Origin: Clostridia bacterium | GTDB lineage: Bacteria > Bacillota > Clostridia > Christensenellales > UBA1242 | DNA: 33,759 bases | Reading direction: 5' to 3' | Assembly (NCBI GenBank): GCA_017399265.1 | Contig: JAFQDL010000007.1 | Location: 1-33,759, forward strand | In this document: one piece after another, positions 1 through 33,759 of the stretch | Layout of the letters: each line of letters starts with the position of its first letter | Position numbering within the stretch: position 1 is the first letter of the stretch | Position numbers and translations under genes: made by a program | Notes under the pieces: model-generated | Told to the model about the DNA's origin: nothing | Seen by the model: only the letters and a program-made list of their open reading frames with translations | Database searches by the model: none

Positions 1-16
1 ACTGTAAATCGGTAGT

Positions 17-67
17 TTTTCCCTTTATTTCTAGGGAAAAGGCGGGATTAGATAATCTTATCTAATC
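17..67. repeat. Two adjacent hairpins before the first tRNA-Ser remnant
   Basis: TTTTCCCT (17-24) pairs with AGGGAAAA (33-40). GATTAGATAA (46-55) then pairs perfectly with TTATCTAATC (58-67) across a 2-nt spacer. Neither arm is followed by a T-run, so these are not obvious terminators. They sit immediately left of the first tRNA-Ser fragment and could be the end of an upstream unit or recombinase-related sites. I cannot choose between these. Confidence 0.5.
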
Positions 68-91
68 GTTGGTGGAGTTTGTTTGGAAAAA

Positions 92-147
92 CTTGAAAAC
101 CGTTGATGTGAGAGCATCCTGGGGTTCGAATCCCTATTCTTCCGCCA
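92..147 (+). repeat. tRNA-Ser 3' fragment, copy 1
   Basis: The segment reads as the 3' two-thirds of a class II tRNA-Ser. It has a CTTGAAA anticodon-loop-like start (TGA anticodon), a long variable arm (GATGT/GCATC with GAGA loop), a T-arm with TTCGAAT loop, the 3' acceptor strand TTCTTCC, G73 and encoded CCA ending at 147. No GGAAGAA 5' acceptor strand or D-arm exists upstream, so it is a remnant and not a functional gene. Confidence 0.75.
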
Positions 148-216
148 AAGTAAGTGGGCAAATGCTCACTTTTTTGTTTTCAAGACCGCCGGCGGTCGTG
201 TGGTTTTTGAGATAAA
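141..216 (+). repeat. 76-bp direct repeat with GACCGCCGGCGGTC palindrome, copy A
   Basis: From the tRNA acceptor end through the terminator and on to GATAAA (216), this segment matches 507-582 almost base for base; only the length of a T-run differs. It contains the perfect 14-bp palindrome GACCGCCGGCGGTC at 184-197. The palindrome is far more GC-rich than the surroundings. The offset between copies is 366 bp. Confidence 0.85.
153..178 (+). terminator. Terminator after tRNA-Ser fragment 1
   Basis: AGTGGGC (153-159) pairs with GCTCACT (164-170), with one G-T pair and an AAAT loop, followed by a T-run. The same terminator recurs after copies 3 and 6, and in diverged form as copy 7. Confidence 0.8.
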
Positions 217-281
217 TGACAACAAAGAATTGGTTTAAAAATTAATAAAGGGGGGAATGAAAATATAAAAGCAGAAAACAT

Positions 282-341
282 ATTCGAAACAAACCGTTGA
301 TGTGAGAGCATCCTGGGGTTCGAATCCCTATTCTTCCGCCA
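282..341 (+). repeat. tRNA-Ser 3' fragment, copy 2
   Basis: ACCGTTGATGTGAGAGCATC through to CCGCCA (341) is identical to copy 1 over the variable arm, T-arm and acceptor. The sequence before it differs (TTCGAAACAA instead of CTTGAAAA), so homology with copy 1 begins inside the anticodon arm. The TTCGAAAC lead-in is shared with copy 4. Confidence 0.75.
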
Positions 342-348
342 AAAAAAT

Positions 349-374
349 GCACAAGGTAATCTTGTGCTTTTTTG
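349..374 (+). terminator. Terminator after tRNA-Ser fragment 2
   Basis: GCACAAG (349-355) and CTTGTGC (361-367) form a perfect 7-bp stem with loop GTAAT, followed by seven T residues. Its sequence is unrelated to the terminator of copies 1, 3 and 6. Confidence 0.8.
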
Positions 375-390
375 TTGAAAGAATAACAAG

Positions 391-485
391 CCTTGCGGCT
401 TTGATTGCGTATACGCAAGGATTCTCACTTGTATTCCGCACTTCTATAAATAAATTTATAGTGCGGAAATTTGACACTTTGTGTC
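391..485. repeat. Cluster of palindromes
   Basis: Three inverted repeats are packed here. CCTTGCG (391-397) pairs with CGCAAGG (414-420), enclosing the perfect palindrome TTGCGTATACGCAA (405-418). A long pair at about 434-468 (TTCCGCAC..CTATAAAT against ATTTATAGTGCGGAA) has a small bulge. GACAC TTT GTGTC lies at 473-485. The last abuts tRNA fragment copy 3. No T-run follows, so they resemble protein-binding or recombination sites more than terminators. Confidence 0.5.
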
Positions 486-490
486 TGCAC

Positions 491-582
491 CGAATCCCAA
501 ATCTTTCCGCCAAAGTAAGTGGGCAAATGCTCACTTTTTTTGTTTTCAAGACCGCCGGCGGTCGTGTGGTTTTTGAGATAAA
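491..582 (+). repeat. tRNA-Ser 3' fragment copy 3 with terminator and palindrome (copy B)
   Basis: CGAATCCC followed by ATCTTTCCGCCA (ending at 512) is the T-arm/acceptor end of the same tRNA, with two small changes. The terminator (518-541) is the same as in copy 1. GACCGCCGGCGGTC lies at 550-563 and the GTGTGGTTTTTGAGATAAA tail ends at 582. The variable arm is missing, so less of the tRNA is retained than in copies 1 and 2. Confidence 0.7.
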
Positions 583-646
583 CGTATAAGTAATACAAAT
601 GATATAAAAATCAAAAGACGAATAGTTAAAAGTGAAGAATAAAAAA

Positions 647-754
647 TTTCGAAACAAACCGTTGATGTGAGAGTGGGTATCCGGGGCCCCATCACTTTCA
701 GTGCCACCCGAAGTATCCATCTATGATGCATAGACGAATCCCTATTCTTCCGCC
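647..754 (+). repeat. tRNA-Ser 3' fragment copy 4, interrupted by a GC-rich insert
   Basis: The left part (647-674, through GTTGATGTGAGAG) matches copy 2. The right part (734-754, CGAATCCCTATTCTTCCGCCA less the first base) matches copies 1 and 2. About 60 bp of much more GC-rich DNA, including GGGGCCCC and a CACT-TTC-AGTG hairpin, replaces the short GCATCCTGGGGTT stretch between them. The copy is therefore split within the variable/T arm. Confidence 0.65.
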
Positions 755-760
755 AATCAG

Positions 761-787
761 AACTGCGTTCGCACACGCAGTTTTTTT
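761..787 (+). terminator. Terminator after tRNA-Ser fragment 4
   Basis: AACTGCG (761-767) pairs with CGCAGTT (776-782) around a TTCGCACA loop, and the stem runs into seven Ts. This is a third, unrelated terminator sequence behind the same tRNA end. Confidence 0.8.
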
Positions 788-897
788 GTTTTTGTCTAAA
801 ATGTGTTTTGTCTATTATTATCCCTGAACAAAAAACAATTAAAAAAATAGATGCAAATCCGAAAATTTTATGTTACAGTATTTTTGAGGTTATAAAT

Positions 898-972
898 ATG
901 AAAAGAGTAAATTTTATTCAATCAATAAAACCCATGAGAAGAAGTGAAAAACTTCTTCTTTTTTTCTTATAG
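898..972 (+). CDS. Possible 24-aa leader-like peptide
   Basis: An ATG at 898 follows TGAGG (885-889) at good spacing and opens a 24-codon frame rich in Lys, Arg, Ser, Leu and Phe. The frame ends at TAG 970-972. Its 3' half overlaps the hairpin terminator at 937-970, which is the geometry of an attenuator leader. No clear promoter precedes it, and a strong -10 for the next gene lies after the hairpin, so it may be a chance frame. No function is proposed. Confidence 0.25.
   Translation: MKRVNFIQSIKPMRRSEKLLLFFL
937..970 (+). terminator. Rho-independent terminator
   Basis: AGAAGAAGT (937-945) and ACTTCTTCT (951-959) form a perfect 9-bp stem with a GAAAA loop, followed by a T-rich tract. It separates the tRNA-remnant cluster from the SGNH hydrolase gene. 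Confidence 0.8.
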
Positions 973-998
973 GTCTTTCATTATTAAATAAAATGTGC

Positions 999-1004
999 TA
1001 TAAT
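999..1004 (+). promoter_or_regulatory. -10 box for the SGNH hydrolase gene
   Basis: A consensus TATAAT lies 29 nt before the start codon. The best -35 candidate is a weak TTTCAT at 976-981, with 17-nt spacing. The promoter lies after the terminator at 937-970, so this gene is an independent unit. Confidence 0.5.
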
Positions 1005-1032
1005 ACTTACAATTTATGGAGGATAGTAAATT

Positions 1033-1659
1033 ATGAATATTCTTTGTTATGGAGACTCTAATACTTGGGGTTATGTTCCAAATATAAATGGTTATTCAAA
1101 AGATGCTATAATGCAAAAATATAATGACAAAGATTGTTGGTGGTATCCATTAATGCAAAACAACAATGTTTTTGTTAATGGACTATGTGGAAGATATATT
1201 GCTCACGAAAATAAATGGCTTAAAAATCGAAATGCTTTTAAAACAATTTCTTCTGACTTACAATCCTACCATGATTTAGACTTGATAATTGTTCAACTAG
1301 GAACAAATGACTGTAAATGTGAGTATCAAGATTCCGCCCAAGATATCACTTATAATTTAGAATTATTATTAGAGACTATTAAAAAACAAACAAAAGCCAA
1401 TATTGTTGTAATTAGTCCCGCAATTATCACTGAAGACAATAAAATAACTCAAAGATACTACATTGGGGCTCAAAAAAAATCTAGTGAATTAGATAGTCTT
1501 TTTGGAAAATTATGCACAGAAAAGGGTTATCAATTTATATCTGGTAAAGATTTAGAAACTGGAGAAGACGGAGAGCATTTAACTAAATTATCACACAAAC
1601 GACTTGGGAGCAGAGTACTATCTAAAATAAACGAATTAACTAATACAAGAGAAATGTAA
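1033..1659 (+). CDS. SGNH/GDSL-family hydrolase
   Basis: The 208-aa protein has the SGNH esterase/lipase signature. Block I is GDSNTWG with nucleophile Ser9, block III is LGTND (90-93), and block V is DGEH with Asp179 and His182 completing the triad. Length and the early GDSN motif fit the small intracellular arylesterase/acetyl-esterase type. There is no signal peptide, so a cytoplasmic carbohydrate- or acyl-esterase is likely; the substrate cannot be read. GGAGGA at 1018-1023 supports the ATG. The gene stands alone between tRNA-Ser remnants 4 and 5 with its own promoter and terminator-bearing flank. This looks like a single-gene cassette. Confidence 0.85.
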   Translation: MNILCYGDSNTWGYVPNINGYSKDAIMQKYNDKDCWWYPLMQNNNVFVNGLCGRYIAHENKWLKNRNAFKTISSDLQSYHDLDLIIVQLGTNDCKCEYQDSAQDITYNLELLLETIKKQTKANIVVISPAIITEDNKITQRYYIGAQKKSSELDSLFGKLCTEKGYQFISGKDLETGEDGEHLTKLSHKRLGSRVLSKINELTNTREM

Positions 1660-1735
1660 AGTATTATTCAATAAAAACTAATATCCTAATTCAGCTGCTA
1701 CCAACATAGATTTTGGTGTTAGGATTGGATACCGG

Positions 1736-1746
1736 TCTTTCCGCCA
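1736..1746 (+). repeat. tRNA-Ser 3'-terminal remnant, copy 5
   Basis: TCTTTCCGCCA is identical to the end of copy 3 (502-512). The upstream GGATTGGATACCGG only loosely resembles a T-arm. On its own 11 nt is weak. Its position directly before a strong terminator, like the other copies, makes it credible. Confidence 0.45.
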
Positions 1747-1751
1747 AGAGT

Positions 1752-1793
1752 AATCGCATTCTAACACTAATGTTGGAGTGCGATTTTTTTATT
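1752..1793 (+). terminator. Terminator after tRNA remnant 5
   Basis: A 15-bp stem is formed by 1752-1766 (AATCGCATTCTAACA) and 1771-1785 (TGTTGGAGTGCGATT), with two G-T pairs and loop CTAA, followed by a T-run. It can terminate the SGNH hydrolase transcript. Confidence 0.85.
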
Positions 1794-1801
1794 TCTGTAT
1801 T

Positions 1802-1903
1802 AAAGGTGTTGCTGGTTTTGTTGTACCTACTCAAAAAATTGAATATACTCAAACTCATTACCTAAGCCAGAAAAGAAATAAATTTGGTGATTTTTATAAA
1901 TAA
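1802..1903 (+). pseudogene. 3' remnant of an unidentified gene
   Basis: The frame reads as 33 residues (KGVAGFVVPTQKIEYTQTHY onward) ending at TAA 1901-1903, with ordinary protein-like composition. It has no start codon or ribosome-binding site and begins right after the terminator of tRNA remnant 5. It looks like the C-terminal stub of a gene truncated at the repeat junction. I do not recognise the family. The rest of the 1660-2046 gap shows only the tRNA remnant, its terminator and the next gene's promoter. Confidence 0.35.
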
Positions 1904-2016
1904 TAACAAGAATATTTGACCAATACTCCACTTTTATAATTTATGTTTTAAGTCATATTAACTTGTGTGCTTTTAATTTTATGCAAAAAATCTGCACAAT
2001 CTTTAAATATGTGTGT

Positions 2017-2022
2017 TATAAT
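2017..2022 (+). promoter_or_regulatory. -10 box for the GrpB-family gene
   Basis: A consensus TATAAT lies 25 nt upstream of the start codon. No good -35 hexamer is visible at standard spacing. Confidence 0.45.
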
Positions 2023-2046
2023 ATAATTAACTGAGGAGATTAAACT

Positions 2047-2607
2047 ATGATAAAAAAATTATCAGAAATGAGTTTAAAAGAACTTTGGAAATTATTTCCT
2101 ATATTTCTGACAAAACATCAATCCTGTTGGGAAAGTTGGTATTTGCAGGAAAAAGTATTATTAGAAAAAACAATCCCTCATATAGAAAGAATAAGCCATA
2201 TTGGTAGCACGGCAATTTCAACAATTTGGGCAAAGCCAATTATTGATATTTTGATAGAAATTCCTAAAAATAAAGAATTGTCAAGTTATATTGATTTAAT
2301 TGTTAATGCTGGATATATTTGTATGTCTAAAAGCAAAGATAAAATATCTTTTAATAAAGGATATACTGAAAAAGGATTTGCCGAAAAAGTGTTTCACCTT
2401 CATTTGAAATATAGTGGAAATAATGATGAGTTATACTTTAAAGATTACCTTATTGAACATCCTGATATTGCTAAAAAATATGAGAAATTAAAATTAGAAC
2501 TAGGGGAAAAGTACAAAAACAATAGAGATGCATATACAAATGCAAAAGCGGAATTTGTGAAGAAATATACAGATAAAGCAAAATCAATATATACTGGTAG
2601 ATATTAA
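2047..2607 (+). CDS. GrpB family protein (UPF0157, nucleotidyltransferase-like fold)
   Basis: The 186-aa protein carries the family hallmark HIGSTAISTIWAKPIIDI near residues 51-69, matching the GSTAvpGlxAKPiIDi pattern of GrpB/UPF0157 proteins. These are predicted minimal nucleotidyltransferases of unknown substrate; the Asp of the IDI stretch corresponds to a metal-binding position. The C-terminal segment around FHLHLKY and the RDAYTNAKAEFVKKY helix also fit the family. A few family members are fused to or sit near CoA or acetyltransferase enzymes, but here the gene stands alone. GAGGAG precedes the ATG. It is the second single-gene unit between tRNA-Ser remnants. Confidence 0.85.
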   Translation: MIKKLSEMSLKELWKLFPIFLTKHQSCWESWYLQEKVLLEKTIPHIERISHIGSTAISTIWAKPIIDILIEIPKNKELSSYIDLIVNAGYICMSKSKDKISFNKGYTEKGFAEKVFHLHLKYSGNNDELYFKDYLIEHPDIAKKYEKLKLELGEKYKNNRDAYTNAKAEFVKKYTDKAKSIYTGRY

Positions 2608-2670
2608 TAATACTATATTTAAAAAATTGATAGAAATATTATAATCTTGTTAGAATGCCATTGTCATTCC

Positions 2671-2711
2671 CCCGCCAAAGTAAGTGGGCAAATGCTCACT
2701 TTTTTGTTTTT
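2671..2711 (+). repeat. tRNA-Ser end plus terminator, copy 6
   Basis: From CCGCCA to the T-rich tail, about 39 nt are identical to copy 1 (143-181). The terminator stem is AGTGGGC (2683-2689) with GCTCACT (2694-2700). Only the last bases of the tRNA (CCCGCCA, ending at 2677) remain. The terminator serves as the 3' end of the GrpB-family gene. Confidence 0.8.
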
Positions 2712-2763
2712 TATAATAAGTTTTTTTGTTTTAAAATATTATGAAATTTGTTAACATATAAAT

Positions 2764-3627
2764 ATGAGAAAGTTTAAACAAATTTATATAGAAATAACTA
2801 ATATATGTAATCTTAATTGTTCATTTTGTCCTAAGAATAATCGTCCTAAAAGATTTATGACACTAGAAGAGTTTGATACAATTACAGATGAAATATCTCC
2901 CTTAACTAACACTGTTTGTTTACACCTTATGGGAGAACCCTTGTTGCACCCAAATATAAAAGAGATATTTGAGATCTGTAACAAAAAAAATCTGAATGTG
3001 TATTTAACAACCAATGGAACACTCATTAAGCAAAATTTGGATTTGTTAAAATCTGGTTGTGCAAAAAGAATTTCAGTTAGTCTACACAGTTATGAAGCGA
3101 ACAACAATTCTAATTCTTTAGATGAATATTTAGACAACATACTATTCTCTTGTAAAGAAATTTCTGATAATAGCCAAACATATATAGAACTTAGATTGTG
3201 GAATGAGTCTAGCGACAAAAATGCTAAGAATACATTGAACAAAAATATAATAGAAAAAATAAATAAAATATTTAACACAAATCTAGCTGCAAAAAATTTA
3301 CAATGTCACATAAGTATAACCGATAAAGTTTATATTAGTTTTGCAGATGCTTTCGAATGGCCGATTAACACAGAAAATCAAGAAAGTAATAGCGTAAAAT
3401 TTTGCTACGGATTGCGTTCTCATTTCGGAATTTTGTGTGATGGTACTGTTGTTGCTTGTTGCTTAGATAATGAGGGGAAACTCGCACTTGGCAATATTTT
3501 TAATAGTAAAATAGCTGATATTTTAAACACCCCAAGAGCTCAAAAAATTTACAAAGGATTTGCTGATAGAAATATTTCGGAAGAATTTTGCAAAACTTGT
3601 ACATATGCAAATAAATTTATTGGATAA
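2764..3627 (+). CDS. Radical SAM protein with SPASM-like C-terminal domain
   Basis: The 287-aa protein begins with a radical SAM core: CNLNCSFC at about residues 15-22 gives the CxxxCxxC cluster that binds the SAM-cleaving [4Fe-4S]. MGEP (about 56-59) is the usual follow-on strand. The C-terminus has a SPASM/twitch-type cysteine set: FCYG, DGTVVACC, LGNIFNS and FCKTC. Such enzymes modify peptides or small molecules. No precursor peptide gene is visible nearby, so the substrate is unknown. There is no clear Shine-Dalgarno; the ATG at 2764 is chosen because the family N-terminus begins there and stops lie just upstream. It is the third single-gene unit between tRNA-Ser terminator repeats. Confidence 0.85.
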   Translation: MRKFKQIYIEITNICNLNCSFCPKNNRPKRFMTLEEFDTITDEISPLTNTVCLHLMGEPLLHPNIKEIFEICNKKNLNVYLTTNGTLIKQNLDLLKSGCAKRISVSLHSYEANNNSNSLDEYLDNILFSCKEISDNSQTYIELRLWNESSDKNAKNTLNKNIIEKINKIFNTNLAAKNLQCHISITDKVYISFADAFEWPINTENQESNSVKFCYGLRSHFGILCDGTVVACCLDNEGKLALGNIFNSKIADILNTPRAQKIYKGFADRNISEEFCKTCTYANKFIG

Positions 3628-3646
3628 ATTGTATAATGATAAATAC

Positions 3647-3682
3647 CACTCAATTATTTGCAAAATAAATATTAATTGAGTG
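3647..3682. terminator. Inverted repeat after the radical SAM gene
   Basis: CACTCAATTA (3647-3656) and TAATTGAGTG (3673-3682) form a perfect 10-bp stem with a 16-nt loop just downstream of the stop codon. A T-run is missing, so termination is uncertain. The 3628-3950 gap otherwise holds only the repeat copy at 3793-3822 and the leader of the next gene. Confidence 0.4.
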
Positions 3683-3792
3683 ATTAAGATATATACGAGT
3701 CTTTTAGTGAAGAAATCGGAATTATATCCATCCTAACAAATATTTGTTTGATATATAAATAACAATGCATTTTACATGACTATTAATTAACA

Positions 3793-3822
3793 AAAGTAAG
3801 CGGGTATATGCTCGCTTTTTTT
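3793..3822 (+). terminator. Diverged terminator repeat, copy 7
   Basis: AAGTAAGCGGGTATATGCTC onward matches the terminator of copies 1, 3 and 6. A T-to-C change in the left arm (AGCGGGT, 3799-3805) is matched by A-to-G in the right arm (GCTCGCT, 3810-3816), preserving the pair. A T-run follows. The tRNA end itself is gone. The compensated change indicates that the hairpin has been kept as a functional terminator. Confidence 0.75.
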
Positions 3823-3950
3823 GAGGCTGTAAAATTAATTAAAAGAGGTGTTATTTAGATAAACTTTTATAATTTATTGTTTTGTAAATTTATATAAATC
3901 TGTTAAACTGAGAGTGTCAATTTTAAATACAATATTAAAGAGGATGTGTT

Positions 3951-5102
3951 ATGGATATAAGCAAAAATATTAAGTATATAGGTGTTAATGATTATGAAAT
4001 AGATCTGTTTGAAGGGCAATATATTGTTCCAAATGGAATGGCATATAATTCATATTTGATTATTGATGAGAATGTTGCTGTGTTTGATACAGTTGATGAG
4101 AGATTTGCTGACGAGTGGATTTCTAACATATACTCCGAATTGGAAGAGAAAGAACCAGATTACCTTATTATTCAACATATGGAACCAGACCATTCTGGAA
4201 GTATTATGAGATTTGCCAAAGAGTTTCCAAATACAAAAATTGTAGCATCAAGTAGGGCTTTTGGAATGATGAAGAATTTCTTTGGGACGGGTTTTGAGGA
4301 TCGACAAGTAGTGGTGTCAGAAGGTTCTACATTAAGTTTAGGTGAGCATGAATTAACGTTTATCGAAGCTCCTATGGTCCACTGGCCAGAAGTTATCATG
4401 ACATATGAAAAAACAGAAAAAGTGTTGTTCTCAGCTGATGCATTTGGGAAGTTTGGAGCATTAGATGCTGACGAAGATTGGGCATGTGAGGCTAGAAGAT
4501 ATTATATTGGAATAGTTGGTAAATACGGCATGCCTGTACAAAATCTATTAAAAAAGGCTGCAGCTTTAGATATTAAGACAATATGCCCACTTCATGGTCC
4601 AATACTAAAGGATAATTTAGGATATTATATTGATTTATACAAAACTTGGTCTAGTTATGGAATAGAGAGCGAAGGTATAGTTGTTGCATATACTTCAGTA
4701 TATGGAAACACAAAAAAAGCAGTAGAACTTTTGGCGAAAATGTTAGAAGAGAAAGGTCAAAAAGTTACAATAAATGACCTTGCTAGATGTGATATGGCAG
4801 AAGCTGTAGAAGATGCTTTTAGGTATGGCAAAATAGTATTTGCCACTACAACATACAATGGAGATGTTTTTCCGTTCATGAGGGAGTTTATCAATCATTT
4901 AACTGAGAGAAACTTTCAAAATAGGTTAGTTGCTTTTATAGAGAATGGTAGTTGGGCACCAATGGCGACTAGTATCATGAAAAAGATGTTAGAGAATTGT
5001 AAAAATTTAGAATATGCAAACACATCAGTTAAAATAATGTCGGCATTAAATGCTGATAACATGGAACAATTAAAAATTTTAGCAGAAGAATTGTGTAAAT
5101 AA
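3951..5102 (+). CDS. Flavodiiron protein (A-type flavoprotein, O2/NO reductase)
   Basis: This 383-aa protein reduces O2 to water and/or NO to N2O in anaerobes, taking electrons from rubredoxin or a similar donor. The N-terminal metallo-beta-lactamase-like domain keeps the diiron ligands: HMEPDH gives His76, Glu78, Asp80 and His81. His144 is in MVHWP, Asp163 in SADAF and His215 in PLHGP. The C-terminal flavodoxin domain (from about residue 237) has the FMN-phosphate loop TSVYGNT. There is no fused rubredoxin or flavin reductase, so it is the two-domain class A form; length is typical. AGAGG precedes the ATG. It begins a + strand run that looks like chromosomal backbone after the repeat array. 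Confidence 0.93.
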   Translation: MDISKNIKYIGVNDYEIDLFEGQYIVPNGMAYNSYLIIDENVAVFDTVDERFADEWISNIYSELEEKEPDYLIIQHMEPDHSGSIMRFAKEFPNTKIVASSRAFGMMKNFFGTGFEDRQVVVSEGSTLSLGEHELTFIEAPMVHWPEVIMTYEKTEKVLFSADAFGKFGALDADEDWACEARRYYIGIVGKYGMPVQNLLKKAAALDIKTICPLHGPILKDNLGYYIDLYKTWSSYGIESEGIVVAYTSVYGNTKKAVELLAKMLEEKGQKVTINDLARCDMAEAVEDAFRYGKIVFATTTYNGDVFPFMREFINHLTERNFQNRLVAFIENGSWAPMATSIMKKMLENCKNLEYANTSVKIMSALNADNMEQLKILAEELCK

Positions 5103-5126
5103 TATTTTTGGTTGGAGGAGTTTAAT

Positions 5127-5642
5127 ATGAACAAGATTATAGTCATTGGTTGTCCAGGTAGTGGCAAATCTACAATGGTATTTAAAATGAAAGAAAAGTT
5201 AAATTGTCCAGTTTTGCATTTAGATAAAATTTATCATATCGATAACACAAATCATATTTCTAGAGAAGAATTAGTGCAAAGAGTTAACGAGTTTGCGGCT
5301 AGTGGTGATAGATGGATTATAGATGGTAATTATATTTCCACAGTAGAGCAAAGAATACAACTGGCAGACACCGTGATATTACTAGATATTGATACGGAAA
5401 TCTGTGTAAATAATGCAAGAAAAAGATCTCAACAAGAAAAGAGAGAAGACATGGCTGCTGGATTTGATAACACAATACTTAATGAAGAATTTGTGCAGTT
5501 TATATTAAATTTCAAAGAAAATAGTTTGCCAAAGATAATGGAGTTGTTTGATAAATATAAAGATACAAAAAATATAATAATTCTAAAAAGTTATGAAGAA
5601 ATTAATACATTCTTAGAAAATTTGGGAGAATACCATGAATAA
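5127..5642 (+). CDS. FlaR-like P-loop kinase (AAA_17/adenylate kinase-like)
   Basis: The 171-aa protein opens with a Walker A loop, GCPGSGKST, followed by LHLDKIYH and RWIIDGNY. This is the arrangement seen in the small NTPases annotated as topology modulation protein FlaR. They resemble adenylate/shikimate kinases and their true substrate is not established. The ATG at 5127 is chosen because GGAGGAG (5114-5120) sits right before it; an in-frame TTG at 5112 overlaps that ribosome-binding site. It lies 24 nt after the flavodiiron gene, so co-transcription is likely. Its end overlaps the next gene by 8 nt. Confidence 0.8.
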   Translation: MNKIIVIGCPGSGKSTMVFKMKEKLNCPVLHLDKIYHIDNTNHISREELVQRVNEFAASGDRWIIDGNYISTVEQRIQLADTVILLDIDTEICVNNARKRSQQEKREDMAAGFDNTILNEEFVQFILNFKENSLPKIMELFDKYKDTKNIIILKSYEEINTFLENLGEYHE

Positions 5643-5862
5643 TAGTTGGAGTTTATTAAGCAAAATAGTTGCTGTTTTAATGACTTTGGTATATGCAGTG
5701 TACGTGTCTAATGCTGTACTAAATTATATTCCATTGGGTAGTGTAATTTTAGATTATATATCTAATGTAGTGTATTTTGGTCCTATAGTAATCTGTGCGT
5801 TATTTACACTAAGTTTTCAAAACAGAAATATTAATAAAAGTTGGAAAGTGACGAAATTATAA
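5635..5862 (+). CDS. Small two-helix membrane protein
   Basis: The 75-aa protein has two hydrophobic helices: roughly residues 10-32, and 37-60 ending in the VVYFGPIVICALFTL stretch. A short basic tail (NKSWKVTK) follows. The start codon lies inside the 3' end of the FlaR-like gene (8-nt overlap), so the two are translationally coupled. I recognise no family. The coupling suggests a shared process at the membrane but gives no function. Confidence 0.6.
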   Translation: MNNSWSLLSKIVAVLMTLVYAVYVSNAVLNYIPLGSVILDYISNVVYFGPIVICALFTLSFQNRNINKSWKVTKL

Positions 5863-5890
5863 GATTTTTTGTGTTGTTTAAAGAAAATGA

Positions 5891-5919
5891 TTTACATATT
5901 TTTTAATATGTGCTATCTT
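5891..5919 (+). promoter_or_regulatory. Promoter of the 255-aa protein gene
   Basis: TTTACA (5891-5896) and TATCTT (5914-5919) are separated by 17 nt, 34 nt before the ATG. Confidence 0.55.
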
Positions 5920-5952
5920 TTAAAGAAGTAGTTATAGAGGGAGAAATAAATT

Positions 5953-6720
5953 ATGTTTGAAAAATTTAAGAAATATATGACTGAAAAAAGAAATAAGAAC
6001 TTTGATAAACATTCCACGAGAGATTTGTACTCAGTATATGAAGAGGTTTTTGGTTTGCCAGGAGAATTGTGTGCCAGAGCCTTAAGCATTGGGATTAACA
6101 CTACGCATTATTCTGAAACACCAATTTCTCAAATAACATCAAGAGATCAATATATTGAAAATATTAGGAGAATGTATACTGTAGAGCAAGTAGAAGGAAA
6201 AACTGTTATTACTTGTAATATAGATGGTGAGGGAAAAAAAGAAAAAACCAAGTTTGTTGTAACTGAAAGTAATGGGAAGTACCAAGTTCAGCAAGATGAA
6301 TTGGAGTTTGATGGTGATGTGTGTATCGGTTTCCAAACAGCAAAGTCAGAATGGATGAAAAAACCAACAGGCCTTGGTAAAGGTATGATGTTTAGAAGCA
6401 AAATTGCAAGGGTTTATGCAGCAAATAGTAATTGTGAGTATGATATAAGTGATCCTGATAATTTAAAATCTTTTTTGGAAGGTAATCCACAAACAGAGGT
6501 GTTCGCAGAATCTTCAGCTATGGATTACAAAGCAAAAACTGTTACGGCTTCTAGATCAGGTAAATATATTCCTTATTCAAAAGTCGTTGATTTGCCGGTT
6601 TATACAGCAAGTTTTGATCAAATAGCACAACAAAATGGAGTAGATGTGCATTCTTTTGAAACTTTTGCATTGGGCAAAATGGTAACTGATGCCGCTCAAA
6701 ATATTATGGATCAAAATTAA
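5953..6720 (+). CDS. Conserved-looking cytoplasmic protein of unknown function
   Basis: The 255-aa protein has no signal peptide or membrane segment. The N-terminus is highly basic (residues 1-22, rich in Lys and Arg). A beta-rich central region (about 75-115, with a KTVITCNIDGEG strand) and a hydroxyl- and charge-rich C-terminal half follow. GAGGGAG before the ATG is a strong ribosome-binding site and a promoter lies upstream, so it is a real single-gene unit. I recognise no catalytic motif and assign no function. Confidence 0.7.
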   Translation: MFEKFKKYMTEKRNKNFDKHSTRDLYSVYEEVFGLPGELCARALSIGINTTHYSETPISQITSRDQYIENIRRMYTVEQVEGKTVITCNIDGEGKKEKTKFVVTESNGKYQVQQDELEFDGDVCIGFQTAKSEWMKKPTGLGKGMMFRSKIARVYAANSNCEYDISDPDNLKSFLEGNPQTEVFAESSAMDYKAKTVTASRSGKYIPYSKVVDLPVYTASFDQIAQQNGVDVHSFETFALGKMVTDAAQNIMDQN

Positions 6721-6771
6721 TAAATAAAAAATTATCATGGTTCGTTTAACTTTTAATTTAAGTAAAAAAAG

Positions 6772-6802
6772 ACTCTCAAAGATAATTGGGGAGTTTTTTT
6801 TT
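6772..6802 (+). terminator. Rho-independent terminator
   Basis: ACTCTC (6772-6777) pairs with GGGAGT (6789-6794), including one T-G pair, followed by a run of T residues. It ends the 255-aa protein transcript. Confidence 0.65.
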
Positions 6803-6831
6803 GATTTAAAAGTTATAAGTGTTTTATAAGT

Positions 6832-6860
6832 TTGACTTATTATTTCAATTAATATATCCT
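6832..6860 (+). promoter_or_regulatory. Promoter of the deaminase-kinase pair
   Basis: TTGACT (6832-6837) and TATCCT (6855-6860) with 17-nt spacing lie 33 nt upstream of the deaminase ATG. Confidence 0.6.
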
Positions 6861-6892
6861 ATTATTTGAAATAGAATTGTAGAGGTTATAGA

Positions 6893-7348
6893 ATGAACAA
6901 ATTTATGAAAATTGCTTTTGAAGAAGCTAAGAAAGGAATATGGGCAGGCCATGGTGGGCCTTTTGGTTCAGTAATTGTCAAAGATGGCAAAATAGTTAGT
7001 AAAGGTCATAATCACGTGGTTGTTAACAATGATCCCACTTGCCATGGAGAAATAGATGCAATTAGAAAAGCTTGCAAGAAATTAAAAACTTTTGATCTTT
7101 CTGGCTGTGAGATATATACTACAGGTTTTCCTTGCCCGATGTGTTTTTGCGCAATTCTTTGGGCAAATATTGACAAAGTATATTATGGTTGTAATACTAC
7201 AGATACAGAAACTATTGGTTTTAGAGACAAGGCTTTTGAAGAAAGTATAGCCAAAAAGAAAAAAAGTATTTGTCAAGAACTAGATAGAGAAGAGTGTTTG
7301 AAATTGTATCAAGATTATAATAATATCGAGAATAAAACTAACTATTAA
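6893..7348 (+). CDS. Guanine deaminase-like CDA-fold deaminase
   Basis: The 151-aa protein closely follows the small GuaD guanine deaminase layout (guanine to xanthine and ammonia): GGPFGSVIVKDG (21-32), NNDPTCHGEIDAIRKACK (45-62) and FPCPMC (79-84). Zn ligands are His51, Cys81 and Cys84, with Glu53 as the proton shuttle. The usual HAE is HGE here, an unusual Ala-to-Gly at residue 52 next to the catalytic Glu. The C-terminal tail differs from the B. subtilis type, so a related purine or pterin substrate is possible. AGAGG precedes the ATG. The sugar kinase follows after 49 nt and probably shares the transcript. Confidence 0.82.
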   Translation: MNKFMKIAFEEAKKGIWAGHGGPFGSVIVKDGKIVSKGHNHVVVNNDPTCHGEIDAIRKACKKLKTFDLSGCEIYTTGFPCPMCFCAILWANIDKVYYGCNTTDTETIGFRDKAFEESIAKKKKSICQELDREECLKLYQDYNNIENKTNY

Positions 7349-7397
7349 TTTTTAACAAATATAAAGTATAAAAATATTTATTACAAGAGGAAATAAA

Positions 7398-8432
7398 ATG
7401 AAAAGTAAAGACAAAATAGTAGCTTATGGGGAAATAATGTTAAGACTTACTCCGCCAGAATATACTACAATATCTCAGGCACGTAATTTCGTTGCAGGAC
7501 ATGGTGGTGGTGAGGCTAATGTGCTTGCATCGTTATCTCATTTAGGACATAAGACATGTTTTATTTCAAAATTGCCAAACAACCAATTAGGAGACTCGGC
7601 AATAAAACATCTAAATGGACATGGGGTAAATACAGATTATATTGTTAAAGGTCCGATTACTTCTAATATTGGGATGTATTTTGTTGAAACTGGATTTGGT
7701 GGCAGGCCATCTAAAGTTATATACAATCGTAAACATTCTTCAATTACTACAATTGAGTGCGGGGAATTAGATTTTGATGAAATATTCTTTGATGCTACGT
7801 GGTTTCATTTATCGGGCATCACGCTTGCCTTAGGAGATAATGTAAGAGAAGTCGCTTTCAAATGCTTGGAGTATTGCAAAAAATATAACGTTCCAGTATC
7901 GTTTGATTTTAACTATCGTTCTAAATTGTGGAATTCTATAGAAGAAGCAAAACCATTTTTTAAACAAATCGTTCCATTTGTAGATGTGCTTTTTGCAAAC
8001 CAGTTTGACATAGAGCAAATATTAGAAATAAAATTAGATGAAAGTATAGAAGATCCTGTGGAAAAGAGAAATGAACTTGCTAGAAAATTAATATCTCAAA
8101 CAGATATAGAGTATATATTTGGAACAAATAGGACAGTACATACAGCAACAGATAACTCTCTTTCTTCATACTGTATTTGTAAAAATAGAGATTATAAAAG
8201 TGAAGGCCCTATCAGATTCCCTATCTATGATAGATTAGGCGGCGGAGATGCCTTTGCTTCCGGTGTAATACATGGACTAATAAAAGATTACAAAAACCCT
8301 AAATACGCCTTAAAATTCGGCCTTGCAACGTCAATTTTGGCACATACACTTTATGGTGACGTGTCTACACTATCCGTAGCAGATGTAGAAGAGTTTATTA
8401 AGACTAGTGGAAATGCCGCTATACAGAGATAA
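7398..8432 (+). CDS. PfkB-family sugar kinase, KdgK-like
   Basis: The 344-aa ribokinase-fold enzyme resembles 2-dehydro-3-deoxygluconokinase. The start GEIMLRLTPPEYTTI, the di-Gly-rich substrate loop AGHGGGEANV (33-42) and the C-terminal PfkB signature with catalytic Asp284 (GGGDAF) are present. The signature is normally GAGDAF, so Ala-to-Gly at 282 is a mild variation. The family phosphorylates KDG or a related ketose with ATP in uronate catabolism. No KDPG aldolase or uronate genes are in the window, so the exact sugar is open. AGAGGA precedes the ATG. A terminator ends the unit. Confidence 0.78.
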   Translation: MKSKDKIVAYGEIMLRLTPPEYTTISQARNFVAGHGGGEANVLASLSHLGHKTCFISKLPNNQLGDSAIKHLNGHGVNTDYIVKGPITSNIGMYFVETGFGGRPSKVIYNRKHSSITTIECGELDFDEIFFDATWFHLSGITLALGDNVREVAFKCLEYCKKYNVPVSFDFNYRSKLWNSIEEAKPFFKQIVPFVDVLFANQFDIEQILEIKLDESIEDPVEKRNELARKLISQTDIEYIFGTNRTVHTATDNSLSSYCICKNRDYKSEGPIRFPIYDRLGGGDAFASGVIHGLIKDYKNPKYALKFGLATSILAHTLYGDVSTLSVADVEEFIKTSGNAAIQR

Positions 8433-8444
8433 TGTTTAATTATT

Positions 8445-8469
8445 ACCTATAAGTGTAATAGGTCTTTTT
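8445..8469 (+). terminator. Terminator of the kinase transcript
   Basis: ACCTAT (8445-8450) pairs with ATAGGT (8458-8463) and is followed by CTTTTT. Confidence 0.65.
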
Positions 8470-8473
8470 GCTA

Positions 8474-8510
8474 ATAAAAATATCCGCTAGATAAAATAGC
8501 GGATATTTTT
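8474..8510. terminator. Bidirectional terminator between convergent genes
   Basis: AAATATCCGCT (8478-8488) and AGCGGATATTT (8498-8508) form a perfect 11-bp stem with A-rich sequence to its left and T-rich sequence to its right. It can stop transcripts from both sides and closes the - strand transporter gene. Confidence 0.85.
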
Positions 8511-8511
8511 A

Positions 8512-9951
8512 TTAAAACCCTATTGATAGTCCAAATAATAGTATTAGGACTGAAAGTACTAGAATAGAAAGTTGTATTTTCCATGTCCATTTAACCCATT
8601 TGCCATAAGAAACATTTGACATAGATAGTCCAATAAGTAGTACTGGGTTGGTTGGTAGGAAAACGTCTGAGAAACCATCAGCCATACAATATGTAAGAAT
8701 TAGTAGGTTAGGGGATATCCCTATTACACTACAGATTGGGATAAGTATTGGCATTACTAAGAATATTTTAGCAGATGCTGATCCAATAAATACTTGAAGA
8801 ATAAGTATGAGTAGATAAATATACAGAATACAAACAAATCTGTTTTGTCCATCAAGGAAATTAATAACTGTATTCATTATTGTATCAAGAATTCCACTTT
8901 CTTGCATTATTAAGTTCACTGAAGAAGCCAATGCAATTAGTAGAACGGCAGGAAGCATAGCAAGTGCTCCTTTGCCTAAATATTTAAATACATCGGTCTT
9001 TTTTTCGACTACTAACATTCCACAAATTATTCCACCTACTAAGAATGTTACAGATAGTATTGGGATTGCATATCCAGATATTGGTCTAATAGCTGCAATA
9101 AGTAGTAAGAAGGTTAATTGTATTATGAAGAAGATTAAGTATATTTTGAATATTTTGTTATCTTTTTTGCTAGTTTCATTAATATCAAAACATAAATTTT
9201 CTTTTTTTAGTTTATCATTATCAAAAGTAAGAGAGAATTCTGGTTTCTTAGAAATTTTTTTGATATATCTTAATATAAAGAAACATACTATCGCGTATAT
9301 AAGTATAAAGAAAATAATTCTAAGCCAAGCTCCACTTAATGTGTTGATGCCAGCGAGATTAGATGCAATACCTATAGAGAATGGATTGGTGATTGCTGCG
9401 GAAAATCCGAAACATGCAGCAAGCAAACATACACCTAAGCCAGTCATTGTATCAAAACCAAGTGACAACATAAATAGTGTAACAAATGGTAGTAATGTAA
9501 CTAGTTCTTCAAATAATCCAAATAGGCTACCAAATAACATAAAGAATAATATACTTAGACAGATAACTAGTTTTTTCTTATTGCCAAATTTGTGTACTAA
9601 TTTATTCATTATTATTCTTAAACCATTAGTTTTGTCTAATAGATTAAATACACCACTCATAATTAGTAGGAATATACAAATCATTATAATAGTTATTCCG
9701 CCATCTGAAAAGAAAACTCTAAATGGCGCAGTAATTATTCTCCAAAATGCTATACCTTGCACGCTACCTGCGGTGTATGTTCCTGCAATTATTTCGCCAG
9801 CTTCATTTCTTTGGAAGCTGCCTTGAGGAATAAATAGGGTAATAAGCCCACATATCATAATCAGTGATAGTAGTATAATAACTACTGAAACAAATGATTT
9901 TGCACTAATTGATGCAAATGATTTTTCTTGAGTTTTATTATTTTTCTTCAT
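8512..9951 (-). CDS. DcuC/YfcC-type membrane transporter
   Basis: The roughly 479-aa integral membrane protein has about 12 hydrophobic helices and the layout of the DcuC/YfcC anaerobic carrier superfamily (PF03606). An early TLFIPQGSFQR follows the first helix, GLFEELVTLLPFV lies in the first repeat, and GFSDVFLPTNPVLLIGLS in the second. The family moves C4-dicarboxylates, amino acids or peptides by exchange or ion coupling; the substrate cannot be read. I place the start at the ATG at 9951. A GTG seven codons upstream (9972) is possible, but neither has a clear Shine-Dalgarno. Both overlap the preceding gene, whose stop is at 9938, so translation is probably coupled to it. Confidence 0.82.
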   Translation of the reverse strand: MKKNNKTQEKSFASISAKSFVSVVIILLSLIMICGLITLFIPQGSFQRNEAGEIIAGTYTAGSVQGIAFWRIITAPFRVFFSDGGITIIMICIFLLIMSGVFNLLDKTNGLRIIMNKLVHKFGNKKKLVICLSILFFMLFGSLFGLFEELVTLLPFVTLFMLSLGFDTMTGLGVCLLAACFGFSAAITNPFSIGIASNLAGINTLSGAWLRIIFFILIYAIVCFFILRYIKKISKKPEFSLTFDNDKLKKENLCFDINETSKKDNKIFKIYLIFFIIQLTFLLLIAAIRPISGYAIPILSVTFLVGGIICGMLVVEKKTDVFKYLGKGALAMLPAVLLIALASSVNLIMQESGILDTIMNTVINFLDGQNRFVCILYIYLLILILQVFIGSASAKIFLVMPILIPICSVIGISPNLLILTYCMADGFSDVFLPTNPVLLIGLSMSNVSYGKWVKWTWKIQLSILVLSVLILLFGLSIGF

Positions 9952-11851
9952 AGTTTTCTTGTAATAATTCACTAAGTATATACCATGTTACACAACTACG
10001 TTTTTCTTCTGGTACAAAATAGTAAATTTCTTTTCCTTCATAAATTTCAAAGTCTTCTCCAGCACCGAATAATAATCGGAAAATATTTTTCATTTCAAAT
10101 GTCTTGGTTATTTCTTTTCCGTCATCAGTCCCAGTGTATACAAGACCTGTTCTGTCCAATCTACAAGTGCCATATCCTGCATGCCTTGTACATGTTTTGC
10201 CATCAGTTGATAAATGTCTTAGTTCTACCTTGCTTTCTATAAAGAAATCAGGGTTGTCTTTTATTTCTTTTCTAAATACTTCTTTTTGCCAATTGTACCA
10301 CTCTGATATGTTAGCAAAATCAACACCATCTAAATTGTATCTGTTATCAACGATTATTACTTTTCCACATTTCTCACAAATAAGTGTATTCTTATCAGAT
10401 ACTAAACTATATTTGTTATTACAATGAGGACAGATACTTAAAATATTTTCTAATCCTTTAGCGATTGTCTTGTGTTTGTACTTTACTTCTGGGTGTTTGG
10501 TTAACCAATCCCATTCGTTATAAGTAAGTGCTGTATCAATTTTATCTTTTAATTCTTCTAGACTAAGGGTTTGAGCTTCTTCTTTCTTTAATAGTTTAGT
10601 TATCTTTGCTTCAACCAAAGAACCTTTTCTCATTTTGTCTCCCCATTTAGGGTTTGCAAGGTATGCACCATTTATTTTAACGGTATATACGGCTACATTC
10701 ATTTTTTGAATAAACTTATATGTAGCATCTTGTATGCCTTCGAAAGTTCCCACAGTGGATAGTCTTGCTTCTGGCATCATCGCAAGTACTCCGCCGTTGT
10801 TTAAAACTTTCAAGCATTGTTTAGAATTTTCTATATCTGTAGAGAACATACTTTTTGGAATAGTACCGACTCTATCTAGTAGGTATTTTAGCTTTCCGTT
10901 GTGAAAGTACATTCTAGCAACAATGAAATGTGGATAATCCTTCTTTAGTATTTTACCTGCATATAAGAAGTCAAAGAATGAGCCATGATTGCAAAGTACG
11001 ATACAAGGTTTATCTAATTTTTTAATATCTCTTTTTAGTCTTACTTTTGCTTTTAGTTTGATAAACCACATTAGGATATTAGTAAGTATACCATATGTAA
11101 AAAATCCGAATTTACCCACTTTACTTTTATTCTTTTCCTCCATTCTTTTGATATAGTTATTAACAGCCTTAAATAGTTGTGTTTTGTATCTGAACATTAA
11201 TATTAGTAGCACAATAATTACTATGAATACTGTAACAGAAATTATCCAGCTTGTAGACATAGCAATATGTCCTAGCCCTACATCAAGTACTAGCGATGGT
11301 ATAGAACCTATACCTGTTATTAGAATATATTTAGGATATTTCATTCCTAGAGATGCTGCAAAGAAGCATATTATTCCATATGGTATTGCAGGCAAGCAAT
11401 ATAATATAATGACAATAAGAGCAATTTTCTTAGAAGCTTTTGCTGTTTTAAAATCAAAATTGATATTGGCAGAGAAATAGTCAGTTAGTTTTTTGCCATA
11501 TATTTTATATAGAAGATAAATAATAGTGTTACCTATGATTATACCTATAAGGCAAGTAAGCATTCCTCTCCAAAATCCGAAACTAATACCTGATATTACA
11601 TGAAGAGGCTCTGCTGGAATAAAAGTCATAATAACTTGTAGCATTGCTAGTATAATGACGACTATATAGGCTCTAATGCCTAATTTTCCGATAGTATCTT
11701 GTATTTCTTCTCTTGTTAGATTAGATGAAAATATCTCTTTTAATACCTCAAAATTCTCTCCTGAAAAAAGAAAAAATAATAATCCAATAAATACAGCGAT
11801 AAAAATAAAAAGTGCCAAGACTTTTATACGTTTAGTTTTTTTCTTTGTCAT
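9938..11851 (-). CDS. VTT (DedA/TVP38-type) - PlsC acyltransferase - zinc ribbon fusion
   Basis: The 637-aa protein joins three parts. Residues 1-225 are a multi-helix VTT/SNARE-associated membrane domain, with MTFIPAEPLHVISGISFGFW at about 75-94 as its hallmark. Residues 270-450 are a PlsC-like lysophospholipid acyltransferase with CNHGSFFD (His289, Asp294) and PEARLS (360-365, in the place of EGxRS). A treble-clef zinc ribbon with Cys474/477 and Cys492/495 follows, then a soluble tail. VTT proteins act as lipid scramblases or in membrane homeostasis, and PlsC enzymes acylate lysolipids, so a membrane lipid remodelling role is likely. It has a strong promoter and leads a two-gene operon with the transporter. 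Confidence 0.8.
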   Translation of the reverse strand: MTKKKTKRIKVLALFIFIAVFIGLLFFLFSGENFEVLKEIFSSNLTREEIQDTIGKLGIRAYIVVIILAMLQVIMTFIPAEPLHVISGISFGFWRGMLTCLIGIIIGNTIIYLLYKIYGKKLTDYFSANINFDFKTAKASKKIALIVIILYCLPAIPYGIICFFAASLGMKYPKYILITGIGSIPSLVLDVGLGHIAMSTSWIISVTVFIVIIVLLILMFRYKTQLFKAVNNYIKRMEEKNKSKVGKFGFFTYGILTNILMWFIKLKAKVRLKRDIKKLDKPCIVLCNHGSFFDFLYAGKILKKDYPHFIVARMYFHNGKLKYLLDRVGTIPKSMFSTDIENSKQCLKVLNNGGVLAMMPEARLSTVGTFEGIQDATYKFIQKMNVAVYTVKINGAYLANPKWGDKMRKGSLVEAKITKLLKKEEAQTLSLEELKDKIDTALTYNEWDWLTKHPEVKYKHKTIAKGLENILSICPHCNNKYSLVSDKNTLICEKCGKVIIVDNRYNLDGVDFANISEWYNWQKEVFRKEIKDNPDFFIESKVELRHLSTDGKTCTRHAGYGTCRLDRTGLVYTGTDDGKEITKTFEMKNIFRLLFGAGEDFEIYEGKEIYYFVPEEKRSCVTWYILSELLQENYEEK

Positions 11852-11881
11852 AGATTGTCTCTCTTTAATTTACTTTAATTT

Positions 11882-11911
11882 ATTATACCGATTTTTTACA
11901 TTGTTAGTCAA
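11882..11911 (-). promoter_or_regulatory. Promoter of the VTT-acyltransferase/transporter operon
   Basis: On the minus strand TTGACT (11911-11906) and TATAAT (11887-11882) are separated by 18 nt and lie about 30 nt before the ATG. Confidence 0.7.
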
Positions 11912-12011
11912 ATATATGAATAAAAAATATTGAGCTAACGTCATGAAGTGTTTGATTGATTAATGATTTGTAAAATTTTATGTAAAAAAGTGAGTTTATG
12001 GCTGCTCTTGT

Positions 12012-12038
12012 TAAAAAAAAGTGGACAAATTATCCACT
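12012..12038 (-). terminator. Terminator of the metalloprotein gene unit
   Basis: AGTGGA and TCCACT (12020-12025 and 12033-12038) form the stem. On the minus strand it is followed by eight T residues, just after the 69-aa gene. Confidence 0.8.
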
Positions 12039-12039
12039 C

Positions 12040-12249
12040 TTAATCGAATATAATATCGGGATTTAATTCCGCAGGGGTTTTCCAGTCTATATTGTACATA
12101 TCTTTTAGTAATTGTTTTCGTCTATCCCATATAGAGTGGCAAGATCCCAAACCTGTTTCAGAGTTTTTTAATTCTTCTTGAATAATCTTATCTACTTTTT
12201 TAAATTTTCTTCTATTTAATAATTTTTTTTCTTGTTTGTCTATTATCAT
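12040..12249 (-). CDS. Small charged protein of unknown function
   Basis: The 69-aa protein has a Lys/Arg-rich N-terminal helix (residues 4-27) followed by GLGSCHSIWDRRKQLLKDMY and a Trp/Pro-containing end, DWKTPAELNPDIIFD. The C-terminal half has the look of a conserved short domain (His-x-x-Trp, then Asp-Trp and Asn-Pro), but I cannot name it. The ATG lies 2 nt after the upstream stop and GGAG overlaps the end of that gene, so it is co-translated with the metalloprotein. It could be an accessory or regulatory partner. Confidence 0.6.
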   Translation of the reverse strand: MIIDKQEKKLLNRRKFKKVDKIIQEELKNSETGLGSCHSIWDRRKQLLKDMYNIDWKTPAELNPDIIFD

Positions 12250-12251
12250 TA

Positions 12252-14009
12252 CTACTGCTCCATTTCTGAATTATTGTTTGATATATCTGAGACTTGTTTT
12301 TTGCTCCTAACTCTTTCTTTGAGCCTGCTTACAGAAGAGGTTTGGGTTTGTGCGTTTTCCTGAATATTTTGCTTGTATGGCGATGGTTGATCTCTAAGTG
12401 CTATCGCAAAATGCAGTTCTCTGATATGAGTTGAGTAAGCTCTGTCCAGACTTTTTTGTTTCTGAAAGAATGATATTCCGTCCACGATATATTCTTTACC
12501 ACATAATGATTGTCTTACATTTTTTACTAGTTCGTCAAATTGTTGTAAGTGGAATAGTCTAGGATACTCTTTTGCATACTTTTTTACAGAATAGCAAGTT
12601 AAATGATTAACGATTACTTTATCCGGATGTGCTAGAGAAGATGGGTTTGCTTTTAAGAAAATATCTTCACCTTTTGGATATAGAATAAAGTTGTCAATTG
12701 TGTGTAAGTGTTCGTTTATCTTGCTATAATATTTTTCATCTTTTACGATGTCTTTGTTTTTCAACTCAGCTGATATTTTATTTTTGATGCCTTCTAATAA
12801 TAATCCTTGAATCAAAACTTTATAGTCATCATTTGATTGAGTCACACTATCATTGTTTTTAAAATCATATATTGTGTTAGCTGCCCGTAATATTGTACCA
12901 ATAGTGCTATATATATCGAGTTTATCTAACTTTTCATCAAAGTCTTCTAATGCTTTTAGTTTTGTAGATCCAAAGTGTGATAAAAACAAGTTAGAATAAG
13001 CTTCTTTTGCTTTTTGGATAGTACTCTTAGAAATTTTTAAACCATTTATGCTATTTTTTATTGGAGCACTATTTAATTTTAATGATTTTTTGTCTGTGCT
13101 ATCAAGAATTATTTCAAGGAGTTTAACAATATCATAATTTTTATTGTAAGCAGATGAGCCTTGTAAATGAGCTCGTTTAATAAACTTAGATTTTTTATTA
13201 TCAAAAATAGGAGTTGAAGATAAAGAGAATGATTTGTCAGTAAAACAAGCAAATTCTTCGTTTAATACTTCTGAGATGTTGTTCAAACCATTGTTTTTGC
13301 CTAATCTTAGCACTCCATCTGATGTAACATGATCTTGATCTTTTTGATAGTTGCTAAAGTCTATTGCTTCTTGTAGTGAAGTTTCAGTTATTTCATCACA
13401 ATCTATTGGGTAAACTTTTTTCCCGTGATAGATCAATACTTGATCTGTTAGATTATGTTTGAAATATTTGCCGTCTGCAAATGTTTTAGTATCTAGAACA
13501 TGACCTAATTCATGATAGACTATATGTTTTAAAGATTCGCTTCTTTCGGCTTGTGCTGCTTTTTTTAACTTTGCCAGCCTTTCTTTTTCTTTTTGTTTGT
13601 TTTCTTTAGTAGGATTTGTTTCCGAAGAAGCAACGGATTTTGGTATATCAAGTCTTTGTCTTTTAATCCTTACTGCTCTATATTTATGGCTGTAGTAACC
13701 AGTAGTATCATTCTCATAAATCCAATTAAACGTGAAAAAGGATAAGCTTTTAACATTTGCTTTGAATATGTTGTAGAACAACTCATCTATTGCAACTTTA
13801 TCTTTATCTTGAAATATAGTCTTGACAACATCTTGTTCGGTTTCAACACCATTAATTCTTAAAGTTTCAAAATCTTTTCTAGTAAATGTGTGGTCTTTGT
13901 ATAGCGACTTTAGATCATGAAAAAAGTCTAGAGCATAAGATCTTAATTCTCTATTTTTACAAACTTTCTTTAAATATTTTAAATATTCTTTGTCAAAATT
14001 TTTTGCCAA
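12252..14009 (-). CDS. HExxH metalloprotein of unknown family
   Basis: The 585-aa protein has no signal peptide or membrane helix. A zincin motif VYHELGHVLD places His166, Glu167 and His170. A plausible third ligand is Glu251 or Glu252 in NEEFACF, as in Glu-zincins such as the ImmA/IrrE type. A Lys/Glu-rich linker (133-160) precedes the motif. The region after residue 300 has no motif I recognise. The C-terminus is polar and carries SVSRLKERVRSK (559-570), which resembles the tail of the PIN protein at 18267-19625. The start is TTG, chosen because AGGGAG lies 6 nt before it. It is the middle gene of a three-gene unit. Peptidase activity is inferred from the motif only. Confidence 0.65.
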   Translation of the reverse strand: MAKNFDKEYLKYLKKVCKNRELRSYALDFFHDLKSLYKDHTFTRKDFETLRINGVETEQDVVKTIFQDKDKVAIDELFYNIFKANVKSLSFFTFNWIYENDTTGYYSHKYRAVRIKRQRLDIPKSVASSETNPTKENKQKEKERLAKLKKAAQAERSESLKHIVYHELGHVLDTKTFADGKYFKHNLTDQVLIYHGKKVYPIDCDEITETSLQEAIDFSNYQKDQDHVTSDGVLRLGKNNGLNNISEVLNEEFACFTDKSFSLSSTPIFDNKKSKFIKRAHLQGSSAYNKNYDIVKLLEIILDSTDKKSLKLNSAPIKNSINGLKISKSTIQKAKEAYSNLFLSHFGSTKLKALEDFDEKLDKLDIYSTIGTILRAANTIYDFKNNDSVTQSNDDYKVLIQGLLLEGIKNKISAELKNKDIVKDEKYYSKINEHLHTIDNFILYPKGEDIFLKANPSSLAHPDKVIVNHLTCYSVKKYAKEYPRLFHLQQFDELVKNVRQSLCGKEYIVDGISFFQKQKSLDRAYSTHIRELHFAIALRDQPSPYKQNIQENAQTQTSSVSRLKERVRSKKQVSDISNNNSEMEQ

Positions 14010-14083
14010 TGCATGCTCCCTAATTTTTGCTTATTAATATTTTACAATAATAGTAGTGAGTAGTTAAATAATTTGGTGTTATT

Positions 14084-14632
14084 TTATAAAGTTTGTTCTT
14101 CTTCAAATATATAACCATCTTTTGAGATAATGGAATGATTTGTTTTGCCTATTTTTTCTAATATTTGTGGCATATATCCTTTATATAGCAATATGCCACC
14201 AAGTTTATATTCGTTAGTTTGATATATTCCAGTTGCAAAATGAAATGGAAAATTGATTTCATGTTTATTTAAATGATTAGAAAATAGTTCCAAAAATCTT
14301 TCTGTTTTTATCGAACCATTGTGAACAAAATAAGTTATCATATCACCTAATGTCATAGGGTTGTATATATTTTGATCTATAACATCGGCTAATAAATAGT
14401 GAGTTTTTGCTTTAATATTAAAACGATCCTCTAATAGAATTGTGCTATTTGTTAAAGTTTCCTCTTCCTTTAAAACATCATAGAATGAATATACACAGTT
14501 TAAAAACTTTTCATGGTTGTTGATATATTCTGATTGGTTTCTTGAATTAATTATATCAAAAGTAAAAGCTCTATATGGACACTCTTTATTTTGAGTGTCG
14601 TAGAACATATCAATATACTCGCTATAACTCAT
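14084..14632 (-). CDS. Unknown protein with faint nucleotidyl-cyclase-like motifs
   Basis: The 182-aa soluble protein matches no family I can name. AFTFDIINSR (22-31) resembles the first metal-binding strand of class III cyclase/SatD-type folds (D-I-x-x-S-R). MTLGDMITYF (93-102) resembles the second GD strand. FATGIYQT..YKLGGILLYKGY (about 132-153) has the outline of the later G-I..G..y.G.a region. The match is weak, key nucleotide-binding residues are not evident, and the protein is short. It is transcribed first in the unit, from a near-consensus promoter, 74 nt ahead of the metalloprotein. TTAGGAGAA precedes the ATG. Confidence 0.55.
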   Translation of the reverse strand: MSYSEYIDMFYDTQNKECPYRAFTFDIINSRNQSEYINNHEKFLNCVYSFYDVLKEEETLTNSTILLEDRFNIKAKTHYLLADVIDQNIYNPMTLGDMITYFVHNGSIKTERFLELFSNHLNKHEINFPFHFATGIYQTNEYKLGGILLYKGYMPQILEKIGKTNHSIISKDGYIFEEEQTL

Positions 14633-14660
14633 TTTAATTCTCCTAATTTCTGCTTTACTA

Positions 14661-14689
14661 ATTTTAACAAAATATTAACAATATGTCAA
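14661..14689 (-). promoter_or_regulatory. Near-consensus promoter of the metalloprotein unit
   Basis: TTGACA (14689-14684) and TAAAAT (14666-14661) on the minus strand are separated by exactly 17 nt, 28 nt before the ATG. It is one of the best promoters in the window. Confidence 0.75.
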
Positions 14690-14751
14690 TATGAGTTTTT
14701 CCAGAATTATACTAAATGTGAAAAGGTGGAGAGTAAATCGGCTAAATCATT

Positions 14752-14779
14752 TTGGAATTAAAATTCTTTGTTGTATAAT
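14752..14779 (+). promoter_or_regulatory. Promoter of the GNAT-Nudix-ITPase run
   Basis: TTGGAA (14752-14757) and TATAAT (14774-14779) are spaced by 16 nt. The ATG at 14810 follows 30 nt later. Confidence 0.6.
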
Positions 14780-14809
14780 AGCATAGATGGAAAAAGGAAA
14801 ATATTGATT

Positions 14810-15271
14810 ATGATTAGATTTGGAACTAGAGATGATGTAAAGCAAGTGAACGTTATTAGGAAGCAAGTAGCTGTTATTCATCAAATGGGTGAACCTCAAA
14901 TATTTAAAGGTTTTACAAAGGGATTAGAAGAGCATATCTATGAGTTTTTTGGGAATCTAGACAAAAAACTTTTGGTTTATGAGGTAGATGGTGAAATTTT
15001 AGGTTATGCGATGCTTGAATTTGTAATCAAACCAGAAACCAATTACAGATATGCACTAAAGTATTTAGATGTGTGTGAGCTAGGCGTGCTACAAAGTAGA
15101 CGATCACAAGGCATTGGTAAAAAACTTTTAGATGAAATCCAACAGGTTGCCAAAAATAATGGATACTATCAAATCCAATTGAATGCATGGACGTTTAATG
15201 AACGTGGTTTAAAATTCTATAATGATTATGGTTTCCAAAATTATAGGGATTATTTTAGATTAGATATTTAA
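14810..15271 (+). CDS. GNAT-family N-acetyltransferase
   Basis: The 153-aa protein has the acetyl-CoA-binding motif A, SRRSQGIGKKLL (the R/Q-x-x-G-x-G/A pattern), preceded by the beta-4 strand YLDVCELGVL. The FYNDYGFQNYRDYF motif B end follows. It will acetylate an amine of unknown identity. The ATG at 14810 is chosen because an earlier in-frame TTG (14768) overlaps the -10 box. The ribosome-binding site (AAGGAAAA) is somewhat distant. The Nudix gene starts 11 nt after the stop, so the two are an operon. Confidence 0.85.
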   Translation: MIRFGTRDDVKQVNVIRKQVAVIHQMGEPQIFKGFTKGLEEHIYEFFGNLDKKLLVYEVDGEILGYAMLEFVIKPETNYRYALKYLDVCELGVLQSRRSQGIGKKLLDEIQQVAKNNGYYQIQLNAWTFNERGLKFYNDYGFQNYRDYFRLDI

Positions 15272-15282
15272 AAAGGTTGTGT

Positions 15283-15792
15283 ATGGACGAGTTTTTAGAT
15301 GTGTATGATGTTAATGGCAAATATTTAGGAATAAAGAGTAGAAGTTTTTGCCATACAGGATCTCCCGGCGTGTATCATAAACCTGTATGTATTTGGTTTA
15401 AAAATAGCAAAGGAGAGATACTTGTTCAAAAGCGTGCAAAATGTAAAAAGACAGAGCCTAATAAGTGGGATTTTTCAGCAGCTGGACATCCTATTGCAGG
15501 AGAAGGACCAATAGAGGCAGCTCTTAGAGAGATTAAAGAAGAATTAGGACTGGAGTTTCAACCAACAGATTTACACTTCTTAGAAGAGGTATTGGAGCCA
15601 ACTCTATGGGAGTTCGTGCAGATTTACATAATATACACAGATGCTAAAATATCTGATATGACATTACAGCAAGAAGAAACTCAAGACGTAAGATGGGTTA
15701 CGTATAAAGAGTTTTGTGATTTACTTTATTCAAATGAATTTTGTGATCATCCAAAAAGTTTGAAAGATTTAATGGCGAATTTGTTGAAATAG
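15283..15792 (+). CDS. Nudix hydrolase (IPP isomerase/YfcD-like)
   Basis: The 169-aa protein has a complete Nudix box, GHPIAGEGPIEAALREIKEE followed by LGLE, with the REIKEE core binding Mg2+. The N-terminus (EFLDVYDVNGKYLG, then VYHKPVCIWF) and the WDFSAAGH segment match the Nudix branch that includes IPP-isomerase-like YfcD and related pyrophosphohydrolases. The substrate is unknown. The ATG at 15283 follows AAAGG at correct spacing; an in-frame TTG two codons upstream is less likely. It sits between the GNAT and the ITPase/XTPase genes, in a cluster with a metabolite clean-up theme. Confidence 0.87.
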   Translation: MDEFLDVYDVNGKYLGIKSRSFCHTGSPGVYHKPVCIWFKNSKGEILVQKRAKCKKTEPNKWDFSAAGHPIAGEGPIEAALREIKEELGLEFQPTDLHFLEEVLEPTLWEFVQIYIIYTDAKISDMTLQQEETQDVRWVTYKEFCDLLYSNEFCDHPKSLKDLMANLLK

Positions 15793-15800
15793 GAGATGGA

Positions 15801-16328
15801 ATGAAAGTAGCGATAGCAACTAAGAATAATGCAAAAATAGAAGGTGCTAAGAGAGCACTAAATAGATATTTTGATGATATAGAAATATTTGGTGTTGCTG
15901 TACCGTCTGAAGTCAGTGATCAGCCAATAAATGAGGATTTGTATCTGGGTGCAAAAAATAGAGTAGATAATTTAAAGAAATTTTGTAAAAAAGAAAATAT
16001 AGAAGCGGATATGTATTTATCGATAGAGAGTGGATTAATAGACTTGTATGGAGAGTGGGTGAATACAAATATCGCAGTAGTAGATAATGGCGTAGTTGCA
16101 AGTATAGGTACCAGTCCGTCTTTTCCAGTTCCTAAAAGATATGTAGAAGAGATTATTAAGACAGATTTAGGACAAGTTTCCAATAAGATTTTTGGAAATG
16201 ATGATGAAAGACATAATAGAGGCGGAACGGTACTTGCGATTACAAATGGGGAAGTAAGCAGGATTGATTTGACAGAAAGTGCGTTTGTAATGGCACTAAC
16301 TAGATTTGTGAATGAAAAATGGAATTAA
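15801..16328 (+). CDS. yjjX: Inosine/xanthosine triphosphatase, YjjX/DUF84 family
   Basis: The 175-aa protein follows the DUF84 non-canonical NTPase layout: an N-terminal VAIATKNNAKIEGAKRA strand-helix, VPSEVSDQP (about 35-43), SIESGL, and the C-terminal NRGGTVLAITNGEVSR segment. The family hydrolyses ITP and XTP (and oxidised GTP) to monophosphates, keeping damaged purines out of nucleic acids. GGAGATGG precedes the ATG, 8 nt after the Nudix gene stop, so the three genes form one operon. Confidence 0.85.
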   Translation: MKVAIATKNNAKIEGAKRALNRYFDDIEIFGVAVPSEVSDQPINEDLYLGAKNRVDNLKKFCKKENIEADMYLSIESGLIDLYGEWVNTNIAVVDNGVVASIGTSPSFPVPKRYVEEIIKTDLGQVSNKIFGNDDERHNRGGTVLAITNGEVSRIDLTESAFVMALTRFVNEKWN

Positions 16329-16376
16329 TATAATATAGAGCGAAATTTGCGTTCTTACACAATTCTAGGAGTATTT

Positions 16377-16775
16377 ATGAATAAATTATTAATTAGATTA
16401 GCAATAATTGTAGTACTAATATTGTTTGCATTAATCAATTGTAGAATGTTATCTTTTGAGCATGGAATAAGTAAATGTGAGATACCAGATGGTAAAAAAT
16501 CGATAACAGAAATTATCAACATAGAAAAAGTAGAATACTACAAAAGTGCTGTAAGATATTATGATGATAAACCGTATAATATTTACTTAAAAACTAATGA
16601 TGGAGCTTATCTAATTAACGGCACAGAGAAAGATGTTCAAACATTGCAAAATATGGGTAAGTTTTCAAAAAAATATACACCTAGAAAGATTGGGTATATT
16701 CCCATATATGTAGAAATACTTTTAGCTGGTGTTATATTATTATTTCCATATAGAACAAAAAACGAGGCTGAATAG
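16377..16775 (+). CDS. Small membrane-anchored protein
   Basis: The 132-aa protein has an N-terminal membrane helix (about residues 5-22) and a C-terminal helix (about 107-123), bracketing an extracytoplasmic or cytoplasmic domain of about 80 residues. Its centre contains KVEYYKSAVRYYDDKPYNIY, a beta-rich pattern. AGGAG just before the ATG at 16377 fixes the start; an in-frame TTG ten codons earlier lacks a ribosome-binding site. It lies 48 nt after the ITPase gene and probably ends that operon. I recognise no family. Confidence 0.6.
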   Translation: MNKLLIRLAIIVVLILFALINCRMLSFEHGISKCEIPDGKKSITEIINIEKVEYYKSAVRYYDDKPYNIYLKTNDGAYLINGTEKDVQTLQNMGKFSKKYTPRKIGYIPIYVEILLAGVILLFPYRTKNEAE

Positions 16776-16783
16776 AAACACTT

Positions 16784-16813
16784 AAGAACAAACAAAGTTG
16801 TTTGTTCTTTTTC
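16784..16813 (+). terminator. Rho-independent terminator
   Basis: AAGAACAAAC (16784-16793) and GTTTGTTCTT (16800-16809) form a perfect 10-bp stem with a 6-nt loop and trailing Ts. Confidence 0.85.
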
Positions 16814-16842
16814 TTGGTAAGATAAATTAAATATGTTAAAAT
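16814..16842 (+). promoter_or_regulatory. Promoter of the S51 peptidase gene
   Basis: TTGGTA (16814-16819) and TAAAAT (16837-16842) are separated by 17 nt, 30 nt before the ATG and directly after the preceding terminator. Confidence 0.6.
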
Positions 16843-16871
16843 ATTATTAATTTTATACTAGTGGAGGGTGC

Positions 16872-17630
16872 ATGAATACAATAATTTTAACAAGCAGTCT
16901 GGATACTTATGACAAGTTAGACGATGATAGTAGATTAATTAAACCATTAAGCAATATTAATGGAATAGTAGATGTTATAAAAAAAGAAGTAAAATCTTAT
17001 AATAATTTTTTGTACATTGCAAGTGTAGAAGATAATTATGAGATTACAGATTTTTATGCAAATATAATTATCGAGTCTTTCAAAAAAGTAGTACCTTTTG
17101 CAAATTATCAGGTATTAGATGGAAGAAATATGAATACCGCAAGTGATTTAGTGCAAGCTGCAGATTTTATACTTTTAGCTGGTGGACATGTTCCTACTCA
17201 AAATGATTTTTTTAAACATATAGATTTGAAAACAAAGTTAAAAGATACAAATGCAGTAATTTGTGGTATTAGTGCAGGTAGTATGAATAGTGCAGAAAGA
17301 GTTTACGCTATACCAGAAGAAGAAGGCGAAGCTATAGATCCTAATTACAATAGATTTATAGAAGGTTTAGGTTTAACGGATATTAATGTATTCCCTCATT
17401 TTAACGACATAAGGTATGCTATGTTGGACGGTCAAAGAGTAGTAGAAGATATTGTATCTCCGGATTCATATAATGCTAACATTGTATGCTTGATGGATGG
17501 TAGTTATATTTTACAAAAAGGGGACGTTAAAGAAATATTTGGAGAAGCATATACCTTTGTAAATGGCAATATAGTTCAAATTTGTGAAAATGGTTCAAGT
17601 ATAATTTATGAAAATGAGCGAGAATTGTAA
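16872..17630 (+). CDS. Peptidase S51 family protein (dipeptidase E/cyanophycinase-like)
   Basis: The 252-aa protein has the S51 fold signature. DFILLAGGHVPTQNDFF gives the GG(x)-turn that forms the oxyanion hole, and GISAGSMN places the catalytic serine in the nucleophile elbow. NVFPHFND follows, supplying the His-containing region. Family members cleave N-terminal Asp dipeptides or cyanophycin-type peptides; the specificity here is not readable. Length fits. There is no signal peptide, so it acts in the cytoplasm. GGAGGG precedes the ATG. A nitroreductase gene follows after 51 nt. Confidence 0.85.
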   Translation: MNTIILTSSLDTYDKLDDDSRLIKPLSNINGIVDVIKKEVKSYNNFLYIASVEDNYEITDFYANIIIESFKKVVPFANYQVLDGRNMNTASDLVQAADFILLAGGHVPTQNDFFKHIDLKTKLKDTNAVICGISAGSMNSAERVYAIPEEEGEAIDPNYNRFIEGLGLTDINVFPHFNDIRYAMLDGQRVVEDIVSPDSYNANIVCLMDGSYILQKGDVKEIFGEAYTFVNGNIVQICENGSSIIYENEREL

Positions 17631-17681
17631 TTAAGAGTAAATTGTAACGTAGAAATATCATATATTAATTGAGGAGGAATT

Positions 17682-18209
17682 ATGAAAGACATAATTGATG
17701 TAATAGTAAGTAGAAGAAGTGTTAGAAAATTTAAACCCGACATGCTAGACAAAACAACGCTAGATAAAATAATTAAAGCGGGTACTTATGCACCAACTGG
17801 TCGAAACAAACAATCTCCTGTAATTATTGCGATTACAAACAAAGATGTAATTGCTAAATTTTCAGAGATTTGTGGTGAAATAAAAAATTATGAAAAGGGT
17901 GTTGATCCATTCTTTGGTGCACCGGTTTTAATTAGCGTATTAGCTAATAAAGAAGTGAGAACTTTTGTTAATGATGGAAGTTTGGTCATGGCTAACATGT
18001 TGCTAGAAGCGCATTCTTTAGGAATTGGTGCTTGTTGGATACATGATGCAAAAGGCATGTTTGAACATCCTTATGGTAAAGAATTGTTAAACAAACTAGG
18101 CATTGTTGGAGATTACGAGGGTATAGGTAACTGCATACTAGGATATGCGGAAGAATATCCCGACAAACCTCTTCCAAGAAAAGACAATTGGGTATATTTT
18201 GTAGAATAA
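17682..18209 (+). CDS. Nitroreductase-family flavoprotein
   Basis: The 175-aa FMN-dependent oxidoreductase starts with the family hallmark VIVSRRSVRKFKPD (FMN-binding Arg-Arg-Ser). It continues with GTYAPTGRNKQSPV, GIGACWIHDAKG and the C-terminal LGYAEEYPDKPLPR. Nitroreductase-fold enzymes reduce nitroaromatics, quinones or act in flavin/iodotyrosine chemistry; the physiological substrate is unknown. GAGGAGG gives a strong ribosome-binding site. It ends the + strand run and converges on the PIN gene. Confidence 0.9.
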   Translation: MKDIIDVIVSRRSVRKFKPDMLDKTTLDKIIKAGTYAPTGRNKQSPVIIAITNKDVIAKFSEICGEIKNYEKGVDPFFGAPVLISVLANKEVRTFVNDGSLVMANMLLEAHSLGIGACWIHDAKGMFEHPYGKELLNKLGIVGDYEGIGNCILGYAEEYPDKPLPRKDNWVYFVE

Positions 18210-18211
18210 TA

Positions 18212-18265
18212 AAAAAACATATATATTATAAGAATCCATAAGATTTTGCAATATATATGTTTTTT
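18212..18265. terminator. Bidirectional terminator
   Basis: AAAAAACATATATATT (18212-18227) pairs with AATATATATGTTTTTT (18250-18265) with a 22-nt loop. The A/T flanks work on both strands, between the convergent nitroreductase and PIN genes. Confidence 0.75.
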
Positions 18266-18266
18266 A

Positions 18267-19625
18267 TTATTTTTCTCGTTCTTGTGTTTTATTTGTAGAT
18301 GTTTTATCGTTATGATTTGACAATTTTGTTCTTATTCTATTTTCCATTATCTCACTGAATGAAATTTTAGAAGATTTGATAGATTTGCTATATTTAGCTT
18401 GCTCTGATAACGCAGTTGTTAATTCTGTCGCCGTATCAATGTCTAAAGTTTTTTCTGTTGTGGTTTGTTTTTTAAAACCATGGGTTTTAATTCGTATATC
18501 ATCGCTCGCTGTAAAATATTTATCATGATAATACAAATCGAAATATTCAAATATAGACAATGGTGTTGTTGTTGATTTGCCAACGTCGAGAATATGTTTT
18601 CTTCTAGACAACTTATTGTTTTGTTTTAATTCTATAAAATCTTGAACATTATGTGTAATAAGAGGAATTCCGAAATAATTTGAAAATGCGGCCAAATAAG
18701 AATCTGCAGGCATATCTAAAGAATTAAGATCTTTTTTCATAGGAGTAGCAAGTTTGTCGTCGCCAGATAAAGCTTTAATTTTTTGTTTAGAAGGATTTGA
18801 AATTGATTGCCTGAAATCCTTTGATAAGCTTAAAATCTCTTTGTTTTGAGTTGGGGTACAAGATAATATTTTAAAAGATTTGAAAAAATCTTGTATTTGT
18901 TTAGTTGTAAATTTCCCTTTGTATTGAGTATTTATGAGATTTATAAATTCTAAAGAGCTCACTTCTGGAATGCAGAGTTCACATGTTCCTTCAATCATCT
19001 CTTCAAGTAATATTCCGCTTAATTCCAATTGCCTATTTTCTTTATATTTTTCTACAATAGAACAAAATTTGTAGCCTAATTTATTTGGTATTGATTGATT
19101 ATTGTTTCCATATCTAATGTTTGTAGTAGCTGGATATCGGTGGGTGTATATACTATCTTGGAATTTTTTAAAATCTATTTCTCCATTATTTATGAGTTGA
19201 AGAAACCTATTAAATATTGAGGACGAAGTTGTGATTTTACCATCTATGAGTTTACAATTACCATAAAAATTTCTTAGTAGATTATTCTTGCCATTATTTA
19301 CATCGTTTGAAATATAGTCATCTAAAACTTCCATAAATGTTTTATTAAAAATCTTAGTTTTGTCAGCGTTCTTTGGCATTTTCATTTTTGAAGTTTTTGT
19401 GTAAGCGTCTTCATATATATTAAATAGATTTACCAAACTATTTTTTTGTAAATTAAAATCTGGCATAAATTCAATATAATTTTTATCAAAGTTGGCCTCA
19501 TCAATGAATAGAGAGAGTGGTGAGTCGTAAGATAAAAGTAATTTTTCCGGTAGTACCATTTGACTATAAAAAAACATGTCTAGTAACACGCAAGTATCAA
19601 GTAAATATTGTTTTTTCGTTGCCAT
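18267..19625 (-). CDS. Large PIN-domain protein
   Basis: The 452-aa protein has PIN nuclease motifs spread over an unusual length. YLLDTCVLLDMFF (7-19) gives Asp10. IPEVSSLEFINL (219-230) gives Glu226. PADSYLAAFSNYFGIPLITH (307-326 by count) and NVQDF give Asp308 and Asp329. A typical VapC is about 130 aa; here about 200 residues are inserted between the first and second acidic motifs and about 120 follow the last. The tail has S-F-S-E-I-M-E-N-R-I-R-T-K (422-434), resembling the metalloprotein tail. AAGGAGA precedes the ATG. No small antitoxin gene is adjacent, so it is not a standard VapBC pair. A tRNA or RNA nuclease is inferred from the fold only. Confidence 0.68.
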   Translation of the reverse strand: MATKKQYLLDTCVLLDMFFYSQMVLPEKLLLSYDSPLSLFIDEANFDKNYIEFMPDFNLQKNSLVNLFNIYEDAYTKTSKMKMPKNADKTKIFNKTFMEVLDDYISNDVNNGKNNLLRNFYGNCKLIDGKITTSSSIFNRFLQLINNGEIDFKKFQDSIYTHRYPATTNIRYGNNNQSIPNKLGYKFCSIVEKYKENRQLELSGILLEEMIEGTCELCIPEVSSLEFINLINTQYKGKFTTKQIQDFFKSFKILSCTPTQNKEILSLSKDFRQSISNPSKQKIKALSGDDKLATPMKKDLNSLDMPADSYLAAFSNYFGIPLITHNVQDFIELKQNNKLSRRKHILDVGKSTTTPLSIFEYFDLYYHDKYFTASDDIRIKTHGFKKQTTTEKTLDIDTATELTTALSEQAKYSKSIKSSKISFSEIMENRIRTKLSNHNDKTSTNKTQEREK

Positions 19626-19679
19626 GATGTTTCTCCTTTAACAAATTGATTAAACATTAGTTAATTTTATATTGTATTT

Positions 19680-19708
19680 AGTATACTTTTTTTGACTATA
19701 TTTGGCAA
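19680..19708 (-). promoter_or_regulatory. Promoter of the PIN gene
   Basis: On the minus strand TTGCCA (19708-19703) and TATACT (19685-19680) have a 17-nt spacer. The 5' leader before the ATG is about 50 nt. Confidence 0.65.
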
Positions 19709-19777
19709 GTCATACGACAAAAAACTTTTAATTAGCTCACTAATATTTTATTTAAGATAACACATTCAAAAAAACAC

Positions 19778-19806
19778 TTGAAAAAATTTTTTTATTTTGG
19801 TATACT
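19778..19806 (+). promoter_or_regulatory. Promoter upstream of tRNA-Thr
   Basis: TTGAAA (19778-19783) and TATACT (19801-19806), 17 nt apart, would start a precursor about 70 nt before the tRNA 5' end. Confidence 0.6.
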
Positions 19807-19881
19807 ACCAATGTTCTATTGTGAATGTACCATAATTTGTAGGCACAATATATTAAATTTAATAGCGCATAATCATATTAC

Positions 19882-19957
19882 GCTGATGTGGCACAGTCGG
19901 TAGCGCACTGCCTTGGTAAGGCAGAGGTCACGGGTTCAAGTCCCGTCATCAGCTCCA
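19882..19957 (+). tRNA. tRNA-Thr (anticodon GGT)
   Basis: The 76-nt cloverleaf is complete. Acceptor GCTGATG pairs with CATCAGC, the D-loop has CAGTCGGTAGC, and the anticodon stem CTGCC/GGCAG holds the loop TTGGTAA (anticodon GGT). The T-arm is ACGGG-TTCAAGT-CCCGT with T73 and an encoded CCA (19955-19957). It is the only intact RNA gene seen. Confidence 0.95.
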
Positions 19958-19967
19958 TAAATCAAAC

Positions 19968-20090
19968 CCTTGAAAAACCTTAAAAATAAGAACCTGCAAA
20001 TTTGCCAAGTATCTTATTTTAAGCCTTTTCGTTGCAGAACCATGGCGTTCGCTTCGCTCGGCTAAGGCACTTTCAAGGTTTTTCTTTTTC
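19968..20090 (+). other. Structured 3' flank of tRNA-Thr
   Basis: An outer stem pairs GAAAAACCTT (19972-19981) with AAGGTTTTTC (20075-20084). An overlapping register pairs CCTTGAAA (19968-19975) with TTTCAAGG (20071-20078). Inside are a near-perfect hairpin (19979-19991 with 20012-20023, one bulged A) and a more GC-rich arm from GCCTT to AAGGC (about 20023-20068). A T-rich tract follows, so it may simply end the tRNA transcript. The branched layout is also compatible with a small RNA or a MITE-like element. The rest of 19626-20302 contains the promoters listed and nothing else I can support. Confidence 0.5.
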
Positions 20091-20238
20091 TAAACTAAAA
20101 ATTCTTTCCACAAAAAAATAAAACATGCATATAATCAAATTCGTCGTCAGTTATATTTTTTACAAGTTTTCCTTTGCTTTATTCAATGAACTCTTCTTTT
20201 TAAAAATTCGATTTAATATTTTAAGTACGTGAGATTAA

Positions 20239-20267
20239 TTGAAAAAAGTTAAAAAATATACTATACT
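20239..20267 (+). promoter_or_regulatory. Promoter of the 176-aa membrane protein gene
   Basis: TTGAAA (20239-20244) and TATACT (20262-20267) are separated by 17 nt, 35 nt before the ATG. Confidence 0.6.
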
Positions 20268-20302
20268 TAAATAGTAATATAGTTGTACAAAGGGGGAAAG
20301 TT

Positions 20303-20833
20303 ATGAAATTTATTAAATGGTTTATAAAGTTTATGTTTGGTTTTAGGGAAAAGTATAAAAAGAGGGAAGAAGAGTATCATAGAAGAAGCAAAAGGTTTGG
20401 AACTTCTGGTGAACTTATTGGAATAATAATTTACGCGGCTGTGCCATTATTATCATTATGGGGTGTTATTGCATTAGAATGGGGAGTGTTAAAGTTTTTT
20501 GCATGGCTTGGTGTGTTAACGATTTTCTTATCTCCAAAAGAATTAATGATTACAGGAATTGTTGCACTTAGACATAGAGTTAGAATGAAAGTGCAAAATA
20601 AAGTAGAAGGAGCTGCGATAACCGGTTTGGCAGAAGCTATAAAAGGAGATGTTACTGCTGAGGAGAAAGCAGAATTAGAGAAAGAAAAGAAAGAATATAA
20701 GGCAAGAGGAACAGCATACACATATGATTTAGTTGTTGGAATACTAGGTATAACAATGGCAGTTGTAGTAGTGATTGCATTCTCAACAGTTAGTATAATA
20801 GCAATAAGAAATGCTATATTAGCATTAGAATAA
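20303..20833 (+). CDS. Multi-helix membrane protein of unknown function
   Basis: The 176-aa protein starts with a basic amphipathic segment (residues 1-31, rich in Lys, Arg and Trp). Hydrophobic stretches lie at about 37-58, 63-88 and 142-170. Between the second and third is a soluble Lys/Glu-rich helix (about 106-137, including KGDVTAEEKAELEKEKKEYK) that probably forms a coiled coil. AGGGGGAAAG precedes the ATG and a promoter lies upstream. It is a single-gene unit, and I recognise no family. Confidence 0.65.
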   Translation: MKFIKWFIKFMFGFREKYKKREEEYHRRSKRFGTSGELIGIIIYAAVPLLSLWGVIALEWGVLKFFAWLGVLTIFLSPKELMITGIVALRHRVRMKVQNKVEGAAITGLAEAIKGDVTAEEKAELEKEKKEYKARGTAYTYDLVVGILGITMAVVVVIAFSTVSIIAIRNAILALE

Positions 20834-20846
20834 TAAATAGTAAATA

Positions 20847-20878
20847 AAAAAAGCAACTAGTAATTTAGTTGCTTTTTT
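20847..20878. terminator. Bidirectional terminator
   Basis: AAAGCAACT (20850-20858) pairs with AGTTGCTTT (20867-20875), flanked by A-run and T-run. It serves both the membrane protein gene and the convergent hydrogenase operon. Confidence 0.85.
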
Positions 20879-20882
20879 ATGT

Positions 20883-22571
20883 TTAATTAAATTTTGTATC
20901 AGTGTAGTGGAATAGCTTATGAATTAATTCATGATCATTGTGTAGTAAGTCTTCATAGATTTTCTTAACACCAGCATTATCGTCAGTATTTTTGAATTTC
21001 ATATCTCCATCTGCTTTATAAATTGCAGCACTTCTTTTCTTAATTACTTCTTCTACATCAATTTTGCTATAATCCACAAAACTTTGACCACCGCCGTTTA
21101 CACAACCACCAGGGCACGCCATTACTTCAATGAAATCATAATGTTTCTTTCCGGCCTTGATATCTTCCATAACCTGTGGTGCATTCGCAAGACCATGAAT
21201 AATCGCAAGCTTAAGCTTTTTATCGCCAATAGATACTGTCACTTCTTTTACTCCATCAGAGTATCTAACGTCTTCTATGATGTCTTGTTTTTTGCCAGTT
21301 AGTTTGTATACAGCATATCTTAAGGCAGCTTCTGTTACACCGCCTGTAACGCCAAATATAAGACCAGCACCTGTATATTCACCAAATGGATCATCGAATT
21401 TGCTATCTTCTAGTTTTGAGAAATTGATACCTTTCAACTTGATTAATTCTCCAAGTTCTCTAGTAGTCATGCTTGCATCAATTGTACCTCTAGCAAGTAT
21501 CTCTCTCTTTTTTGCTGTGCAAGGCATAACTGATACTATCTCTACCTTTTTGCCTTGGCTTTCGAAATAATACTTTACTAAGCTTCCAAGCATTTCGTTA
21601 GGAGACTTGGTTGAAGATAAATTCTTCTCAAATTCTGGATAATTCTTTTGTACATAATTAAACCAAGCAGGGCAGCAACTAGTAAATAAAGGTAAGTTTT
21701 CATTTTTAGTTACTTTTTCTATTAGTTCATTTGCTTCTTCAATTACTGTAAAGTCAGCACCCATATTAACATCAAATACGTAATCAAAACCACATTCTTT
21801 TAAAGCGCTTACCATTCTGCCTTCTGCGAATGTACCAATCTCTTCACCAAACTCTTCAGCTATTGATACTCTTACAGCAGGGGCTACTTGAGCTACTTTA
21901 ATGACATCATCTTTGCCAAGTATTGATAATACTCTAGATAGATCGTTCTTTTGTGTTAATGCTCCAGTAGGGCAAACTAACACGCATTGTCCACAGCCTA
22001 CACAACTTGACTCATTTAGTGGCTTATCAAATGCTGTACCAATCTTTGTCTCAAATCCACGATTAATTTTGCTAATAGCAGCACAGCCTTGTTTTTTGGC
22101 ACAAACTGCTACACATTTTCCACAAAGTATACACTTGCTCACATCTCTGACGATTGCAAAATTACTATCGTCAACCTCGGAAGCTATACATTCTCCTGCA
22201 AATTTCTCTGTATCACAGTGATATTGTTCACAAAGTTTTTGCAATGAGCATTTTAAATTTTTGCTACAATTCAAACAATTTTTATTATGGTTAGAAACAA
22301 GTAATTCTATAGCAGTTTTTCTTGCTTCCAATACTTTAGAAGAGTTGGTTTTGATATTCATACCTTCTCTTACTTTTGTAGAACAAGAAGTTACAAGATT
22401 CCTCATTCCTTCTACTTCTACCACACATACTCTACAGCTTGCTGGTTCGTTAACATCTTTTAAAAAGCAAAGTGTAGGTATTTCTATTCCATTATCTTTT
22501 GCTGCTTTAAGTATAGTGTCGCCACTGTTAGCAACATATTTTTTTCCATCTATTATAATATTTACTTCCAT
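20883..22571 (-). CDS. hydA: [FeFe] hydrogenase catalytic subunit HydA
   Basis: The 562-aa enzyme makes or oxidises H2. In order it has an N-terminal [2Fe-2S] domain (Cys35, 46, 49, 63), a His-Cys3 [4Fe-4S] site (His95, Cys99, 102, 108), and two ferredoxin-type clusters (Cys147/150/153/157 and Cys190/193/196/200). The H-cluster domain follows, with L1 FTSCCPAW (297-303), L2 MPCTAKKRE (349-357) and L3 EVMACPGGCVNGGGQ. A small-subunit-like C-terminus follows. All signature cysteines are present. Its modular form and partners mark it as the group A3-type trimeric enzyme, which couples NADH and ferredoxin to H2. It is the last gene of hydC-hydB-hydA, 3 nt after hydB. Maturases HydEFG are not in the window. 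Confidence 0.95.
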   Translation of the reverse strand: MEVNIIIDGKKYVANSGDTILKAAKDNGIEIPTLCFLKDVNEPASCRVCVVEVEGMRNLVTSCSTKVREGMNIKTNSSKVLEARKTAIELLVSNHNKNCLNCSKNLKCSLQKLCEQYHCDTEKFAGECIASEVDDSNFAIVRDVSKCILCGKCVAVCAKKQGCAAISKINRGFETKIGTAFDKPLNESSCVGCGQCVLVCPTGALTQKNDLSRVLSILGKDDVIKVAQVAPAVRVSIAEEFGEEIGTFAEGRMVSALKECGFDYVFDVNMGADFTVIEEANELIEKVTKNENLPLFTSCCPAWFNYVQKNYPEFEKNLSSTKSPNEMLGSLVKYYFESQGKKVEIVSVMPCTAKKREILARGTIDASMTTRELGELIKLKGINFSKLEDSKFDDPFGEYTGAGLIFGVTGGVTEAALRYAVYKLTGKKQDIIEDVRYSDGVKEVTVSIGDKKLKLAIIHGLANAPQVMEDIKAGKKHYDFIEVMACPGGCVNGGGQSFVDYSKIDVEEVIKKRSAAIYKADGDMKFKNTDDNAGVKKIYEDLLHNDHELIHKLFHYTDTKFN

Positions 22572-22574
22572 AGC

Positions 22575-24437
22575 CTACCCCTTAACAATTGCACCAAATC
22601 TGCAAGTTTCAAAACATTTTCCACATTTAATGCACTTTTCATCATTGATATCGAATTTCTTTCTTACTTCACCTGTTATAGCGCCAACAGGGCATTGTCT
22701 ACTACATGCACTACAACCAATACATTTGTCTGTAATTCTGTATGATGTCAAAGCCTTACATACACCAGCACGACATTTGTGGTCTTTGATATGTTCAATA
22801 TATTCGTGTCTAAAATATTTCAATGTGCTAAGCACTGGGTTTGGACTAGTTTGACCAAGACCACATAGAGAATTATTCTTTACATAATGACATAGATCTT
22901 CTAATTTGTCTAGATCCTCCATAGTTGCTTTGCCATCGGTTATTTTGTCTAAGATTTCCAAAATTCTCTTGTTACCGATACGGCAAGGAGTACATTTCCC
23001 ACAGCTTTCGTCACGAGTAAATTGCAAGAAGAATTTTGCAAGGTTAACCATACAAGTATCTTCGTCAACAACAATCATACCGCCGCTACCCATCATTGAG
23101 CCTAAATCATTAAGGCTTTTGTAGTCAATAGGGGTGTCTAAGTATTCTTCTGGGATACAGCCACCACTAGGACCGCCCATTTGAACAGCTTTAAATTTCT
23201 TTCCATTAGGAATACCACCACCGATATCATAAATAATTTCTCTGATAGTAGTGCCCATAGGAAGTTCGATCAGACCTGAATTTTTAATTTTACCAGTTAA
23301 TGCAAATACTTTTGTACCTTTTGAGTCGTTTGTGCCAATGCTATTAAACCATGCCGCGCCATTGTTAATAATTTGTGCAATGTTTGCCAATGTCTCTACA
23401 TTGTTAATTACAGAAGGACAACCATATAGACCTTTTTCTGCTGGATATGGTGGTTTAAGTGTTGGTTCACCACGTTTTCCTTCTATACTTCTCATTAATG
23501 CAGTTTCTTCTCCGCAAACGAATGCTCCAGCACCATACTTGATTTGCAAATCAAAACTAAAGTTGGTTCCAAATATATTTTCACCAAGTAAACCCATTTT
23601 GTTGGCTTCGTCAATTGCAGATTGCAATCTTTCACCAGCAAGAGGGTATTCTGCTCTTAAGTATACAAAGCCTTTGCTAGCACCTATTGCGTAACCGCAA
23701 ATAGCCATTGCCTCTATTATTGCGTGAGGATTACTCTCAATAATGCTTCTGTCCATAAATGCACCCGGATCACCCTCGTCAGCATTACAAATTACATATT
23801 TTTGAGGGGCTTCAACAACTCTTGTGAATTCCCATTTATTACCAGTAGGGAAGCCTGCACCGCCTCTACCTCTTAAGCCACTATCTTTAATAGTCTTAAT
23901 TACATCTTCTTGAGACATAGTTGTTACTACTTTATGTAGAGCGGCATATCCATCTAGTGCAATATAGTCGCCTAGGATATTTTCTAGACTCATGTATTCG
24001 GCATTGTTTCTAGCGATATATTTTTGTTTTTTACAGAAATCTATTTCGTCTTTTTTCTCAACAGCTTTTCCATTTTCGTGGTGAAGCAATCTTTCAACAA
24101 GTTTTCCTTCTTGAAGATTTGTAATTATTTCTTCACAATCATCAACAGATACTTTTTCGTACATTGCGTCTTGTGGATATACAAGTACTATTGGCCCATT
24201 TACGCAAAGCCCAAAACAGCCTACGCCATTTACCATGATTTCTTTTTCCAAATTATGAGCTTTGATAACTTCTTCTAATTTCTCTTGAACTTTTTTACTC
24301 TTACAACTTCTGCAGCCTGTACCACCACAAACCATTATGTTATATTTGTAGTCTACTCCAGAAGTATCGCCTTTTCTTCTAAATTCGACTTCTGCAAGAT
24401 ATTTTTTCTTTAAACTTTCTAAACTTTCTAAATTCAT
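22575..24437 (-). CDS. hydB: NuoF-like hydrogenase subunit HydB
   Basis: The 620-aa flavoprotein is the NADH-handling subunit of the trimeric hydrogenase. The N-terminal thioredoxin-like [2Fe-2S] domain has CGGTGCRSCKSKK and GCFGLCVNGP. The NuoF core has the NADH/FMN loops GRGGAGFPTGNKW and ADEGDPGAFMDRS and the [4Fe-4S] motif SCGKCTPCRIG. The C-terminus carries two ferredoxin clusters (CIGCSACSRQCPVGAI and CIKCGKCFETC). AGAGGTG 8 nt before the ATG at 24437 decides the start; a longer frame to 24485 would run into hydC. It is the proposed site of electron bifurcation in such enzymes. Confidence 0.94.
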   Translation of the reverse strand: MNLESLESLKKKYLAEVEFRRKGDTSGVDYKYNIMVCGGTGCRSCKSKKVQEKLEEVIKAHNLEKEIMVNGVGCFGLCVNGPIVLVYPQDAMYEKVSVDDCEEIITNLQEGKLVERLLHHENGKAVEKKDEIDFCKKQKYIARNNAEYMSLENILGDYIALDGYAALHKVVTTMSQEDVIKTIKDSGLRGRGGAGFPTGNKWEFTRVVEAPQKYVICNADEGDPGAFMDRSIIESNPHAIIEAMAICGYAIGASKGFVYLRAEYPLAGERLQSAIDEANKMGLLGENIFGTNFSFDLQIKYGAGAFVCGEETALMRSIEGKRGEPTLKPPYPAEKGLYGCPSVINNVETLANIAQIINNGAAWFNSIGTNDSKGTKVFALTGKIKNSGLIELPMGTTIREIIYDIGGGIPNGKKFKAVQMGGPSGGCIPEEYLDTPIDYKSLNDLGSMMGSGGMIVVDEDTCMVNLAKFFLQFTRDESCGKCTPCRIGNKRILEILDKITDGKATMEDLDKLEDLCHYVKNNSLCGLGQTSPNPVLSTLKYFRHEYIEHIKDHKCRAGVCKALTSYRITDKCIGCSACSRQCPVGAITGEVRKKFDINDEKCIKCGKCFETCRFGAIVKG

Positions 24438-24450
24438 AAGTAACACCTCT

Positions 24451-24936
24451 TTAATCAGCGAAACCGTCGATAATCTTATCAACATCTTCTACTTTTAATT
24501 TGCCATAAACTTCGCCGTTAATAGTTATTGCAGGTGCTAGACCACAACAACCCAAGCATCTACAACTTGTAACAATCCACTTGCCGTCTTTAGTCATTTC
24601 TCCTACTTTTACGCCTAGTTTTGCAAGGATTTTGTCTAAAATATCTTGTGCTCCTAGTACGAAGCAAGCTGTACCTAAGCAAATATCTAGATTATATTTT
24701 GCTTTAGGGGTTAGCGTAAATTGGCTATAGAAAGTGATGATACCATAGATTTCACTTTCTGCAATTTTTAATGCTTCAGCAATCATTTTTACACTCATTT
24801 CTGGAATATATCCAAAAATACCTTGTGTCTTTTGAAGAACGATCATGATATTGTCTTTTTGACCTTTGTACTCATCAAGAAGAGCATTAAATTCTGATAC
24901 TTGTTCTTCTGTGCCCAATCTAATACAATTACACAT
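24451..24936 (-). CDS. hydC: NuoE-like hydrogenase subunit HydC
   Basis: The 161-aa protein is the 24-kDa/NuoE-type [2Fe-2S] subunit that docks on HydB. Four cluster cysteines are in CLGTACFVLGA and SCRCLGCCGLAPA. The N-terminal helical part has LQKTQGIFGYIPE and the GIITFYSQF stretch typical of NuoE. AAAAGGAAAAG precedes the ATG. It is the promoter-proximal gene, 13 nt before hydB. Confidence 0.94.
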   Translation of the reverse strand: MCNCIRLGTEEQVSEFNALLDEYKGQKDNIMIVLQKTQGIFGYIPEMSVKMIAEALKIAESEIYGIITFYSQFTLTPKAKYNLDICLGTACFVLGAQDILDKILAKLGVKVGEMTKDGKWIVTSCRCLGCCGLAPAITINGEVYGKLKVEDVDKIIDGFAD

Positions 24937-25024
24937 ATTCTTTTCCTTTTTTATTAGTAATTTAGGTACATTATGGAATAATTTGTACTACCTTTAGTAT
25001 CTTATTCACAACACCCGTGAGAAT

Positions 25025-25033
25025 ATTATATCA
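25025..25033 (-). promoter_or_regulatory. Extended -10 promoter of hydCBA
   Basis: The minus strand reads TG-A-TATAAT (25033-25025), an extended -10. No good -35 is visible, as is common for such promoters. The leader is about 80 nt. I found no convincing Rex-type palindrome in it. Confidence 0.55.
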
Positions 25034-25083
25034 TAGTTTTTTTTAAGTTGTATTCTATATTTAGCCATATTTTTATAAAAAGT

Positions 25084-25115
25084 TAAAAAAAAAGTGCAAT
25101 ATAAACTTGCACTTT
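25084..25115 (-). terminator. Terminator downstream of the MFS gene region
   Basis: AAAGTGCA (25091-25098) pairs with TGCACTTT (25108-25115), followed on the minus strand by a long T-run. It ends leftward transcription before the hydrogenase promoter. Confidence 0.85.
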
Positions 25116-25120
25116 AAATT

Positions 25121-25225
25121 TTAATTGTCTTCGCAAACATTGCCAAATTGTTTGATAAAAATATTTTTCATGGCATCTTTTAATTCTGGTTCACATTCTA
25201 CCAAAGTCCAAATAATATTCTTTAT
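25121..25225 (-). pseudogene. C-terminal gene remnant
   Basis: On the minus strand 34 codons (ending CEPELKDAMKNIFIKQFG then NVCEDN and TAA at 25123-25121) are open with protein-like composition. There is no start codon with a ribosome-binding site, and stops close the frame upstream. It sits directly before a strong terminator, as a gene 3' end would. It is probably what remains of a gene deleted between the MFS gene and the terminator; the family is unknown. The rest of 24937-25245 holds the hydrogenase promoter and this terminator only. Confidence 0.3.
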
Positions 25226-25245
25226 TCATGAATCCGTCTTGTATA

Positions 25246-26439
25246 TCAATTATCATTAGAATTTTCATAGTATTTTCCTTTTAGTTTATCATATTTATTT
25301 ATTAAAAAAGTTGATGGTATCTGAATGAAAGAAAATAGTATCAATATAAATGTTATCGCTGTACTATTGTTAATTAAGTTATAGATAATAAATGATATCA
25401 TGCTAGAGATTAAAATTGCAAAGTGATTGAAGAAATTGTAAGTATAGAAATTCTCTATTTTATATGTTTGCAAGCTTGTTCCATTTAGCATAGTTAATAT
25501 ACTTTCATTTACTCCATTTTGTAAAATTTTTATTGTTATTTTCCTAATAAAATAATAAATAAAGAAAACCATCATTGATTTGAAACAAATTATCGCGAAA
25601 GCTGAAAGAACTTGTGCTATCGTGTTTATCCATAAAGCCAAAGGCTTATTTTTGTTATAATAACAATATATTACTAAAACAATACCTGCTATTAAACTCG
25701 CTAAGCCTGAGTAAATTCCAACACTAAAATTAGTTTGTGTCTTGGTAAATAATAGTAATGGTAAAAAAATACTAATTAGTGAACCATTTGCTAGGTGATA
25801 TAAGAAATAAGATTTTATACACAATCTCATAGGAGGATTTTTTAAAGTTGTTTTTAAAAAATTTTTAATGCCATATAGTTTGTATGATGTTCTAACAAAA
25901 TCTGTTTTTAAAGATAATATAAAGCAAATAATAGATAACATTGCCAACAGAGTAAATATAATAGTATAAGACCAAGTATCAATTATATAACCAGATAACA
26001 GAGGGCTTAGAAAACCAACAAATAAAGATAATGCAGAACTTAACCCTAAAAATTTTTTCATTTTAGATGTTTCGTTTGTGTTCATAGTGGCAACTTCGTG
26101 TGGTAGATAATAACAAACATAAGATAAATATAAAATAATTTGTGCCACAAATATCATAAAAATTCTTGTTTTATCAATAGTAAAAGATGCTAAAATGGCG
26201 ATCAAGCTTAACAAAAAACTTGATTTGTATAAAATATTTAAAATTTTATTGTTTAAAAATTTATAAATTATTAACATAAAAACAACAAAAGTTATAGAAC
26301 CAAGTAAGTTGTAAGTTATAATTATGTTTAAATTTTGTGTTAATTCGTAAGTAAATATTCCGAAGAAAAGTTCAAAAAATAAATATATAGTTTGCATAAG
26401 CACAGATATTGCAATCAATTTTTTTTGTTTTTTATTCAT
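25246..26439 (-). CDS. MFS-type transporter
   Basis: The 397-aa protein is almost entirely hydrophobic, with about 11-12 predicted helices. It has MFS-like loops such as LGLSSALSLFVGFLSPLLSG between the fourth and fifth helices and a central cytoplasmic break near residues 180-205 (SLKTDFVRTSYKLYG). The substrate is unknown. The ATG lies 8 nt inside the 3' end of the TrpF-HAD gene, with AGAGGAT just upstream, so the two proteins are translationally coupled and probably work together, for example with the transporter importing or exporting a metabolite of the fusion enzyme. Confidence 0.8.
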   Translation of the reverse strand: MNKKQKKLIAISVLMQTIYLFFELFFGIFTYELTQNLNIIITYNLLGSITFVVFMLIIYKFLNNKILNILYKSSFLLSLIAILASFTIDKTRIFMIFVAQIILYLSYVCYYLPHEVATMNTNETSKMKKFLGLSSALSLFVGFLSPLLSGYIIDTWSYTIIFTLLAMLSIICFILSLKTDFVRTSYKLYGIKNFLKTTLKNPPMRLCIKSYFLYHLANGSLISIFLPLLLFTKTQTNFSVGIYSGLASLIAGIVLVIYCYYNKNKPLALWINTIAQVLSAFAIICFKSMMVFFIYYFIRKITIKILQNGVNESILTMLNGTSLQTYKIENFYTYNFFNHFAILISSMISFIIYNLINNSTAITFILILFSFIQIPSTFLINKYDKLKGKYYENSNDN

Positions 26440-27697
26440 TATTATCCTCTATTACCGCAATTAAGTCTTCTATAATCTGATTAGTTTCATTCACATGGGT
26501 AATATGTCTTGCTTGCATATTCATATTGATGGCGGGTACAATATCTGCACTATAACTATCACCTACCACTAGTACTTCATTAGGGGATAAGTGATAGGTA
26601 TCTAATACTTTTTTGTAGCAACCAGTCTTGGTTAAATCGTTGATATCAAATGGATTGGTTAGACGGAGTTTGAACATATCTTTATCTATCTTAAATAAAT
26701 CCAAATAGTAGTCTAGGTAGTTAGGTGAACTATTAGACACTAAGAATACATCATATAATTCACTTAATCTTCGTAATCTTTCGATATTGACATACACAAA
26801 ATCACTTAAGTCATGTTGGAAAATATTGTTATTCTGATATTCATAAAATGGTTTGGTTGAACCTAACTCTTTGTGTGTAATTGTCGCTATTACAAAACCA
26901 GTAGAGGTGTCTTTGATATCGTATTTCTTCATCAACTCGTCTGCATTATTTCGGAATGTCTCGTGAAAATACTTGTTAATATATTTTCCCCATTCTCCCC
27001 AGACACAGCCAGAATATAGCGTGCTATCAAAATCAAAAATAATGCCTTTTACTTTTTTGCACTTAGCGTTAATAACAAATTGTCGAACCTTTTCTGCATC
27101 TTTCTTACCATTAACTTTACAGCCAGAATTTACGTCTACCCCATAAGGTTGAACTATTTTTATTGCATCAGAAACATTTTCAGGAGTTAATCCGCCTGCA
27201 AGGAAGGTTGGTTTGTTAAGTCTCTTAATAAGTTCCGCACTTTTTTTCCAATCATGCGTTAGCCCAGTTCCACCTACTTGATTAGTCTTTAGATTAAAAC
27301 TATCTAGCAAATAGAAATCTGCAAACTTTATTTTGTTTAAATCAGTTATAATATTTCCATCTGTGGAAATGTGGATAAGCCTTACCAATTTAATATCTGG
27401 TAGTGCATTTACTATCTTTTCTACTTCTTCTTCGCTAATACTTGAGTGTAATTGTATAATGTTGTTTCCGATATATTTAGAAAGAGCGATTATTTCATCT
27501 GCATCTGTCAAGTGAGTTACTAGCGAAACGTCACATCTATGGTTTATAAAATTACATATACTTCTTGCAGTATCTTTATTAACGAAGTCTGTACTAGCAT
27601 GCTCTTGCCCGACTAGTATTCCAATAATATCAGCTCCGGCATCGAGGCAAAACTTTGCCTCGTTAATAGATTTGTTTGCACATATTTTTACAATCAT
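26432..27697 (-). CDS. TrpF-like isomerase fused to a HAD hydrolase
   Basis: The 421-aa protein joins two enzymes. Residues 1-208 are a phosphoribosylanthranilate isomerase (TrpF) barrel: VKIC with Cys6, LLDSF with Asp132 as the acid, phosphate loops VGGTGLTHDW and FLAGGLTPENV, then GVDVNSG. Residues 218-421 are a HAD hydrolase: DFDST (Asp222, Asp224), VFLVSNSS, a Lys in DLTKTGCYKK and VVGDSYSADI. Both sets of catalytic residues look intact. TrpF opens a ribose of phosphoribosyl-anthranilate in Trp synthesis; no other trp gene is present. The fused phosphatase could remove the phosphate from its product or act on a related sugar phosphate. The MFS gene overlaps its end. Confidence 0.82.
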   Translation of the reverse strand: MIVKICANKSINEAKFCLDAGADIIGILVGQEHASTDFVNKDTARSICNFINHRCDVSLVTHLTDADEIIALSKYIGNNIIQLHSSISEEEVEKIVNALPDIKLVRLIHISTDGNIITDLNKIKFADFYLLDSFNLKTNQVGGTGLTHDWKKSAELIKRLNKPTFLAGGLTPENVSDAIKIVQPYGVDVNSGCKVNGKKDAEKVRQFVINAKCKKVKGIIFDFDSTLYSGCVWGEWGKYINKYFHETFRNNADELMKKYDIKDTSTGFVIATITHKELGSTKPFYEYQNNNIFQHDLSDFVYVNIERLRRLSELYDVFLVSNSSPNYLDYYLDLFKIDKDMFKLRLTNPFDINDLTKTGCYKKVLDTYHLSPNEVLVVGDSYSADIVPAINMNMQARHITHVNETNQIIEDLIAVIEDNNE

Positions 27698-27732
27698 GTC
27701 GTGTTCCTTTTATTTGTATGTTTGATAGTAAT

Positions 27733-27760
27733 AGTGTAACACTTTAAGAAAATATTACAA
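27733..27760 (-). promoter_or_regulatory. Possible promoter of the TrpF-HAD/MFS operon
   Basis: TTGTAA (27760-27755) and TACACT (27738-27733) on the minus strand are 16 nt apart, 35 nt before the ATG. Confidence 0.4.
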
Positions 27761-27774
27761 AAGAAAACTTTAGT

Positions 27775-27814
27775 AAAAAAAACAATAAGCAAACATAAAG
27801 TTTTGCTTATTGTT
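27775..27814 (-). terminator. Terminator of the EEP-family hydrolase gene
   Basis: AACAATAAGCAAA (27781-27793) pairs perfectly with TTTGCTTATTGTT (27802-27814), with a T-run on the minus strand. Confidence 0.85.
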
Positions 27815-27820
27815 AAGTCA

Positions 27821-28930
27821 TTATACTAATTTAAATTCTAATATTGCAGGATTATGATCCGAGTATTCAAAGTCTGTGTCTATATTATTAATGTTAATTG
27901 TTTCAATATTGTCTGAGCAAATAAATCCATCAAGAACGACAAGATAACTCTCGCCCTTTACATAAGGACCATCAGTTGATCTGCATGTAGGGGCGTTATT
28001 GCTTGATACAAATCTATATCCTTCTGATAATTGAGAATTGTCTAATTGATATACCCATTCTGGAGTCTTTCTGTTAGTTGGCCATATACCAATAGAAGAT
28101 GCAATATCGTGATTAAAATCCCCACCAGCTATTACATAATTGCCGGCTGCATATTCAGTAGATAATATTTCGTTAAGTAGTGTTAGTTGTTGTTGTCTAA
28201 TCACTCCACCTTCGTCATAGGCACTAAGATGAACATTGATGATAACTAATTCTTTTTCACTATTATCAATTGGTAATCTGGTTACTTGAATGCAACGATC
28301 CAAATCAAAAAATTTAGTCGGGAAACTCTCGTCTATTGGTAGACTTCTTCTAGTTGCAGAAGATATATTATATCTAGACAATGTTACTATTCCAGCGTCT
28401 GTTTTTCCATGTGCATTAAATAGCGGATAACAAAGATATGCACTGTGGAAATTCATTGATATACTAGCAGAATAATCATTAAAGCTATCCTTTATAGCCT
28501 GAAATTGGTTGTATTTGTGGCTTCGTGTTGCTTTTACATCTACTTCTTGAAACAATGCAAAATCTACATTATATTGTTTAATTGTGTCAATAGAGCCTCT
28601 TGTATTGTCAATAACTGTATTTTTATCTTTTGCAATACTTCCAGTGCCTGTAAGGTATTGCCCATCTAATGTCTCTCCAGTATCCATAAAGAACGAGAAG
28701 TCCTTAGTATATGCTCCAAAACCTATATTGTACGTAGATATTGAGTAAATTGTATCTTTTTGTACTTTGGTGGACTGGTTGTTGTTTATCTGTATTTCTT
28801 GATTGTCTTCTATTCGATAATATTGTGCAGAGATATATATTACATATACTCCAACAACTAGAATAACTAGAGTTATAATTCCAGCAATTATTGCAAGTGT
28901 GGTTTGCCACCATTTTAATTTTTTCTTCAT
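27821..28930 (-). CDS. Membrane-anchored endonuclease/exonuclease/phosphatase family protein
   Basis: The 369-aa protein has an N-terminal membrane helix (about 10-33, after KKKLKWW), so the catalytic domain is probably outside the membrane. The EEP fold motifs are present in order: STYNIGFG, LFQEVD (metal-binding Glu), NVHLSAYDEGG, GGDFNHD and YSDHNPAILEF (catalytic Asp-His). The family includes sphingomyelinases, inositol phosphatases and nucleases; an anchored outside form is more like a lipid or sugar phosphodiesterase, but the substrate is unknown. AAGGAG precedes the ATG. It lies about 52 nt downstream of the glycosyltransferase gene and may share its transcript. Confidence 0.82.
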   Translation of the reverse strand: MKKKLKWWQTTLAIIAGIITLVILVVGVYVIYISAQYYRIEDNQEIQINNNQSTKVQKDTIYSISTYNIGFGAYTKDFSFFMDTGETLDGQYLTGTGSIAKDKNTVIDNTRGSIDTIKQYNVDFALFQEVDVKATRSHKYNQFQAIKDSFNDYSASISMNFHSAYLCYPLFNAHGKTDAGIVTLSRYNISSATRRSLPIDESFPTKFFDLDRCIQVTRLPIDNSEKELVIINVHLSAYDEGGVIRQQQLTLLNEILSTEYAAGNYVIAGGDFNHDIASSIGIWPTNRKTPEWVYQLDNSQLSEGYRFVSSNNAPTCRSTDGPYVKGESYLVVLDGFICSDNIETININNIDTDFEYSDHNPAILEFKLV

Positions 28931-28982
28931 ATGTACTCCTTATTTTAACTTAATCTTCTTTCCATATCTATATTAGCATATA

Positions 28983-30203
28983 TTATGCTTTTTTCAAATT
29001 GTTTTGTTTTGAATTTTGATAAGACATATTTTGCAAAGATTTGTTATTGTTGATTATTTCTGTATACAGATATTCCACATTTTTTACAATTTCACTCCAT
29101 GATCTGAATAGATCCGAGTATGCCGCTTCACTTACTTTTTGCAAGGTGTCTGGGTTATTTAAAATATTAAAGATTGTGTTTGCGTATCCTTCTATCGAGT
29201 GAGGTGCTATATACCCATTTACATTATTTGTAACAGTGCTACTTGTAGCTGAGCCTTCTACAAAAACAGTAGGTGTTTTTTGTGAGGCAGCTTCAATTTG
29301 AACAAGAGAGTTCGCGTCATATAGTGATGGGAACAAAAACAATGTAGCACGCCTAAAGATATAAGAAAGATAAGTTCTATCAGTTATTCTGCCTGTAAAA
29401 ATAACATCTTGAAAAATGCCTAAGTCTTGTAATAGACTTTTTAGTTTGTCTTCATCATTGCCAGTACCTACAAATATCATTTTAAAATTAGTGCCAAGAT
29501 TTTTAAGTTCTTTTAATGATCTGGCTAAGAAAAAAATATTCTTCAAATTAGTTAGTCGACCTACAAATAGTAGGACAGGTATGTCTTTATCTATTCCATA
29601 TTTTTCATAAATAGTTGACGCTGCAAGATTAAAATCTTGTACAAGCTCAAGCTCCGTTCCATTAGGTAAAACGTCAGGCAAAAAGTTGGCTCCATATTCT
29701 TTGTAGTACAATTTCGCAATATTTTCGTTTACTGCAAAACACCTGTCACATGAGTTAAATACTTTCATGACTTTTTTTAGTAATATATTGGATAGCCACT
29801 TGCATTTAGTTACGTGTAGAAAATCTTTTTTAAACTGAGAGTGCATTGTGGCAATCACAGGGATATTGTGTTTCTTAGCATATTTAATTCCTGATTTTCC
29901 AATAGCGAAAGGTGAGTGGATATGTACTATGTCTAGATTGGATTTCTTTAATTCTTTTTTAAAATTTCTACTTAGTCTTGGTATAGGTAGGTCATAATCT
30001 AGAAATGGAAGAGGAAAGACTTTGCTTTTGACTACTTTGTATGGATATTCTCTATTATCTTTTTTTCTCGAGCCTACCGTAAATACTATTACTTCACAAG
30101 TCTCATTCAAGTATGTAGCATATTTATCAACTACTTCTATTACACCATCAACCATTGGGTAAAAAGAGTCTACGAATAGGCCAATCTTAATTTTATTATC
30201 CAT
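28983..30203 (-). CDS. GT4-family glycosyltransferase
   Basis: The 406-aa GT-B enzyme resembles the diacylglycerol glucosyltransferase/mannosyltransferase branch. VDSFYPMVDGVIEVV is the N-terminal acceptor-domain start, VHIHSPFAIG and ATMHSQF follow, and the donor-binding half begins at VLLFVGRLTNLKN. The E-x7-E region reads LYDANSLVQIEAASQKTP, where the first Glu is replaced by Asp or an adjacent residue. It likely adds hexose to a membrane lipid acceptor at the cytoplasmic face, which fits the nearby anchored hydrolase. The C-terminus is Asn/Lys/Gln-rich. GGAG lies upstream of the ATG at slightly long spacing. Confidence 0.85.
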   Translation of the reverse strand: MDNKIKIGLFVDSFYPMVDGVIEVVDKYATYLNETCEVIVFTVGSRKKDNREYPYKVVKSKVFPLPFLDYDLPIPRLSRNFKKELKKSNLDIVHIHSPFAIGKSGIKYAKKHNIPVIATMHSQFKKDFLHVTKCKWLSNILLKKVMKVFNSCDRCFAVNENIAKLYYKEYGANFLPDVLPNGTELELVQDFNLAASTIYEKYGIDKDIPVLLFVGRLTNLKNIFFLARSLKELKNLGTNFKMIFVGTGNDEDKLKSLLQDLGIFQDVIFTGRITDRTYLSYIFRRATLFLFPSLYDANSLVQIEAASQKTPTVFVEGSATSSTVTNNVNGYIAPHSIEGYANTIFNILNNPDTLQKVSEAAYSDLFRSWSEIVKNVEYLYTEIINNNKSLQNMSYQNSKQNNLKKA

Positions 30204-30261
30204 TTACAATTACTCCACATAATTTATATTATATTGTATTGGATAATTCATTAAATTGTAT

Positions 30262-30279
30262 TTGAGATAATTGTCTCAA
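30262..30279. promoter_or_regulatory. Operator-like inverted repeat upstream of the GT4 gene
   Basis: TTGAGA (30262-30267) and TCTCAA (30274-30279) are perfect inverted half-sites 6 nt apart, about 60 nt upstream of the glycosyltransferase start, near a TATAAT-like -10. There is no T-run, so it resembles a repressor site more than a terminator. Confidence 0.35.
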
Positions 30280-30316
30280 TATGATGATTTAGTTCTTATT
30301 GTGTAGTATCTACTTA

Positions 30317-30378
30317 ATAAAAAAACTATTTAAATTATTAGCCTTAAATATTAGCGATAATTTAAATAGTTTATTTTT
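30317..30378 (-). terminator. Terminator of the FAD-dehydrogenase gene
   Basis: A perfect 16-bp stem pairs AAACTATTTAAATTAT (30323-30338) with ATAATTTAAATAGTTT (30357-30372). A T-run follows on the minus strand and a shorter one on the plus strand. Confidence 0.8.
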
Positions 30379-30395
30379 GTTATATTTTGATTATT

Positions 30396-31760
30396 TTATT
30401 GATTATTTGCAATTTCTCTTGCTACAAGGATACCACTTGCTGATGCGTGTGATAAGGAGTGGGTTATGCCACTTCCGTCTCCTATAATGTACAAGCCTTT
30501 ATGACAAGTCTCAAGGTTACTGTCTACTTCTACTTCCATATTGTAGAACTTAACTTCCACACCATATAGTAGTGTATCATCATTGGCCGTACCTGGAGCA
30601 ATTTTATCAAGAGCATAGATCATTTCGATGATACCATCTAGTATTCTTTTTGGTAGTACTAGGCTTAGGTCTCCAGGAGTCGCTTGTAGGGTAGGTGTAA
30701 TAAATGCCTCTTGAATACGAGTCGGATTAGATCTTCTGCCACGAATTAAGTCTCCAAACCTTTGAACCAATACCCCGCCTCCAAGCATGTTACTTAGTCT
30801 TGCGATTGATTCGCCATATTCGTTAGAGTTTTTAAATGGCTCAGAGAAATGTTTTGCAACAAGTAGAGCAAAGTTCGTATTTTTTGTCTGTTTATTAGGG
30901 TCATGATAACTATGTCCGTTTACTGTAATAATTCCATTAGTATTTTCATTTACAACACAACCTTTTGGATTCATACAGAAGGTCCTAACACGGTCGTTGT
31001 ATTTTTGCGTACAATATACGATTTTGCTCTCATATAATTCATCTGTAATATGAGAAAATACTTCTGCAGGAAGTTCTACACGTACACCAATATCTACACG
31101 ATTTGACTTGGTAGAAATATTTAAGTCTTTACATACTGTCTCCATCCACTTGCTACCACTTCTGCCAACAGAGATAATGCATTTTTTACACTTATATGTG
31201 TTATTATGTGTTTTAATTACATATCCATTGTTGTCTAATTCTACTTTCTCGACAGGAGTCTCAAAAAAGAAATCCACTCTATCCTTTAAATAATTATACA
31301 AATTATTTAAAACTACTAAGTTAATATCTGTTCCTAAATGTCTAACTGATGCGTCTAGTAGATGTAAATCATGTTTTATACATTCCCTTTTTAGATGGGT
31401 ATTGGCGGTTGAATACAACTTTGTTTCCGATCCGCCATAATTCATATTTATTTGGTCAACATATCTCATAAGCTCTAGTGCTTTTTCTTTGCCAATATAT
31501 TCGTGCAAAGTCCCACCAAAATCATTTGTTATATTGTATTTGCCATCTGAAAAAGCGCCAGCTCCTCCAAATCCACTCATAATAGAGCAACTCTTACAAT
31601 TAATGCATGTCTTTACTTTATCTCCAATAGGGCATTTCCTATTATTTAAAGCTTTACCGCTTTCAAATATAGCAATCTTTAGATCAGGTTTAAGGGAAGT
31701 TAATTCGTAAGCAGAAAATATTCCACCAGGACCTGCTCCAATTATTATTATATCATACAT
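30396..31760 (-). CDS. FAD-dependent dehydrogenase (COG2509-like)
   Basis: The 454-aa protein opens with a Rossmann dinucleotide fold, IIIGAGPGGIFSAYEL, binding FAD. A conserved cysteine-bearing segment, CPIGDKVKTCINCKSC, then MSGFGGAGAFSDGK (about 44-73), is typical of the uncharacterised FAD-dependent dehydrogenase family. ISVGRSGSKWM and the C-terminal LYIIGDGSGITHSLSHASAS complete the FAD site. The physiological substrate of this family is unknown to me. GGAGGTAATCG before the ATG is a near-perfect ribosome-binding site. It is a single-gene unit divergent from the AAA+ gene. Confidence 0.85.
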   Translation of the reverse strand: MYDIIIIGAGPGGIFSAYELTSLKPDLKIAIFESGKALNNRKCPIGDKVKTCINCKSCSIMSGFGGAGAFSDGKYNITNDFGGTLHEYIGKEKALELMRYVDQINMNYGGSETKLYSTANTHLKRECIKHDLHLLDASVRHLGTDINLVVLNNLYNYLKDRVDFFFETPVEKVELDNNGYVIKTHNNTYKCKKCIISVGRSGSKWMETVCKDLNISTKSNRVDIGVRVELPAEVFSHITDELYESKIVYCTQKYNDRVRTFCMNPKGCVVNENTNGIITVNGHSYHDPNKQTKNTNFALLVAKHFSEPFKNSNEYGESIARLSNMLGGGVLVQRFGDLIRGRRSNPTRIQEAFITPTLQATPGDLSLVLPKRILDGIIEMIYALDKIAPGTANDDTLLYGVEVKFYNMEVEVDSNLETCHKGLYIIGDGSGITHSLSHASASGILVAREIANNQ

Positions 31761-31797
31761 ATCGATTACCTCCGATGAATAAAAAACATCTTTTATG

Positions 31798-31826
31798 AGG
31801 TTAGCATTCTTTCATTTTTTTGTCAA
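31798..31826 (-). promoter_or_regulatory. Promoter of the FAD-dehydrogenase gene
   Basis: TTGACA (31826-31821) and TAACCT (31803-31798) on the minus strand with 17-nt spacing, 38 nt before the ATG. Confidence 0.65.
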
Positions 31827-31909
31827 ACACATAAGCCGAAAAAACACACAAAAGTCAACAAAAAGATTATAAAACTATTATTTTATAATATAAATAAAAA
31901 AATTGGGTA

Positions 31910-31938
31910 TTTACAAATCATAATTCCTGTGTTACAAT
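31910..31938 (+). promoter_or_regulatory. Promoter of the DUF6273/AAA+ gene
   Basis: TTTACA (31910-31915) and TACAAT (31933-31938), 17 nt apart, 39 nt before the ATG. Confidence 0.6.
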
Positions 31939-31976
31939 ATCTTTAGATATTAACTATAACAAAGGGGAAAAGGGAA

Positions 31977-33759
31977 ATGAAATATAGTGATTTGTTAGTT
32001 AAGAAAAAAGTCGACAATGGAGACTATCCAGCAACTAAAGACTATATTAGTTTAGAAAGTGTAGACGATTATAAAGACAGAGGCTTGAATTATTCTAGAA
32101 CAAAGGCAACAGATTTTGCTATTTTTAACGGCGCAGATGTTAAATTAAGTGATGATGGTAATTTATATGGGCCAGTTTATACCAGAACAGACGATGATCA
32201 AGTATTTTCTGGATGTAATATATTTTATATTAGTAATGAAGGTGTTAAGGAGTCTGGATTTACAATAGATGAACACATGGGAATAAGGCCACAAATTAGC
32301 ATTGACATATCTAGATATTTAAAAGCTCGCGAAGTAGATAGTAGTAGAATGAATATTTATCAACGTGTTGGTGGTAAACCTACTATTAGCTTGGGGAAAT
32401 ATCCTAACCATGTGGCAGATGATCAAGAAGAAATAGATGATTTATTTAATCAAGGCAAGCTTAAGGCTCTAGGTAGGTCATATTTGAGTGAGTATGGTGA
32501 TCACAATAGCTTATATTATCCAGAATACACTACAGAAGACGGTAGGAGATATGTTAGGTGCCCGATAGGGAATGCTAGACACAATGGTGATCCTTTTATG
32601 AGATTTAATAATGGTACCCATATTGAAGATTATAAAGATAGAGAAGATCTTTGGTTTGAAGTTGAGTATATACCTTGGGTTATTAAGAATTGGGACGAAT
32701 TGCCAAAGTCAATTAATCCGGATGGTACAGGCAAAGCTAAGACAATGGACCTTTATTCTGTTAATATGATTAGAAGTGGATTGCCATTCTATCCAAGCAT
32801 ATTAGCTGCTTATGGTAATGTGTGGCAGAATAGTACAATTAGAGGATATCTTAACGGATATAATATGACATACCTAAATGGTGTAAAAGGCGGAAAGCCT
32901 TATCAAGAAACAGATGGCGGCGACTTTTTCCCTATGGGCGGCTTTTTGTGCGAGGCAATGATGCATAGCATAAGTCCAGAACTAGATAATCTACATTTTG
33001 CTGACGAGTCAGAAGATACTTCGCAAGATATCAAAGAATATATCACGAATAAAAAATCCCGTCTTGCTCAACTAAATCCAGACGACACAAAAGAAAAAGA
33101 CAGACGTCAAATGACAGACAAAGAATTGATCCAATCATGGGTGGACGCAGGTAGATCAGTTCTACTTAGAGGCCCTAGTGGAATAGGTAAGACAGAGAAA
33201 CTAAAAGAACTTTATCCCGATTTAATATACCTAAAGCTAACAAACAACATGTTCCCAGAAAAAGTTGTGGGAAGTATGAACTTACAAACTGGTCAATCCA
33301 TTCCACCAGACTTTGCTAAGCAAGCAATTCTTGCTTGCGCTACTGACGAAGAAAAAGCATTGGTAGAAAAGAATGTCCAGAACCTATACAAAATTGCAGA
33401 TGAGGTATACGAGAGAAGCAAGACTGCAGAAGGTAAATTAGTAATAATGCTAGACGAGTTACTTAACGTAAAGCCTGCAGTGCAATCTCTAGTATATACA
33501 CTAGTACTAAACAAAATTGTAGAGAACGGTAATGGTATGAAACTACCAGCTAATACAGTAATTGTAGCCACTGGTAACCAAAAGAAATATTCCTCTGTTG
33601 CAGAAGATCTAGCAGAGCCACTAGAAAAGAGATTTGACCATATATATGACATGCAACCAAAAGTGGGAGAATGGATATATGAATATGCTATTCCAAATAA
33701 TATCCACCCAAGTGTTGTAAGTTATGTATTAAATAAATATATGTGTCAAGACAAGTCAG
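31977..33759 (+). CDS. DUF6273-like region fused to a MoxR-type AAA+ ATPase (partial)
   Basis: At least 594 residues are open to the right edge, so the C-terminus is missing. Residues about 125-335 resemble DUF6273-type domains: ISLGKYPNH, EVEYIPWVI, VWQNSTIRGYLNGYN (from about 282) and FFPMGGFLCEA. After a Lys/Asp-rich linker (about 345-385) comes a MoxR-like AAA+ module with Walker A GPSGIGKT (399-406), Walker B VIMLDE (Asp493, Glu494), sensor 1 ATGN (Asn534) and the following LEKRFDHIY. MoxR ATPases act as chaperones that load cofactors or remodel partner complexes, often with a VWA protein encoded next door, which would lie beyond the edge. AGGGGAAAAGGG precedes the ATG. The DUF6273 call is tentative; the ATPase is secure. 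Confidence 0.78.
   Translation, partial: MKYSDLLVKKKVDNGDYPATKDYISLESVDDYKDRGLNYSRTKATDFAIFNGADVKLSDDGNLYGPVYTRTDDDQVFSGCNIFYISNEGVKESGFTIDEHMGIRPQISIDISRYLKAREVDSSRMNIYQRVGGKPTISLGKYPNHVADDQEEIDDLFNQGKLKALGRSYLSEYGDHNSLYYPEYTTEDGRRYVRCPIGNARHNGDPFMRFNNGTHIEDYKDREDLWFEVEYIPWVIKNWDELPKSINPDGTGKAKTMDLYSVNMIRSGLPFYPSILAAYGNVWQNSTIRGYLNGYNMTYLNGVKGGKPYQETDGGDFFPMGGFLCEAMMHSISPELDNLHFADESEDTSQDIKEYITNKKSRLAQLNPDDTKEKDRRQMTDKELIQSWVDAGRSVLLRGPSGIGKTEKLKELYPDLIYLKLTNNMFPEKVVGSMNLQTGQSIPPDFAKQAILACATDEEKALVEKNVQNLYKIADEVYERSKTAEGKLVIMLDELLNVKPAVQSLVYTLVLNKIVENGNGMKLPANTVIVATGNQKKYSSVAEDLAEPLEKRFDHIYDMQPKVGEWIYEYAIPNNIHPSVVSYVLNKYMCQDKS

Follow-up and report, generated by a model that had tools for sequence, protein, structure and literature searches.

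Hairpin units and single-gene cassettes behind tRNA genes of Clostridia: a possible T-loop-anchored, integron-like system

What could have placed repeated ends of one tRNA gene, each with a terminator and some of them with a single gene in between, at the left end of a clostridial contig? The window, i.e. the whole stretch of DNA analysed, comprises 33,759 nucleotides of Clostridia bacterium GCA_017399265.1 (contig JAFQDL010000007.1, positions 1-33,759, forward strand). tRNA genes are classic landing sites of genomic islands, and one integrase usually serves one tRNA. A first-pass annotation had counted seven copies of a tRNA-Ser 3' end and/or its terminator, and had proposed an integron-like or tycheposon-like accretion locus or, alternatively, duplication of one tRNA gene. 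CCGCCA followed by a terminator was located at six sites (92-147, 292-341, 491-512, 657-755, ~1683-1746 and ~2647-2677), and at a seventh (3798-3817) the terminator remains without a tRNA end, in agreement with that count. The features are as follows.

1..97, +, putative right end of an element integrated at tRNA-Ser(TGA), the body of which would extend beyond the contig's left edge
92..147, +, copy 1, tRNA-Ser(TGA) 3' half from anticodon loop to CCA, letters as in the intact tRNA-Ser of relatives G001/G004
152..171, +, terminator, type AAGTGGGC..GCTCACTT
292..341, +, copy 2, 50 nt of the tRNA-Ser 3' half (100% over query 1-52)
349..367, +, terminator, unique type
383..512, +, hairpin unit with a core of the second type (GGATTCTCACTTGTATTCC..GGAAATTTGAC..GTCTGCACCGAATCC), its terminal part (491-512) being a decayed tRNA 3' end
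517..536, +, terminator, type as at 152
657..673, +, left part of a tRNA-Ser 3' half that breaks off ahead of the T-arm (100% to query 1-17)
675..741, +, hairpin core of the main type (GGTAnTCGGGnCCCC..CACCCGA), 62.3 bits with model R1, of whose training set this sequence is part
735..755, +, perfect last 21 nt of tRNA-Ser from C56
759..784, +, terminator, unique type
1033..1659, +, cassette gene 1, GDSL/SGNH hydrolase, 208 aa (PF13472, E 1.3e-10)
1683..1746, +, copy 5, imperfect hairpin, end TCTTTCCGCCA
1752..1785, +, terminator, unique type
2047..2607, +, cassette gene 2, GrpB-family protein, 186 aa (PF04229, E 8.4e-43)
2647..2677, +, copy 6, TTGTTAGAATGCCATTGTCATTCCCCCGCCA
2682..2701, +, terminator, type as at 152
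2764..3627, +, cassette gene 3, radical SAM/SPASM protein, 287 aa (PF04055, E 5.5e-18; PF13186, E 5.3e-13)
3798..3817, +, copy 7, terminator alone

In sequence, copies 1 and 2 agree with the 3' half of tRNA-Ser(TGA) as found intact in relatives G001/G004 (GGAAGAATGG...TATTCTTCCGCCA). The copies are more decayed the farther they lie from the left end of the contig, with the exception of copy 4, whose last 21 nt are perfect and which consists of the 3'-half piece at 657-673, the core at 675-741 and the overlapping tRNA end at 735-755. Terminator-like sites in window positions 1-4000 numbered 16, against 1.4 expected from shuffles; those at 152-171, 517-536, 2682-2701 and 3798-3817 are of one type, and those at 349-367, 759-784 and 1752-1785 differ from one another, so that the earlier grouping (copies 1, 3, 6 and 7 alike, 2, 4 and 5 each unique) agrees with our scan. 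The placing of one gene in each interval from 1033 on was likewise borne out, whereas the -10 boxes reported before cassette genes carry no weight, since 23 promoter-like sites were found and 25 in shuffles. Folding of the window units was uneven: 383-513 gave a z of -4.4, the stretch of copy 5 (1665-1746) folded weakly (z -1.3), and the core of copy 4, folded singly, was no better than shuffles (z 0.29). The design of the second core type was recognised by eye elsewhere in this genome too, following tRNA-Tyr and tRNA-Thr.

Copy 1 must be considered apart from the rest. Window positions 1-97 have a near-identical counterpart in relative G007, where it precedes the same tRNA-Ser 3' half at one end of contig C9, which carries a phage-type integrase, and judged by this likeness copy 1 is the right end, or attR, of a prophage- or ICE-like element. 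The body of that element was not found in the window's genome, and copy 1 is the only window copy that has the character of an attR scar of an integrase-bearing element. On one alternative reading, every copy is the attR scar of a larger element accreted by a tyrosine integrase of phage or ICE type, and what is left of such elements are the single genes and the hairpin units. Besides copy 1, this is favoured by integrase genes that lie near tRNA-Ser or a copy in G007 and G020 and that also occur on stretches of relatives with tRNA-Arg(CCT) and tRNA-Ser(GCT), and by copies 1, 2 and one copy in G007, which start close to the anticodon, where integrases also classically insert. We nevertheless consider integrase accretion unlikely, since most copies start at C56 and not at the anticodon, and since the gene-less units, with 84-249 bp and a common structure, stand at many tRNA species, the genomes concerned (G000, G002, G004-G009, G012) having yielded between 0 and 4 tyrosine recombinases.

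The evidence from other tRNA genes showed that the locus is not alone. An explanation confined to it was dropped after 21 matches were found elsewhere, 3 of them (L082, L138) being neighbouring tRNAs; in place of the annotation's single tRNA-Ser locus there is a family of units, which follow tRNA genes of many kinds as well as tmRNA. An extra copy of the gene's own 3' end lay downstream of 43 of 200 sampled tRNA genes of the window's genus (43/215 overall), against 4 and 2 matches in two controls over the same 215 tRNAs. The count of 43 is unpruned: the matches of Ala in G002 and of Gly in G012 sit in units of neighbouring tRNAs, and those of Tyr (844) and Arg (1266) in G002 look like anticodon-type copies. 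Measured back from CCA with a floor of 18 nt, 27 of the 45 copies matched over exactly 21 nt, to C56 in the T-loop, 16 over 18-20 nt, none over 22-36 nt and 2 over more (37 and 51 nt), and in the 10 nt upstream of the boundary the similarity was near chance. Insertion at the T-loop with a repeated 3' end, as in Dehalococcoides, is therefore found here, 27/45 copies starting at C56. Regarding the junction at CCGCCA that had been expected, the tRNA end as repeated junction stood, but most copies are sharp at C56, and the gene-bearing cassettes of the window have degenerate ends that keep ~6-9 nt of the tRNA end or, at the last, none. After CCA the flank was unlike that of the intact tRNA in 30/45 copies, and copies of the tmRNA end were seen by eye. 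The terminator was duplicated as well in 15/45 copies, for which plain homologous recombination could give the same picture.

The 3'-end copy is preceded by a multi-hairpin element with covarying stems. In an alignment of 19 cores the first helix was 97.4% paired, with an outer pair of C-G in 7, G-C in 7 and U-A in 5, and the third helix 42.5% paired; the covariation score of 0.184 exceeded those of shuffles (0.072) and of slid alignments (0.071 or less). Further pair types (20 vs 18.9) were the one of five structure measures not above shuffles. In 28 of 51 units the fit of the inverted arms to the unit's own tRNA surpassed that to 90% of the other tRNAs, the remaining 23 units not passing this test, and in the fold of the unit at L071 the outer arm pairs with the tRNA copy. 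Units without a gene measure 84-249 bp and those with one gene ~0.7-1.1 kb, and no recombinase lies inside. A sequence pattern for one class of units (class A) was tried and rejected: of its 7 matches, which fell in 4 of 13 genus genomes, 4 proved to be plain tRNA ends, so a covariance model was used instead. This model matched 66 times, in 12 of 119 genomes and thereby in 8 of the 13 genomes of the genus. Among 30 core loci, 24 lie within ~300 nt behind an intact tRNA or tmRNA on the same strand, and 2 are separated from one by ~1 kb with a gene; many tRNA species as well as tmRNA are represented.

The units could also be immobile structured RNAs or regulatory trailers of tRNA genes. The helices do covary, and an intact tRNA or tmRNA stands ahead on the same strand at 26/30 core loci, but usually a terminator lies between tRNA and unit (by eye), relatives differ in the presence of units, some units contain genes and no Rfam family was matched, all of which makes this explanation very improbable. 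In Rfam 15 the window gave no family match at threshold, and in eight other loci searched at a lax threshold the tRNAs alone scored above threshold, the others being weak and below gathering scores. A MITE-like hairpin transposable element that cuts the T-loop with a fixed 21-nt stagger would account for the copies at many different tRNAs and at tmRNA (the latter by eye) and for the changed flank past CCA in 30/45, the target-site duplication coinciding with the tRNA 3' end because C56 to A76 is always 21 nt. However, the terminator was duplicated too in 15/45 copies, the first terminators are diverse by eye rather than conserved as part of one element, and the inverted arms fit the host tRNA in 28/51 units, so that we hold such an element to be improbable.

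Relatives differ unit by unit. For Tyr, Trp, Lys, Leu-TAA and Thr-CGT, a downstream gene is shared between loci that have copies and loci that lack them. Tandem arrays of units occur, and by eye some have the order A-B-A (Thr-CGT of G000, Ile of G004). Tandem duplication and decay of tRNA 3' regions, through unequal crossing over or slippage, with chance insertion of genes, would produce tandem units that are nearly identical, such as were observed in G002 (Gly, Lys and Leu-TAA), G007 (Trp) and G000 (Leu-CAA). To this extent the annotation's alternative found support; the tRNA-matched inverted arms, the T-loop boundaries, the A-B-A arrays, the cargo and the hairpin cores, which are common to different tRNAs and genomes, are left unexplained by it, and as a full account we regard it as quite improbable. 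Genome G009 had copies at 1/32 tRNAs and no core match, and G006 at 1/24 with 4 core matches; rich in units are G002, G004, G007 and G012.

One gene is present in a minority of units. Other single genes between tRNA-Ser(TGA) junctions were found in relatives, namely a zinc-ribbon protein and a GNAT gene in G007 and GNAT genes in G002 and G012, the latter two adjoined by ends resembling window copy 6; this supports accretion of units with the tRNA 3' end as repeated junction. In G006, two near-identical cores at Leu-GAG enclose a DUF4097 gene.

Having weighed these alternatives, we favour, at even odds, a genus-wide T-loop-anchored cassette system, integron-like in working, of which the window would show the outer part of an accretion array at tRNA-Ser(TGA). 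A full unit runs from the last 21 nt of the tRNA (C56-CCA) through the terminator and the inverted arms, split by two hairpins, to the core, with the gene of gene-bearing units between terminator and core. A trans-acting recombinase would join the core end to C56 of the T-loop by site-specific recombination, and could also excise units; each incoming unit would give the tRNA gene a new 3' end and terminator, displacing the old ones outward. The core, folded by pairing of the inverted arm with the following tRNA 3' end, possibly as a single strand, might play the part of attC as the mobile site, while the T-arm of the tRNA, where units land, might play that of attI. Such pairing, if required with each tRNA's own 3' end, would account for the tailoring of the inverted arm to each tRNA.

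Where would such an enzyme come from? A lack of recombinases near this tRNA or its copies, which would have told against the annotation, was not observed, integrase genes being present there in G007:C9 and G020. Eleven tyrosine recombinases (G000, G002, G006, G007, G009, G012) reached at most 68 bits against the TIGR02249 cutoff of 265 and, by this profile, are not integron integrases. In most of the genus (9 genomes) the sole tyrosine recombinase seen looks like the housekeeping Xer; the Xer-like gene of G002 has a stop within the frame, and G009 and G006 possess one yet have few units. For serine recombinases, no stop-free frame of at least 150 aa with a resolvase motif was found in 1.47 Mb of locus sequence, overlaps counted. 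Mechanisms of the IS110/bridge-RNA and IS200 types are further candidates. Apart from the element of copy 1, the units are not kb-sized cargo elements with a tyrosine recombinase inside. Of the proposed integron-like or tycheposon-like locus, the accretion therefore stood, while neither an integron integrase, among those eleven enzymes, nor the make-up of a tycheposon was found.

Integron cassettes are single genes with a palindromic folded end site (attC), a common landing site and arrays (PMC3053210, PMC6393395, PMC4792948), and the genus units resemble them in single-gene cassettes and arrays and, putatively, in a folded end site and a common landing site; they differ in landing at tRNA/tmRNA T-arms, in having terminators of their own, in being mostly empty and in that no integron integrase was among the 11 recombinases scanned. 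Tycheposons are large elements (4-200 kbp in PMC10872708) with a tyrosine recombinase; they share tRNA-anchored accretion of cargo in small genomes, whereas the genus units are tiny and without such an enzyme. The additive islands of Ca. Methylopumilus repeat the last 20 nt of tRNA-Lys and hold 330 bp-42 kb with 1-63 CDS (PMC10872708). They are alike in their 20-nt tRNA-end repeats at islands of variable accessory content and unlike in using a single tRNA, and no structured unit is mentioned in the available part of that account. The Dehalococcoides islands, as reported, use ssrA only and carry an integration module with the serine recombinases DsiB/DsiA (PMC3146451), unlike units of 84-249 bp or one gene at many tRNAs, whose multi-hairpin site is matched to the tRNA and which lack a recombinase. 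For mycobacteriophage Ms6 strand exchange possibly occurs in the 7-base T-loop of tRNA-Ala (PMC1762012), but Ms6 is a phage that encodes an integrase and has a tRNA-specific core of 26 bases.

In the literature outside subscription journals and preprints no description of such tRNA-trailing units was found, and the exact core pattern had no match in viral contigs. A bolder reading, which we hold to be somewhat less probable than not, is an integron-like system new to description, in which any tRNA gene or tmRNA may be a landing site with tRNA-customised inverted arms and an always rebuilt 3' end, and single-gene cassettes may be added, shuffled and deleted in small Clostridia genomes by a trans-acting recombinase, maybe on folded single strands. 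Many tRNA species and tmRNA, several of them within one genome, share a single structural design, which has tRNA-matched arms and delivers single genes. If the cassette reading is true, Clostridia would hold a second gene-cassette array architecture besides integrons, and a natural series of sites for learning how T-loop recombination spares essential tRNAs. The core model can be used to find such arrays in uncultured genomes.

Movement of the SGNH cassette as such between genomes was considered and rejected. Homologues occur in 24 of 297 family genomes, counting the window's own, and neighbourhoods were inspected for 16 genes of at least 39% identity, leaving out the window copy, one duplicate contig and 8 weaker matches. 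Within ~400-450 nt these 16 homologues showed, by eye, no paired cassette ends. For 6 of the 16, a tRNA is found no farther than ~450 nt away, and at the homologue of L138 the terminator is repeated.

The first-pass annotation had claimed seven graded copies of a tRNA-Ser 3' end, its terminator or both at positions 92..3822 of the window. These were borne out as six terminator-followed sites that end in CCGCCA and one seventh place with a terminator only, as were the three single genes named there: a GDSL/SGNH hydrolase (1033..1659), a GrpB-family protein (2047..2607) and a radical SAM/SPASM protein (2764..3627). The window spans all of contig C6, from a genome assembly of 1.11 Mb that is 80.75% complete. 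ARAGORN, run on 16 of its 24 tRNA loci, gave the tRNA-Ser anticodons CGA, GGA and GCT, and a pattern search allowing up to 3 mismatches found no tRNA-Ser(TGA) body in the assembly. Intact tRNA-Ser(TGA) is present in relatives of the same genus, and in two of them (G001 and G004) the gene ends with the exact letters repeated in the window. Copy 1 is different in kind from the remaining copies. Contig C9 of genome G007 has at its edge a nearly identical counterpart of window positions 1-97 together with the adjoining tRNA-Ser 3' half, and its first 10 kb carry a phage-type integrase and helix-turn-helix regulators; copy 1 therefore seems to be the right end of an integrated element, inside which the window contig would be broken. 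By eye, a short frame like IKGVAGFVVPTQK was seen behind Ser-type terminators in three places (window 1800-1905, L028, and L078 behind tRNA-Ser); it is seemingly the C-terminal remnant of a gene. Some kb behind the array lies a deaminase gene (PF00383, 6893-7348), presumably tadA-like.

Eighteen stretches with an intact tRNA-Ser(TGA) were fetched for comparison. Among them, single genes between sites with a tRNA-like end and a terminator behind it were found in three genomes: a GNAT gene in G002 and in G012, and two genes in G007, one for a zinc-ribbon protein and one for a GNAT acetyltransferase, with a near-identical 28-nt site (one base differs) behind each. G004, G005 and G008 carry hairpin units without a clear gene at this tRNA. 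Gene content 5' of the tRNA is partly conserved among G005, G007 and G012 and differs 3' of it; farther behind, two families (F11 and F34) are again common to G005 and G007.

Such 3'-end copies are not confined to tRNA-Ser. In a scan of 72 tRNAs, copies of the tRNA's own last 18 nt were matched downstream 21 times (3 of these being neighbouring tRNAs) versus 0 times in reverse complement; in the window's own genome the matches were at Lys, Thr, Tyr, Glu, Leu, Arg and Gln. A larger sample, 215 tRNAs in 20 genomes taken from search lists and not complete, contained 43 that had a copy outside intact tRNAs, against 4 in the reverse-complement and 2 in the wrong-tRNA control. All 43 fell within the genus (200 tRNAs of 12 genomes), spread over 9 genomes and 18 anticodon types, two of which (Ala and Gly-TCC) represent units belonging to neighbours. 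Separate sets, each taken from the 30 best-scoring loci, gave copies at 3 of 76 tRNAs in other genera of the family and at 5 of 85 in other families of the order, with 1 and 0 in the two controls of each set; the match at L262 is chance-like. Compared with 43 of 200, these counts show that 3'-end copies are much denser in the window's genus. Different hairpin-rich stretches, several bearing GAGGAAAA motifs, lie between tRNA and 3'-end copy at two loci of other families (L258, L274) and two of other genera of the family (L300, L307); they are possibly an order-wide relative of the units.

The boundary of the copies was measured on 45 of the 61, those matching at least 16 of 18 positions, with duplicates and Ala excluded. 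Back from CCA, the match was exactly 21 nt long in 27 of the 45, 18-20 nt in 16 (the measure goes no lower than 18 nt, and a copy matching at 16-17 of 18 positions has internal mismatches), 37 nt in one and 51 nt in one; none ended between 22 and 36 nt. Just upstream of the boundary, identity dropped to 0-6 of 10. By tRNA numbering, position 21 from the tRNA end is C56 of the T-loop. By their flanks behind CCA the 45 copies formed two groups: in 15, 22 or more of 30 bases agreed with the flank of the tRNA itself, and in the other 30 at most 18 did.

The 52 units shorter than 420 bp were 84-249 bp long. A full unit consists, in order, of a terminator, an inverted piece of the same tRNA's acceptor and T-stem, a pair of small hairpins with free sequence, a piece from the other side of the T-arm, again inverted, the core and the 21-nt copy. 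In 28 of 51 units the inverted pieces were a better fit to their own tRNA than to 90% of the remaining tRNAs, and in 28 of 51, not all of them the same units, the inverted pieces beat shuffles at 0.05; the rest did not pass. Nineteen cores, picked by us as the main type, were aligned with MAFFT. Their outer helix was paired in 97.4% of cells, with C-G, G-C and U-A as the outer pair, and the covariation score was 0.184 versus 0.072 in shuffles and at most 0.071 with the partner slid. Further pair types showed no excess over shuffles in the 19 cores (20 vs 18.9), and the third helix was poorly aligned (42.5%). Folding z-scores of individual units varied:

Folding z-scores of units
Window 383-513: -4.4
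G004 unit: -4.3
G012 unit: -3.5
G007 unit: -2.2
Window 1665-1746: -1.3
Window 655-756: +0.3

Core types other than the main one exist; the alignment and the covariance model built from it, R1, cover the main type. R1 recovers its 19 source cores by construction; it made 66 matches across 119 genomes, and the 12 genomes with a match were 8 of the 13 from the genus and one from each of four other genera of the family. In 24 of the 30 loci returned, the core followed an intact tRNA or tmRNA at a distance of up to about 300 nt, and in two (L243, L247) it stood behind a tRNA and about 1 kb with a gene. Four had no intact tRNA in the stretch examined: the window itself (L237), L223, which has a 3' fragment of tRNA-Thr, L232, which sits at the edge of its contig, and L233. 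Units were found behind tmRNA in two genomes (L230 in G001:C5 and L248 in G005:C18), two of them in tandem in one genome; each of these hairpin units closes with a copy of the 3' end of tmRNA.

Copy numbers differed between relatives at loci sharing a common downstream gene. G006 and G009 had no copies at Tyr or Trp; at Tyr, copies were present in G002 and G005, and G007 had three at Trp. Lys, Leu-TAA and Thr-CGT differed too. A zero here means no copy above threshold, as G002 Trp was scored zero despite a visible decayed unit. A-B-A arrays were seen at Thr-CGT of G000 and Ile of G004. Elsewhere in the data there are tandem repeats of near-identical units, which may be due to ordinary recombination.

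Islands that repair tRNA 3' ends are established (Islander, PMC4383910), Dehalococcoides ssrA shows T-loop insertion with a 20-bp repeat and tandem islands (PMC3146451), in Methylopumilus the last 20 nt of tRNA-Lys are repeated at additive islands (PMC10872708), and mobile elements commonly leave tRNA fragments (PMC9897764). Searches of an open-access library turned up no account of small structured units that are matched to many tRNAs.

Genes were carried by units at other tRNAs also. One-gene units at Leu-TAG of G007 and G012 encode proteins of 111 aa and, according to the start chosen, 276-299 aa, without a Pfam match; a DUF4097 gene at Leu-GAG of G006 is flanked by two near-identical cores, and a GNAT gene lies in a unit at Arg-TCG of G004. 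At the right ends of gene-bearing units in the window and G007 the tRNA end is reduced to about 6-11 nt, and at the window's last it is missing; these short ends are the weakest link between the window cassettes and intact units. Six of 16 family SGNH homologues read (L129, L132, L135, L138, L139, L140) have a tRNA gene no more than about 450 nt away, and paired cassette ends were not visible around these six. At L243/L251 (G004:C16), a tRNA-Arg(TCG) unlike that of G000 is followed by a core and the 3' end of a G000-type tRNA-Arg, which looks as though the tRNA body had been exchanged for that of an incoming element.

The integron integrase model gave at most 68 bits (cutoff 265) for 11 tyrosine recombinases, four Xer-like and seven others. 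Besides integrases of larger elements, the nine genomes of the genus that were read share the Xer-like recombinase (about 350 aa; L096-L110), which adjoins a gene that we named lexA-like by sequence. The four scanned were nearest XerS, yet under that model's cutoff. Its frame is interrupted by a stop codon in G002, and it is present in G009 and G006, where units are few. We attribute the units to none of these enzymes. By eye, an IS200-like transposase sequence was seen close behind tRNA-Arg(CCT) at L018 (G000:C8) and L076 (G009:C1), with a similar hairpin end at L076.
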